50,000 nt of DNA from Deltaproteobacteria bacterium (GTDB lineage: Bacteria; Desulfobacterota; Deferrisomatia; Deferrisomatales; BM512), in contig PKTT01000036.1 in assembly GCA_002869015.1 (NCBI GenBank), positions 1-50,000 of the forward strand, written 5' to 3'. The notes under the pieces were generated by a model. It worked only from the letters and a program-made list of their open reading frames with translations. It was not told where the DNA came from and ran no database searches. Position numbers and translations under genes: made by a program. Positions 1-50,000 of the stretch are shown piece by piece. Position 1 is the stretch's first letter, and every line of letters starts with the position of its first letter.

Positions 1-48
1 GAGCGTATCCAGCACATACTAAAGACAGGCAAGCCCCTCCGGAACTAG
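1..48 (+). CDS. C-terminal end of an upstream fatty-acid oxidation gene (partial)
   Basis: Frame 1 is open from the window edge to a TAG at 46-48, giving only 15 residues that end in TGKPLRN. It lies 27 bp before a thiolase and an acyl-CoA dehydrogenase. In fadN-fadA-fadE operons this place is held by the bifunctional 3-hydroxyacyl-CoA dehydrogenase/enoyl-CoA hydratase (FadN/FadB-like), so that is the inferred identity. The visible residues are too few to prove it. A chance open stretch of 15 codons cannot be excluded, though the fit to operon spacing favours a real gene end. Confidence 0.45.
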   Translation, partial: ERIQHILKTGKPLRN

Positions 49-75
49 GCGGTAGGCTTCAAAAGGAGATATATG

Positions 76-1257
<1,182 letters not shown>

Positions 1258-1316
1258 TTTTGACCTTAATTCACCCTCCCCAAAGATCGGGGCGGGCATA
1301 AAGAGGAGTAGATAAA

Positions 1317-3083
1317 ATGTCTGATGATATAAAAAAAGGCGGTAGCTTTCTCGTAGAGGAGGCGACTCCGGAGAGCATCTTCGTTCCAGAGAATTTCTCC
1401 TCGGAGCAGCTGATGTACGCGAAGACCGCGCGTGATTTCATCGAAAACGAGGTTATCGAGAAAAACGACGAGATCGAAGAGAAGAATTTCGAGGTCTCCA
1501 AGGCTCTGATGGCTAAAGCGGGCGAGCTTGGGCTGCTCATGGCGGACGTGCCCGAGGAGTACGGTGGAATGGGGCTGGACAAGGCCTCAAGCGCCCTCAT
1601 TACCGAGTCGATGTCGGGGCAGGGTTCCTTCTCCGTCATCTATGGCGCACACGTCGGCATCGCAACTTTGCCCATCGTCTACTACGGCACCGAGGAGCAG
1701 AAAGAGAAGTACCTCCCCGGCCTCGCGGATGGCACAAAGATAGGCGCTTACTGCCTAACGGAGACCGGCGCCGGCTCCGACGCCCTCGCGGCCCGCACCA
1801 AGGCGGTGCTCTCCGAGGATGGTAAATACTACATTTTAAACGGTTCCAAGCAGTTCATCACAAACGGCGGCCTTGCCTTTAGCTACATCGTCTTCGCAAA
1901 GATTGACGGAGAGAAGTTCACCGCCTTCATTCTCGACCGCGATACCGAGGGGCTGAAGATTGGTCCCGAAGAGCATAAGATGGGCATTCGAGGCTCCTCA
2001 ACCACCACCGTCATCCTTGAAGACGCAAAGGTGCCGGTTGAGAACGTCCTGGGCGAGGTCGGGCAGGGCCACAAGATAGCCTTCAACGTCCTCAACATCG
2101 GCCGCTTCAAACTCGGCGCGGGCTCCGTCGGCGCGAACAAGGTTTGCATGCAGTCCGCCCTCGAATACGCGATGGAGCGCAAACAGTTCGGTAAACCCAT
2201 CTCCGACTTCGGCATGATCCGCGAGAAGCTGGCCGAGATGTACGTGCGCACCTACGCGGCGGAGTCAGCCGTCTACCGCACCGTCGGGATGATAGACACC
2301 CTGGCTCTCTCCGCAGAGACTAGCCAGGCGAAGATAAACTCCATCGAGGAGTACTCAATCGAGTGCGCCATAGTCAAGGTGCTCGCCTCCGAGGCGCTGG
2401 ACTTCGTCACGGATGAGTACGTACAGATACTAGGCGGCTACGGTTTCTGTTCTGAGTACGCGGCTGAGAAGAACTACCGCGACGCCCGCATCAACCGTAT
2501 CTTCGAGGGCACCAACGAGGTCAACCGCCTCCTCATCCCCGCGATGCTCCTCAGAAAGGGCATGAAGGGCGAACTCCCCCTCTTCCAGGCCGCCACCGCG
2601 CTCCAGGAAGAGCTTATGGGGATACCCTCCTTCGACCTCGACGAGGACCTGGACCTACTCGCAGCAGAGAAGAAGATCGTCGCCAACCTTAAGAAAATCT
2701 GCCTCTTCGTTGCAGGGGTGGCGGCGCAGAAGTTCGGCACCAACCTCGCCGATCAGCAGATGGTCCTTTCGAGGCTGGCGGATATCGCCATCAAGGCTTA
2801 CGCCGCCGAGTCCACCCTCGTCCGCGCTCTCAAGGACGCTGCAAACCGTGGTGAGGAGGGCGCTGCGCTTCCCCTCGCCGTCGCCCGCATCTACTGCGAG
2901 AACGCCATCGCCGACTGCGAGAAGTACGCTCGCGAGGCGCTCGCAGGCATCGAGGAGGGAGACGCGCTCGCAACGATGCTCGCGGCGCTTCGCCGCCTCA
3001 TGCGGCGTACTCCGGCGAACACCCTCGCCGCACGTGAGACGATCGCCGCGAAGCTCATCCAGATGGAGCGCATCGTCTACTAA
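1317..3083 (+). CDS. fadE: Acyl-CoA dehydrogenase, long form with C-terminal extension (FadE-like)
   Basis: FAD-dependent alpha,beta-desaturation of (probably long-chain) acyl-CoA, with electrons going to ETF. At 588 aa it is about 200 residues longer than short-chain family members. Residues about 30-420 carry the ACAD core (LTETGAGSDA, GGYGFCSEYAAE and RIFEGTNEV with catalytic Glu397); the rest is a helical C-terminal domain as in VLCAD and Bacillus FadE. The start has AGAGGAG at 1301-1307. It is the last gene of the operon, followed by a strong terminator. The length and the thiolase neighbour support a fadNAE-type operon; the exact substrate is inferred. Confidence 0.9.
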   Translation: MSDDIKKGGSFLVEEATPESIFVPENFSSEQLMYAKTARDFIENEVIEKNDEIEEKNFEVSKALMAKAGELGLLMADVPEEYGGMGLDKASSALITESMSGQGSFSVIYGAHVGIATLPIVYYGTEEQKEKYLPGLADGTKIGAYCLTETGAGSDALAARTKAVLSEDGKYYILNGSKQFITNGGLAFSYIVFAKIDGEKFTAFILDRDTEGLKIGPEEHKMGIRGSSTTTVILEDAKVPVENVLGEVGQGHKIAFNVLNIGRFKLGAGSVGANKVCMQSALEYAMERKQFGKPISDFGMIREKLAEMYVRTYAAESAVYRTVGMIDTLALSAETSQAKINSIEEYSIECAIVKVLASEALDFVTDEYVQILGGYGFCSEYAAEKNYRDARINRIFEGTNEVNRLLIPAMLLRKGMKGELPLFQAATALQEELMGIPSFDLDEDLDLLAAEKKIVANLKKICLFVAGVAAQKFGTNLADQQMVLSRLADIAIKAYAAESTLVRALKDAANRGEEGAALPLAVARIYCENAIADCEKYAREALAGIEEGDALATMLAALRRLMRRTPANTLAARETIAAKLIQMERIVY

Positions 3084-3106
3084 GAACCGCACCTGTCAGA
3101 ATCTAA

Positions 3107-3133
3107 GGGACCGCCTAGGCGGTCCCTTTTTTT
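3107..3133 (+). terminator. Rho-independent terminator of the fad operon
   Basis: A perfect 20-nt palindrome at 3107-3126 (GGGACCGCCT and its complement AGGCGGTCCC) is followed by seven T residues at 3127-3133. It lies 23 bp after the fadE stop codon and before a gene with its own strong ribosome binding site. Confidence 0.92.
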
Positions 3134-3245
3134 GTGAGTTAGATTTAACCGGCGAAAAGAGTATTCTTCCCGCTGCAATTTAATTAACTCTTTGGAGTGA
3201 GGACTCTTTAAACTTAAAATGTTAAGAAATGAAGGGGGAGCATAA

Positions 3246-3893
3246 ATGAACAAGAAAGTATTTATTTTAATACCGCTACTCATCTCTCTGCTGGTTTGGG
3301 GGGGCTATAAGCTCCTCCGCGAGGAGCCGGACCCGATGCTTATTGTGGAGGGAATCACCGCCGAACTCTCTTCGGCGCTCCAGAATGAGGATTGGCAAGG
3401 AGCCGCAGCGCTCTTCGTGACGCCGCCGGGTGATTCGACCTTTGCCCGCGCCGCGGCGGAGCTGCCGGATATCCACTACCCAATCTCCGTAGTAGAGGCC
3501 AACCCGGTGGGCGACAGAAAACGCCACAACGTATACACCGCCATCGGCTTCACCTATGAGCGCAGGCCGGTGGTGATAGTCTCCACAATTTTTCAGGGCG
3601 AAGACGATAAATGGCGAATTGAGAGGTGGATACCCTCCGGGGCGTTCATGGCGCCGACCGCTCCGGCGGTTATATCTGCGCGGGTATTAAATAGAGAATT
3701 CATGACGGATGAGGATGGGCGTGACCTGGCTGTCCTGTATGCAGAGTTCGACGGCGCTGATAATATTCGCGGGTACTTTGTCCTAGCCCTCTCCGGCGAT
3801 GAATCCTCAATGGACAAATACTCCTTTGAGCTTGAAAAAGATGGTGGAGATTGGCGGGCTGCTCAAACGGTGAAAATCGAGGGGAATAAATAA
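3246..3893 (+). CDS. Membrane-anchored protein of unknown function
   Basis: A 215-aa protein with an N-terminal hydrophobic helix (about residues 4-20) after two lysines: a signal anchor or uncleaved signal peptide that places the rest outside the cytoplasm. The soluble part (25-215) has two successive alternating beta/alpha segments ending in charged W-containing strands (KWRIERW, DGGDWRAAQT). This resembles small NTF2-like or DUF-type periplasmic domains, but no family is recognised. The start is supported by GGGGGAG 5 nt upstream of ATG. Its TAA overlaps the next start (TAATG), so the DUF2007 gene is translationally coupled. Function unknown. Confidence 0.8.
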   Translation: MNKKVFILIPLLISLLVWGGYKLLREEPDPMLIVEGITAELSSALQNEDWQGAAALFVTPPGDSTFARAAAELPDIHYPISVVEANPVGDRKRHNVYTAIGFTYERRPVVIVSTIFQGEDDKWRIERWIPSGAFMAPTAPAVISARVLNREFMTDEDGRDLAVLYAEFDGADNIRGYFVLALSGDESSMDKYSFELEKDGGDWRAAQTVKIEGNK

Positions 3894-4270
3894 TGGGGCT
3901 AATAGCTCTCAGGCATTACCTAAACCCATGGGATGCTGAGCTGGCCCGGGGCATGCTGGATTCCGCCGGTATAGAAGCTGTGGTCTTTGACCAGAACACC
4001 GTCTACATGAACTGGCTCTACTCAAATGCGATTGGCGGGGTGAGGCTAATGGTCCATGAGGAGGACCTCGCCGAAGCCGCTGAGCTATTGGGGGAGGCCG
4101 ATTTCGCCAGACCTCACTGCCCGAAGTGCGGCAGCGCTGACATTGAGGCAAAAGCGCCGGGGGGAATATTCGCCTTTCTAAGCACCATTCTCCTTGGCAT
4201 CCCGCATTTTTTTATCAGCAAGAAAGCCCACTGCAAAAGGTGCGGGCACGAGTTCAGCACCAACAAATAA
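3893..4270 (+). CDS. DUF2007 domain protein with zinc ribbon and TM hairpin
   Basis: Residues 1-70 match the DUF2007 (putative signal-transducing) pattern: a short beta-alpha-beta unit with HYLNPWDAELARGMLDSAGI and a VRLMVHEEDLAEA strand-helix. They are followed by a split zinc ribbon, CPKCG at about 81 and CKRCG at about 117, which flanks a hydrophobic stretch (GGIFAFLSTILLGIPHFF). So the protein is probably membrane-associated, with the two CXXC halves brought together. It overlaps the previous gene by one base (TAATG), implying co-translation. No biochemical role is established for the family; a small sensor or scaffold function is only a guess. Confidence 0.82.
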   Translation: MGLIALRHYLNPWDAELARGMLDSAGIEAVVFDQNTVYMNWLYSNAIGGVRLMVHEEDLAEAAELLGEADFARPHCPKCGSADIEAKAPGGIFAFLSTILLGIPHFFISKKAHCKRCGHEFSTNK

Positions 4271-4369
4271 TTTGCTGATTCAGTCCAGGTGCCCAGGCAG
4301 AAAATCACGACCTACCCTCGCCCATCCAAGCGGTCCGTAATGAGCGGTGGCGAGTTCCTAAAGCAAAGC

Positions 4370-5227
4370 TTATTCCTTCCCCAAAAGCCCTTTAAGCGCG
4401 CTGTGAAGGTCCGCGGGCAGGAGTATCATTTTGGCGTTATCGCTTTCGCTCATCTTTTGTAGGGATTGTACATATCGCTGCCCAAGCAGGTAGAGGGCGG
4501 GGAGTTGATTATCCGAGATCGATTCTGTGATGTTCCTTATGGCGTCGCGGTCCGCTTCGGCGAGGACGCGCTTGGCTTCCGCTTCACGCTTGGCGGCTTC
4601 GAGGCGGCCCTCCGCTTCCAGGATCGCGGCCTCTTTCTCGCCGCCCGCCTGGGTCACTGTGGCGCGGCGCTTACGCTCGGCGGCGGCCTGCTGCTCCATC
4701 GCCTGCTGCATCGTAACGCTGGGGTTGATGTCCTGAATCTCGACGCCCTTGACTACGATGCCCCAGTCGGCGACGTCGTCGGAGATCGACTCCTTAACCC
4801 GCGCCTTTATCAGCTCACGGCTTGAGAGGGATTCATCGAGGGCCATCTCGCCGATGATTGAACGTAGCGAGGTCTGCACGAGATTTTGTACGGCGAAGAT
4901 GTAGTTGTCCACGCCGTAGCTCGCCTTCTCAGGGCTCACGATATTGATGAAGCATATGGCGTTGGTGGTTATCACCGCGTTGTCCTTGGTTATGACCTCC
5001 TGCGGGGGGATCTCAAGGACTATGTCCTTGGTGGTCAGCCTGTAAGCGGTGCGGTCGAAATAGGGGACGATGACGTTCAGTCCGGGATTCAGCACTTTAT
5101 GGAATTTGCCAAGCCGCTCGACGACGTACTTCATCCCCTGGGGCACGATGCGCACGCCCATTGAGATGGTGAAGATTACGAGGACGATAAAGACTAGCGC
5201 CAGTACCAAGCCGGGTGACGTGAACAT
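4370..5227 (-). CDS. Slipin/stomatin-like SPFH (band 7) membrane protein
   Basis: A 285-aa protein with an N-terminal membrane segment (residues 6-27) and an SPFH/band-7 domain (about 28-190; RIVPQGMKYVVERLGKF, YRLTTKDIVLEIPPQEVITK). An alanine/glutamate-rich coiled coil follows (about 185-235), then a short C-terminal region with PALYLLGQRYVQ. This is the slipin/QmcA class, which forms large oligomeric membrane scaffolds. A perfect AGGAGG precedes the ATG. It lies 39 bp downstream of an NfeD gene, and NfeD plus SPFH pairs are a known operon type in which NfeD binds the SPFH protein. A role in membrane organisation or quality control is inferred. Confidence 0.92.
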   Translation of the reverse strand: MFTSPGLVLALVFIVLVIFTISMGVRIVPQGMKYVVERLGKFHKVLNPGLNVIVPYFDRTAYRLTTKDIVLEIPPQEVITKDNAVITTNAICFINIVSPEKASYGVDNYIFAVQNLVQTSLRSIIGEMALDESLSSRELIKARVKESISDDVADWGIVVKGVEIQDINPSVTMQQAMEQQAAAERKRRATVTQAGGEKEAAILEAEGRLEAAKREAEAKRVLAEADRDAIRNITESISDNQLPALYLLGQRYVQSLQKMSESDNAKMILLPADLHSALKGLLGKE

Positions 5228-5266
5228 CTTAGCCTCCTATTTCAATTGTAAATTTATAGTTATAGA

Positions 5267-5716
5267 TCAAGCGGAGCGTTTCACCACGAGGGTGTTGCCG
5301 GAGTGGTCGGTTACCGTAACGCGGTCGCCCGACTTTACCTCTTCAGTCGAGATAAACTCCCACTCGTCGGCGCCGAGGAGCGGCGCGGAGAAGCGGACCC
5401 TGCCGCGGGTGGCATCCGTGGGCGCAACGACAACCATACCCGTCTGCCCTATCAGCGCTTCACGGGCCATGCCGGAGTGGGAGCGGTCGACCATTTTGGG
5501 GTTAATCACCTTGAACCAGAGAAAGGTGAATATGGCGGAGGCTACAGCCCAGATGAATATTTGGAGCGCGAGGCTCATCTCGGGAATAAGCCAGAGCAGA
5601 CAACCGACTACGAGGCCGCCAAGCCCGAACCAGATTATCGTAAAGGAGGGGACGATTAGCTCGACGAGCATCAGCGCCATACCAAACGCGATCCAGTACC
5701 ACCACAGAAGGGTCAT
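5267..5716 (-). CDS. NfeD family membrane protein (short form)
   Basis: A 149-aa protein with three to four N-terminal membrane segments (MTLLWWYWIAFGMALMLVEL, then IIWFGLGGLVVGCLLWLIP and LALQIFIWAVASAIFTFLWF). A C-terminal OB-fold follows (about 85-149) with GQTGMVVVAPTDATRGRV and a GDRVTVTDHSGNTLVV strand pair. It lacks the N-terminal ClpP-like serine-protease domain of long NfeD proteins, so it is a short partner type. It is the first gene of a two-gene operon with the slipin. The OB-fold is expected to contact the SPFH protein; proteolytic function is not expected. Confidence 0.9.
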   Translation of the reverse strand: MTLLWWYWIAFGMALMLVELIVPSFTIIWFGLGGLVVGCLLWLIPEMSLALQIFIWAVASAIFTFLWFKVINPKMVDRSHSGMAREALIGQTGMVVVAPTDATRGRVRFSAPLLGADEWEFISTEEVKSGDRVTVTDHSGNTLVVKRSA

Positions 5717-5845
5717 GTCATATTCCTGAGGAGCAGGGTTGCCTGATTGTTATCTTATTCACTACCACAAAGCGCCCTGCCCCACAAGTTGAAGCTGGAG
5801 GGGATAGGGGCTTTAGACGCTGGGGCTGGACCTCATCTTTAATGA

Positions 5846-6949
5846 TTAGACGAAGCGCTCCATCATCTCTCGCGTAGCGGCGTCCACGCCATCTTTTCCG
5901 TAGCGCTTGTAGATGTCATCCAGCAGCGCTTGGGCGCGCCGTGATACGGACCCCCGTTCGAGGTCGGCGATTGATGTAAGAATCCCCGAACGCCGCGCCA
6001 CCTGGAAGAGGTGCTGCGTCTCCTCGTCAAGCCCCAAAAACTCATCGATAATCGCCAGTAGGGTATCCTTCTCCTCGGGGAGGTTTCCCTCAAGGTCGCC
6101 CAAGAGGTTGAGGATATGGTCGCTTACTAACCGCGTCCCTTTGACTGTAAGAGCCTCTATGAAGCGTTTTATCTCGCGGACTATCTCAACATCCGTCATG
6201 CGGACGAGGCGTCCCGACTCAAACTCGTCCCAAAGCTGAAGCTTGGGACCGAGGCAGATCGTGCGGAGCCTTATGAAGTTTGGATTAATCTGGTTCAGCA
6301 CATTGGCCGAGTCAGCTGCGTGGCCCTCTGTCATTGTGCGCCCGCCGAGCCCCGGCATAAGGTACTCGGAGAGCTCCATCCCCGCCTCGACGACACGACG
6401 GCCCCCTTTGACATGGATATCCCCGGTCACCCCCTTCTTAATCACCTCAAGGAGGGGGTCGTGGCCCGTTTCCATCCCGATGTGAATCCTGTTGAGGCCA
6501 AGCTCAAGGTAGGATTTAAGGTCTTCGACTGAGCGGTTAGCCATTGTGCGGGAGCGTGCGTAGGTGGTTATCCGCTCGACCTCCGGGAAGAGCTTCTTCA
6601 GATGGGATAAAATCGCCCGGACCTTCTCCGGCTTCATCGCCAGCGAGTCGCCATCCTGTAAAAAAGCGGTCTTCCCGCCGCTCCGCATTGCGTTTGCGAC
6701 CATCCACGCGCCCTCTGTTCCCGCGAGGGTTTTACCCTCGCGAAGCTCATCTCGTATCTCCGCCATCTTGTCGATATCTGCGATCACCTCTTCGACCTCA
6801 CGTATGGAGAAGGGGCGGCGCTTGTAGGTGCGACAGAAGGTGCAGCGGTTCCAGGGGCAACCTCTGGTTAGGCGTATTAGGTAACTGCCCGCTTCGCTCG
6901 GCGGGCGGATCGGACCTGTCTCGAATGGCTCCAGCTCTTTATTTTTCAT
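5846..6949 (-). CDS. Radical SAM protein (COG1032-type)
   Basis: A 367-aa radical SAM enzyme. The cluster motif is RGCPWNRCTFC with Cys31, Cys36 and Cys39, that is CX4CX2C instead of the usual CX3CX2C; this longer spacing occurs in a COG1032-like subset. Downstream it has FLQDGDSLAM (strand 2), RITTYARSRTM, RIHIGMETGHD and MPGLGGRTMTEGH, typical of the partial TIM barrel. There is no B12-binding or SPASM domain and no extra cysteine cluster after residue 200. No clear Shine-Dalgarno lies before the ATG. It stands alone between two other minus-strand units, so the substrate is unknown. Confidence 0.85.
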   Translation of the reverse strand: MKNKELEPFETGPIRPPSEAGSYLIRLTRGCPWNRCTFCRTYKRRPFSIREVEEVIADIDKMAEIRDELREGKTLAGTEGAWMVANAMRSGGKTAFLQDGDSLAMKPEKVRAILSHLKKLFPEVERITTYARSRTMANRSVEDLKSYLELGLNRIHIGMETGHDPLLEVIKKGVTGDIHVKGGRRVVEAGMELSEYLMPGLGGRTMTEGHAADSANVLNQINPNFIRLRTICLGPKLQLWDEFESGRLVRMTDVEIVREIKRFIEALTVKGTRLVSDHILNLLGDLEGNLPEEKDTLLAIIDEFLGLDEETQHLFQVARRSGILTSIADLERGSVSRRAQALLDDIYKRYGKDGVDAATREMMERFV

Positions 6950-7003
6950 CAGGAGAATTTAACCAAATGAGGTGGGGCTGTCCAGCGAAGGGGCTGTTTT
7001 TAT

Positions 7004-7033
7004 TAAAAGTAAAGGGAGCCACTTCTGGCTCCC
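7004..7033 (-). terminator. Terminator of the 2-oxoacid oxidoreductase operon
   Basis: On the minus strand GGGAGCC-AGAAGT-GGCTCCC (7033-7014) is followed by TTTACTTTTAAT. It lies 160 bp past the stop of the beta-subunit gene and before the radical SAM gene on the same strand. The T tract is interrupted, so efficiency is uncertain. Confidence 0.6.
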
Positions 7034-7193
7034 CTCCTCCTCGCGACTCCCGGATAGACTGCCGCGACTCCCCGGATGCGCAGCCCGCGCGTTAAATCAA
7101 CAATTTAACCGGCCTTGGCCAGCTCCTTTAATATATTGCATGAACATCAATTAAGTTACGCGTATGTTAATTTTTACGAAATATTATGTAAAA

Positions 7194-8081
7194 TTATTTA
7201 AAGCACCTTATCTTGGCCCTGAGAGCGCTCCAATGTTCCTCAATCTCCGATGCCAGGGTTTCAGGCTCAATCCCCGATTTTTTAAAGCGTCTCTGTAAAT
7301 TCAGATACCTTGCGAGGGCCTCTTGTGAAAAATCCGGCTCGACGTTTACGACCCTCCTCTTGCCCTCGAATATCTCCATCAGCGGGAATAGGCCGGAGCG
7401 CACAGCAAGGCGGACAAGCTCCAAGCCGAGGCTGGGCTCACTTTTCCACCCCGTAGGGCAGGGCGAGAGCAGGTGGAGGAACCTGAAGCCCCTGGCATCA
7501 AGGGCGTAGCGCATCTTCCTGATGGCGTCCTCCTGATGGGCGATGGAGACCGTCGCTGCATAGGGCACACGGTGCGCCGCCATGATCTCCATTATATCCT
7601 TCTTGACCTCCACCTTGCCGCCCGGTGGAGTATTGGTGGTGGTTGCGCCATGTGGCGTTGCGGAGGAGCGCTGCCCTCCCGTGTTGCCATATATCTCGTT
7701 GTCGTAACAGATGTAGAGGATATCCTCATTTCGCTCAGCCGCCGCGGAGAGGGTCGCCATACCTATGTCGTAGGTGCCGCCATCGCCCGCCCAGCATACA
7801 ACGCGGGTATCCTCCCCATTTAATTTGGCGACCACGCTGAGCCCTGTCGCACCAGAGGCTGTGGCTGCGAAGGTTGTCATTAGCGCCGGAACGCCGTAAA
7901 CGCTGTTGGGAAAGAGCCCCGCAGCCACCGCAGAGCAGCAGGCGGGGATTACAATCTGTATATTTCTCTCACCCACGGCGCGGCTAAGGAGGGAGAGCCC
8001 GCTGGTAGCCCCGCAGCCCCCGCAATTGGAGTTGCCCGGGTTTAGTATCTGCCTGGTTGGGCACTCGCTCATAACGCTCAC
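7194..8081 (-). CDS. 2-oxoacid:acceptor oxidoreductase, beta (thiamine-diphosphate) subunit
   Basis: A 295-aa TPP-binding subunit of the pyruvate/2-ketoisovalerate/phenylglyoxylate oxidoreductase family. It has an N-terminal CGGCGATSGL cluster-ligand region and the TPP motif WAGDGGTYDIGM, followed by DNEIYGNTGGQRS, which holds the magnesium ligands and the conserved GNTGGQ. The start is GTG at 8081, overlapping the alpha stop (GTGA); an in-frame ATG at 8072 is the alternative. It is the last gene of a gamma/flavoprotein/delta fusion - alpha - beta operon. It decarboxylates the 2-oxoacid and passes electrons through Fe-S centres. The substrate is not determined by sequence alone. Confidence 0.9.
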   Translation of the reverse strand: MSVMSECPTRQILNPGNSNCGGCGATSGLSLLSRAVGERNIQIVIPACCSAVAAGLFPNSVYGVPALMTTFAATASGATGLSVVAKLNGEDTRVVCWAGDGGTYDIGMATLSAAAERNEDILYICYDNEIYGNTGGQRSSATPHGATTTNTPPGGKVEVKKDIMEIMAAHRVPYAATVSIAHQEDAIRKMRYALDARGFRFLHLLSPCPTGWKSEPSLGLELVRLAVRSGLFPLMEIFEGKRRVVNVEPDFSQEALARYLNLQRRFKKSGIEPETLASEIEEHWSALRAKIRCFK

Positions 8082-9241
8082 AGGTTTGTCTCCATAACAA
8101 TCGGCGCTGTAGCCGAATCTCTTTTAAGAAGGTCCTCCAAAAGAGCCTCTATGTGCTTTGGCCTCACATCGCCGCCGCCAACGCCGAGGATGTAGCCTTG
8201 CGAGATCGCGCCCGGCTCGGCAACACCCCGCGCCTCTCCCCAGAGCGCCCCACCAAAGCCGAGGCTTATATCTCGGTCGAGAACTCCAACCCGTCCTATC
8301 CCCCTCAACAGCTCCTTTAGTTGAAGTTCCGGGAAGGGGCGGTATCCCCGAACCCTTATGGAGCCGACCTTTACTCCGCGAAGGCGCGCTTCGTCCACAA
8401 TACAGTCAACGTTGGAGGAGATAGTTCCCATTGAGATGAGGACAGCCTCCGCATCCTCCAATTTATAGGGAACGAGGAGGTCGGGTGGACGCCTTCCAAA
8501 CTTTCGCTCAAACTCATCTTGCGCCTCGCCATAAACCTCAAAGAAGTTTGACATCGCCGCATGGTGCTGAGCCCTGTGCGCCTCGGTAACGGCGGGAGTA
8601 TCAACCCCGCCCATAGTTCGCGCATCATCTCTAAGGCGGTGTGGAAGGTCGAGGGTCGGAAGGTAACCGTCAACCTCCTCCTGGGAGGCGATATTCGTTT
8701 CAGCCATCGAGTGGGAGAGGATAAAGCCCTCCTGGCAGACCATAACCGGAAGGAGAATCCGTTTATCCTCCGCAATGCGGTAAGCCATAAGAACGGAGTC
8801 GAAGACCTCCTGATTGTCGGCGCAGTAGATCTGTATCCACCCCGAATCACGGAGCATCAGGGAGTCGCCATGGTCCGCCCAGAGGTTCCAGGGAGGACCG
8901 AGTGCGCGGTTGGCTGCCACCATCACCACTGGCAGGCGCATCAGCGCCGCTACATAGACGTTCTCGGCCATGTAGGCGAGGCCGTTTGATGATGTGGTAG
9001 TGAAGGTCCGCGCTCCTGCGGCGGCAGCCCCAATGCAGACGCCCATCGCCGAGTGCTCGCTCTCCACGCGCACAACCTGACCCTTTGAAAGCTCCGCGAC
9101 GCAGAGGTACTCCATACATTCTGTAGAGGGGGTTATCGGGTAAAGGCCCGCACAAAAACCCCGCGCGCTGCGGTTGGCGTTCCCCGCCATAGCGGCCGCC
9201 ATAGCGGCGGCATGGTTGGCGCTTATAAGCTGATCTGCCAT
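8078..9241 (-). CDS. 2-oxoacid:acceptor oxidoreductase, alpha subunit
   Basis: A 387-aa alpha subunit of the POR family. The N-terminal domain begins with the CoA/TPP-site signature GLYPITPSTECMEYL, followed by VRVESEHSAMGVCIGAAAAG and TFTTTSSNGLAYM. A transketolase C-terminal-like domain starts near residue 245 (LEDAEAVLISMGTISSNV and YRPFPELQLKELL). Its ATG directly abuts the TAG of the preceding gene (TAGATG), and its stop overlaps the beta start, so the three genes are translationally coupled. Together they form one complex. Confidence 0.92.
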   Translation of the reverse strand: MADQLISANHAAAMAAAMAGNANRSARGFCAGLYPITPSTECMEYLCVAELSKGQVVRVESEHSAMGVCIGAAAAGARTFTTTSSNGLAYMAENVYVAALMRLPVVMVAANRALGPPWNLWADHGDSLMLRDSGWIQIYCADNQEVFDSVLMAYRIAEDKRILLPVMVCQEGFILSHSMAETNIASQEEVDGYLPTLDLPHRLRDDARTMGGVDTPAVTEAHRAQHHAAMSNFFEVYGEAQDEFERKFGRRPPDLLVPYKLEDAEAVLISMGTISSNVDCIVDEARLRGVKVGSIRVRGYRPFPELQLKELLRGIGRVGVLDRDISLGFGGALWGEARGVAEPGAISQGYILGVGGGDVRPKHIEALLEDLLKRDSATAPIVMETNL

Positions 9242-11482
9242 CTATTGCCTCCCCGCCTCTAAAGCGGACATATCCATAGCCATGCGGGGGCACTCGGCGA
9301 CGCAGATGCCGCAACCCTTGCAGAACTCTCCATCGATTTTATAGCTCTCCCCCTCCCTGCTGATCACCCCCTCAGGGCAGCTGAAAAGGCAGGTGTCGCA
9401 AGCGGTGCAGGTGCCGCAGGAGAAGCAGCGCTCCGCCTCTTCAGGCCCCGCTATACCCTCTGATACTTCAATAAATGAAGTTATTCGTTCCGTGACCGGC
9501 AGGTGTTTTTCAGCCATTGGCGGTCGCTCCTCAAAAAAATCGGCGCGAACCCCCTCCGAGCTTACCTTTGGGTTCTCCTCTTTTCTTGCCCCACCCTTCA
9601 ATGCCAGGGCCGCGACTCTCCTACCATCGCCTATGGCGTGTGCGACGGTGCCCGCGCCAGTCGAGATATCTCCTGCAAGCCAGACATTAAGAGATTCAAC
9701 GCCATTTATGACGCGATCCCCATCGACCGACCAGCCATCAGGCAGGAGCCCCTCTTCAGGGGATTGCCCCAGCGCCATAAACAATCTGGTGCAGGGTATT
9801 ACCCTCTTTCTATCTGTGACTACAGGGCGGCGGCGGCCCGACTCGTCATAGTCGAAGAGCTCCACCTCCGCGACCTCTAGCGCCGAGATCGCTCCTTCAC
9901 CCTTAGCTCCGACGGGCTGGCTGTAAAGCTCAAGCCTGACCCCCTCCTCAACTGCGTCGGAGACCTCATCGTCGATGGCGGGCATCTCCTCGCGGCCTCG
10001 CCTGTAGAGCAGCGTGACCTTTTCCGCGCCCAGCCTGAGAGCTGTCCTCGCGCAGTCAACGGCTGTGTTCCCGCCCCCGGCAACCGCTACCTCCTCACCG
10101 GCAAGGCTCATCCGCTCGCCGGACTTCACAGCGCGCAGGAATGCTATACCCTGCTCAACACCCGAGAGGTCGCCAAAGCCCAGGTCGGCAAGCCGCCCCA
10201 GTCCCACCGCAATAACCACGGCATCATTTTCTTTGGATAGCGCCACAATCTTTTCAGAATCAACGGCAGTAGCGGGGATAAAATTCACCCCCAGCGCTTC
10301 GATGCGCCTTATCTCACGGTCGAGAATATCATTGGGAAGCCGGTACTCAGGAATGCCATACCGAAGAACTCCCCCGAACCCCTCCGCTGCTTCGTAAATC
10401 GTAACCGAGTGACCAGCCCGCGCAGCCTCAAAGGCAGCTGAAAGCCCTGCGGGACCTCCCCCGATTATGGCGATGCGTTTGGGGTTTTTATTTTCATCTT
10501 TTTTGGGAGGAGGGGAATCACCGTTGTCGCCGATCCAGCGCTCCAGCCCTCGTATATTTACAGACCCGTCGTAGAGCCTTCTGCTGCAACCGCCCATACA
10601 AGGCGCAGGGCAAACCCGCCCGCACACCGAGGGAAGAGGCTGGGTTGCCGAAAGGTGGCGCGCGGCGGCATCTGCACCATCGGCCTTGAGGGTCTGTATG
10701 AAGCCGACTACATCATTGCCTGCGGGACACTCACCGTTACAGGGCGCTTCGTGGAATAGGTAATGGGGTGTCTGCGTTCGCCAATCACCCGTGCAAACAG
10801 GCGCGAAGCGTTCAGTAATATGCTCTGTGAGGGGGAGTATCTCCGGGAAGCGGCCCAATACATAATCGCCGCCCGCCTTCGACGCACCCTCGGGCGCTTT
10901 GGTGGGCTCGAAAATCTCCACCGCACCATACGCCTCCTCGGCCGCCCCCAGGTCGCCGGATAGGCCAACCTTCTCATAAGCGTCGGCTATAACCTCCGTC
11001 GGCAGCTCCAGGAGCCGGGCATAAGCGCCGACCAAGGTTGTATTTATTATAACCACCGAGGCGGTGCCGATACCGTGCTTCCTGGCTATCGAGGTGGCGT
11101 CTATGACGCCTACCCTTAAGGAGGGATAGCGCTTTGCTACCGCAGCCCCCTCTTCAGTTGTGTTTATTAAGAGGAGCGCTCCGGGAGCGACACCATCCAG
11201 CACGGCGGGGCTCATGAGGCCTGGGTCGAGGACTATGAGATGGTCGGGGTTGTATACTTTATTGCGATTGGTAATTCTCTTATCGTCAACGCGGGTATAG
11301 GCGCGAATGGGGGCGCCCGCCCTTTCGGAGCCGTAGTCTCCAAAGGTCTGAACTTGAAGGCCGAGGCGGCTATAGAGGGTAGCGATTAGCTTGGCCAGGG
11401 TTACGCCTCCCTGCCCGCCCCTGCCATGGACCCTTAACTCAAGGGGAACTTTGAACGTGCCTCTATCCTTACTCTCTGACAT
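9242..11482 (-). CDS. Fusion: 2-oxoacid oxidoreductase gamma + GltD-like FAD/NAD(P) reductase + 2x[4Fe-4S] delta
   Basis: A 746-aa three-part protein. Residues 1-190 are the gamma domain (RVHGRGGQGGVTLAKL, GDYGSERAGAPI). Residues about 240-680 match the glutamate synthase small-subunit-like flavoprotein: cluster cysteines 248, 252, 287, 291, 295 and 299, FAD motif IIGGGPAGLSAAFEAARAG at 339, NAD(P) motif AGGGNTAVDCART and WLAGDISTGAGTVAHA. The C-terminus carries ferredoxin-type motifs CFSCGTCTACDTC and CKGCGICVAECP. It starts at an ATG behind GGAGAGGG and is first in the operon. Its parts correspond to PadE, PadH and PadF of phenylglyoxylate:NAD+ oxidoreductase. Inference: the complex hands electrons directly to NAD(P)+. 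Confidence 0.9.
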   Translation of the reverse strand: MSESKDRGTFKVPLELRVHGRGGQGGVTLAKLIATLYSRLGLQVQTFGDYGSERAGAPIRAYTRVDDKRITNRNKVYNPDHLIVLDPGLMSPAVLDGVAPGALLLINTTEEGAAVAKRYPSLRVGVIDATSIARKHGIGTASVVIINTTLVGAYARLLELPTEVIADAYEKVGLSGDLGAAEEAYGAVEIFEPTKAPEGASKAGGDYVLGRFPEILPLTEHITERFAPVCTGDWRTQTPHYLFHEAPCNGECPAGNDVVGFIQTLKADGADAAARHLSATQPLPSVCGRVCPAPCMGGCSRRLYDGSVNIRGLERWIGDNGDSPPPKKDENKNPKRIAIIGGGPAGLSAAFEAARAGHSVTIYEAAEGFGGVLRYGIPEYRLPNDILDREIRRIEALGVNFIPATAVDSEKIVALSKENDAVVIAVGLGRLADLGFGDLSGVEQGIAFLRAVKSGERMSLAGEEVAVAGGGNTAVDCARTALRLGAEKVTLLYRRGREEMPAIDDEVSDAVEEGVRLELYSQPVGAKGEGAISALEVAEVELFDYDESGRRRPVVTDRKRVIPCTRLFMALGQSPEEGLLPDGWSVDGDRVINGVESLNVWLAGDISTGAGTVAHAIGDGRRVAALALKGGARKEENPKVSSEGVRADFFEERPPMAEKHLPVTERITSFIEVSEGIAGPEEAERCFSCGTCTACDTCLFSCPEGVISREGESYKIDGEFCKGCGICVAECPRMAMDMSALEAGRQ

Positions 11483-11686
11483 TACCCTCTCCGGTTCCTG
11501 GAGCCCAAATGAATTGTAACTCAGCTTTTTGATTATGCCATCTCAAGTAGGGTATATAAATGAAAAGATGTGCGCCAAAAGAGCTGTGAGAGAGAGTACT
11601 CTTGTAATCGGCAGGGAAATTTTGCTAGATTGCCCATCTTAAAACGTGTTTTTATTGACTTTACCCTTTACCGTTGAGGTCGGCAG

Positions 11687-12898
11687 ATGAAAATTCTAAA
11701 GGCAAGCTGCGCTTCAACGCTTAAATTATCACTGATATTGCTACTCCTCCTCGCCGCAACTTCAGCAACAATGGCGGCCACCGCCGAGGTGGACTTCATC
11801 TCGCATATTAAAAGCATCTTGCTCTTAAAACGCGACCCGATCAGGGCCGAACTCCTTGCCCAGCGATTGATGGACCAGAAGGGGGCCGATGACCCGGACC
11901 TCATCATAATTGACACGCGAGAGTCTGGAGACTACGCCAAAGGGCACATTCCAGGGGCAATATCCATCCCCCTATTCGACCTCCCTGCGGCAATTGAAAA
12001 TGGCTCAATATCCAGCGACAAAGATATCGTAGTCGCTTCTTATGATGGAGGAGACGGCATGATGGCCGCGCTCCTTATAGACATCTTCAGGGTCGAAGAC
12101 CCAGGCGCCCAGAAGAAGGCGCTGGAGAATGGGTCAAAGCCTCCATATCCGAGGGCGACCAGCCTCTTTGCAGGCATGGAAACATGGTCGCTATCCCTTG
12201 CAACGGAGAAGGGGCGCTTTGACAACGCGCTGGGCTGCGCCAGGGTTGAGCGTCCAGCGGAGACCACTCCTAATTCCGTAGGGGAGAGGTTCCAGCCCCC
12301 AGGAGTTGAGTCAGCTGAGCTTAAAAGCGGGTTTAAAGAATTCGTGCTGAAGCGCGCTCGGGAGTATTTTGCAAAATTCGCCAACCAGAAGGAGCTGACC
12401 GTCACTGGTGTAGAAATAACCGACGACTCCATCAGAGGGAAAAAGACTCAAATTTTCAGCGTAAGGAAAGGGTTCCATTACATCTTCGGACACATCCCCG
12501 GAGCTGTTAGCGCGCCCTCAAACCTCTTATTGGAGTCTGAATACCTTAGCCTCATATACCCTGCCCGCGAAGTGGACCTCTACTGTTACACAGGCATGAA
12601 CGGAGGCATGGCCTCAATGGCCCTCGGCATCCTCGGCTATAAAGCGCGCAACATCAAATACGGCATAAATGGGTGGACCCTCTCGGAGAAGGTCATCTCC
12701 GGCCACCTTAAACATTTCGACCTTAAATGGGGTTGGGATTTCCCCCTTGCAAAGGGGAGCGAGCCCGGAGGGCCATTATGGGAAGATATTGTAGAGCCTA
12801 AAGGATGCGAGGGCTGCCATAGCGACCTTACAGCGCTCTCCCTTGCGGTCACCGCCCCCTCACCGGACGGCGAGATTAAGAAAAAGCAGCGCATATGA
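11687..12898 (+). CDS. Exported tandem-rhodanese protein with C-terminal haem motif (5' part of an interrupted gene)
   Basis: A 403-aa exported protein with a signal peptide (about 1-30, ending ATMAATA). Rhodanese domain 1 (about 55-125) has IIDTRESGDYAKGHIPGA but no cysteine in its active loop (ASYDGGDG), so it is probably inactive. Rhodanese domain 2 (about 250-345) has GHIPGAVSAP and an active-loop Cys300 in YCYTGMNGG. A CEGCH c-type haem site follows (Cys374/Cys377/His378). The frame hits TGA at 12896-12898 but stays open beyond with two more CXXCH motifs. A role in extracytoplasmic sulfur/selenium or electron transfer is inferred. Confidence 0.82.
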   Translation: MKILKASCASTLKLSLILLLLLAATSATMAATAEVDFISHIKSILLLKRDPIRAELLAQRLMDQKGADDPDLIIIDTRESGDYAKGHIPGAISIPLFDLPAAIENGSISSDKDIVVASYDGGDGMMAALLIDIFRVEDPGAQKKALENGSKPPYPRATSLFAGMETWSLSLATEKGRFDNALGCARVERPAETTPNSVGERFQPPGVESAELKSGFKEFVLKRAREYFAKFANQKELTVTGVEITDDSIRGKKTQIFSVRKGFHYIFGHIPGAVSAPSNLLLESEYLSLIYPAREVDLYCYTGMNGGMASMALGILGYKARNIKYGINGWTLSEKVISGHLKHFDLKWGWDFPLAKGSEPGGPLWEDIVEPKGCEGCHSDLTALSLAVTAPSPDGEIKKKQRI

Positions 12899-13213
12899 GG
12901 CCAAACTCAGGTGCCCGTGCCGGTTGCCAAAAACGTCTGGATGGTTGACCCCTCTGCTAAGCCCTACTCCAATGTCTTTACCGACGCACTGGTACCCGCC
13001 GGCTGCAAACATAAATGCGCCTTCTGCCATGGGGGCGAGAGCGAAAGCGCCGAGGCGCATGTCGCCCACTCAACCATGACGCCGCTTGACAGCGCAAAGA
13101 AGTGCAACGCCTGCCACCCCGCCAAAACCATCTCCGACGTCACTGTAATCCACACCACCTTCCGCCGCTATAAAGCAATAGAGTTTGAAAACGCCACCCC
13201 CTGCGCACCCTAG
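12899..13213 (+). pseudogene. 3' part of the same multihaem gene, in frame after a TGA
   Basis: Codons after the TGA at 12896 continue in the same frame for 104 residues to a TAG at 13211. They encode two further c-type haem sites (CAFCH and CNACH) plus HVAHS and IHTTF histidines that could be distal ligands. There is no signal peptide, so separate translation (GTG at 12911, with only GAGG 10 nt upstream) would leave haem motifs in the cytoplasm where they cannot be matured. One original trihaem rhodanese protein broken by a nonsense codon is the simplest reading. Recoding of TGA (selenocysteine or readthrough) is possible but not shown. Confidence 0.6.
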
Positions 13214-13312
13214 ACTAACTTCTGAAGCAAAAGTAAATACTCCTAAAGCTCCTAGTAAATTATTCCGATAGTAGTACGTATTATGGTTAATTCGCCTAGG
13301 GAGGGTGGAAAA

Positions 13313-13714
13313 ATGAACAAATTTACGTTTGCAATTCTGACGGTGCTCATTGCCGCGACCCTCGCCGTAGCGGCACCGAAAACAGCAAACACGGGGCAGT
13401 GCGTCAAGGACTGCGTCCAGGCCTTTAATAAGGCTACTCCCGATAAAGGCGCTGACTCGATCTTAAAGTTCGCACAGAAGGGCTGCTCGGAGTGGTGTAA
13501 GGATGAATATGCTCCCGGTGATGGCTACTTTTGGGCCGATGGAGTTTGCAACGAGAAGTACCAGGATGAGGACCCCGACTGCGAACAGCCTGAATGGTCG
13601 GATGTCGGGAAGTTGCTGCCCCTCGGCTCCCAGTGCGCCGCCGACTCCGAATGCCAGAGCGGGAACTGCTTTTACGTAGTATTCGCGCCATACCCATACT
13701 GTTCGTACCCATAA
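13313..13714 (+). CDS. Small secreted cysteine-rich protein
   Basis: A 133-aa protein; the ATG at 13313 is preferred over the upstream frame opening at 13283 because GGGAGGGTGG lies just before it. It has a signal peptide (about 1-20, LIAATLAVAAP). The mature part holds ten cysteines in CVKDC, KGCSEWC, GVC, PDC, SQCAADSECQSGNC and a final YC. The even number and the C-x5-C-x3-C ending suggest disulfide-bonded knots of the kind used in exported eukaryote-like EGF/Dickkopf-type modules. No catalytic motif is seen and no family is recognised. A strong terminator follows, so it is a monocistronic gene. Confidence 0.75.
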   Translation: MNKFTFAILTVLIAATLAVAAPKTANTGQCVKDCVQAFNKATPDKGADSILKFAQKGCSEWCKDEYAPGDGYFWADGVCNEKYQDEDPDCEQPEWSDVGKLLPLGSQCAADSECQSGNCFYVVFAPYPYCSYP

Positions 13715-13748
13715 ACAAGCAAAGTGCATGAGCGATAGTAATGCTTAA

Positions 13749-13783
13749 GGGGTGTGGTGGTGGACCACACCCCGCTTTTTTTT
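13749..13783 (+). terminator. Rho-independent terminator
   Basis: GGGGTGTGGT (13749-13758) pairs with ACCACACCCC (13764-13773) around a 5-nt loop, followed by GC and eight T residues. It terminates the cysteine-rich protein gene just before the convergent HMG-CoA lyase gene ends at 13795. Confidence 0.9.
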
Positions 13784-13794
13784 AACAGGCGCTG

Positions 13795-14676
13795 CTAAAG
13801 CAATTTCAGGCAATCCCCGGCAACGCCCTTAAGCCTCTCCATATCTATGCCCACCTCGTAGCCAAGGGACCGCAAAAGATAGACCAGATCGATGGTGTCC
13901 ATATTCCCCTTGGCACCCTCCGCGAAGGGGCATCCCCCGAGCCCGCCGATAGACCCCTCAAAGCGTCGATAACCCTGCATCAAGGCGACTAGCGTGTTGG
14001 CCCCCGCGACCCCGAAGGTGTCGTGTAGATGCAGCCCCACATCGGCGGGGTCGAACTCCTCCGCAACCAGCGCCAAGAGCTCCTCGACGTGGAGGGGGCT
14101 GGCGCAGCCGTATGTATCGCACAGAGTAAGGCGGCTAAAGCCCATCTCACGAGCCCGCCTGAGATAGCCCATCGTCCGAGTGGAGGGCACCTTGCCCTCC
14201 TGTGGGCAGACCCAGGTCATTGAGGTCGAGAGGCGCATGTTAACTCCGGCGCTCCTCCCCAGCTCCGCAACCTCTTCAAGGTCGGCAAGAACGCTCTCTA
14301 TATCGCGGCCCAGATTTGCCCTTGAGTGAGCTTCGGTGAGGGAGAGCAAGCAGACTACGTTTCTCGCCCCCGCGTCGATGGCAAGCTTAAGGCCGCGAAG
14401 GTTGGGCACCAGTGACCAGACACGCTCTTCATATCCGCCGAGTTCAGCCAGGACTCCTGCGGCGTCCGCCATCTGCGGCAAAAGCTTGGGGTTTACAAAG
14501 GAGCATGCCTCAACCTCGTCGACCCCGGCGTCCAGGAGCGCCTTTACCCACCCTGCCCTGCTGGCGGCGCTTAGCACAGGAGCAGCGGACTGGAGTCCAT
14601 CCCGCGCGGATACGTCGACAATTCTGACAAAGCCGCGCTTGTTACCCAATGATTTTGTGACCAAGAGTTCGTTCAT
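13795..14676 (-). CDS. Hydroxymethylglutaryl-CoA lyase
   Basis: Cleaves HMG-CoA to acetyl-CoA and acetoacetate, the last step of leucine breakdown. A DRE-TIM barrel of about 293 aa. It has VDVSARDGLQSA (catalytic Arg/metal Asp), CSFVNPKLLPQMADA, LHLHDTFGVAGANT (metal His pair) and the flexible loop GGLGGCPFAEGAKGN with the catalytic cysteine. Start: ATG 14676 with GGAAGG upstream is preferred; ATG 14706 (ten residues longer) is possible. It is transcribed leftwards after the MerR gene and sits next to a divergent operon of acyl-CoA dehydrogenase, carboxyltransferase, acetoacetyl-CoA synthetase and methylglutaconyl-CoA hydratase, which fixes its role. The equivalent gene is called liuE or mvaB elsewhere. 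Confidence 0.92.
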   Translation of the reverse strand: MNELLVTKSLGNKRGFVRIVDVSARDGLQSAAPVLSAASRAGWVKALLDAGVDEVEACSFVNPKLLPQMADAAGVLAELGGYEERVWSLVPNLRGLKLAIDAGARNVVCLLSLTEAHSRANLGRDIESVLADLEEVAELGRSAGVNMRLSTSMTWVCPQEGKVPSTRTMGYLRRAREMGFSRLTLCDTYGCASPLHVEELLALVAEEFDPADVGLHLHDTFGVAGANTLVALMQGYRRFEGSIGGLGGCPFAEGAKGNMDTIDLVYLLRSLGYEVGIDMERLKGVAGDCLKLL

Positions 14677-14747
14677 GGAGGGCCTTCCGTCGGTGGAGGT
14701 TGGCATCTACCCAATCTTAACACCGGCAGGCTTTTACGCGGAAACCC

Positions 14748-15158
14748 TTAATAGTTGGAGCCGGAGTCGTTGCCCTCCAGCTGACTTAGGCGTGTCATCA
14801 TCCCCCCGACGTATTGGAGGAGTTCTGTCTGCATCTTCTCAACCTCCGCCTTTCTGGCGGAGAGGTCCTGCAAAACCTTTTTGAAATGCTCAAGGGCTTT
14901 TTTTACCTGGTCAATTTCATTCATATCCGCCGTGGCGCTGCCCAATATATCGGAAATTTCATCAAGGGTAAGGCCAAAGCGTTTGCCCCTAAGGATTAGC
15001 TTTAACCTGGTTCGCTCACGCTTGTCGAAGAGGCGGTGGTCGCCCCCCGAGCGGCCGGGGCGGATTAACCCCTTCTCCTCATAATAACGGATAGTTCGCG
15101 GAGTAATGCCGAGCTCACGTGATAGGTCGGTTATCGTCCAAAGCCCCTCTTTTGCCAT
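14748..15158 (-). CDS. MerR-family transcriptional regulator (LiuR-like)
   Basis: A 136-aa MerR protein. The winged HTH spans residues 5-75 (TITDLSRELGITPRTIRYYEEKGLI, then RLKLILRGKRFGLTLDEI) and a coiled-coil dimer helix runs about 80-120. There are no cysteine metal ligands, so an organic effector is expected. The ATG at 15158 follows GGGGGAAG; an upstream extension to 15203 lacks a site. It is divergent from the acyl-CoA dehydrogenase operon, whose promoter has the 19-bp spacer typical of MerR control. By position and family it corresponds to LiuR, the regulator of leucine/isovalerate use in proteobacteria. Confidence 0.88.
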   Translation of the reverse strand: MAKEGLWTITDLSRELGITPRTIRYYEEKGLIRPGRSGGDHRLFDKRERTRLKLILRGKRFGLTLDEISDILGSATADMNEIDQVKKALEHFKKVLQDLSARKAEVEKMQTELLQYVGGMMTRLSQLEGNDSGSNY

Positions 15159-15288
15159 ACAACTTCCCCCTTCAAAGTTTACCCTAACGTCATGATGCAG
15201 CATCTACGTGATCATTGTCAAGATGAAGAGTTAAGCCTATAAATATAGGATATTTTATAATTACAGCTACTTTTAAGCTACTTGACCC

Positions 15289-15319
15289 TTGACATCATTG
15301 TTAACTTGAACGTTAATGT
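15289..15319 (+). promoter_or_regulatory. MerR-type promoter with operator, leucine operon
   Basis: TTGACA (15289-15294) and TAATGT (15314-15319) are separated by 19 bp, the overlong spacer characteristic of MerR-activated promoters. An inverted repeat TTAAC-N6-GTTAA (15301-15316) is centred in the spacer. The 17-bp core TTAACTTGAACGTTAAT recurs with three changes at 32040-32056. The MerR gene is encoded 130 bp upstream on the other strand. Confidence 0.7.
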
Positions 15320-15380
15320 AGCTCTGAGACTGAACAAACACCTTTTTATAATGCGCAAACAGCCTATGGAGATCAGCGCC

Positions 15381-16535
15381 ATGTCACTTTCATATGAGCT
15401 AAACGCAGAGCAGAACATACTCCGCCAGTCAGTCAGGGAATTTGCAGAAAAAGAGATCAAGCCTGTCGCGCGGGAGTTGGACGCCAAGGAGATTTTCAGC
15501 TATGAGCTTACCGCAAAGATGGCTGAGCTCGGACTCTTCGGCATCTTCGTCCCGCCGGAATATGGCGGCGCGGGGCTCGACTACGTCTCCTACATTATAG
15601 CGGTGGAGGAGCTGGCGCGAATCGACGGCTCTCAGGCTGCAACCATAGCGGCGGGCAACTCCCTAGGCATTGGCCCCATATACTACTTCGGCACCCAGGA
15701 GCAGAAAGAGGAGTGGCTTCCCCGCCTCTGCACTGGAGAGATATTAGCGGGCTTCGGGCTCACCGAGCCCACCGCAGGCTCCGACGCCAGCGGCTCAAGA
15801 ACTCACGCGGTAAGAGATGGGGACGACTGGATTTTAAACGGCTCCAAAATATTCATAACCAACGCCGCCTGCGACATCACGGGAGTCATCGTGGTGCAGG
15901 CAGTGACAGGTAAAAAATCAGACGGCAGAAAGGAGCTCTCCTGCTTCCTGGTCCCGGCGGATGCGAAGGGCCTCACCAAGAAGGCCATGAAAAACAAGAT
16001 GATGTGGCGCGCCTCCAACACGGCGGAGCTTTACTTTGATGAGATACGCCTCCCCTCCTCCGCGCTCCTCGGCAAGCAGGGCGACGGCTTCCGCCAGATG
16101 ATGATCACCCTCGACGGCGGACGCCTCTCCATCGGCTCAATGGGGCTGGGCGGTGCGCAGGGCGCCTTTGAGCTTGCCCTCGCCTACTCGCAGGAGCGCA
16201 AACAGTTCAACCAGAGCCTCTTCTCCTTCCAGGCGACCCAGTTCAAGCTCGCAAACATGGCTACAGAGATCGAGGCTGCGCGCAACATGCTCTATAAAGC
16301 GTGCTGGCTAAAAGACAACAAAAAGCCCTTCGGCAAGCTCGCGGCCATGGCGAAGCTATACTGCTCAGAGGTGATGGGGCGGGTGGCCGACGAGGCGGTG
16401 CAGATCCACGGCGGCTACGGCCTGATGCAGGAGTATGACGTCGAGCGCTTCTACCGGGACCAAAAGCTCCTCACCATCGGCGAGGGCACCAGCGAGGTCC
16501 AGCGGATAGTAATCGCCCGCCACCTCTCGGATTAA
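15381..16535 (+). CDS. Acyl-CoA dehydrogenase of the leucine/isovalerate operon
   Basis: A 384-aa short-chain acyl-CoA dehydrogenase; start ATG 15381 with GGAG 9 nt upstream (an opening at 15282 would run through the promoter). Motifs: LTEPTAGSDASG, GGYGLMQEYDVERFYRD and IGEGTSEVQR. Context (HMG-CoA lyase, methylglutaconyl-CoA hydratase) calls for isovaleryl-CoA dehydrogenase. However, the catalytic Glu is at the canonical position (Glu368 in GEGTSEV), and the alternative position used by known isovaleryl-CoA dehydrogenases is Gly (LDGGRLSIG). Glutaryl-CoA dehydrogenase (non-decarboxylating) is the rival reading because the next gene is GcdA-like. FAD enzyme; electrons go to ETF. Confidence 0.87.
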   Translation: MSLSYELNAEQNILRQSVREFAEKEIKPVARELDAKEIFSYELTAKMAELGLFGIFVPPEYGGAGLDYVSYIIAVEELARIDGSQAATIAAGNSLGIGPIYYFGTQEQKEEWLPRLCTGEILAGFGLTEPTAGSDASGSRTHAVRDGDDWILNGSKIFITNAACDITGVIVVQAVTGKKSDGRKELSCFLVPADAKGLTKKAMKNKMMWRASNTAELYFDEIRLPSSALLGKQGDGFRQMMITLDGGRLSIGSMGLGGAQGAFELALAYSQERKQFNQSLFSFQATQFKLANMATEIEAARNMLYKACWLKDNKKPFGKLAAMAKLYCSEVMGRVADEAVQIHGGYGLMQEYDVERFYRDQKLLTIGEGTSEVQRIVIARHLSD

Positions 16536-16547
16536 GGGGGTTACCAA

Positions 16548-18281
16548 ATGAAATCATACTTTCGCGAGATGCCCTCCTTCGGCGCGCCCCTGACGGAGCG
16601 GCAAAAGAGCGATGCAGCGGAATCGGTTGCCTCAATAAAAGAGGTGGAGAGTGTCCTTCTTGAGGCGAGAGAAAAAGTTCGCAAAGCTGGCCTCCCGGAG
16701 GAGAAGCTAAACAAGCGCGGCGAGCTCACCGTCTTCCAGCGCCTAGATTACCTTGTAGACCCCGGCACCTGGTGCGAGCTCAACTCTCTTTTAAACCCCA
16801 TGGACAACAAAGAGGGGACGACCTCTATCGTAAACGGTCTCGGCCGCATCTCCGGGCGCTGGTGCGTAATCATCGGCTTTGACAACAAGGTCCTCGCAGG
16901 CGCCTGGGTCGCGGGGCAGGCGGAGAACGTACTGCGCGCTACCGACATGTCCAAGCGCCTCAACATCCCCCTCGTCTGGCTGGTAAACTGTAGCGGAATA
17001 AAGCTCCCCGACCAGCACCTCTCCTACGCGGGGAGACGCAGCGGCGGCGCGACCTTCTTCCGCCACGCGGAGCTTCAGCAGATGGGCGTCCCCGTCCTCG
17101 CCGCGGTTTACGGCACCAACCCGGCAGGAGGCGGATACCACTCCATCAGCCCATCCCTCATAGTCGCGCATGAGGACGCCAATATGGCGGTGGGCGGCGC
17201 TGGTATAGTCAGCGGGATGAAGCCCAAGGGCTTCTTCGACCTCGAAGGGGCTGAGGGGCTCATCGAAGCGACAAAGAAGTTCAAAGCCTCTCCCCCCGGC
17301 GCGGTGCCTGTGCATCGAGACGTAACGGGGTTTTTCCGCTTCACCTCAAAGACAGAACATGGCGTACTTGATATCATAAAGGACCACGTGCGCGGCATGC
17401 CCGCCTACGACCCTGAGTTCTTCAGGGTGGATATCCCCAAGCCCCCCAAGTTCGATACCGCCGAGCTTAACTCCATCGTCCCCTTCAACCAGAAGCGCAC
17501 CTACAATTTCAGGGATGTCGTCGCCCGTCTGGTCGACGGCTCTGAGCACCATGAATACCGCCCCGATTATGGGCCGGAGATCTATTGCGGGCTGGTCAAA
17601 ATAGATGGCTTTCCGGTTGGCGTCATAGGCAACAATCAGGGCTTTCTAGGCGCTGAGTATCCTAAATATGCGGAGTACATGGGCATAGGCGGCAAGCTCT
17701 ACCGCGAAGGGCTCATCAAGATGAGCGAGTTCGTAACCTTCTGCGGCAGGGATAAGCTCCCGATAATCTGGATTCAGGACACCACGGGAATCGACGTAGG
17801 CGACGACGCGGAAAAAGCGGAGCTCCTCGGCGTGGGCCAATCCCTAATCTACTCCATAGAGCAGACGGAGATACCGCACATGCTGGTAGTTCTCCGTAAG
17901 GGTTCGGCGGCCGCGCACTACGTGATGGGAGGGCCACAGGGCAACAACCACAACTCCTTCACCCTCGGCGTACCCACCACGGAGGTCTATGTCATGCACG
18001 GCGAAACAGCCGCCGCCGCGACCTTTGCAAGAAGGCTGGTAAAGGAGCGCAACGCCGGAAACCCCCTTGAGCCTGTTATTGAGAAGATGAACGCCATGGT
18101 GGAGGAGTATTATGACAACTCCCGCCCCCTCTACTGCGCCAAACATGGCCTAGTGGATGAAATCGTCGCCTTCGATGACCTCAGAAAATATCTAGCCGCG
18201 TTCACTGGGGCGGCCTACCAGAACCCCAAGGCGCTCTGCGCACACCACCAGATGCTCCTGCCCCGCGTCATTCGGGGCTAG
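16548..18281 (+). CDS. Biotin-dependent carboxyltransferase, glutaconyl-CoA decarboxylase alpha-subunit type
   Basis: A 577-aa acyl-CoA carboxyltransferase with N and C crotonase-fold halves. It follows GcdA of glutaconyl-CoA decarboxylase along its whole length (about 587 aa there): NKRGELTVFQRLDYLVDPG, NCSGIKLPDQ, GTNPAGGGYHSISPSLI, GGAGIVSGMKPKG, IWIQDTTGIDVGDDAEKAEL, HYVMGGPQGN and HQMLLPRVIRG. It transfers carboxyl between a 3-enoyl/glutaconyl-type CoA and biotin. It lies 12 bp after the dehydrogenase with a GGGGG ribosome site. No biotin carboxylase, biotin carrier or GcdB membrane subunit is in the window. In this operon it stands where methylcrotonyl-CoA carboxylase beta normally sits. 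Confidence 0.9.
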   Translation: MKSYFREMPSFGAPLTERQKSDAAESVASIKEVESVLLEAREKVRKAGLPEEKLNKRGELTVFQRLDYLVDPGTWCELNSLLNPMDNKEGTTSIVNGLGRISGRWCVIIGFDNKVLAGAWVAGQAENVLRATDMSKRLNIPLVWLVNCSGIKLPDQHLSYAGRRSGGATFFRHAELQQMGVPVLAAVYGTNPAGGGYHSISPSLIVAHEDANMAVGGAGIVSGMKPKGFFDLEGAEGLIEATKKFKASPPGAVPVHRDVTGFFRFTSKTEHGVLDIIKDHVRGMPAYDPEFFRVDIPKPPKFDTAELNSIVPFNQKRTYNFRDVVARLVDGSEHHEYRPDYGPEIYCGLVKIDGFPVGVIGNNQGFLGAEYPKYAEYMGIGGKLYREGLIKMSEFVTFCGRDKLPIIWIQDTTGIDVGDDAEKAELLGVGQSLIYSIEQTEIPHMLVVLRKGSAAAHYVMGGPQGNNHNSFTLGVPTTEVYVMHGETAAAATFARRLVKERNAGNPLEPVIEKMNAMVEEYYDNSRPLYCAKHGLVDEIVAFDDLRKYLAAFTGAAYQNPKALCAHHQMLLPRVIRG

Positions 18282-18304
18282 CGGATTTATAGGGAGAGTA
18301 AAAG

Positions 18305-20254
18305 ATGGCAGATCTGCTCTGGACCCCCTCGGAGGAGAGGGTAAAAAAAGCCAATATGACAGCCCTCATAGAGCGCGTAAATAGAGACAATAGCCTCTCT
18401 CTCGGCGGTTATGACGACCTATACCAGTGGTCAATAGATAACCCTGAAAAGTTCTGGGAGACTATATGGCGTGAGATAGGGATTGTAAGCTCCGCTCCCT
18501 GGGAGTCAATCCTCTCCGAACCCAGGATGCCCGGAGCGAAGTGGTTCACCGGCGCACGCCTTAACTTCGCCGAGAACCTGCTGCGCTACCGCGACGACAA
18601 CACCGCACTCGTATCCGTTCGCGAGGGAGGCGTGGTCGATGGCGAGCTGACTTACGCCGAGCTCTACGACAACGTCTCCAAGCTGGCGAAGTATCTGCGC
18701 GGGGCCGGGGTCACCAAGGGCGACAGGGTAGCCGGGTTCATGCCCAACAGGATGGAGACGGTGGTCGCAATGCTCGCCGCAACCTCCTTAGGAGCGATAT
18801 GGTCCTCCTGCTCACCGGACTTCGGCTTTAAGGGGGTGATGGACCGCTTCGGGCAGATACAGCCCAAGGTGCTCATATCCTGCGACGGCTATTTCTTCAA
18901 GGGCAAAGCGCTTGATTCCCTGGGCCGCGTAAAGGAGGTGGTCACCTCCATTGACTCTATAGAGCGAGTGCTGATAGTGCCCTTCGCCAGCGAGCGCCCA
19001 GAGATATCCGATATCGACAAGGCGGCCCTATGGAGCGACGCGCTGTCCGGTGAGGGTGGTGAAATTGAATTCGCCCAGCTCCCCTTCGACCACCCGCTAT
19101 ACATTATGTACTCCTCCGGCACCACAGGCGTACCGAAGTGTATAGTCCACGGGGCTGGTGGCACCCTCATACAGCAGGTCAAAGAGCACATCTACCACTG
19201 CGATCTAAGACGCGACGACACAATATTCTACTTCACCACCTGCGGTTGGATGATGTGGAACTGGCTCGTCGCCGCCCTCTTCGTGGGAGCCAAGCTGGTC
19301 CTCTTCGACGGCAACCCCGCATACCCCGACGCCGGGGTCCTCTGGAAGACAGCTCAAGAGCTGGGCATCACCCACTTCGGCACCTCCGCGAAATTCATCT
19401 CACTCGTCGAGAAGGAGGGCATGAAGCCTGGAAAAGAGTATGACCTCACCAAGCTAAAAGTGGTGATGTCAACCGGCTCCCCCCTATCCGTCGAGAATTT
19501 TCACTGGGTATATGACGAGATAAAAGAAGACCTCCAGTTAGCATCAATCTCAGGCGGCACCGATATCATAAGCTGCTTCATGCTCGGCTCCCCCATCGAC
19601 CCGGTCTACGCCGGCGAAATTCAAAAGCGAGGGCTCGGGATGAAGGTAGAGGCATGGAACGATGAGGGCAAACCGGTAATCGGGGAGAAAGCGGAGCTCG
19701 TCTGCTCAGCCCCATTCCCCTCAGCGCCGATACATTTCTGGAATGACCCGGACAATGAAAAGTATCTGGACGCTTACTTTAACGACTTCCCCGGAGTCTG
19801 GCGCCACGGCGACTACATCGAGATAACGGAGCGAGGAGGCGTCATCGTCTATGGACGCTCAGACGCGACCCTCAACCCCGGCGGAGTGCGTATCGGCACA
19901 GCGGAGATAGACCGGCAGGTGGAAGCCTTCGAGGAGGTTGTCGACTCCATCGTTGTCGGTCAAAGGGTTGATGACGATGTGCGCGTCATACTCTTTGTCG
20001 TTTTACGGGAGGGCATGACCCTGGATGATGACCTTACCGGGCGGATAAAGAAGCAGATACGCGCCAACACCACCCCGCGCCACGTTCCGGCAGAGGTCAT
20101 ACAGGTGGCTGACATCCCGCGCACCCTCTCCGGCAAGAAGGTTGAGCTCGCCGTGACGAAAACTATCCACGGCGAAGAGGTAAAAAACAAGGACGCGCTC
20201 GCCAATCCGGGAGCCCTCGATTACTTCAAGGACCTGGACGAGCTCAAGGTTTAA
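18305..20254 (+). CDS. aacS: Acetoacetyl-CoA synthetase (acetoacetate-CoA ligase)
   Basis: ATP-dependent activation of acetoacetate to acetoacetyl-CoA. A 649-aa ANL-superfamily enzyme with the AACS-specific N-terminus (LWTPSEERVKKANMTALIE; KWFTGARLNFAENLLR), P-loop YSSGTTGVPKCIVHG, TTCGWMMWNWLV, the GDYIEITERGG adenylation hinge and the C-terminal lysine region TLSGKKVELAV. It lies 23 bp after the carboxyltransferase with AGGGAG. In the leucine pathway it reclaims acetoacetate released by HMG-CoA lyase, so that thiolase can yield two acetyl-CoA. It has no 3-oxoacid CoA-transferase alternative nearby. Confidence 0.94.
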   Translation: MADLLWTPSEERVKKANMTALIERVNRDNSLSLGGYDDLYQWSIDNPEKFWETIWREIGIVSSAPWESILSEPRMPGAKWFTGARLNFAENLLRYRDDNTALVSVREGGVVDGELTYAELYDNVSKLAKYLRGAGVTKGDRVAGFMPNRMETVVAMLAATSLGAIWSSCSPDFGFKGVMDRFGQIQPKVLISCDGYFFKGKALDSLGRVKEVVTSIDSIERVLIVPFASERPEISDIDKAALWSDALSGEGGEIEFAQLPFDHPLYIMYSSGTTGVPKCIVHGAGGTLIQQVKEHIYHCDLRRDDTIFYFTTCGWMMWNWLVAALFVGAKLVLFDGNPAYPDAGVLWKTAQELGITHFGTSAKFISLVEKEGMKPGKEYDLTKLKVVMSTGSPLSVENFHWVYDEIKEDLQLASISGGTDIISCFMLGSPIDPVYAGEIQKRGLGMKVEAWNDEGKPVIGEKAELVCSAPFPSAPIHFWNDPDNEKYLDAYFNDFPGVWRHGDYIEITERGGVIVYGRSDATLNPGGVRIGTAEIDRQVEAFEEVVDSIVVGQRVDDDVRVILFVVLREGMTLDDDLTGRIKKQIRANTTPRHVPAEVIQVADIPRTLSGKKVELAVTKTIHGEEVKNKDALANPGALDYFKDLDELKV

Positions 20255-20266
20255 AGGAGCATAGCT

Positions 20267-21046
20267 ATGGGCAACACTTTGCTGGTGGAGCGCGAGGGCG
20301 GCGTGGTTACGCTGACGATGAACCGCCCCGAAAAGATGAACTCATTTTCGTTGGAGCTGTTAAAGGAGTTTGGGGATGTATTAGGAGAGCTAGCCTACGA
20401 CTCCTCGCTTCAATGCGTAATAATCACCGGCGCAGGGGAGAAAGCCTTCTGCGCAGGGGCAGATCTGGCCGAACGCGCTACGATGAATGAAACCGAGGTT
20501 AAAAAGACGGTAGCCACCATACGCCGGACTATGGACCTCGTGGAGAATCTGCCCGCGCCGACGATAGCGGCGATAAACGGCTTCGCCTTCGGCGGAGGGC
20601 TTGAGATAGCGCTAGCGTGCGATATACGGCTCATCTCGGAGAACGCAAAGGTCGGGCTCACGGAGACCAGCCTCGCGATCATTCCCGGCGCTGGAGGCAC
20701 CCAGCGCCTTCCCCGAATCATCGGCAAGGCCAAGGCGAAGGAGCTCATCTTTACGGCGAGGCGCATCTCCGGCGATGATGCTGTAGAAGTAGGTCTCGCC
20801 TCCAAGTGCGTACCACAGGAACAGTTGCTGGATGAGGCGCGCTCCTTCGCCGCTGAAATAGCAAAAAACGGCCCCGTAGCGCTTAGGATGGCAAAACGCG
20901 CAATTGACAAGGGGATGGAGATGGACCTCGCCAGCGGCCTCGCCTTTGAGTCGAGCTGTTATGAAATCATCGTCCCCACAGAGGACAGGGTTGAGGGGCT
21001 CAAGGCATTTAAAGAGAAGCGGCCGCCGGTCTACAAGGGCCGCTAA
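20267..21046 (+). CDS. liuC: Methylglutaconyl-CoA hydratase (LiuC/AUH-like enoyl-CoA hydratase)
   Basis: A 259-aa crotonase-fold hydratase converting 3-methylglutaconyl-CoA to HMG-CoA. It resembles human AUH at the specific stretches FCAGADLAERATMNETEV, LACDIRLISENAKVGL, TSLAIIPGAGGTQRLPR and the end KAFKEKRPPVYKGR. The oxyanion-hole GAD and FGGGLE are present, as are the catalytic glutamates in GGGLEIA and ETSLAIIPG. The gene lies 12 bp after aacS with AAAGGAG. Its presence with HMG-CoA lyase is the strongest evidence that this operon degrades leucine or isovalerate and not only glutarate. Confidence 0.9.
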   Translation: MGNTLLVEREGGVVTLTMNRPEKMNSFSLELLKEFGDVLGELAYDSSLQCVIITGAGEKAFCAGADLAERATMNETEVKKTVATIRRTMDLVENLPAPTIAAINGFAFGGGLEIALACDIRLISENAKVGLTETSLAIIPGAGGTQRLPRIIGKAKAKELIFTARRISGDDAVEVGLASKCVPQEQLLDEARSFAAEIAKNGPVALRMAKRAIDKGMEMDLASGLAFESSCYEIIVPTEDRVEGLKAFKEKRPPVYKGR

Positions 21047-21062
21047 ATACATAATATTGCTA

Positions 21063-21095
21063 TTGACTTGAACCTCCCAGAGGGTATTCTGGAGG
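21063..21095 (+). promoter_or_regulatory. Possible promoter/operator of the XRE-cupin regulator
   Basis: TTGACT (21063-21068) and TATTCT (21085-21090) are 16 bp apart. An imperfect palindrome overlaps it: CCTCCCAGA at 21073-21081 against TTCTGGAGG at 21087-21095. The position directly before the helix-turn-helix gene suggests autoregulation. Confidence 0.4.
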
Positions 21096-21126
21096 CAAGC
21101 TGTAAATTAATCAAAAGGAGCACAAG

Positions 21127-21696
21127 ATGAATGTAGGCGTCCGAATCAGGAGGATGAGAGAAGCGCAGGACTTGTCAATAGAGCAGGTGGCGGAGATCAC
21201 CGGCCTTGACGCATCCTACATAGAGGCCATTGAACGCGGTGATGAAATACCCCCCATCGGCGTTGTGATAAAGACTTCACGCGCCCTGGGCTCACGCATG
21301 GGCCAGATAATACATGGCGGCGGCCCCAGCCCCGACATCTTCTCCATCTGCAAAGAGGGGATCGAGATGGAGCATGACCGCACCGGGCGCGATATCCGCC
21401 CGAGGCAGGGGTACTCCTATAAGAGCCTCCTCTCGGAGAACATCAGGGGGCAAGCGATGGAGCCCTTCCTCGTCACCTTCAACTCTGAAGCTGCGGAGAC
21501 GGTGCAGCCGATGAGCCATGAGGGCGAGGAATTTATCTACCTGCTCTCCGGTACCCTTGAGCTGGTCTACGACGACGATATCTACACCTTAAACGCCGGT
21601 GAGTCCGCCTATATCGACTCCTCAAGGCCCCACGCCTTCAAGGGCAAGGGCGAGCCGAGCCCCACCGCCATCGCGGTTATCTCCTCCAAAAGTTGA
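21127..21696 (+). CDS. XRE-family transcriptional regulator with cupin domain
   Basis: A 189-aa protein with an N-terminal HTH_3 domain (residues 4-60; IRRMREAQDLSIEQVAEITG, YIEAIERG) and a C-terminal cupin (about 110-185; SHEGEEFIYLLSGTLELVYD, LNAGESAYIDSSRPHAFKGKG). This class senses small metabolites through the cupin and often controls acyl-CoA or amino-acid catabolism. It is the last gene on the plus strand of the leucine cluster, 80 bp after liuC with its own possible promoter and a terminator behind. The targets are unknown; the leucine operon or the adjacent butyryl-CoA operon are natural candidates. Confidence 0.9.
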   Translation: MNVGVRIRRMREAQDLSIEQVAEITGLDASYIEAIERGDEIPPIGVVIKTSRALGSRMGQIIHGGGPSPDIFSICKEGIEMEHDRTGRDIRPRQGYSYKSLLSENIRGQAMEPFLVTFNSEAAETVQPMSHEGEEFIYLLSGTLELVYDDDIYTLNAGESAYIDSSRPHAFKGKGEPSPTAIAVISSKS

Positions 21697-21720
21697 TAAT
21701 TAATCCGATCTAATAAATTA

Positions 21721-21748
21721 GGGGCTGCACAACCGTGCAGCCCCTTTT
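21721..21748. terminator. Bidirectional terminator between convergent operons
   Basis: A perfect 10-bp stem GGGGCTGCAC-AACC-GTGCAGCCCC (21721-21744) is followed by TTTT rightwards and by TAATTTATTA leftwards. It separates the plus-strand leucine operon from the minus-strand butyryl-CoA operon, whose last gene ends at 21783. Confidence 0.88.
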
Positions 21749-21782
21749 CCATTACACTTGATACTTTAGTTAAAAGGGCGCT

Positions 21783-22919
21783 CTAGATCACCCCCATCGA
21801 GCGGGCGATGATCAGATTCATCACCTCGGTGGTGCCGCCGAAGATTGAAAATATCCTGATATCCCGTGCAAAGCGGCAGATGGGGTACTCCTCCATATAG
21901 CCGTAGCCGCCGTGAAGCTGTACGCAATCGTAGGCGACGCGGTTAGCCATCTCCGCCACCCAAGACTTCGCCATTGAGACCTCGGTGACGATATTGTCGC
22001 CCTTCATGTGCCTGAAGACCAGGCTGTCGAGGTATGCGCGGCCTATATTTATCTCCGTCGCCATCTTGGCTATCTTGAAGGCGTTGTGCTGCATTGAGGC
22101 TACAGACTGCCCGAAGGCCTTGCGCTCCTGGGCGTACTTGACCGTCATCTCCAGCATCTTCTCGCTCATCGCCTGCGCCTGAATGGTCAAGACGATGCGC
22201 TCCTGCTGGAGCTTATTCATAAGGTACTTAAAGCCCTTCCCGCGCTCTCCGAGGATCATCTTTGCGGGGATTCTGCACTCATCGAGAATAATCTCGGCTG
22301 TATCCTGGCTGTGGAGCCCCATCTTGGAGAAACTGGAGCCGACACGGTAGCCGGGCGCGGTGGAGGGAACGAGGAAGAGTGATATGGCGGAGGAGTCCTT
22401 AACGCCGCGCTCGGTCTTCGCCGCGACGATGGTGAGGTCCGCTGTGCCGCCGTTGGAGATAAAGGTCTTGGTGCCGTTAAGCACCCATTCGTCGCCGTCA
22501 AGCTCCGCGCGGCACTTAAGCGAGGCGAGGTCGGAGCCTGCGTTTGGTTCGCTCATGGCAACCGCGAGGATGCACTCCCCGGAGGCGGCCTTTGGGAGCC
22601 ACTCAGCCTTCTGCTCCTCCGAGCCGTAGGTCATTATGTAAGGCGCCACAATCTCGCTGTGCAGCGGCGCGAAGAACCCCACCGCGCCTGCGTGGCATAT
22701 CTCGTCCATTATTATGACTGAATACAAGAAGTCGGCTGCATAGCCGCCATACTTCTCCGGCAGCCACGGCAAGAGAAAGCCATACTCCCCCATGGCGAGC
22801 CACGCGTCGCGGGAGACCTCTCCGGCCTCCTCCCACGCATCGACATTGGGGGTTATATGTTCAGCTACGAAACGCTTGAACGCTTCACGAAATATGTGGT
22901 GTTCCTGTTTGTATAGCAT
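21783..22919 (-). CDS. Acyl-CoA dehydrogenase with isovaleryl/long-chain type active site
   Basis: A 378-aa acyl-CoA dehydrogenase (MSEPNAGSDLASL, GGYGYMEEYPICRFARD). The usual catalytic Glu near the C-terminus is replaced (IFGGTTEVM). A Glu lies in the alternative helix-G position (Glu240 in NKLQQERIVL), the arrangement known from isovaleryl-CoA dehydrogenase (Glu254) and LCAD (Glu261). It therefore probably uses a branched or long substrate and could supply the isovaleryl-CoA or isobutyryl-CoA step. It is the most distal gene of the minus-strand cluster, but a 187-bp gap (22920-23106) before it may contain its own promoter (TTGTTT-N16-TATAAA on the minus strand, about 23084-23057). Confidence 0.9.
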   Translation of the reverse strand: MLYKQEHHIFREAFKRFVAEHITPNVDAWEEAGEVSRDAWLAMGEYGFLLPWLPEKYGGYAADFLYSVIIMDEICHAGAVGFFAPLHSEIVAPYIMTYGSEEQKAEWLPKAASGECILAVAMSEPNAGSDLASLKCRAELDGDEWVLNGTKTFISNGGTADLTIVAAKTERGVKDSSAISLFLVPSTAPGYRVGSSFSKMGLHSQDTAEIILDECRIPAKMILGERGKGFKYLMNKLQQERIVLTIQAQAMSEKMLEMTVKYAQERKAFGQSVASMQHNAFKIAKMATEINIGRAYLDSLVFRHMKGDNIVTEVSMAKSWVAEMANRVAYDCVQLHGGYGYMEEYPICRFARDIRIFSIFGGTTEVMNLIIARSMGVI

Positions 22920-23106
22920 TGTCGTAGCGGCCTCCGGTCGCTGCGTATCAGCTTACCAAAAGAATGCGCCGGGTAAAATTTAACGCCATCAAAACGCATG
23001 CACCCGGAGCTATTTCACACCACCCTATTTTTACTTTTTTAGCGCATCATTACAAGCATTTATAGCTGTTTGACGCGGCTAAACAAAGAGCGTATCAGCC
23101 CACCTC

Positions 23107-23484
23107 CTACTTTAGCACCTTCAGGATATCTTCAAGGGGAGTGCCAGGCCTAAAGAGCGCCTTGACCCCCTGCGCAAGTAACGGCGGAATATCCTCCTCC
23201 GGTATGGTCCCCCCGCCAAAGAGAAGAACGTCCTCCATCCCCTTCTCCCGCATCTGCCTTGCCACTTCGGGGAATACGTAATTATGGGAGCCGGAGAGCA
23301 CTGAGATGCCGACCGCGTCCACAGCCTCCTGCAAAGCGGCGGTCACAATCTGCTCGGGAGACTGGTTGAGGCCTGTGTAGATGACCTCGTAGCCCTGCTC
23401 CTGAAGGTACTTCGCAATAATCTTTGCGCCCCTGTCGTGGCCGTCGAGGCCGGGCTTCGCTATGAGAACTCTATATTTTTTCAA
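23107..23484 (-). CDS. B12-binding small subunit of isobutyryl-CoA mutase (IcmB-like)
   Basis: A 125-aa cobalamin-binding domain with the base-off/His-on signature: Asp14, His16 and Gly19 in [10 protein letters not shown], then ISVLSGSHN and [12 protein letters not shown]. His16 is the lower axial ligand of adenosylcobalamin. The size matches separate IcmB subunits (about 136 aa), not the fused mutases. The start codon is TTG at 23484 with GAGG 5-6 nt upstream. It lies 23 bp after the catalytic subunit gene, so the two form one enzyme. No MeaB/IcmF-type G-protein chaperone gene is seen nearby. Confidence 0.9.
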
Positions 23485-23507
23485 GTGAACCTCACTCGCC
23501 GGTCGCG

Positions 23508-25103
23508 TTAAAAGGTGCCAGGGTCAGTGTAGGAGCCGAAGACATCGACGAGGGCTTCGCAGACCTCCCCCAAAAGCGCGTACTCGCGCACCGCCTCTAT
23601 GATGGGCTCCATTGCGTTGGAGGATTCGTCCCGGGCGGCATCGCGCACCCGCTCCAGCGCGGCAGCGACCTTCTCATTATCCCGGTTCTTCTTAGTCTCC
23701 TCAATGCGCGCGAGCTGCGTCTTCTCAACGGATTCGTCAATTTTGAGGAGGTTTAGGGGCGGCTCCTTCTCGGCGATATATTTATTTACACCGACAATAA
23801 CCTGCTCCCCGGACTCTACGGCCTTTTGGAAGTCCATCGAGGCCTTCATTATCTCCGACTGCGGGAATCCGGCCTCCACCGCGTTGATCATACCCCCAAG
23901 CTCTTCAATCTTCTCTATGTAGCGGAGCGCCTGCCGCTCCATCTCATCCGTCATAGACTCAACGAAGTAGGAGCCGGCGAGGGGGTCTACGGTATTGGCT
24001 ACCCCTGTTTCATGGGCGATTATTTGCTGGGTTCTAAGGGCGACGGTGACCGCCTCCTCGGTGGGCAGCGCCTCCGCCTCGTCAAAGGAGTTGGTATGGA
24101 GCGATTGGGTACCGCCAAGCACCGCAGAGAGCGCCTCATAAGCGGTACGCACTATGTTGTTAAGGGGCTGCTGCGCGGTAAGGCTGACCCCGGCTGTCTG
24201 CGTATGAAACCTAAGCCACATGCTCTTGGGGTTCTTCGCCCCGAAGCGCTCCTTCATGAAGCGAGCCCACATTCTGCGCGCTGCCCTAAACTTCGCTATC
24301 TCCTCGAAGAAGTCCATGTGCGCGTCGAAAAAGAAGCTGAGGTGCGGCGCGAAGTCGTCAACGTCTATCCCTCTCTCCACTGCGGCCTCAACATAAGCGA
24401 GGCCGTCCGCGAGGGTGAAGGCAAGCTCCTGCTGAGCCGTGGACCCCGCTTCCCTTATGTGATAGCCGGAGATTGAGACAGGATGCCACTTCGGCACGTT
24501 TTTCAGGCAGAACTCCATCGTATCGACAAGCAGCCGCACAGACTGACGGGGAGGCCATACGTATGATTTTTGCGCGAAAAATTCCTTTAGTGGGTCATTC
24601 TGGACTGTTCCGCCGACCTTCTCCCAGCTGACGCCCTGCTTCTCCGCCACAGTTAGGTACATGGCGAGAAGGATCGGAGCCGGGTGGTTCACCGTCATCG
24701 AGGTGGTGACCTTGTCCAGTGGGATGCCGTCGAAGAGCAGCTCCATGTCGCGCAAGCTATCTATTGCGACACCGCACTTTCCAATCTCACCCCTGGAGAG
24801 GGGGTGGTCGGAGTTTACGCCTTTGAGGGTCGGAAAGTGGAAGGCTACGGAGAGCCCCGTCTGTCCATTGGCGAGGAGGTACTTGTAGCGATTGTTCGTC
24901 TCTTCAGCGGTGCCAAAACCGCTGAATTGGCGCATCGTCCAGAGCCGCCCCCGGTACATATTCTTCTGAACGCCGCGTGTGAAGGGAAATTCGCCGGGGT
25001 AGCCTAGATCTCGCTCGTAGTCGAGCCCCCGAACGTCGGGCGGAGAGTAAACCTCTCCTATGGGAATCCCAGAGAGGGATTCGTACTTTTTTTCCTTAGG
25101 CAT
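23508..25103 (-). CDS. Isobutyryl-CoA mutase large subunit (IcmA-like)
   Basis: A 531-aa catalytic TIM barrel of the methylmalonyl-CoA mutase family, without B12 domain. Substrate-site residues identify the type. Tyr89 of methylmalonyl-CoA mutase is Phe60 here ([10 protein letters not shown]) and Arg207 is Gln178 ([11 protein letters not shown]). This is the Phe/Gln pair of isobutyryl-CoA mutase, with the same spacing of 118 residues; His244 is kept as His215 (SGYHIREAG). 2-Hydroxyisobutyryl-CoA mutase would have Ile instead of Phe. It interconverts isobutyryl-CoA and n-butyryl-CoA. It sits in an operon for n-butyryl-CoA oxidation, which fits perfectly. GAGGAGAGG precedes the ATG. Confidence 0.9.
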
Positions 25104-25183
25104 GATATGCCTCTCCTCAGGTTCGGCCGACGCGCTTTTGGAGGGTCGCTCCCGTTTTCAGCCGCCGGTCGGTTATCCGTGGG

Positions 25184-25579
25184 CTAACCCCGGTCAGGGG
25201 GCCACAGACCTTTTAGTTTTAAAACCTCCCTCAAGGTAACCAACGCCCGGTTCATCGCCGGGACGCCGGTATACACGCCGACCTGGAAGATAACCTCTGC
25301 GAGCTCTTTTGGAGACACCCCCACGTTTAGCGCCGCCTGGAGGTGGAGGGAAAGCTCCTCCACCGCGCCAAGGGCCGCGAGGGACGCTACGGCTACCATC
25401 TGTCTGGTCGGGTGCGGAAGTTTCTCGCGGGAGTATATGCTCCCGGTTATGAAGAGGGAGAACTCCTTGGCGAGCTCCGGGTCGAAGGAGTGCCATATGC
25501 GGTATGGGACCTCTCCCTCTACATCCTTGAAATAGAGCGCGGCGGTTTCAGCCGTTCTCTTCTTTAAATCTTCGCTCAT
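25184..25579 (-). CDS. Carboxymuconolactone decarboxylase (CMD) family protein
   Basis: A 131-aa all-helical CMD-fold protein (residues about 30-115; HPTRQMVAVASLAALGAVEE, LHLQAALNVGVSPKELAEV, VGVYTGVPAMNRALV). It contains no cysteine at all, so the AhpD-type CXXC peroxidase mechanism is impossible. It is closer to the gamma-carboxymuconolactone decarboxylase-like group, whose His/Glu residues may act on small CoA or lactone substrates. It lies between hbd and the mutase in a tight operon. No aromatic-ring pathway genes are nearby, so the role is unknown; an accessory function in the isobutyryl/butyryl-CoA pathway is possible. Confidence 0.85.
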   Translation of the reverse strand: MSEDLKKRTAETAALYFKDVEGEVPYRIWHSFDPELAKEFSLFITGSIYSREKLPHPTRQMVAVASLAALGAVEELSLHLQAALNVGVSPKELAEVIFQVGVYTGVPAMNRALVTLREVLKLKGLWPPDRG

Positions 25580-25600
25580 AATCGACCCTTTTATATTCCC

Positions 25601-26452
25601 TTACTTGTAATCGAAAAAGCCCTTGCCGGTCTTCTGGCCCAGATATCCGGCCTCCACCATCTGCCTTAAAAGCGGGCAGGGGCGGTACTTGGAGTCGGCG
25701 AAGCCGTCGTGCAGCACCTCCATTATGGAGAGGCAGACGTCGAGGCCGATGAGGTCGGCTAGCGCCAGAGGACCCATCGGATGCGCCATGCCCAGCTTCA
25801 TAACGTTGTCGATATCAGCCGCGGAGGCAACACCCTCATAAAGACAGTATACCGCCTCGTTTATCATGGGAAGAAGAATTCTGTTAGCAACGAAGCCTGG
25901 GGAATCGAATGCCTTTACCGGCACCTTGGAGAGCTTCTTGGTCGTCTCCTCGATGAGGGCGTAGGTTTCCTCGGAGGTCTGAAGGCCGTTTATAATCTCA
26001 ACAAGCTTCATAACCGGCACCGGATTCATGAAGTGCATCCCGATGACCAGCTCCGGGCGGGAGGTGACCGCCGCAATCTTTGTGATTGAGATGGAAGAGG
26101 TGTTGGTGGAGAGGATGGCGCCCTCTTTTACCGCTGCGTCAAGGTCGCGGAAAATCTGGAGCTTTATCTCGGGGTTCTCAGTCGCGGCCTCAACGACGAG
26201 GTCGCAATCAGCCAGGTCGGAGATCTCGATGGTCTTGGTTATACGAGCCATCGCCGCGTCTCTATCAGCGGCCTCCATGCGCCCCTTCTCGACCGAGCGG
26301 TCAAGGTTCTTTGCTATGCGCTCGTAACCCTTGCTGACGAAGTTATCGTTGATGTCCCGCAAGATTACATCAAACCCGGAGACCGCGAAAACCTGCGCGA
26401 TCCCGTGTCCCATCTGACCGGCGCCTACGACGCCTACCTTCTTGATATCCAT
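25601..26452 (-). CDS. hbd: 3-hydroxybutyryl-CoA dehydrogenase
   Basis: NAD(P)-dependent oxidation of 3-hydroxybutyryl-CoA to acetoacetyl-CoA. 283 aa, the usual length. It has a Rossmann fold (VGVVGAGQMGHGIAQVF), the catalytic region MHFMNPVPVMKLVEI and SPGFVANRILLPMINEA, and a C-terminal dimerisation domain ending KTGKGFFDYK. The ATG at 26452, behind AAGGAGGAG, is the start; the frame opens further upstream to 26530 but that part overlaps the thiolase gene end and has no site. It lies between thiolase and CMD genes of the butyryl-CoA operon. Confidence 0.95.
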   Translation of the reverse strand: MDIKKVGVVGAGQMGHGIAQVFAVSGFDVILRDINDNFVSKGYERIAKNLDRSVEKGRMEAADRDAAMARITKTIEISDLADCDLVVEAATENPEIKLQIFRDLDAAVKEGAILSTNTSSISITKIAAVTSRPELVIGMHFMNPVPVMKLVEIINGLQTSEETYALIEETTKKLSKVPVKAFDSPGFVANRILLPMINEAVYCLYEGVASAADIDNVMKLGMAHPMGPLALADLIGLDVCLSIMEVLHDGFADSKYRPCPLLRQMVEAGYLGQKTGKGFFDYK

Positions 26453-26483
26453 GATCTCCTCCTTAAAGAGAATATTAAAAAGT

Positions 26484-27674
26484 CTATCTTTCGCGCTCAA
26501 CAACCAGCGCCACCGCGCCTCCGCCGCCAAGGCAGAGGGTCGCTAGGCCCAGGTTCTTGCCGCGATCTTCCATAGCATAAAGAAGCGTCGTAAGTATGCG
26601 GGCCCCACTGGCGCCTATTGGGTGGCCCAGCGCTATAGCGCCGCCATTTACATTTACACGCTCCCAGTCCCAGCCAAGCTCCTTGCCGTCAGCGAGGCAC
26701 TGGGAAGCAAAAGCCTCGTTTGCCTCGATGAGGTCAAAGTCGTCAATCTTGTAGCCGCCCAGGCTCATCACCTTCCTCACCGCATCGATGGGGGCGAAGA
26801 AGACCTCTTTGGGGTCACGGTGGGCGCTGGCGTACTCCTTCACCGTTGCCAGCACGGGCAACCCATTGACCTCGGCCGCGTCGCGGGAGGTTATGACCAA
26901 CGCGCTCGCGCCGTCGGTGATGCCGGGCGCGTTACCCGCCGTCACCATGCCATCTTTCTGGAAGGCGGGGCGGAGCTTTGCCAGCTTCTCGGCGGTGGTG
27001 CCGCCCTTGATGGGCTCATCGGTCTCTACAAGTATCGGGTCCCCCTTACGTTGCGGAACGCTAATGGGGACAATCTCTTTTTTAAAGCGCCCCGCCTCGG
27101 TGGCGGCGGCGGCTTTCTGTTGGCTCTTTGCGGAGAACTCGTCCATCTCCTCACGCGTGAGCCCTGCTTTTTCGGCAGTGAACTCTGCGAGGACTCCCAT
27201 GTGGACGTCATTCATCGCGCACCAGAGGCCATCATTTATCATCGCGTCTATGGTGGGGAAGTTCCCCATCCTCACGCCGCCGCGAAGACCGCGCTGCAGA
27301 TGCGGAGCCTGTGACATAGCCTCCATCCCACCGGCGATTATAAAGTGCGCATCCCCGGCTTTGATAGCCTGCGTGGCGAGCATCACAGCCTTTAGCCCCG
27401 AGCCACAGACCTTGTTGATGGTCATAGCGTTAACGCCTACGTCAAGGCCGCCCTTCAGCGCCGCCTGCCTGGCCGGGTTCTGCCCCGAACCTGCCGGCAC
27501 CACATTACCCATAATGCACTCTTCGATAGTCTCTGGAGAAAGGCCGCTTCTTTTCAGCGCCTCCGCCACGGCGAAGCCACCGAGCTCAGGCGCGGTAAAT
27601 GAAGAGAGGTTTGAGAGGTATGAGCCGATTGGGGTTCTTGCCGCTGAGGCGATGACGACTTCTTTAACGCACAT
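26484..27674 (-). CDS. Acetyl-CoA acetyltransferase (thiolase)
   Basis: A 396-aa thiolase that cleaves acetoacetyl-CoA to two acetyl-CoA. Nucleophile in [11 protein letters not shown] (Cys about 90), [27 protein letters not shown] with the catalytic His, and [11 protein letters not shown] with the second Cys. [14 protein letters not shown] and the overall pattern match PhaA/ThlA/AtoB degradative-biosynthetic thiolases more than FadA. It follows etfA by 65 bp; that gap holds a terminator-like hairpin, so its transcription may be reduced relative to upstream genes. GGGGAAG lies before the ATG. Confidence 0.94.
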
Positions 27675-27686
27675 GGTCTTCCCCTA

Positions 27687-27724
27687 AAATAAAGACGCCG
27701 CGCCACCGGAAGGCAGCGCGGCGT
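27687..27724 (-). terminator. Intra-operon terminator/attenuator between etfA and thiolase
   Basis: On the minus strand ACGCCGCGC (27724-27716) pairs with GCGCGGCGT (27703-27695) around a partly paired loop, followed by CTTTATTTTAG. It lies 15 nt after the etfA stop and 20 nt before the thiolase start. It may terminate part of the transcripts or act as an mRNA-stabilising 3' structure. Confidence 0.65.
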
Positions 27725-27739
27725 TTTGTTGGTTCGCCC

Positions 27740-28678
27740 TTACTTTATAGCTTTGACCTTCTCCATAAACTCGGGGATGGCCTTGGCGAAGTCGGCTACG
27801 AGGCCGTAGTCCGCCACCTCGAAGATGGGGGCCTCTTCGTCTTTGTTGATCGCGACGATTACTTTGGAGTCCTTCATTCCGGCGACGTGCTGAATCGCGC
27901 CGGAGATGCCGCACGCGATGTAAAGGTCGGGAGCGACAATCTTACCGGTCTGGCCGACCTGCAAGTCGTTGGGGAGGAGGCCTTCGTCGACAACCGCGCG
28001 GGAAGCGCCGACTGCTGCGCCGAGAAGGTCTGCAAGCGCCTCAACCTGCTTGACGCCATCTGCATCCTTAACGCCACGGCCTGCGCTGACGATGATGGAG
28101 GCGGCGCCGAGGTCGGGACGGCTCGACTCTGTGAGGCGGTACTCAATGAACTTGGCGCGGTCGTCGCCGACGGCGGTTGCCTCTGCTACTGCGGAAACGC
28201 CGCCGGAGGGGGCGGCCGCGTCGAAGGCGGTCTCGCGGACCGTCATAACCGCAACGGGGGTGTTGACCTCAACGGTGGCGATAGCGTTACCGGCGAACAT
28301 CGGGCGCAGGTAGTTTGCGCCGTCAAAGCCGATGACGTCGGAGACCATGCCCGCGCCGAGGAGCCCGCCGAGCCTCGGGATCATATCCTTACCCGTGGTT
28401 GTCGCGCCCATCATCACTGCGGTGTAGCCCTTCTCGCCAACGAGAGCGGCGACGGTCTTTGCGTAAGACTCTGCGGTGTACTCTGCTACCGCGTCGGCCT
28501 CAGAATAGTAGACAGTACCGGCGCCGAACTCTTTAAGGGCGTCAGCCCCGGCGGCGGAGCCTTTGCCGAGAAGAAGTATGTCGAAATCACCGCCCTTTGC
28601 CTTAGCGGCGGCGATTGTGTTGTAGGAGGAAGCGCGGAGCTCACTCTGCCTGATCTCTGCAATAACTAATGTTGACAT
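27740..28678 (-). CDS. etfA: Electron transfer flavoprotein alpha subunit
   Basis: A 312-aa EtfA. The N-terminal domain runs to about 190 (LVIAEIRQSELRASSYNTIAA). The C-terminal FAD domain has VSAGRGVKDADGVKQVEALA, GASRAVVDEGLLPNDLQVGQTGKIVAPDLYIACGISGAIQH and NKDEEAPIFEVADYGLVAD. It pairs with EtfB, encoded 12 bp upstream, and takes electrons from the adjacent butyryl-CoA dehydrogenase. Whether the ETF is bifurcating (with NADH and ferredoxin) or a simple carrier cannot be settled by eye; the bcd-etfB-etfA order is the clostridial one. Confidence 0.96.
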   Translation of the reverse strand: MSTLVIAEIRQSELRASSYNTIAAAKAKGGDFDILLLGKGSAAGADALKEFGAGTVYYSEADAVAEYTAESYAKTVAALVGEKGYTAVMMGATTTGKDMIPRLGGLLGAGMVSDVIGFDGANYLRPMFAGNAIATVEVNTPVAVMTVRETAFDAAAPSGGVSAVAEATAVGDDRAKFIEYRLTESSRPDLGAASIIVSAGRGVKDADGVKQVEALADLLGAAVGASRAVVDEGLLPNDLQVGQTGKIVAPDLYIACGISGAIQHVAGMKDSKVIVAINKDEEAPIFEVADYGLVADFAKAIPEFMEKVKAIK

Positions 28679-28690
28679 TTTTTATACCTC

Positions 28691-29437
28691 CTACAGCACT
28701 TTGGCGTCGTTGACGAGTTTGTCCACCAACTCTTCCACGCTGCCCACGATCTGACCCGCTGCGCGGGCGGGGGGCTGGGAGAGACCGAGAATCTTTGTGG
28801 CGGACTTTGCTTCCACGCCAAGGTCGCCGAGGGAAACTTTCTTAACCTCTTTGCGCTTGGCCTTCATGATCTGGGGCAGCGCCGCGTAGCGGGGCTGGTT
28901 GAGCCTGAGGTCGGCGGTGATGACTGCGGGGAGAGTGATCTCCTTAACGTCCAGGCCGCCGTCGATTTCACGCTCTACAGTGGCTTTGCCGTCGCCGAGC
29001 TCTACTTTGAAAGCGAAGCAGGCCTGGGGCAGGTCGAGCTTCGCCGCGAGCATCTGCGCAGCCTGATTGTTGTCGGTGTCGACGGACTGCTTGCCGGTGA
29101 TGACGAGGTCCGGAGACTCCTCTTTGTAGACGGCCGCGAGAACGTCTGCGATAGCTGCGGAGTCTAGCACCTCGCTGGTTTCTACGAGCCAGCCGCGGAG
29201 CGCGCCAAGGGCGAGCCCTGCGCGAAGGGTCTCTTCGCAGTCGGCGGTGCCGATGGAGACGAGGACTACCTCACCGCCGCTCTTCTCTACGATCTGAACG
29301 GCCTCTTCGATGGCGTATTCATCGAAGGGGTTGACGAGGAAGTTGACGCCCTCTGTGTCCACACCGCTACCGTCGGACTTCAAGCGAACTTTGATGTCGG
29401 GGTTGGGTACCCTTCTTACGGGCACTAAAATTTTCAT
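28691..29437 (-). CDS. etfB: Electron transfer flavoprotein beta subunit
   Basis: A 248-aa EtfB: MKILVPVRRVPNPDIKVR, VNPFDEYAIEEAVQI, ITGKQSVDTDNNQAAQMLAAKLDLPQ split across the AMP/FAD site, and the LPAVITADLRLNQPRYA signature. The ATG at 29437 is preferred because AAGGAGGAG sits directly before it; an in-frame TTG five codons upstream (29452) would place the ribosome site inside the gene. It is located between bcd and etfA as in butyrate operons. It forms a heterodimer with EtfA. Confidence 0.96.
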   Translation of the reverse strand: MKILVPVRRVPNPDIKVRLKSDGSGVDTEGVNFLVNPFDEYAIEEAVQIVEKSGGEVVLVSIGTADCEETLRAGLALGALRGWLVETSEVLDSAAIADVLAAVYKEESPDLVITGKQSVDTDNNQAAQMLAAKLDLPQACFAFKVELGDGKATVEREIDGGLDVKEITLPAVITADLRLNQPRYAALPQIMKAKRKEVKKVSLGDLGVEAKSATKILGLSQPPARAAGQIVGSVEELVDKLVNDAKVL

Positions 29438-29471
29438 CTTCTCCTCCTTCAATTATCCCATTCTATTGGGG

Positions 29472-30614
29472 TTAGTCACTGGTAAGCGAGCGCGATATCA
29501 CTATCTTCTGCACCTCGCTTGTCCCCTCGTAAATCTCTGTAATTTTTGCGTCGCGGTAAAAACGCTCGACAGGGTACTCATCGACGTAGCCGTATCCGCC
29601 GAAAACCTGAATCGCCTCTCGGGTCGCTTTCATGCAGGTCTCTGCGGCAAAGAGCTTAGCCATCGCCGACTGGGTCCCGAAGCGCATACCCGCGTCCTTC
29701 ATCCATGCCGCGCGGTAGGTAAGGAGGCGCGCCGCGTCGATGTCGGTGGCGCACTCGGCGAGCTTCCACTGTATCGCTTGGAACGCGGCCAGCGGCTTGC
29801 CGAACTGCACGCGCTCCTTGGAATACGCTACGGCGGCGTTTAGCGCGCCCTGGGCTATGCCCAGCGCCTGCGCGGCTATGCCTATGCGTCCGCCATCCAA
29901 GGTGGTAAGGGCTATCTTGAACCCATCCCCATCCTTGCCAAGCAGATTTTCTTTAGGGATGCGGCAATCCTCAAACAAGAGCTCCGCCGTGGATGAGGCG
30001 CGGATGCCGAGCTTGTGCTCCTCCTTGCCTACTCTAAATCCAGGGGAGTCTGTGGGCACGATGAAGGCGGAGAGGCCGCGTGATCCCTTCTCCTTCTCTG
30101 TGACCGCGATTACCACGGCAACTCCTGCGGGGCCGCCATTTGTTATGAAAATTTTGGAGCCGTTTATCACCCACTCATCGCCGTCAAGGCGGGCGGTGGT
30201 CTTCTGGTTGGCGGCGTCGGAGCCTGCGCCCGGCTCGGTGAGGCCGAGGCAGCCAAGCATCTCGCCGGAGAGGAGCGGGGGCAGGTACTTTTTCTTCTGC
30301 TCCTCGGTGCCGAATTTATAGATGGGGTCACAGCAAAGGCTTGAGTGCGCCGAAACGACCACTCCCGTTGAGGCGCAGACACTTGAGAGCTCTTCGACAA
30401 TTATCGCGTAGCATTTGTAGTCCATGCCCGCGCCGCCATACTCTTCTGGGTAAGCGACCCCCATGAAGCCGAGCTCCCCCATCTTTTTGACGAGGCTCAT
30501 CTCGAACTTGGCCGATTTGTCCATCGCTGCGGCGATGGGCGCGACCTCCTCGGCTGCGAACTTTCGCGCCGTGTCGCGTACCATCCTCTGTATGTCTGTA
30601 AGCCCGAAATCCAT
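29472..30614 (-). CDS. bcd: Butyryl-CoA (short-chain acyl-CoA) dehydrogenase
   Basis: A 380-aa short-chain acyl-CoA dehydrogenase that oxidises butyryl-CoA to crotonyl-CoA (or the reverse). It has LGLTEPGAGSDAANQ, GGYGYVDEYPVERFYRDAKI and canonical catalytic Glu363 in EIYEGTSEVQK. AAGGAG lies before the ATG. It is directly followed by etfB-etfA, its electron acceptor, and preceded by crt. The set crt-bcd-etfB-etfA-(thl)-hbd matches the clostridial butyryl-CoA operon order. The direction in this organism is not fixed by sequence, but the neighbouring mutase and oxidative leucine genes favour oxidation. Confidence 0.93.
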   Translation of the reverse strand: MDFGLTDIQRMVRDTARKFAAEEVAPIAAAMDKSAKFEMSLVKKMGELGFMGVAYPEEYGGAGMDYKCYAIIVEELSSVCASTGVVVSAHSSLCCDPIYKFGTEEQKKKYLPPLLSGEMLGCLGLTEPGAGSDAANQKTTARLDGDEWVINGSKIFITNGGPAGVAVVIAVTEKEKGSRGLSAFIVPTDSPGFRVGKEEHKLGIRASSTAELLFEDCRIPKENLLGKDGDGFKIALTTLDGGRIGIAAQALGIAQGALNAAVAYSKERVQFGKPLAAFQAIQWKLAECATDIDAARLLTYRAAWMKDAGMRFGTQSAMAKLFAAETCMKATREAIQVFGGYGYVDEYPVERFYRDAKITEIYEGTSEVQKIVISRSLTSD

Positions 30615-30642
30615 CTAAACTCCTTGAGTCAGGATGAAAAAA

Positions 30643-31428
30643 TCAACGGTGCTTGAACTCGGCTTTTCTCTTCTCCAAAAATGCGCCGGTGCCCTCGCGC
30701 ATATCCTCACTCTCAAATGCGTCGCCGAAGTACCCGGCCTCTATCTTGGAGCCAGCTTCAAGGGTAGTCTCAAGGCCCTCTTCAATAGCCGCGCGCATTA
30801 ATCCAAGGGCGACCGCGCTCTTCTTGGCGAGCTTGGAGGCAAGGGTCTTCGCTTCATCCAAAAGCGTATCAGCTGGAAAAACCTTCTCTACGAGGCCGAT
30901 ACGGTAAGCCTCAGCCGCATCTATCATCTCGCCGGTCATAGCCATGAGGTTCGCCATGCCGCTGCCAACCAGGCGTGGGAGGCGCTGTGTACCCGCGTAA
31001 CCGGGGAGCAGCCCGAGGGTTATCTCCGGCAGGCCCATCTTCGCAGTCTCGGAGGCGAAGCGCACATGTCCGGACATGGCGAGCTCAAGACCGCCGCCGA
31101 GGGCAAAGCCGTTGATTGCAACTATCACCGGCTTTTTGAGCTTTTGAATCTTTGCCATAACCCCCTGGCCCTTCAGGGAGATAGCCTCCCCTTCAGCGCG
31201 GTTCTTGGCAGCGGCCAACTCAGTTATATCCGCTCCAGCGACAAAGGCCTTCTCACCGGCGCCGGTCAGCACTACCGAGCCAATGGAGTCATCGCCCGCT
31301 ATCTCCTCAAAGATTGCGTCAAGCTCATCAAAGGTTTTGTCGTTTAATGCGTTAAGGGCTTTAGGGCGATTTACGGTGACGAGGGCCACCCTACCCTCTC
31401 TCTCGAATTTGACGTTTTCGTAAGACAT
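30643..31428 (-). CDS. crt: Enoyl-CoA hydratase (crotonase)
   Basis: A 261-aa crotonase hydrating crotonyl-CoA to 3-hydroxybutyryl-CoA. Oxyanion-hole residues lie in AFVAGADITELA and FALGGGLELAMSG. Both catalytic glutamates are present (GGGLELA and GLPEITLGLLPGYAGTQRLPR). It is the first gene of the minus-strand butyryl-CoA operon, 28 bp before bcd. AGGGA lies before the ATG. It is distinct from the LiuC-type paralogue at 20267 and the divergent one at 39985. Confidence 0.94.
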   Translation of the reverse strand: MSYENVKFEREGRVALVTVNRPKALNALNDKTFDELDAIFEEIAGDDSIGSVVLTGAGEKAFVAGADITELAAAKNRAEGEAISLKGQGVMAKIQKLKKPVIVAINGFALGGGLELAMSGHVRFASETAKMGLPEITLGLLPGYAGTQRLPRLVGSGMANLMAMTGEMIDAAEAYRIGLVEKVFPADTLLDEAKTLASKLAKKSAVALGLMRAAIEEGLETTLEAGSKIEAGYFGDAFESEDMREGTGAFLEKRKAEFKHR

Positions 31429-31761
31429 GGCTTATCCCTGTTGGATTTTTCAGCATCACCACTGGCAATTTCTTGGGTTCGCGATCTTCCGTGGGGCCAC
31501 GGATGAGATAGCTTTTATATAGCTATAATGCGAACACTGCCTATCCTACAACATTTTTCCCACTATGTAGCAAGTTTTTGCCGGGAATATCTTACCGATT
31601 TAAAGCGTTTCAGGCGAAAGGAAAGCTGCTTTCTCGCCAAACGGCTGTGTTTACAAATACTTACACGCACTGAAATGAATCAGGGTCTCGATGAGAATTT
31701 GTAAAGCGGCAAAGGCAAATTACTCCCCCCCGCATTCGCAAAGCATCTTATCGACTTCTAA

Positions 31762-31775
31762 AATGAACGTTCATT
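31762..31775. promoter_or_regulatory. Palindromic operator, TetR-like
   Basis: AATGAACGTTCATT is a perfect 14-bp palindrome, with an additional overlapping half-site TTCATT immediately downstream. Its form and length resemble operators of TetR-family acyl-CoA regulators. It lies midway between the two divergent transcription units. No TetR gene is present in the window. Confidence 0.55.
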
Positions 31776-32017
31776 CATTTTAATCGATAGAGGATACCCC
31801 TTTTACCCGGCATCCGCAAGGGCAGCAAAATACCCACTGGATTAGGTTTAAAACCAGACACTAAATATCTTACCGGGCACTTCCACCTAGACTTCAAGCA
31901 CGGATTAAAGCAAATGCAACTTACGTTTACGGAATCTTATCACGCGAAAGCGATATTTCACTAGAGCTAAATAAAGTACTTTTCTCCCGACATTACAACA
32001 ATTTTGAAATTTTGATA

Positions 32018-32056
32018 TTGACACTCTAGAATGCCAATATTAACCTTAACGTCAAT
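32018..32056 (+). promoter_or_regulatory. Second copy of the leucine-operon operator, with TTGACA
   Basis: TTAACCTTAACGTCAAT at 32040-32056 matches 14 of 17 bases of the operator at 15301-15317. TTGACA lies upstream at 32018-32023. The exact 19-bp MerR promoter geometry of the first site is not kept, so the regulatory mode may differ. It sits about 105 bp before the HMGL-like gene start. Confidence 0.55.
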
Positions 32057-32161
32057 AATTGCGGTTGACCCAAGCTGCCGCAAATTACCTGGCTAATTAA
32101 CCGATACCCTCTTAATGCAGGGTTGAACTTTCCAAACCCTATGTGGTTACAGGAGCGCGTT

Positions 32162-33181
32162 ATGGCAATCATGAACTACCCCAAGAAGGTCGTCCTTGGT
32201 GACATTACTGTACGCGACGGCTTCCAGCATGAGGAGATCTTCGTCCCCACGGACGCCAAAGTGTGGGTAGCTGAGCAGCTGATCCTTGCAGGGTTCAAGC
32301 GCATTGAGCTTACAAACTTCGGCAACCCCAAGGGGATGCCCCAGTTTAAAGACGCTGACGAGCTGATGAAGCGTGTCAAAAACTCCAAAAAGCTGAAGGG
32401 GCTTATCGATGAAGTGGAGATAACCGCCGTCACCATTAGAGAGCGTGCGGCCGACAGGGCGATTGAGGCGTTCAAGGAGGGGTACGGTCCCGACAGAATC
32501 CTCTTCATGGTTTCCACCAGCGAAGCACACCACAGGAAAAACTCCGGGCTCTCCCTCGACGAGTACTGGAAAATGAGCGAGGAATACATAAAAAAAGCTC
32601 ATGACGCCGGGATGAAGGTGTGCGGCACTGTTTCGACGATTTGGGGCTGTCCGATAGCAGGGCCGACCAAGCTAGAAGACGCCGTAACCTTTACCAAGCG
32701 CTGGCTCGACATTGGCGCGGACGATATCGAACACGCCGACCATGACGGCTCGGCGCCGCCCAACAAGGTCTATGAATACTTCTCCATGATCATGGACGCA
32801 ATTCCCGACCCCACAAAGCACATCGCCCACTTCCACGTAACCAGAGGCTGGGGCAACGCCAACGTGCTGGCTGCACTACAGGCGGGGATAACCCACTTCG
32901 AGTCCACCTTGGGCGGCACCGGCGGGCAGCCTGCGAACTTCGTCAGCGGAGTACCGGTAGCGGGTACGGGCGCTTATTACTACGCCGACCCCAACATCGT
33001 CGGCCTAGCCAACACCGAGGACATGGTCGTTATGATGGATGAGATGGGAATTGAGACGGGTATAGACGTCGACAAGCTCCTTGAGATCGGCAATATGGTC
33101 GAGCGGATTCTCGGTCGCAGGCTCCGCTCCGAATGCGTGAAGACTGGCAGAATCCCAAAATCACTCACCGGAAGAGGCTGA
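32162..33181 (+). CDS. HMG-CoA-lyase-like (DRE-TIM) enzyme lacking the lyase cysteine
   Basis: A 339-aa protein; ATG 32162 behind AGGAG is preferred over the opening at 32123. The TIM barrel has DITVRDGFQHEE (Arg-Asp of the DRE-TIM site), STSEAHHRKN, GTVSTIWGCPIAG and the metal His pair in AHFHVTRGWGNAN. The lyase active loop GGLGGCP of true HMG-CoA lyases is GGTGGQP here, so the catalytic cysteine is replaced by Gln. The fold and metal site point to aldol or Claisen cleavage/condensation on a CoA thioester, but the reaction is unknown. The promoter region shares an operator with the leucine operon. Confidence 0.87.
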   Translation: MAIMNYPKKVVLGDITVRDGFQHEEIFVPTDAKVWVAEQLILAGFKRIELTNFGNPKGMPQFKDADELMKRVKNSKKLKGLIDEVEITAVTIRERAADRAIEAFKEGYGPDRILFMVSTSEAHHRKNSGLSLDEYWKMSEEYIKKAHDAGMKVCGTVSTIWGCPIAGPTKLEDAVTFTKRWLDIGADDIEHADHDGSAPPNKVYEYFSMIMDAIPDPTKHIAHFHVTRGWGNANVLAALQAGITHFESTLGGTGGQPANFVSGVPVAGTGAYYYADPNIVGLANTEDMVVMMDEMGIETGIDVDKLLEIGNMVERILGRRLRSECVKTGRIPKSLTGRG

Positions 33182-33216
33182 TATATCTCCTCTCCCAGAC
33201 TAAAATTGTTATAATG

Positions 33217-33240
33217 GAGGCCACGCAAAAGCGTGGCCTC
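33217..33240 (+). repeat. Perfect 10-bp stem-loop upstream of the DUF188 gene
   Basis: GAGGCCACGC-AAAA-GCGTGGCCTC. There is no T run on either side, so it is not a standard terminator. A TATAAT at 33210-33215 overlaps its left edge, so it would lie at the 5' end of the DUF188 mRNA or the 3' end of the previous one. Confidence 0.6.
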
Positions 33241-33259
33241 ATCTACTTTGGGAGACGAT

Positions 33260-33709
33260 ATGCTTGATATATACATAGACGCAGATGGCTGCCCCGTGAA
33301 GGATGAGGTATACCGAGTCGCAGAGCGCTATGGGCTTAAAACCTATGTCGTAGCCAACAAGAGGATGCGCGTACCCTTCACTGAGCTGGTCGAGCTGAAG
33401 GTTGTCTCGGATCGCTTCGACGCTGCCGATGACTGGATTTATGAAAACGTAAAGCCCGGCGACATAGTGATTACGGCAGACCTGCCCCTTACCGACCGCT
33501 GCCTTAACGCCGGCGCCTTCACCCTCAACCACAAAGGAGTTGAGCACACCGCGGAGACTATTGGTTCCGCCCTCGCAACCCGCGAACTGCTTGACCAGCT
33601 AAGACAGATGGGTGAAATGACCGGCGGCCCGCCGCCTATGAACAAACGCGACAAATCGACCTTCCTCTCCGCGCTTGACCAACTAATCCAGGATATAAAA
33701 AACGCATAA
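33260..33709 (+). CDS. DUF188 (YaiI/YqxD) family protein
   Basis: A 149-aa member of the UPF0178/DUF188 family: [20 protein letters not shown], the acidic pattern of a PIN-like nuclease fold, [27 protein letters not shown] and [14 protein letters not shown] near the C-terminus. It starts at ATG 33260 with GGGAG upstream; the frame extends to a GTG at 33233 within a hairpin, which is unlikely. Family members are conserved but have no firmly known function; the Asp-rich motifs suggest metal-dependent RNA or DNA hydrolysis. It stands alone. Confidence 0.9.
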
Positions 33710-33887
33710 TTTTATTATTTTTTAATTAATTGTAATTACTAAGCATTTCCATCTCCTATCGGGCAACCTCTCCTAGTGTCCCGCTTTTACCTTAATCCTA
33801 TCCTTTCAATAGTTTATGGTGCATCTCTTTCACCTGCGAGGCTAAGCCTTGCGGGCATCGCAATCTCCGACAAGAAAGAGAGTAGCC

Positions 33888-34814
33888 ATGCAAATCAACA
33901 GCGCCTGCAAAGCCTTCATCACCCACTGTCAGGTAGATAAAAACCTCTCCAGACATACACTTAGAGCCTACCGTGCCGACCTCGACGATTTCATAAGCTT
34001 TATGGGCTCAACGGCAAAGATTACAGAGTGCGACAAGGAGCGCTTCCGTGAATACCTGCTCTACCTATCGAATCAGCGAGGTCTAAAGGAGACTAGCAGC
34101 AAGCGCCGGTTTGCCTGCCTCAAGGCTGTATTCTCCTGGCTGGAGGAGGAGGAGCTATTAAATGAAAACCCCTTTCACAAATATAAAGTGCGTATAAAGC
34201 TGCCCGCCAGGCTACCCAGAGCGCTAACCCTCACCGAAGCAAAAAAGCTCCTCGGCTATGCAAAACGCGCTGCTGATAGCGGCGGAGAAAAGCTGACCCA
34301 GGAGCTATCGACCCAAGTCGCTATAGAGATCATGCTGGCTACCGGGATTAGAGTCGGTGAGCTTGTGTCGATACGCTTGGAGAACATAGATATTGAGAGC
34401 GGCGCTTTGACCATAATGGGTAAGGGCCATCGTGAGCGTAAAGTCTACATTGTAAACGATGGGGCCATATCGACTCTCGAGAGCTATCTAAAGAAAAGGA
34501 ATAGAATCACCTCTTTCGAACAAACGCTTCTTTTGAACTCACAGGGCAACCCCGTAACAACAGACCAGATCAGAAAATGGGTAAGGGATGCCGCCGAAAG
34601 CGCTGGAATTAAGCGAAGAATAACACCCCACATGCTTCGCAACCCTGCTGCAACTTTTCTCCTCGAAGCCGGCCTCGACATACGCTACGTCCAAAAACTA
34701 CTCGGCCACCGTTCAATTTCCACCACCCAGATATACACACACGTCACCGACACGGGCCTTAAAGACGCACTTATAACAGCGGCTCTCAACAGGGAGAAAA
34801 TGATTGATAATTAA
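33888..34814 (+). CDS. Tyrosine recombinase (XerC/XerD-like)
   Basis: A 308-aa site-specific recombinase. The N-terminal SAM-like core-binding domain (about 5-95; FITHCQVDKNLSRHTLRAYRAD as two helices) is followed by the catalytic domain with all key residues. Arg lies in ATGIRVGEL, Lys in MGKGHRERKV, His-x-x-Arg in TPHMLRNPA, His in LLGHRSISTTQIY and the nucleophilic Tyr in QIYTHV. The usual His after HxxR is Asn here (HMLRNP). ATG 33888 is preferred over a TTG 13 codons upstream. Size and motifs fit chromosomal Xer, but without dif-like sites or phage genes in view, a lone integrase is possible. Confidence 0.9.
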   Translation: MQINSACKAFITHCQVDKNLSRHTLRAYRADLDDFISFMGSTAKITECDKERFREYLLYLSNQRGLKETSSKRRFACLKAVFSWLEEEELLNENPFHKYKVRIKLPARLPRALTLTEAKKLLGYAKRAADSGGEKLTQELSTQVAIEIMLATGIRVGELVSIRLENIDIESGALTIMGKGHRERKVYIVNDGAISTLESYLKKRNRITSFEQTLLLNSQGNPVTTDQIRKWVRDAAESAGIKRRITPHMLRNPAATFLLEAGLDIRYVQKLLGHRSISTTQIYTHVTDTGLKDALITAALNREKMIDN

Positions 34815-34817
34815 GAG

Positions 34818-35762
34818 TTATTCCCCGGAATGTGGTTCGGATAGGGCGACGCGGATGTTGGCTGGGGAGCCTTCGAGACCTGAGCGGTCTTTTTGGAGGA
34901 TTATTATTGCGGCAATGGTTATCGCACCGCCTAGCAGCTGGACAGAGCTCATTTTCTCGCCAAGGAGGAGCCATGCGAAGACTCCGGCGAAGAGCGGCTC
35001 TGTTGTGCCTATTATGGAGGCGCGTGAGGCACGAATGTGGTTTATGCCAGCGATAAAGAGCGTGAAGGGCACCGCAGTCCCCATTATGCCGATGTAGATA
35101 AATAGCAGCCATTGCTCTTGGTTGTAGGCGCTTGGAGCCAGCGCGCCTTCCAGCCTCGCGAAGTTTAGAAATACTGCGCTGCCGAAGAAGGCATAAAAGC
35201 TGGTTGTCCAGGGTGTGTACTTAGCCATCATCCGTTCGGAGACAAGTGAGTACCCAGCAAAGCAGAAAGCGCTGAGGAGCCCCGCCGATACCCCCACAGA
35301 ATCGATATTTGAGAGCGACAGCTCTCCCCCGCCGACCACGAACCAGCAACCTGCTAGGGCGAGGGTAATCGCCAAGGATTTTTTAAGGGTGAGCTTGTCG
35401 CTAAGCCATATCAATCCGACTATGGCGACTATTGCCGGGGCGAGATATTGGATGAGTATCGCGGCGGCCACCTGTATCCGCGATATCGCCATGAAGTAGC
35501 TCCACTGAGTAAGCCCAAGTACAAGGCCGAGCATCACCGCCAGCAGCAAATCTTTTTTTCTTACGGTGACAAGCGAGGGGTCCCTCAGTAGCAGCACGCC
35601 TCCCATCAGCACAGTTGAGATCAGCGCACGGGCCTGCACCAGGGCCAGTGGAGTGACTCCAGAGGCGAAGAGATATTTCCCGCCCACACCGGAGGTAGCC
35701 CAAAGGAGGGCTGCCAAAAGCACAAAGATAGTTCCCTTAAATTTTCCGTCGTATCCCGCCAT
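34818..35762 (-). CDS. EamA/DMT-superfamily transporter
   Basis: A 314-aa inner-membrane protein with ten predicted helices in two EamA repeats (residues about 10-145 and 155-290). Repeat 1 starts IFVLLAALLWATSGVGGKYLF and repeat 2 AGLLSAFCFAGYSLVSERMM; the latter ends ASIIGTTEPLFAGVFAWLLLGEK, the classic EamA signature. These are drug/metabolite exporters, often for amino acids. The substrate is not predictable. It is convergent with the recombinase (3 bp between stops) and monocistronic. GAAAGG lies before the ATG. Confidence 0.93.
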   Translation of the reverse strand: MAGYDGKFKGTIFVLLAALLWATSGVGGKYLFASGVTPLALVQARALISTVLMGGVLLLRDPSLVTVRKKDLLLAVMLGLVLGLTQWSYFMAISRIQVAAAILIQYLAPAIVAIVGLIWLSDKLTLKKSLAITLALAGCWFVVGGGELSLSNIDSVGVSAGLLSAFCFAGYSLVSERMMAKYTPWTTSFYAFFGSAVFLNFARLEGALAPSAYNQEQWLLFIYIGIMGTAVPFTLFIAGINHIRASRASIIGTTEPLFAGVFAWLLLGEKMSSVQLLGGAITIAAIIILQKDRSGLEGSPANIRVALSEPHSGE

Positions 35763-35925
35763 AAAGAGCCTTTCAGGTGTTGGGGGATACCTCTATAGCC
35801 CCCATCTCATTCATTGGCAATACAAATCCCCCCGAAGGCTAAACTTTCCAGTGGTTTATGCTAACATAGAGAGCTACAGAGATTTTCCATGTTAGTTGGT
35901 AGCATAAAGCCGAGGAGGGGCAGAG

Positions 35926-36840
35926 ATGAAATTTTCAAAAATTATCATAGCTATGACGGCACTTTTAACAATGGCATACACTTCAGCCGGGGCCGAAGGT
36001 GTGGTAGTGGCTTCAAAGATTGACACCGAAGGGGCCCTCCTTGGCAACATGATAATTGTTGCGCTTGAGGCCTCGGGCATTCCCGTTGAGGACAAAACGG
36101 AGCTGGGACCGACACCGATGGTTCGTAAGGCCATATCATCCGGCGCAATTGACATCTACCCGGATTATACGGGCAACGGCGCATTTTTCTTCTCCCTTGC
36201 CGAAGACCCGCTATGGAAGGATGCGGGGAAAGGCTACGAGAAGGTCAGGGCGCTGGACCTTGAAAAGAATAATGTGGTCTGGTTAAAGCCCGCCCCCGCC
36301 GATAACACTTGGGCTATAGCGGCGCGTGGCGACGTTGCAAAGGCAAACAATATAGTCACCCTTGAGGACTTTGCCCGTTACGTGAACTCCGGCGGAGAGG
36401 TCAAGGTCGCGGGGTCTGAAGAGTTCGTCAACAGCCCTGCGGCGCTGCCGTCATTTCAAAAAGCCTACGGCTTCACACTTACAAAAGAGCAGCTTCTGAC
36501 ACTCTCCGGGGGCAACACGGCGCAGACGGAAAAAGCCGCGGCGCAGGGCACCAACGGCGTCAATTTTGCTATGGCCTATGGAACTGATGGTCAGCTCGCC
36601 GCCCTTGGGCTGGTCGTTTTGGAGGACACTAAGGGCGTACAGCCGGTCTACGCGCCATCCGCGCTGGTCAGGAAGCCTATCCTCGATGCTAACCCGGAGA
36701 TAAGAGATATCCTTGAGCCGATCTTCGCCACCCTCGACAGGGTGACCCTACAGACACTCAATGCGAAGATCCAGGTGGAGGGGAGAGACGCCCGTAAAGT
36801 CGCAGCGCAATACCTCAAAGATAAAGGGCTTATAAAATAG
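35926..36840 (+). CDS. osmF: Osmoprotectant ABC transporter, substrate-binding protein (OsmF/YehZ-like)
   Basis: A 304-aa periplasmic protein of the OpuAC/glycine-betaine class with a signal peptide (1-23, TSAGA). The mature part has VVVASKIDTEGALLGNMI, SSGAIDIYPDYTGNGA, ADNTWAIAARGDVA and DTKGVQPVYAPSALVR, all typical of YehZ/OsmF and OpuCC. It binds a betaine- or choline-like solute and delivers it to the permeases encoded downstream. It is the first of four genes in order binding protein - long permease - ATPase - short permease, the YehZYXW order. GAGGGGCAGAG precedes the ATG. Confidence 0.93.
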   Translation: MKFSKIIIAMTALLTMAYTSAGAEGVVVASKIDTEGALLGNMIIVALEASGIPVEDKTELGPTPMVRKAISSGAIDIYPDYTGNGAFFFSLAEDPLWKDAGKGYEKVRALDLEKNNVVWLKPAPADNTWAIAARGDVAKANNIVTLEDFARYVNSGGEVKVAGSEEFVNSPAALPSFQKAYGFTLTKEQLLTLSGGNTAQTEKAAAQGTNGVNFAMAYGTDGQLAALGLVVLEDTKGVQPVYAPSALVRKPILDANPEIRDILEPIFATLDRVTLQTLNAKIQVEGRDARKVAAQYLKDKGLIK

Positions 36841-36860
36841 CGTCGGCGAGGAATATAGAG

Positions 36861-38024
36861 GTGGGAAGTCCCACCCTCATGAAGGTCTCCATTATTGCAG
36901 CGCTTGGATCGGTGCTGTCGCTGACATTGGCGAATTTCGTCACATTCCACCCAAACCGGATTGTGGCGGGCAAGCCCTTCTCCATCTTTGAGAGCGCAGG
37001 TTTTGCCGGGGCGATACCCCTAATCCTGATGCTGGCAACAATACTTTACGCCGCTTTAAGTAAAAGCCGCGGCAAGTGGCGTTGGTATGTGCTTGGGGCG
37101 CTTCCCTCCATCGCAACGGCCCTCCTCTTTTTCACAGCCGGGCAAGCGGCTACCCGGCTCTCCCTTGAAGCTTCACCCATAGTAAGGGTCTCCCTTGGAG
37201 GGGGGTTTTGGATACCCCTCCTCTTGCTCCCAGTAATCCTCATCGATGCGATTCAAAATATGGGGGATTGGAAGCTACCCTCAGCGGCGGGGCTGCTCTC
37301 GGCTATATTCGTTGCTATTCTCTTCGCATCGGGCTTCATGGATGACCTCTCTCTTATGAAGGAGTACGCCAACAGAGCCGACCGATTCATAGCCGAGCTC
37401 ATCACTCACCTTGCCTTATCTTCCACTGCGGTAACCCTCGCGGTCCTTATAGGGGCGCCGCTGGGGCTGCTTGCCCAAAGAAGGGAGCGCCTCAGCGGGC
37501 CCACCTTCTTCACCCTTAATGTACTGCAAACGATCCCGAGCCTAGCGCTTTTCTCCATCTTGATTCCGCTAATAGCGGCGCTGACAGTGCTCTTCCCTGC
37601 CCTTAAAAATGCGGGTATAGGCGCAATCGGATCAACCCCGGCCCTTATTGCGCTGACTATCTATTCAATACTGCCGGTAGCAAGAAACACCTACACAGGG
37701 TTACGCGCAGTTGATTCAGCGATGGTGGAAGCGGCGAGAGGGATGGGAATGACCCCAGGGCAGCGCCTTATCAAGGTTGAGCTTCCCATAGCTTCTCCCA
37801 TAATCCTAGGCGGAGTACGCATAGCGCTGGTGCAAGCTGTCGGGCTGACCGCGGTTGCCGCGCTGATTGGCGCGGGCGGGCTGGGTACATTCATATTCCT
37901 CGGCATAGGACAATCCGCGGATGACCTGATACTCCTTGGCGCGTTGCCGACAGTGCTGGTCGCCTTGGCGGCGGATGGCGCGATGCAGGGGCTAATTAAA
38001 ATCGTCAAACCCAAGGGAATATAG
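36861..38024 (+). CDS. yehY: Osmoprotectant ABC transporter, long permease (YehY-like)
   Basis: A 387-aa permease with an extra N-terminal half: about five helices (to 180) precede the standard BPD transport domain (about 185-380). The EAA-loop motif is AARGMGMTPGQRLIKVELPIA. The same extended form is seen in E. coli YehY (about 385 aa). The start is GTG at 36861 with AGGA upstream, or ATG at 36879; the GTG begins a small hairpin (GTGGGA-AG-TCCCAC, 36861-36874). The gene abuts the ATPase gene without a gap (TAGATG). Confidence 0.92.
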   Translation: MGSPTLMKVSIIAALGSVLSLTLANFVTFHPNRIVAGKPFSIFESAGFAGAIPLILMLATILYAALSKSRGKWRWYVLGALPSIATALLFFTAGQAATRLSLEASPIVRVSLGGGFWIPLLLLPVILIDAIQNMGDWKLPSAAGLLSAIFVAILFASGFMDDLSLMKEYANRADRFIAELITHLALSSTAVTLAVLIGAPLGLLAQRRERLSGPTFFTLNVLQTIPSLALFSILIPLIAALTVLFPALKNAGIGAIGSTPALIALTIYSILPVARNTYTGLRAVDSAMVEAARGMGMTPGQRLIKVELPIASPIILGGVRIALVQAVGLTAVAALIGAGGLGTFIFLGIGQSADDLILLGALPTVLVALAADGAMQGLIKIVKPKGI

Positions 38025-39104
38025 ATGATATCACTCACAGGAGTGACAAAGCGGTATGGGAACACCCTCGCGGTCAACAACCTTGACCTCTCCATAGAAA
38101 GCGGTGAGTTCATAGTTATTATCGGCCCCTCAGGGTGCGGAAAATCGACCACGCTGAGGATGGTCAACCGCCTAATCGAGGCGACCTCGGGAAAGATTGA
38201 GATCGATGGAGAGGATATTTCCAGCTACAGGCCCGAGGAGCTTAGGAGGCGCATAGGTTACGCAATTCAATCGGTCGGGCTATTCCCCCACATGACGGTA
38301 GAAAAGAACATCGGGGTAGTCCCGGCGCTCTTAAAGTGGGATGAAGCGCGGATCAAGCGCCGCGTTGAAGAGCTGCTGGAGCTCTTATCGCTCGACCCAT
38401 CGATCTACAGTGATAAATACCCCGCTCAATTATCAGGTGGTGAGGCGCAGCGAGTCGGAGTGGCGAGGGCGCTGGCGGCGGACCCCTCAATTCTCCTGAT
38501 GGACGAACCCTTTGGCGCGCTAGACCCCATAACGCGGGAGTCGCTGCAACGTGAGTTCCTGAGAGTTCAAAGAGAGCTTAAAAAGACCATAATCTTCGTC
38601 ACCCACGACATCGACGAAGCGATGGCGATGGGGTCAAAGATAGCGATAATGCGCGATGGCGGGCTCATCCAGTTTGCTGCCCCCGAAGATATACTGGAGA
38701 ACCCCGCCGACCGCTTTGTCAGGGAGTTCATCGGCGCGGATAGCGCATTAAAGCGCCTGGCCCTCCTCAAAGTCGGCCCCCTCGCAGTGGCGGCAAGAAC
38801 AATAAAGGAGAGCGAAGGTCTTGTCGCTGCCAGAGATAAATCAACTCCCGGCGGGACCCTTTGGGTCACCGGCGAAAGCGGCATAGTCAAGGGCTGGGTT
38901 AGCCCAAAGAGCCTCACCAAAGCCGAGAAGCTCTCCGACGCAATAACCTCATGCGACCCTCGCGCCGCAGGCATAGAGAAGGATGACAACCTCCGCGACG
39001 CACTCTCTACAATGGTAAAGTATGGCTTCAAGACTGCCCCGGTGGTTGACAAGGGCGGAGTTCTCATAGGAGAGCTCTCCCTCTCCGCGATTTTGGAGGC
39101 ATAA
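38025..39104 (+). CDS. yehX: Osmoprotectant ABC transporter, ATPase with CBS domain (YehX/OsmV-like)
   Basis: A 359-aa ABC ATPase. Walker A GPSGCGKST, Q-loop YAIQSVGLFPHMT, signature LSGGEAQRVGVARAL, Walker B ILLMDEPFGALD and H-loop FVTHDIDEA are all intact. After about residue 245 there is a tandem CBS-like region ending ALSTMVKYGFKTAPVVDKGG. In OpuA/OpuC-type systems such CBS domains sense ionic strength or c-di-AMP and gate transport; that function is inferred here. It shares the operon with both permeases and energises uptake. Confidence 0.95.
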   Translation: MISLTGVTKRYGNTLAVNNLDLSIESGEFIVIIGPSGCGKSTTLRMVNRLIEATSGKIEIDGEDISSYRPEELRRRIGYAIQSVGLFPHMTVEKNIGVVPALLKWDEARIKRRVEELLELLSLDPSIYSDKYPAQLSGGEAQRVGVARALAADPSILLMDEPFGALDPITRESLQREFLRVQRELKKTIIFVTHDIDEAMAMGSKIAIMRDGGLIQFAAPEDILENPADRFVREFIGADSALKRLALLKVGPLAVAARTIKESEGLVAARDKSTPGGTLWVTGESGIVKGWVSPKSLTKAEKLSDAITSCDPRAAGIEKDDNLRDALSTMVKYGFKTAPVVDKGGVLIGELSLSAILEA

Positions 39105-39107
39105 CCG

Positions 39108-39857
39108 ATGGCGAACTCCCATGGCTCGCGGAGCAAGGCGCTGATAGCGCTCGCCCTCCTTATTCCACTCTTCGCCGCTATAACCCTCTTCGACTCCATT
39201 TGGGAGCACGCATTCGGGGCGTTATTCCCTCAGCTGGAGAAACTTGTCTACCCGCTGGCCTCCTTCCCATTACTTGTGGGCGAGCACCTTCTCCTGGTCG
39301 GCTTCTCAAGCGGGGCCGCCATAGTGATAGGTATCTCCTTGGGTATCGCGGTGACAAGAGCGTGGGGGCGCGACCTGCTCCCCGCTGTTAACGCGATAGC
39401 TTCCATGGGGCAGACCTTCCCCCCGGTAGCGGTGCTTGCCCTTGCCGTTCCGGTAGTCGGCTTCGGCTTTGCCCCCACCTTTATAGCGCTATTCCTCTAT
39501 GGGCTTCTCCCGGTTCTCGCAAACACCATATCCGGCCTCAACAACCTTGACAGAGGGGTACTAGAAGCGGCACGTGGAATGGGGATGACCCGCACTCAGT
39601 GTCTCATAAAGGTAGAGCTACCCCTGGCGGCGCCGGTTATTCTTGCGGGAGTAAGAATTTCAACAGTGATAAATACAGGCACTGCGGCGCTCGGCGCTAC
39701 CATCGGCGCGGGTGGTTTGGGAAAACCCATAGTGGCCGGGCTGATTGGCGACAACCCGGCTTACATACTGGAGGGAGCTATTTTAGTGGCGCTGCTTGCA
39801 ATCATAATAGACACTATTCTCAGCTTGCTCCCTAGCAGCGAAGCCCAATCCGCATGA
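39108..39857 (+). CDS. yehW: Osmoprotectant ABC transporter, short permease (YehW-like)
   Basis: A 249-aa inner-membrane permease of about six helices with the EAA motif AARGMGMTRTQCLIKVELPLA and GAGGLGKPIVAGL. It pairs with the long permease as a heterodimer. It starts 3 bp after the ATPase stop. A weak 6-bp hairpin CGCTTA/TAAGCG at 39873-39891 follows the gene but lacks a clear T tract, so the operon end is not sharply defined. Confidence 0.93.
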   Translation: MANSHGSRSKALIALALLIPLFAAITLFDSIWEHAFGALFPQLEKLVYPLASFPLLVGEHLLLVGFSSGAAIVIGISLGIAVTRAWGRDLLPAVNAIASMGQTFPPVAVLALAVPVVGFGFAPTFIALFLYGLLPVLANTISGLNNLDRGVLEAARGMGMTRTQCLIKVELPLAAPVILAGVRISTVINTGTAALGATIGAGGLGKPIVAGLIGDNPAYILEGAILVALLAIIIDTILSLLPSSEAQSA

Positions 39858-39984
39858 AATAATTAGAGTGGCCGCTTAGCTTTTTTAAGCGTGTCCCCTT
39901 TATCCTTGAAATTTCTACCTTAAGAGCAATACTTTGGTGGTGTAAAAAAAATAACGAAGAGGCCGTAAACAGACAGGTGGCTAT

Positions 39985-40755
39985 ATGAAAATAAGCGAGA
40001 ATATCAAGGTTGTTAAGGAATCCTTCGTCCTTAAGATAATGATCGACCGCCCGGAGGCGCTTAACGCCCTCACCTCTGATATGTATGACGCCATGAGCGA
40101 AGCCCTGGAGGGTGCCGACGTGGACCCCGAGGTACGCGCAATCCTCATCCACGGCAATGAGAGCTGCTTCACAAGTGGCAACGATCTGCTCGACTTCAAA
40201 GAGCGGCCTGAGGATGCGGCGAAGTCCGCCTTCTGCTTCATGGTAACTGTAAGCCAGCTGACGAAGCCGATAGTCGCGGCCGTCACAGGCCCGGCAGTGG
40301 GGATTGGCACCACGATCCTTCTCCACCACGACTTGGTTGTAGCTGGGGAATCCACAAGCTTCATGCTCCCCTTCGTAAACCTTGGCGTATGCCCGGAGGC
40401 GGGGTCAAGTTATCTCCTGCCGAGGATGCTCGGCCATGTGAAGGCAGCGGAGCTTCTCCTGCTGGGTGAGCCCTTTAACGCCACCGCTGCACGCGAGATG
40501 GGGATAATAAATGAGATCGTCCCCGACAAGGATGTATTCGCCAGGGGAATGGAGCTGGCGCTGAAGCTAGCCTCAAAGCCACCCGCTGCCCTTAGGCTAT
40601 CCAAATCGCTGATTAAAAAGCACTCCGACGGGCGCCTCAACGACATTATAAAAGATGAGGGAGACCTCTTCCTCAGTCTCCTCACAGCGCCGGAGGCGAA
40701 GGAAGCATTCGCAGCCTTCGCCGAAAAGAGAAAACCTGACTTCTCAAAATTCTAA
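39985..40755 (+). CDS. Enoyl-CoA hydratase/isomerase family protein
   Basis: A 256-aa crotonase-fold protein with oxyanion-hole GND in CFTSGNDLLDF and AVTGPAVGIGTTILLHHDL. The loop FVNLGVCPEAGSSYLLPRMLG (21 residues, spanning roughly 130-150) resembles delta3,delta2-enoyl-CoA isomerases, PaaG and ECI2. The first hydratase Glu (GGGLE in classical crotonases) is not present (GIGTTIL). The second acidic position is kept in PEAGSS. An isomerase or divergent hydratase is therefore more likely than a true crotonase. It is monocistronic, unrelated in position to the other CoA operons; the substrate is unknown. Confidence 0.87.
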   Translation: MKISENIKVVKESFVLKIMIDRPEALNALTSDMYDAMSEALEGADVDPEVRAILIHGNESCFTSGNDLLDFKERPEDAAKSAFCFMVTVSQLTKPIVAAVTGPAVGIGTTILLHHDLVVAGESTSFMLPFVNLGVCPEAGSSYLLPRMLGHVKAAELLLLGEPFNATAAREMGIINEIVPDKDVFARGMELALKLASKPPAALRLSKSLIKKHSDGRLNDIIKDEGDLFLSLLTAPEAKEAFAAFAEKRKPDFSKF

Positions 40756-40777
40756 TGATTAACGCATCATGAGTTGG

Positions 40778-41695
40778 CTACGTTTTGTAGTGGAGTATCT
40801 TTAGCCCCCGCTCAGGGTCAGCTTCTGGATAGTCCTCTCCTGAGGAGTATCGCCCTGCGAGGAGTGCCTCGGGTAGCTGGGCGGTGAATTGCTCCTCCAA
40901 AAATGTGGAGGGCAGATGCGGCGCATTTAAGGCAGCGATCACCTCTGCGCCGCCCTCAATCAACTGGGGCAGGCGTGAGAGCAGGCGGGGCCAATCCCGC
41001 TCCGCAGTAAATGAGCGCCCCTGGCTAGTCGGCGGGTCCACGATAACCATGTCGAAGGGCGCCAACTTCCGCAGCTTTGAAAAAGATTTGAAGAGGTCAT
41101 GGCAGAGGAAGGCGGCTCGCCTAAGGTCAAAACCATTTACCATGTGGTTTTCCCTCCCCAAAGATAGCGCGCCACGGCTCATATCGAGGTTGACCACGCT
41201 CTCGGCGCCCCCGGCCAAAGCAGCCACCGAGAATGAGCAAGTGTATGAGAAGAGATTAAGCACCCTCTTTTTATTCGCCCGATTACGCACCAGCGCCCTA
41301 CCCTTTGACATATCGCCGAAGAAACCTATGTTCTGCGCCTCCCCCGGACGTATCAGATAGGATAAGCCGCCCTCAACGGCAAGAGGCTTATCGGGCAGGC
41401 TCCCCTCAATAAGCTCGGCTGGGGAGCCGCCTAGATAGCGGCGTTGAATCATAATCGAACCTACGCGTTCGCCAAGCGCCTCCTTAGCGGCATTTATGAG
41501 GGGAGCGGTCAAAGCCTCCGCCTCCTCACCATAGAGGGTTATGAATAACAGCGGCTCAAACCAGTCCGCGCAGAGCCCCTCCGCTCCGGGGAAGGTGCCG
41601 CCCCGTCCGTGAAACAAGCGTGTCGCCTCCCCGGCAACCCTGCTCGCGCGAGCCAGGAGCTCACCGGCTACTATTTCAGCAACTTCATTTGGCAC
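40778..41695 (-). CDS. Class I SAM-dependent methyltransferase, RlmI/RlmK-like
   Basis: A 305-aa methyltransferase. The AdoMet-binding motif I is VLNLFSYTCSFSVAALAGGA; motif II is VVNLDMSRGALSLGRENHMVNG; the catalytic VDPPTSQ follows FDMVIVDPP. This layout fits the 23S rRNA m5C/m7G methyltransferase group (RlmI, RlmK-N). The PUA domain of RlmI is missing; the N-terminal 110 residues form a different lead domain. Start GTG at 41695 with GAGGG upstream. An rRNA or tRNA base is the expected target, but this is an inference. Confidence 0.83.
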   Translation of the reverse strand: MPNEVAEIVAGELLARASRVAGEATRLFHGRGGTFPGAEGLCADWFEPLLFITLYGEEAEALTAPLINAAKEALGERVGSIMIQRRYLGGSPAELIEGSLPDKPLAVEGGLSYLIRPGEAQNIGFFGDMSKGRALVRNRANKKRVLNLFSYTCSFSVAALAGGAESVVNLDMSRGALSLGRENHMVNGFDLRRAAFLCHDLFKSFSKLRKLAPFDMVIVDPPTSQGRSFTAERDWPRLLSRLPQLIEGGAEVIAALNAPHLPSTFLEEQFTAQLPEALLAGRYSSGEDYPEADPERGLKILHYKT

Positions 41696-41737
41696 TCTTT
41701 ACCCTCGCCTCAACCGCTGGTGGTGTTGCATTATGTA

Positions 41738-42205
41738 ATGAAGTTGGAAGATTATCACAGCTATAGCCAAAACCCACAGCGGAGAGGGGTTCGACAATTG
41801 AGAGATAATGACAGCTTGAAGAGAGGGCAGGAGATATTTTCAAACGTCGGGATGATGAAGAACCTTGGGGCGTCGCTGGATGAGGTAACCGAGGAGAGCG
41901 CCACTGCGTCCTTCATCCCCGGCGAGAACGCTGGTAATTATATGGGCGGCTTACATGGAGGCGCGGTGGCGGCGCTCATTGACACCGTCGCATTTTTCCC
42001 CGCCTGCTGCCTACCCTCGGGGAGGAAGTTGACCACCGAGTCGGCCAACCTACACTTTTTCGCCGCCGCACGTCTTGGAGAGAAGATAACCGCAGTTGCC
42101 AAAGTGCTGAGAAATGGAAAGAGGGTAGTAAAGGTGGAGGTATCTGCGTTTAGGGAGGATGGAAAGAAGATAGCCCACTCCATAGTCACTCTGCTGGATA
42201 TATGA
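41738..42205 (+). CDS. PaaI-type hotdog-fold acyl-CoA thioesterase
   Basis: A hotdog thioesterase domain (YMGGLHGGAVAALIDTVAFF, LTTESANLHFFAAARLGEKI, AKVLRNGKRVVKVEV). The active-site region HGGAVAALID contains the Asn/Asp-Gly layout of the PaaI family. The start is uncertain: ATG 41738 has no good ribosome site, while TTG 41798 follows GGAGAGGGG and gives a typical 135-aa protein; an earlier opening at 41609 would overlap the divergent methyltransferase. It cleaves acyl- or aromatic-CoA thioesters. It lies 9 bp before the interrupted ICMT-like gene, probably one unit. Confidence 0.82.
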   Translation: MKLEDYHSYSQNPQRRGVRQLRDNDSLKRGQEIFSNVGMMKNLGASLDEVTEESATASFIPGENAGNYMGGLHGGAVAALIDTVAFFPACCLPSGRKLTTESANLHFFAAARLGEKITAVAKVLRNGKRVVKVEVSAFREDGKKIAHSIVTLLDI

Positions 42206-42214
42206 GGAGAGCCT

Positions 42215-42367
42215 TTGAACCCTCTAAACTCCTTTGACCCCTTTGGTCTCATGGTGCGCCTCATAGGAGAGCGGTGGAGTTTAAGGGTCGTCCGTTGGAC
42301 GCTGGTTTGCCTTGCCGGGATTTTTTTAGCTATTAGGGCCAGCGAATACGAAAAGTTCATATCCTAG
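42215..42367 (+). pseudogene. 5' part of an ICMT-like gene ended by an in-frame TAG
   Basis: TTG 42215 with AGGAGA 6 nt upstream opens a frame of 50 codons. These encode a soluble start and one membrane helix (WTLVCLAGIFLAI), then hit TAG at 42365-42367. The same frame continues without further stops through another helix (LAETLIFLVMAVAFVV) into the methyltransferase domain. The ribosome site exists only here, so the gene originally began at this point and has been interrupted by the TAG. Confidence 0.6.
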
Positions 42368-42403
42368 CCGCTCTGGCTCGCCGAGACGCTAATCTTCCTC
42401 GTA

Positions 42404-42883
42404 ATGGCGGTTGCCTTTGTGGTTCGTCGAAATCCAGTGGAGCGTTCCCGAGGGGTTAAGTTGATAGTGGTTCCAATCCTGGGCGGGCTCCTCCCCTTCG
42501 CGCTACTGACGACACCGCCGGATATGGCCCTCTTAAACAACCCTGCCCTACGCGATGCGCTCTTCATGGCCATGACGCTCTTCACCGCGTTAACTGTTTG
42601 GGGCCTCTGGTGGCTTAGGCGCGCATTTTCAATAACCGTTGAGGCGAGGGAGGTCGTGAGCGGCGGCCCCTACCGCTTCATACGCCACCCGGTCTACCTG
42701 GGGGAGCTCCTGACTGCGGCTACGGTTTTGATGCTCAGGCCTTCGGCTTTGAACATATTGATATACGTTCTTTTCTTCGCCATACAGCTTAAAAGGTCAA
42801 AGTGGGAGGAGCAGATACTGATAAGGAATTTTCCGGAATATGAGGAGCGTATGAAGGGCAGGTTCTGGTTCTGGAGAGTTTGA
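42404..42883 (+). CDS. Isoprenylcysteine carboxyl methyltransferase (ICMT/PEMT) family membrane protein, 3' part
   Basis: 159 residues from the first ATG after the interrupting TAG. Three or more membrane helices are followed by the ICMT/PEMT core VSGGPYRFIRHPVYLGELL (AdoMet-binding region with RHPxY) and the terminal FPEYEERMKGRFWFW. No Shine-Dalgarno lies before ATG 42404, and the natural N-terminal helix is encoded upstream of the TAG. If translated at all it would lack part of the membrane domain. Likely a recent pseudogene, unless TAG is read through. The methyl acceptor is unknown. Confidence 0.75.
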   Translation: MAVAFVVRRNPVERSRGVKLIVVPILGGLLPFALLTTPPDMALLNNPALRDALFMAMTLFTALTVWGLWWLRRAFSITVEAREVVSGGPYRFIRHPVYLGELLTAATVLMLRPSALNILIYVLFFAIQLKRSKWEEQILIRNFPEYEERMKGRFWFWRV

Positions 42884-42891
42884 ATGAGGGC

Positions 42892-42974
42892 AAAATAAAA
42901 GGAGGAGCCCGGCGCTGCTCTCCGGGGGGGCAAAGAGCTTATGCGGTACCGAACTCCTCCAAACCATTCTTGAG
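42892..42974 (-). ncRNA. Candidate structured small RNA with C-rich loop
   Basis: On the minus strand GGAGGAGTTCGG (42960-42949) pairs with CCGGGCTCCTCC (42912-42901): 12 continuous pairs including two G-U. An inner hairpin GCTCT/AGAGC shows a 12-nt loop containing seven consecutive C. The closing stem is followed by TTTTATTTT, a terminator tail. A promoter-like TTGACA-N18-TATACA lies just upstream. The C7 loop could base-pair with Shine-Dalgarno sequences. Alternatively the structure is only the terminator of the secreted-protein genes to the right. Confidence 0.4.
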
Positions 42975-43010
42975 GTGGTATGTATAAGATTAGTATACCA
43001 CCCTTGTCAA
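42974..43010 (-). promoter_or_regulatory. Promoter with inverted-repeat operator on the minus strand
   Basis: Minus-strand TTGACA (43010-43005) and TATACA (42986-42981) are 18 bp apart. An 8-bp inverted repeat GGTGGTAT/ATACCACC (42974-42981 and 42995-43002) brackets the promoter, suggesting a repressor site. No protein gene lies downstream on this strand; the candidate sRNA does. Confidence 0.5.
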
Positions 43011-43060
43011 GCAGTATGTTGCAGAACTAAGTATTTTTTTGCTTTATTTTATTCAAGTCA

Positions 43061-43735
43061 CTATTTATAAAGCTTACCAAGTTGCTCCCCTACCCCGGCG
43101 GGCATTACCCCCACCCCATCCAGGAGGGCCCCCCAGCTTTTCCCTTCCGGCGAGACAGCCAGGAGATGCTCCATCGGATCACCATTGGAGAGCTTTGCTA
43201 CGAGCAGCGCCAAGATGGCCTCTGCGTTATCGGCGCCGGACTCACGGAGCTTTGAGAGTGTCTCTCTTGAAACGCCAAAAGTTTTAATCAGCTCGATATC
43301 GGCTAGGGCCGCGCTCATAGCATCGGCATCTCCTGCCCTCCTGGCAGCATCGAACTCTTCTCCAAACCGGGAGGTGTCTAAGCGGAGCGCGTTAAAAGCC
43401 TCTTCCCAGCTTCGGCCTTCACTATGAGCCTCTTTTATCTTCTCTGGGTCTACCCCGGTCTTTTTCCCTAGATAATCGGTCAACCATACATCAGCTTCAC
43501 CCGCTCCCCCCATACGCTCCTTTACCACATCTGATTTGGAGACACCGGCGGCTAACGCGACAAAGCTGTTTCTCGCGGTCGCAAGTATATATGGGTCCGC
43601 TAAAAAGGGCTCTGCGCTTTCATAGGTCCTGTCCCTGAAGCAGTGGCAAGAGACGGAGAACGCAGGGGTCGTCCCAATTAGAAGCACCAGGGCAACAGCG
43701 GCTGAAACGGCGGAGATAAACCCATATTTACTCAT
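43061..43735 (-). CDS. Secreted protein of unknown function
   Basis: A 224-aa protein with a signal peptide (about 1-28, TTPAFS). The mature N-terminus is SCHCFRDRTYESAEPFLADP, a CxC pair right after cleavage. The rest is mostly helical, with repeated short helices rich in Ala/Glu (ARRAGDADAMSAALADIE, RESGADNAEAILALLVAKLS) that could form a helical-repeat or scaffold domain. No known family or active site is recognised. It lies 5 bp after the other secreted protein gene, with GGAG before the ATG, so the two probably work together in the periplasm. Confidence 0.78.
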   Translation of the reverse strand: MSKYGFISAVSAAVALVLLIGTTPAFSVSCHCFRDRTYESAEPFLADPYILATARNSFVALAAGVSKSDVVKERMGGAGEADVWLTDYLGKKTGVDPEKIKEAHSEGRSWEEAFNALRLDTSRFGEEFDAARRAGDADAMSAALADIELIKTFGVSRETLSKLRESGADNAEAILALLVAKLSNGDPMEHLLAVSPEGKSWGALLDGVGVMPAGVGEQLGKLYK

Positions 43736-43740
43736 TAAAG

Positions 43741-44229
43741 TTATTCTCCAGCGCCATGCTGCCCACCCATCGGCGAACTTAGATCGATCAGCTCACGCTT
43801 CCCGCTTGGACTCCATGCGCCATCCTCAAGTCGATAGCGCAGCTCCATTATAGTATCGGTGCCACGCTTGAACTCCTGCTTGTATAGCTCCTCCATGGGG
43901 ATACCCTGCCTAAAATAAACCTCAAAGGAGACATTCACCACCTCCTGCCCATCCTCACGGGGGCCAATGTAGGCCGGCTCAAGGAAAACACGGTAAACCT
44001 GCCCCTTTGTCTCATGGCAAAAGTGAGTCTCGCGCTCAAACGCCGACATTGGCACTATCCCGCGGGGGTCTGATATTGGAGAGCTTTTGGTGGCATCCTC
44101 AACCTGCTGAAGGCTGGCAATGTGCGTGCGCGCAGCAGCTTCAAGTCCCTCAGGCCAAGGTTGACCATCGGCGAATGCTACCTGTTGGAACATGAGCAGT
44201 GAAAATAATAAAACTGTGTACTTTCTCAT
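43741..44229 (-). CDS. Secreted protein of unknown function
   Basis: A 162-aa protein from ATG 44229; an upstream opening at 44277 would add 16 residues before the signal peptide. The signal peptide is MRKYTVLLFSLLMFQQVAFA. The mature part (about 140 aa) has two predicted beta-rich stretches (VYRVFLEPAYIGPREDGQEV, MELRYRLEDGAWSP) and a single cysteine. No family is recognised. It is the first gene of the two-gene unit with the secreted helical protein at 43061-43735. Function unknown. Confidence 0.75.
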   Translation of the reverse strand: MRKYTVLLFSLLMFQQVAFADGQPWPEGLEAAARTHIASLQQVEDATKSSPISDPRGIVPMSAFERETHFCHETKGQVYRVFLEPAYIGPREDGQEVVNVSFEVYFRQGIPMEELYKQEFKRGTDTIMELRYRLEDGAWSPSGKRELIDLSSPMGGQHGAGE

Positions 44230-44475
44230 AAAGCTAACCAGGCTCCGACAAAAAGAGTTGACTAAAAGAGTATACATTATTTTGTCGACACAATGAGAGT
44301 GGCATATTTTCCGCTGCTTTAAAATTCTCCGATAAATCTGGCGAAGGCCATCGGCAGGGGGTAGAATTTAGCGAATAAGCCAAATATTTCCGGCAAGTTG
44401 AAACTAATCTTAAGTTTTGCCGATAGGTATACTTAAGGATAACTTCTCAGCTTACCCATGAAATGGGGGAATCAG

Positions 44476-45309
44476 ATGTCAAGAAGCGGCGCATTAAAAA
44501 CATTTATCCTGCTTACGGTGGCGCTCCTCTATACGTCAAGCGCCCTTGCCGTCCCCGAGGCGGTCCTATGGCCCAAATGGCAAAATTATAAGGCGGGGTC
44601 GGAAGTGCGGGTGGACAACTCCCGCTGGGCGACCTTCTTGCAAAGATACCTCGTCACCGACCACCCCTCCGGAATCAACAGGGTCAAATATGGTGAGGTC
44701 TCCGGCAATGACCGAAGAGAGCTGGAAGTTTATGTGAAGATGCTGGCTGAAACTGACCCCTTCGGCCTCTCCCGCCTTGAGCAGATGGCTTATTGGATAA
44801 ACCTCTACAACGCCTTTACAGTCAAGCTCATCATCGATAACTACCCCGTCAAATCAATCTTGAACATAAAACCAGATAAAGGCTGGACCACCTTCGGCCC
44901 GTGGGATGAGAAGTACCTTAAGGTAGCGGGCGAGCCAATCTCACTGAACGACATAGAGCACAGAATATTGAGGCCTATATTCAAAGACCCCCGCATCCAT
45001 TACGCCCTTAACTGCGCCAGCATTGGCTGCCCCAACCTACAGCCTGTGCCCTATGATGAGGAAAATATCGAGGAGCTCCTTGATAAGGGGGCGAATGAGT
45101 ATGTAAACAGCAATCGCGGCGCTCACTTCGATGGGGCGAGGCTTGTCCTATCCTCAATCTACGGCTGGTATAGTGAGGACTTTGGCGGCTCCAAGGAGGC
45201 GGTACTCTCGCACCTTATGAAGTACGCAGACAAGAAGCTGCACAGGCGGCTCTATGGCTACAACCTGCGGATAAACTACGAATATGACTGGGAGCTTAAC
45301 GCCCCCTGA
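44476..45309 (+). CDS. DUF547 domain protein, exported
   Basis: A 277-aa protein; ATG 44476 with GGGGGAA upstream is preferred over 44458. The signal peptide ends at about TSSALA. DUF547 occupies about 70-250: EQMAYWINLYNAFTVKLIID, the GWTTFGPWDEKYLKVAG segment, SLNDIEHRILR and IHYALNCASIGCPNLQP, all family hallmarks. The conserved Cys of NCASIGCP may be functional. DUF547 proteins are widespread exported proteins with no settled biochemistry. It is tail-to-tail with the methyltransferase at 45314. Confidence 0.9.
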   Translation: MSRSGALKTFILLTVALLYTSSALAVPEAVLWPKWQNYKAGSEVRVDNSRWATFLQRYLVTDHPSGINRVKYGEVSGNDRRELEVYVKMLAETDPFGLSRLEQMAYWINLYNAFTVKLIIDNYPVKSILNIKPDKGWTTFGPWDEKYLKVAGEPISLNDIEHRILRPIFKDPRIHYALNCASIGCPNLQPVPYDEENIEELLDKGANEYVNSNRGAHFDGARLVLSSIYGWYSEDFGGSKEAVLSHLMKYADKKLHRRLYGYNLRINYEYDWELNAP

Positions 45310-45313
45310 TCTC

Positions 45314-45886
45314 CTAGGCCTCGCGCCTGTAAAGGGCAAGGTAGAGGTCTTCACCCATGGGCGCCAAAGCTGACCGCTTAAAGCCAGCCGGTTCGACGAC
45401 CTCGTCAAGCTCCTCCGGCGAGAGCCGCACGGAGACTGGCGGCCCGGGGGCGCCCTCTTTTTTTATAAACTCCACCACCGCCAGGATGCCTCCATCCTTT
45501 ATGACACGGGCAGTTTCGTCGAGGCCTGCCTTTCCATCGCCGCGCTTTGCCAGATCGTGTACAACGGTCGCCATAAGCGCCAAGTCCGCATACCCATCCG
45601 GGATGAAGGAGATATCGGTTATAGGGGCGGCGTATGCTTTTACCCCTAAAAGGCCCTGCTCCTCCGCCCTTGCGTTAACCTGTTTGACTCCCTCGGGCCA
45701 GAGGTCTATGCCTACAATACTGACATTGGCACCGCATTCTTTAGCTATGGGGAAGAGATAACGCCCATTGCCACAGCCAAGGGCTAAAATTAGCTCTACT
45801 CCTTCAAGAGGCAGTGCGCTAAAAAACTTATCGATATCGATGAGGTCAAAACTGGATTTGCCTGCCTCATGTGGAACATTGTTCAT
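45314..45886 (-). CDS. Class I SAM-dependent methyltransferase
   Basis: A 190-aa methyltransferase with AdoMet motif I LILALGCGNGRYLFPIAKE and acidic motif II VSIVGIDLWPEGVKQ, plus ALMATVVHDLAKRGDGKAG and GGILAVVEFIKKEGAP of the Methyltransf_11/31 (UbiE-like) type. There are no extra domains, so a small-molecule acceptor is likely but unknown. AGGAG is found before the ATG. It follows the exported protein gene by 12 bp. Confidence 0.87.
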   Translation of the reverse strand: MNNVPHEAGKSSFDLIDIDKFFSALPLEGVELILALGCGNGRYLFPIAKECGANVSIVGIDLWPEGVKQVNARAEEQGLLGVKAYAAPITDISFIPDGYADLALMATVVHDLAKRGDGKAGLDETARVIKDGGILAVVEFIKKEGAPGPPVSVRLSPEELDEVVEPAGFKRSALAPMGEDLYLALYRREA

Positions 45887-45898
45887 TCTTTTCTACTC

Positions 45899-46669
45899 CT
45901 AGAGAAGCTCTGCTAGAAACCAGTTCGCCAGATTATGGGCGAGCTTCTTGTTGTTGGCATCTAAAAATCTGTTCTGGAAAATTGCATCATCCCCAAATAC
46001 TACGAAGCGCCCTCGCCCCCTCGTACCCGCCACCGCAACGTTTAGCCTCATCTTGACTTCATCACTGTCGCGGAGAGTATTTCGGTTGAGGTCTATCCAG
46101 GCATTGTCGCCGGTCGCCGCCAGAGGCACTACGCCATCGGCATTTGGCAGCAAGGCCCACCCACCGTATAGACTGAAATAATCAAGCCCCTGCGTAAGGG
46201 GGTGCGGCTCAAGGTTTGTAATCTTAAAGTCTATATCCTTACCCCCTATAATCTCCCCTCCATCTTTGAGGACGCCATTAGATGGAACGACTCCTAGCAT
46301 ATCCATAAGGCTTCTGACAGTCGGGCTTATATGGAGCATCAACGCCAAGGAACCGCCATCATTAAGGAAGCCGCTTATAGCCTCCAGCTCATCGGGAGAG
46401 TAGGGGGAGAACGCGCCGGAGGTGACGAGCGCCTTAGCTCCTTTCAAGGTTTCCGGTGTAATTTTGCTCTTCAGTGCTCGAACTTCAAAACCGGCATCGA
46501 CGAAGACATCGGCAAACGCCGAGAGGCCGAGGTCGCCGCCGCCGCCATCGATAGTGAAGCGTTGCCCGTGAGCTTCATCGAAAAGGAGCAGGGGCTTTAC
46601 CGCATACGCCGGGGTTATCATAGATATGATAAGGAGAATGGCAGAAAAAAATTTCAGGCTGTTACGCAT
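45899..46669 (-). CDS. Exported protein with DUF4350/GATase-like fold
   Basis: About 256 aa, with a signal peptide of 23 residues (ILLIISMITPAYA). The mature part looks like an alpha/beta DUF4350 or IFT52/GldG-like module: LLLFDEAHGQRFTIDGGGGD, KGAKALVTSGAFSPYSPDELEAI, FLNDGGSLALMLH and GRGRFVVFGDDAIFQN. These domains look like class-I glutamine amidotransferases without the catalytic Cys. The start is ATG 46669 or TTG 46675 behind GGAGGAA. Function unknown; a carbohydrate- or surface-related binding role is typical for the fold. Confidence 0.78.
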   Translation of the reverse strand: MRNSLKFFSAILLIISMITPAYAVKPLLLFDEAHGQRFTIDGGGGDLGLSAFADVFVDAGFEVRALKSKITPETLKGAKALVTSGAFSPYSPDELEAISGFLNDGGSLALMLHISPTVRSLMDMLGVVPSNGVLKDGGEIIGGKDIDFKITNLEPHPLTQGLDYFSLYGGWALLPNADGVVPLAATGDNAWIDLNRNTLRDSDEVKMRLNVAVAGTRGRGRFVVFGDDAIFQNRFLDANNKKLAHNLANWFLAELL

Positions 46670-46801
46670 ACTCAAATTCCTCCAATGGAGATAAAAAAAG
46701 TGAATTTAGCGGAGCTATCTTTTTTAGGGTATCCTTTATAGAGAAAGTAAGCTCCAAGCTATCTACGAAGTATACCCGAGCATGGGGGGTAAAATTAAGA
46801 G

Positions 46802-47908
46802 ATGACTTTATTTGTCATAACAGCGCTTTTAATATACACAGCGATGCACCTCGTAGTCTTCTGGGGGATGCACCCGCTTTTGGCGCGGCACAGAGCCCTT
46901 CCGACCCTATCCTGGGTTCTTATGGTCCCGATGATCTTCGCGCCCGTTGGCGTACGCCTCCTTGAGCGCTACGGCTATGAGTGGGGAGCCAGAGCGCTTG
47001 CCTGGACCAGCTTCACATGGATGGGCTTTCTCTTCATCGCATTTTCGATGTTCATCATCCTCTTCGCCTTTGAAATCCTCTTTTTTATTTTGAAGCGTAT
47101 AACCCCACTGCCAAGACTCTCTCTGCGTTCAGCACAATCAGCGGCAATAATATTCATCATAACCCTCACCGCCGGGATCTACTCCCTCCACGAAGCGACT
47201 GATATGAGGGTGGAGAGGATATCTCTCCAGGCTGAAAGCTTGGGCGGCAGCGCCAAAAAAATTACTGTCGCGCAGCTATCCGACATCCATCTCGGGCTTA
47301 TGAACCGTGAGAATATACTCGCTCCCATCGTATCTAAGCTTCAGGAGCTAAAGCCCGACATAGTCCTCGCTACAGGTGACGTAGTAGACGCTCAGATAAA
47401 CCACATAGATGAATTGAGTGACCTATGGCTTAGGATAGACCCGCCACTTGGAAAGTATGCCGTTCTCGGCAACCATGAGTATTACGCAGGCCTTAAGCAA
47501 TCCATTGAATTTCTCGAAAAAAGCGGCTTTAAGGTTCTGCGAGGCGAGAGCGATTCTCCAAGGGGGGAGGTCACCATCATAGGAGTAGATGACTCAAGGG
47601 ATGCCGACAATTCGGCTATAATAAGAGAGCTTGATTCACCCCTTTACACTATCTATATGAAGCACCGGCCTAAGGTCATAGCTGGAGAGTTGCCCTTCTT
47701 TGACCTGCAACTGTCGGGGCATGCGCACAAAGGGCAGATTTTCCCCTTCAACTTCTTAACGGCCATACCCTTCCCAATGCAAGATGGTCTATACCCCCTG
47801 CCAAGAGAGAACTATCTTTACGCCAGCAGAGGAACCGGCACCTGGGGACCGCCGATGAGGCTGCTCTCTCCGCCTGAGATATCGATATTTGAGTTGACGA
47901 AACCCTGA
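46802..47908 (+). CDS. Membrane metallophosphoesterase (YkuE-like)
   Basis: A 368-aa protein. Four membrane helices (about residues 3-22, 37-58, 65-95, 110-135) are followed by a calcineurin-like phosphoesterase domain (155-368). All metal motifs are present: QLSDIHLG, LATGDVVDA, LGNHEYYAG, KHRP and the double His SGHAHKGQ. This layout is that of the YkuE/YaeI group, which hydrolyses lipid-linked or nucleotide phosphoesters (UDP-diacylglucosamine-type or related) near the membrane. The exact substrate is not predictable. Confidence 0.92.
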   Translation: MTLFVITALLIYTAMHLVVFWGMHPLLARHRALPTLSWVLMVPMIFAPVGVRLLERYGYEWGARALAWTSFTWMGFLFIAFSMFIILFAFEILFFILKRITPLPRLSLRSAQSAAIIFIITLTAGIYSLHEATDMRVERISLQAESLGGSAKKITVAQLSDIHLGLMNRENILAPIVSKLQELKPDIVLATGDVVDAQINHIDELSDLWLRIDPPLGKYAVLGNHEYYAGLKQSIEFLEKSGFKVLRGESDSPRGEVTIIGVDDSRDADNSAIIRELDSPLYTIYMKHRPKVIAGELPFFDLQLSGHAHKGQIFPFNFLTAIPFPMQDGLYPLPRENYLYASRGTGTWGPPMRLLSPPEISIFELTKP

Positions 47909-48121
47909 GCTCAACCAAAAGATACACTTAAATAGTGTGACTGAGCCGCTAAAACACTGTAATTTCAGGCATATGAGCTTTCAAACGTTTTACCCCTTTT
48001 AGCCAGCCATCGCTTTTAGCCGGAGCAACTTCCTGCCGCAAAACAACGGTGTTTGCCCGGCGCAAAATGCAACTCCCCAATAGTAACGTGCATTTTCACG
48101 ACATTTGCCTGTAGAAGTTTC

Positions 48122-48150
48122 TTGACAGCCGGGGTGAAACGGGGTTTTAT
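48122..48150 (+). promoter_or_regulatory. Probable cold-shock gene promoter
   Basis: TTGACA (48122-48127) with TTTTAT (48145-48150) 17 bp further. It gives a 5' untranslated leader of about 125 nt, typical for cspA-like genes. The gap 47909-48281 otherwise contains no gene. An 8-bp inverted repeat AAAATGCA/TGCATTTT (48064-48071, 48089-48096) sits just upstream. Confidence 0.5.
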
Positions 48151-48190
48151 TATTGGCTCGCACCGTTAATCCGTAGTGGGTTTTCGGTCA

Positions 48191-48240
48191 CAAATTTTGG
48201 TGGCGGGAGTATCACTTATTAAATATTCCCGTCAAATTTG
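48191..48240 (+). promoter_or_regulatory. Long stem-loop in the cold-shock gene leader
   Basis: CAAATTT (48191-48197) pairs with AAATTTG (48234-48240), then a TGGT bulge, then GGCGGGAGTAT (48202-48212) pairs with ATATTCCCGTC (48223-48233) around a 10-nt loop. That gives 18 base pairs (two G-U). It lies 40 nt before the start codon, a good candidate for temperature-dependent control of translation or mRNA stability. Confidence 0.65.
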
Positions 48241-48281
48241 GACGCGGGTAAGAGGCCCGAGAGTGAGAAAAGGAAATAGGC

Positions 48282-48485
48282 ATGAGCAAGGGGACAGTAA
48301 AGTGGTTCAATGAGCAGAAAGGTTTTGGTTTCATAAGTCAGGACGACGGCGGCCCAGACGTTTTCGTTCACTTCAGCGCAATCGTCGCAGATGGCTTCAA
48401 AACCCTCGCAGAGGGTCAAGCAGTTGAGTTCGATATCGTTGACGGGCAGAAAGGTCCCCAAGCGACAAATGTCGTAGCAGTATAA
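48282..48485 (+). CDS. Cold-shock protein (CspA family)
   Basis: A 67-aa single cold-shock domain with both RNA-binding motifs: KGFGFIS (RNP1, residues 15-21) and VFVHFSAI (RNP2, 31-38). It starts [12 protein letters not shown] and ends with the usual [10 protein letters not shown]. It is a single-strand nucleic-acid chaperone that melts mRNA structure. AAAGGAAA precedes the ATG. It is monocistronic with a structured long leader and a strong terminator. Confidence 0.97.
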
Positions 48486-48509
48486 ATAGAGCTACAAAAT
48501 TATAATTGG

Positions 48510-48536
48510 ACGGACCCTTCGGGGTCCGTTTTTTTT
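48510..48536 (+). terminator. Rho-independent terminator of the cold-shock gene
   Basis: ACGGACCC-TTCG-GGGTCCGT (48510-48529), an 8-bp stem with a stable UUCG tetraloop, runs directly into eight T residues. Confidence 0.95.
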
Positions 48537-48551
48537 CTTTAGGACATTTTT

Positions 48552-49370
48552 TTGCAGAAAATTCCATGCCCGATAATTGACTTCCACACCCATTTGTTTC
48601 CCCAAAAGCTTCAAAAAGCCATCGACAGTTGGTTTATCCAGCATGATTGGGTTTTTCCCTTTGCCGGAGGATGGCAAGCACGGCTCGATTTTTTTGAGAA
48701 CCATAACCGTGTGGAGAAGTTTCTAGCCTTCGGCTACGCACACAAAGCAGGAATAGCGCGTGAGCTAAATAGGTTTTACGGATCCCTCAAGGAGCATTCA
48801 GGTAAGGTAATTGCGCTTATGTGCGCCCACCAGGATGACCACGACCTCCCGGCCCTTGTTAGAGAAGGCGCGGACCTCGGCCTGGCAGGCGTTAAACTTC
48901 ACCACCATGTGCAGCTTGTCCGCCCTGACGACACCAGGCTGTTCCCCCTCTATGAGGAAGTTATAAAGAAGGACCTCTTCATCTTGATGCACGCGGGTAG
49001 CGGGCCCTTTAGTAATGAGTTTGTAGGCTTTGAAGCCTTCCGTAGAGTGCCGGAGCTATTCCCTGAGCTAAAGATTGTTGTCGCTCACCTAGGCGCACCG
49101 GAGGCGGATTTATTTATCGAAGCCGCCCTTCAAAATGAAAATGTATACCTTGACACTTCTTATACCTTCATACCCACGCCGGAGATGACCCTTGATGCGC
49201 CGGTGGAGCTTATAAAAAAAGCCGCTCATAAAATATTCTATGCAAGCGACTTTCCCGGTATATGCCACGAATACGATGAATCGATAAGGGTAATTGAGGG
49301 GCTTGGTCTAGATGAGGAAATGTTAAGAGGTGTTATGTTTGGTAACGCGGCAAAATTCCTTGGCCTTTAA
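48552..49370 (+). CDS. Amidohydrolase-2 family metal-dependent hydrolase
   Basis: A 272-aa TIM-barrel hydrolase/decarboxylase. Metal ligands: IDFHTHLF (HxH), KLHHHVQL, ILMHAGSG, VVAHLGAPEAD and the final Asp in YASDFPG. This is the ACMSD/amidohydrolase_2 group (decarboxylases and lactone hydrolases of aromatic or sugar acids). The start codon is TTG at 48552 with AGGA about 8 nt upstream; no ATG in frame exists nearby. It lies 15 bp after the cold-shock terminator, so it needs its own promoter or readthrough. Substrate unknown. Confidence 0.88.
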   Translation: MQKIPCPIIDFHTHLFPQKLQKAIDSWFIQHDWVFPFAGGWQARLDFFENHNRVEKFLAFGYAHKAGIARELNRFYGSLKEHSGKVIALMCAHQDDHDLPALVREGADLGLAGVKLHHHVQLVRPDDTRLFPLYEEVIKKDLFILMHAGSGPFSNEFVGFEAFRRVPELFPELKIVVAHLGAPEADLFIEAALQNENVYLDTSYTFIPTPEMTLDAPVELIKKAAHKIFYASDFPGICHEYDESIRVIEGLGLDEEMLRGVMFGNAAKFLGL

Positions 49371-49723
49371 CGGCTTTCCCTCGCGGCCTGACAGGTGATG
49401 CAAAAGGGAGTCTCCGGTCTGGCCTTTAGCCTCTTATAGCCTATAGGCTCATCACAACCCCGGCAAAACCCGTACTCGCCCTCCGAAGCCAAAGCTAACG
49501 CGCTCTTAATCTGTCTTAGCCTCAACAAGTTGGCTTCTCTGCCGGCCTTTGCCATTGACTGCTGCTGCATCGCATCCATTCTGGAAAGGCGCCCAATGGG
49601 CAGGTCAAGGTCAACCGGTTTTGAATCGGAGGCAGTAGCGTCAAGTAGCAGAAGAATCTCCGACTCAAGACTCTTGAGCTCCAGTATAAGCTCCTCTTCC
49701 TCAGCCCTTGTCAGCTCGTCCAA
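49367..49723 (-). CDS. DksA/TraR-family zinc-finger protein
   Basis: About 118 aa; the start is taken as TTG 49723, which follows GGAGG by 4 nt; a TTG at 49741 has no ribosome site. The N-terminal coiled coil (about 1-75, EEEELILELKSLESEILLLL then QQQSMAKAGREANLLRLRQI) is followed by the C4 zinc finger CRGCDEPIGYKRL...CITC. In DksA the coiled coil enters the RNA polymerase secondary channel; its tip Asp-Ala pair could be DATAS or MDAMQ here. It lies directly downstream of the rRNA terminator and convergent with the amidohydrolase (4-bp overlap). Confidence 0.88.
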   Translation of the reverse strand: MDELTRAEEEELILELKSLESEILLLLDATASDSKPVDLDLPIGRLSRMDAMQQQSMAKAGREANLLRLRQIKSALALASEGEYGFCRGCDEPIGYKRLKARPETPFCITCQAARESR

Positions 49724-49754
49724 GTTTCCTCCGTGGCGCAAAAATAAAAGGTGG

Positions 49755-49805
49755 TAAAAAAGGAACGCCCCTGAGGGAGCAAGGCTCCAACAGGGGCGTT
49801 TTTGA
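49755..49805. terminator. Bidirectional terminator after the rRNA operon
   Basis: AACGCCCCTG (49764-49773) pairs with CAGGGGCGTT (49791-49800), with an inner GGAGC/GCTCC stem. TTTTTT follows on the minus strand (49760-49755) and TTTTT on the plus strand. It ends the 5S transcript on the minus strand. Confidence 0.92.
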
Positions 49806-49811
49806 TAAATT

Positions 49812-49925
49812 TCGGCGGCGACCTACTCTCCCACCAAGTTACCCTGGCAGTACCATCGGCGCTGAGGGGCTTAACGGCCGTGTTCGGAATGGGAACGGGT
49901 GTCTCTCCCTCGCCATAACCACCGA
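49812..49925 (-). rRNA. rrf: 5S ribosomal RNA
   Basis: Minus-strand sequence of about 114 nt with the conserved core CCGTTCCCATTCCGAACACG, the GTTAAGCCC segment, GCGCCGATGGTACTGC and GGGAGAGTAGG. The two ends pair over eight positions (TCGGTGGT with GCCGCCGA), helix I of 5S rRNA, which sets the limits. It is the last gene of an rRNA operon entering from the right edge. Confidence 0.96.
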
Positions 49926-50000
49926 AAAAAGGGAACAATCCCATAGTCGGTGGAAAAAGAAGTTTTGCGTCACGCTTTTATCTGAAAGAGTCTTACGCTT
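49926..50000 (-). other. Spacer between 23S and 5S rRNA genes (partial)
   Basis: 75 bp to the right edge contain no recognisable 23S end or tRNA. There is a small GGGA-ACAA-TCCC hairpin (49931-49942). The 23S gene should lie just outside the window on the minus strand. Confidence 0.55.

Follow-up and report, generated by a model that had tools for sequence, protein, structure and literature searches.

A predicted 2-oxoacid oxidoreductase with gamma, flavoprotein and ferredoxin parts fused in one chain

Oxidoreductases of the OFOR type are usually drawn as ferredoxin enzymes, and this fixes electron balancing in models of anaerobes. The locus described here raises the question of where the electrons leave when such an enzyme carries its own flavoprotein. 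We analysed the window, a 50,000-nucleotide stretch of DNA from a Deltaproteobacteria bacterium (contig PKTT01000036.1), in which one gene encodes a POR gamma domain, a GltD-like FAD/NAD(P) module and a delta-type ferredoxin.

The fused gene and its operon

The fused gene runs on the minus strand from 11482 to 9242, with an ATG start and 746 codons, and the plus-strand frame at 9242-11482 contains stops throughout. The parts of the 746-aa product were identified with Pfam, NCBIfam and homologues. The gamma domain covers residues 14-187 (10922..11443, minus strand), matched by PorC_KorC with 123.6 bits against a cut-off of 81.1 and by Pfam POR (PF01558, residues 22-171) with 97.7 bits. It is followed by the GltD-like core at residues 245-625 (9608..10750, minus), which contains Fer4_20 at 245-320 (57.5 bits; Cys 248, 252, 287, 291, 295 and 299) and Pyr_redox_2 at 336-620 (98.7 bits), with the FAD Rossmann domain starting from 336 and the NADP Rossmann domain from 464. 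A Cys-x2-Cys arm lies at residues 648-690 (Cys 686 and 689; 9413..9541, minus). The delta-type 2[4Fe-4S] ferredoxin domain occupies residues 691-739 (9266..9412, minus; Cys 692, 695, 698, 702 and 721, 724, 727, 731), and it was recognised by PorD_KorD, Fer4 families (Fer4-type at 691-735) and conserved cysteines. The alpha subunit (387 aa, POR_N and PFOR_II; 8078..9241, minus) begins one base past the stop codon of the fused gene with no gap, and the TPP-binding beta subunit (295 aa; 7194..8081, minus) overlaps alpha by 4 bases. Both were assigned by Pfam and NCBIfam, and beta also by alignments. A sequence-only reading of this DNA had proposed a chain of these three parts with alpha and beta directly behind it, and both points were borne out.

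The profile E-values of the gamma and flavoprotein regions ranged from 1e-27 to 1e-135, which ruled out chance matches. The Pfam matches were all above cut-off, with 198.5 and 79.4 bits for PF01855 and PF17147 in alpha and 77.5 bits for PF02775 in beta, in addition to PF01558 in gamma. As a counterpoint, the flavoprotein, delta, alpha and beta all scored under the NCBIfam cut-offs. PRK12771 matched residues 229-739 of the fusion with 451.9 bits (cut-off 516), PorD_KorD matched residues 691-739 with 46.5 bits (60.05), and the top models of alpha and beta were PorA_Arch with 369.1 bits (550) and the VOR-type PRK11864 with 323.7 bits (405). In an alignment of 20 beta sequences, the TPP motif GDG..(D)IG..N..Y.NTG was preserved in beta, and G99 D100 G101 ... 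N128 and Cys 20, 23, 49 and 208 were kept in at least 95% of the lettered rows, one row being gapped at Cys20/23. The motif and the four Cys residues also aligned with the structures of POR 9bt4 and oxalate oxidoreductase. The gamma-delta-alpha-beta pyruvate/2-ketoisovalerate:ferredoxin oxidoreductases (PDB 9bt4; oxalate oxidoreductase 5c4i) share the four OFOR domains, the TPP motif and the beta cluster Cys residues with the fused enzyme. However, they have no flavoprotein, whereas the fusion links gamma and delta through the GltD-like module.

Domain architecture was compared across genomes. Of 395 genomes sampled from the phylum, 7 carried the fusion as an open, full-length frame: that of the window, the sister genome PKTU01 (Deltaproteobacteria bacterium BM525, L008) at 80% identity, and five genomes at 51-55% identity. 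Family-level searches found it in 2 of 5 genomes of the window's family, 3 of 5 of family f85 and 4 of 18 of family f58, which makes nine genomes in total. In 82 genomes of the KSB1 phylum, a search at E 1e-75 gave 8 matches, all of which left gamma uncovered. Trees were made for the flavoprotein (29 rows, excluding the second flavoprotein of L056) and for alpha (31 rows, excluding the over-long frames L084 and L085; the alpha of the fused locus L059 was absent from the gene set). In both trees, which were quick searches without bootstrap, every included fusion fell in one clade with SH-aLRT 100, and a single fusion event therefore suffices. Nine genomes from three families thus carry intact fusions that group in a single clade, and an assembly artefact is excluded. 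The flavoprotein part of the fusion is under strong purifying selection: compared with the 80%-identical sister, dN/dS was 0.07-0.09 in each of gamma, the GltD core, and the arm plus delta, and dS was saturated in the linker. The parts of this enzyme are already known, and the fusion of three normally separate parts in one chain is new. A literature search, mostly without subscription papers, found no earlier description or assay of such a fused OFOR.

A permuted GltD module and its predicted clusters

In ordinary GltD or NfnL, an N-terminal arm ends in EAxRCxxC and PC..CP comes immediately after it. In the fusion, PC..CP (Cys248 and 252) has no preceding arm, and the arm-like segment at 648-690 lies past both Rossmann domains. 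A weak second domain in a phmmer comparison with NfnI hinted at a permutation. An HMM built from 26 arms matched residues 11-52 of the sister genome's canonical GltD with 36.8 bits (i-E 1.4e-12), and the best of 2000 shuffles of the same GltD, used as the control, reached 7.5 bits. These results indicate that the GltD module of the fusion is circularly permuted, with its Cys-x2-Cys arm moved to the C-terminal end, where the delta ferredoxin follows it without a break. The module had been called complete in the sequence-only reading, and this holds only when the C-terminal arm (686/689) is counted, as the usual N-terminal arm is absent.

We aligned 30 flavoprotein rows, 7 fusions and 23 others, in one of which L056 is represented by another of its flavoproteins. 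Cys 248, 252, 291, 295 and 299 were invariant in all 30 rows and Cys 287 was found in 26. Cys 686 and 689 were present in all 29 rows with letters there. The solved GltD-like domains nearest to the fusion were 9bov_A (7e-77), 9n5u_A and StnC (8oh5_C), and the alignments to 9bov_A and StnC ran through the C-terminal arm. For the clusters of the fusion's module we relied on the ligand assignment in GltD, which we take to apply here as well. By this analogy, the GltD module and delta are predicted to hold two [4Fe-4S] clusters each, and with a single one in beta (Cys 20, 23, 49 and 208) the predicted total is five. The ligands of the outer GltD cluster are probably Cys248, Cys299 and the permuted Cys686/Cys689. 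The first delta ligand follows Cys689 at a distance of three residues, and this would weld the ferredoxin onto the entry cluster of the flavoprotein. A similar C-terminal arm is found in StnC of the Stn transhydrogenase, whose GltD domain (residues 102-565) is reported to hold FAD, NADPH and two [4Fe4S] clusters (PMC10482914). However, StnC docks on NuoG-like and HydBC-like modules and not on an OFOR, and the position of its K170 is Glu in the fusion. An AlphaFold model made from 8 sequences had a mean pLDDT of 56.4 and was too poor for cluster geometry.

Electron acceptor and direction

We propose that the product of the three genes is a 2-oxoacid oxidoreductase of the POR/VOR type with a built-in flavoprotein as the electron exit. 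With TPP at the alpha/beta interface, a 2-oxoacid would be decarboxylated and its acyl group would be transferred to CoA. Single electrons would pass from the beta [4Fe-4S] cluster to the two delta clusters, then to the two GltD-type clusters and to FAD, which would reduce NADP+ by hydride transfer. The net reaction would be 2-oxoacid + CoA + NADP+ to acyl-CoA + CO2 + NADPH. The domains, motifs, permutation, operon and conservation can be read from the sequence, and we infer the number and ligands of the clusters, the electron path, the preference for NADP+ and the oxidative direction. Taken as a whole, an OFOR with a built-in NADP+-reducing flavoprotein, five predicted clusters and FAD is in our view the probable form of this enzyme. 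The 2-oxoglutarate:NADP+ oxidoreductase of Azoarcus evansii (KorABC), an OFOR that was reportedly isolated together with a flavoprotein subunit as a complex reducing NADP+, would be its best biochemical precedent.

The second Rossmann motif of the fusion is GGGNTAVDCARTALRLGAEKVTLLYRRGREEMPA, and the NADP Rossmann domain contains an Arg-Arg pair in YRRGREEMPA. All 7 aligned fusions have the pair, as do the two others, L095 and L096 (9 of 9 in total). Among the non-fused rows it was present in 22 of 23, the exception being L083, a separate relative. Fdh3 of Thermococcus onnurineus resembles the fusion in that an Nfn-like NAD(P)-binding subunit sits on a ferredoxin-type enzyme with strong NADP+ preference, although it is a formate dehydrogenase with separate subunits (PMC8965080). 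The same source reports modelling that puts an Arg-Arg pair of Fdh3B at the 2'-phosphate, and activities of 77.4 U/mg on NADP+ and 11.2 on NAD+ (PMC8965080). Because the pair is kept in all nine fusions, and with Fdh3B as precedent, NADP+ is favoured over NAD+ as the acceptor of the fused enzyme. The earlier proposal of NAD(P)+ as acceptor agrees with the NAD(P)-linked module and is narrowed by the Arg-Arg pair to NADP+. The equal mechanism with NAD+ as the acceptor would follow the NAD+-linked PadH, with which the sequence-only reading had compared the module, and we consider it unlikely in view of the conserved pair and of the PadH searches.

In that comparison, PadE, PadH and PadF were taken as the separate counterparts of the three fused parts. 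By its subunit details, PadEFGHI is an OFOR with a flavoprotein that reduces pyridine nucleotide, as is predicted for the fused enzyme. It is named as the phenylglyoxylate:NAD+ oxidoreductase (PMC5109826). The PadH model NF045765 gave four weak matches elsewhere in the genome and none at the fused gene. The models of PadE (85.7 bits, cut-off 300), PadG (240.9 bits, cut-off 700) and PadI (157.7 bits, cut-off 700) stayed below their thresholds. The proposed equivalence therefore failed, and PadH, which belongs to another family than the fusion's module, was rejected as the separate-subunit counterpart of the flavoprotein.

The NAD(P)-linked module had been proposed as the electron exit, and the regular position of similar flavoproteins beside OFOR genes and nifJ (see below) argues for this. 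For the fused enzyme, direct electron transfer to NADP+ rather than to free ferredoxin is probable, and it is plausible that the complex could do without free ferredoxin. Alternatively, ferredoxin may be the physiological acceptor, with the flavoprotein as an NADPH side exit or a built-in NADPH:ferredoxin reductase. The full delta ferredoxin is retained in the fusion, and Fdh3 takes ferredoxin as well as NADP+; however, its rate with ferredoxin was about a hundredfold lower (0.83 vs 77.4 U/mg; PMC8965080). The flavoprotein is moreover fused or co-encoded and under strong purifying selection, and we regard ferredoxin as a rather improbable physiological acceptor. A further counterpoint to the NADP+ exit is that free ferredoxin could still take electrons from the delta domain and beta.

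In principle, the reaction of OFORs can run both ways; the standard potential of NADPH is about -320 mV, and the couple opposed to it in the reverse reaction lies near -500 mV. NADPH-driven reductive carboxylation of acyl-CoA would make use of this reversibility, and NADPH-driven CO2 reduction was shown for Fdh3 (PMC8965080). However, NADPH is too weak a donor for the 2-oxoacid couple unless it is coupled, and the operon has catabolic CoA genes as its neighbours in the window, so that operation of the fused enzyme in reverse appears very unlikely. A further alternative is electron bifurcation or confurcation at the GltD FAD, by which NADPH would be coupled both to the 2-oxoacid couple and to a second acceptor. 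Residues linked to bifurcation in NfnB, the Glu in place of StnC K170 and the FAD-near Arg R201, have counterparts in E314 (29 of 30 rows) and R381 (30 of 30) of the fusion, and Nfn-type and Stn proteins are among the nearest solved relatives. An argument against bifurcation from a missing NfnB Glu was dropped, since this Glu is present as E314. These positions are nevertheless not diagnostic, because the GltD domain of StnC has the equivalent Arg and is reported as non-bifurcating (PMC10482914). The three genes encode no NfnA-like or HydBC-like partner, and bifurcation by the fused enzyme seems extremely unlikely.

Relatives of the flavoprotein and genomic context

In relatives, gamma and flavoprotein are usually separate adjacent genes of a four-gene operon. 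A separate flavoprotein gene adjoined OFOR genes in all 23 non-fused loci opened in the phylum; these were taken from top-scoring matches, several of them for matching gamma too, so that the sample is not random and the fraction is no estimate for the phylum. In 20 of the 23, the flavoprotein gene was immediately flanked by gamma on its upstream side and by alpha on its downstream side; in L073, L074 and L081 it came after beta. We took the separate gene beside OFOR genes as the ancestral form. Gamma also adjoined the flavoprotein at the KSB1 loci L009, L091 and L092, and no OFOR match was found within the DNA stretch examined around the flavoprotein at L010 (Pirellulales) and L090. In a plasmid collection, 21 records matched the flavoprotein and six were opened. 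The flavoprotein was followed directly by a single-chain PFOR (nifJ) in the three proteobacteria Methylovirgula sp. HY1, Phenylobacterium zucineum HLK1 and Aeromonas caviae. The Acetoanaerobium and Photobacterium records held longer GltD-containing proteins with no adjoining OFOR seen, and in the Collinsella record a GltD-like protein adjoined an [FeFe] hydrogenase. With nifJ, OFOR genes and an [FeFe] hydrogenase as its neighbours across loci, the module has the look of a plug-in that serves ferredoxin-type enzymes.

The nearest relatives of the fusion's flavoprotein are PRK12771-type proteins (PRK12771/NF009410, 'NAD(P)-binding protein'). Like the fusion, they combine a permuted GltD with a C-terminal ferredoxin, at about 35-42% identity and beside OFOR genes. 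Unlike the fusion, they are encoded by a separate gene, either beside nifJ or in a gamma-flavoprotein-alpha-beta operon. As the domain order is equal over model positions 31-563 and the score lies under the cut-off, the fusion can be regarded as a diverged PRK12771 relative. No biochemical paper on a PRK12771-type protein was found in the literature search, which was mostly without subscription papers.

The idea of a permuted GltD-ferredoxin plug-in is more interesting than the fusion itself. We suggest tentatively that this flavoprotein may be a general plug-in that makes ferredoxin-type OFORs, whether as a nifJ pair, a four-gene POR/VOR operon or a one-chain fusion, into NADP+-dependent 2-oxoacid dehydrogenases. 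It might then be an uncharacterised, widespread alternative to the lipoate-dependent PDH/BCKDH, which here could have taken over a catabolic step such as oxidation of a leucine-derived keto acid in a genome without E1/E2. If many OFORs carry an NADP+ module, conversion of a 2-oxoacid to acyl-CoA would yield NADPH directly and be in effect irreversible, and the lack of PDH or BCKDH complexes in some genomes would be simply explained. The fusion offers one tractable protein, in an operon of three genes, for studying a ferredoxin domain joined to a GltD-type flavoprotein.

The genome's other OFORs are a single-chain PFOR (1795 bits), an IOR, an OGOR-like enzyme and two VorB-like enzymes, and seven POR gamma domains were counted in it. 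The E2 acyltransferase PF00198 had no match in the genome, and E1 PF00676 had none above cut-off, with one match of 21.1 bits against 22. Since genome completeness is 95%, the absence of E1/E2 is likely and not certain; 2-oxoacids are therefore probably routed through the genome's OFORs, with their seven gamma domains. Because a separate single-chain PFOR is present, our guess is that the fused enzyme uses a branched-chain or other non-pyruvate 2-oxoacid.

Branched-chain keto acids had been named as candidate substrates, and such a substrate is possible. A leucine-type cluster with genes for HMG-CoA lyase, acyl-CoA dehydrogenase, carboxyltransferase, acetoacetate-CoA ligase, enoyl-CoA hydratase and a MerR regulator starts 2.3 kb away in the window. 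The same neighbours were found in the sister genome, and this neighbourhood occurs in the two genomes of the genus only. Against a branched-chain substrate, no leucine genes were found in the opened neighbourhoods of five fusions of the two other families (L055-L059), no shared operator was seen, and two other VorB-type OFORs are present. An AMP-forming acyl-CoA ligase lay near the fusion at L057 and L058, and this ligase does not fix the substrate. Regulation of the fused gene by the neighbouring MerR protein was also considered and found no support: in a comparison by eye, the conserved leader of the fused gene was different from the MerR/acyl-CoA dehydrogenase promoter and held nothing equivalent to the near-palindrome of that promoter. 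The MerR protein received no family assignment at E 1e-40, and it is LiuR-like by its position only. The near-palindrome itself, TTAACTTGAACGTTAA at 15301-15316, was conserved in the sister genome L008.

Regulators and genes around the OFOR operons

Regulators combining an XRE-type HTH with a cupin domain repeatedly adjoined 2-oxoacid oxidoreductase (OFOR) operons, both in the window (21127-21696) and at loci from other genomes (L055, L058, L059, L062-L065, L067, L069, L077, and L084). The L055 regulator (13361-13915) has HTH_3 and Cupin_2 domains, and those in the other loci were recognised by a BLAST match to the window protein.

Between the OFOR and HMG-CoA lyase of the window (11687-13213), there is a double-rhodanese protein with a CxxCH motif at its C-terminal end, which looks like an exported heme protein. 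After it comes a small protein that contains several CxxC/CxxCH motifs. A 5S rRNA was located close to the window end (49810-49926, minus strand).

2-Oxoacid enzymes of the window genome

Seven POR gamma domains were found in this genome, in which E2 acyltransferase gave no matches and E1 nothing over the cut-off.

Related flavoproteins in other genomes

The separate OFOR flavoprotein at L083 (7293-9080) carries VAPEAPDD in place of the Arg-Arg pair taken as favouring NADP+ over NAD+. This flavoprotein is perhaps NAD+-specific.

PRK12771-type flavoprotein genes, separate-gene relatives of the permuted GltD and ferredoxin part of the fusion, had nifJ (single-chain PFOR) immediately downstream in Methylovirgula (L109:6905-12220), Phenylobacterium (L110:6938-12197), and Aeromonas (L112, around 7001-12180). 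A dihydroorotate-dehydrogenase-like gene came next in Methylovirgula and Phenylobacterium. In Collinsella (L114:4596-8233), a GltD-like NAD(P)-binding protein adjoined a group A [FeFe] hydrogenase.
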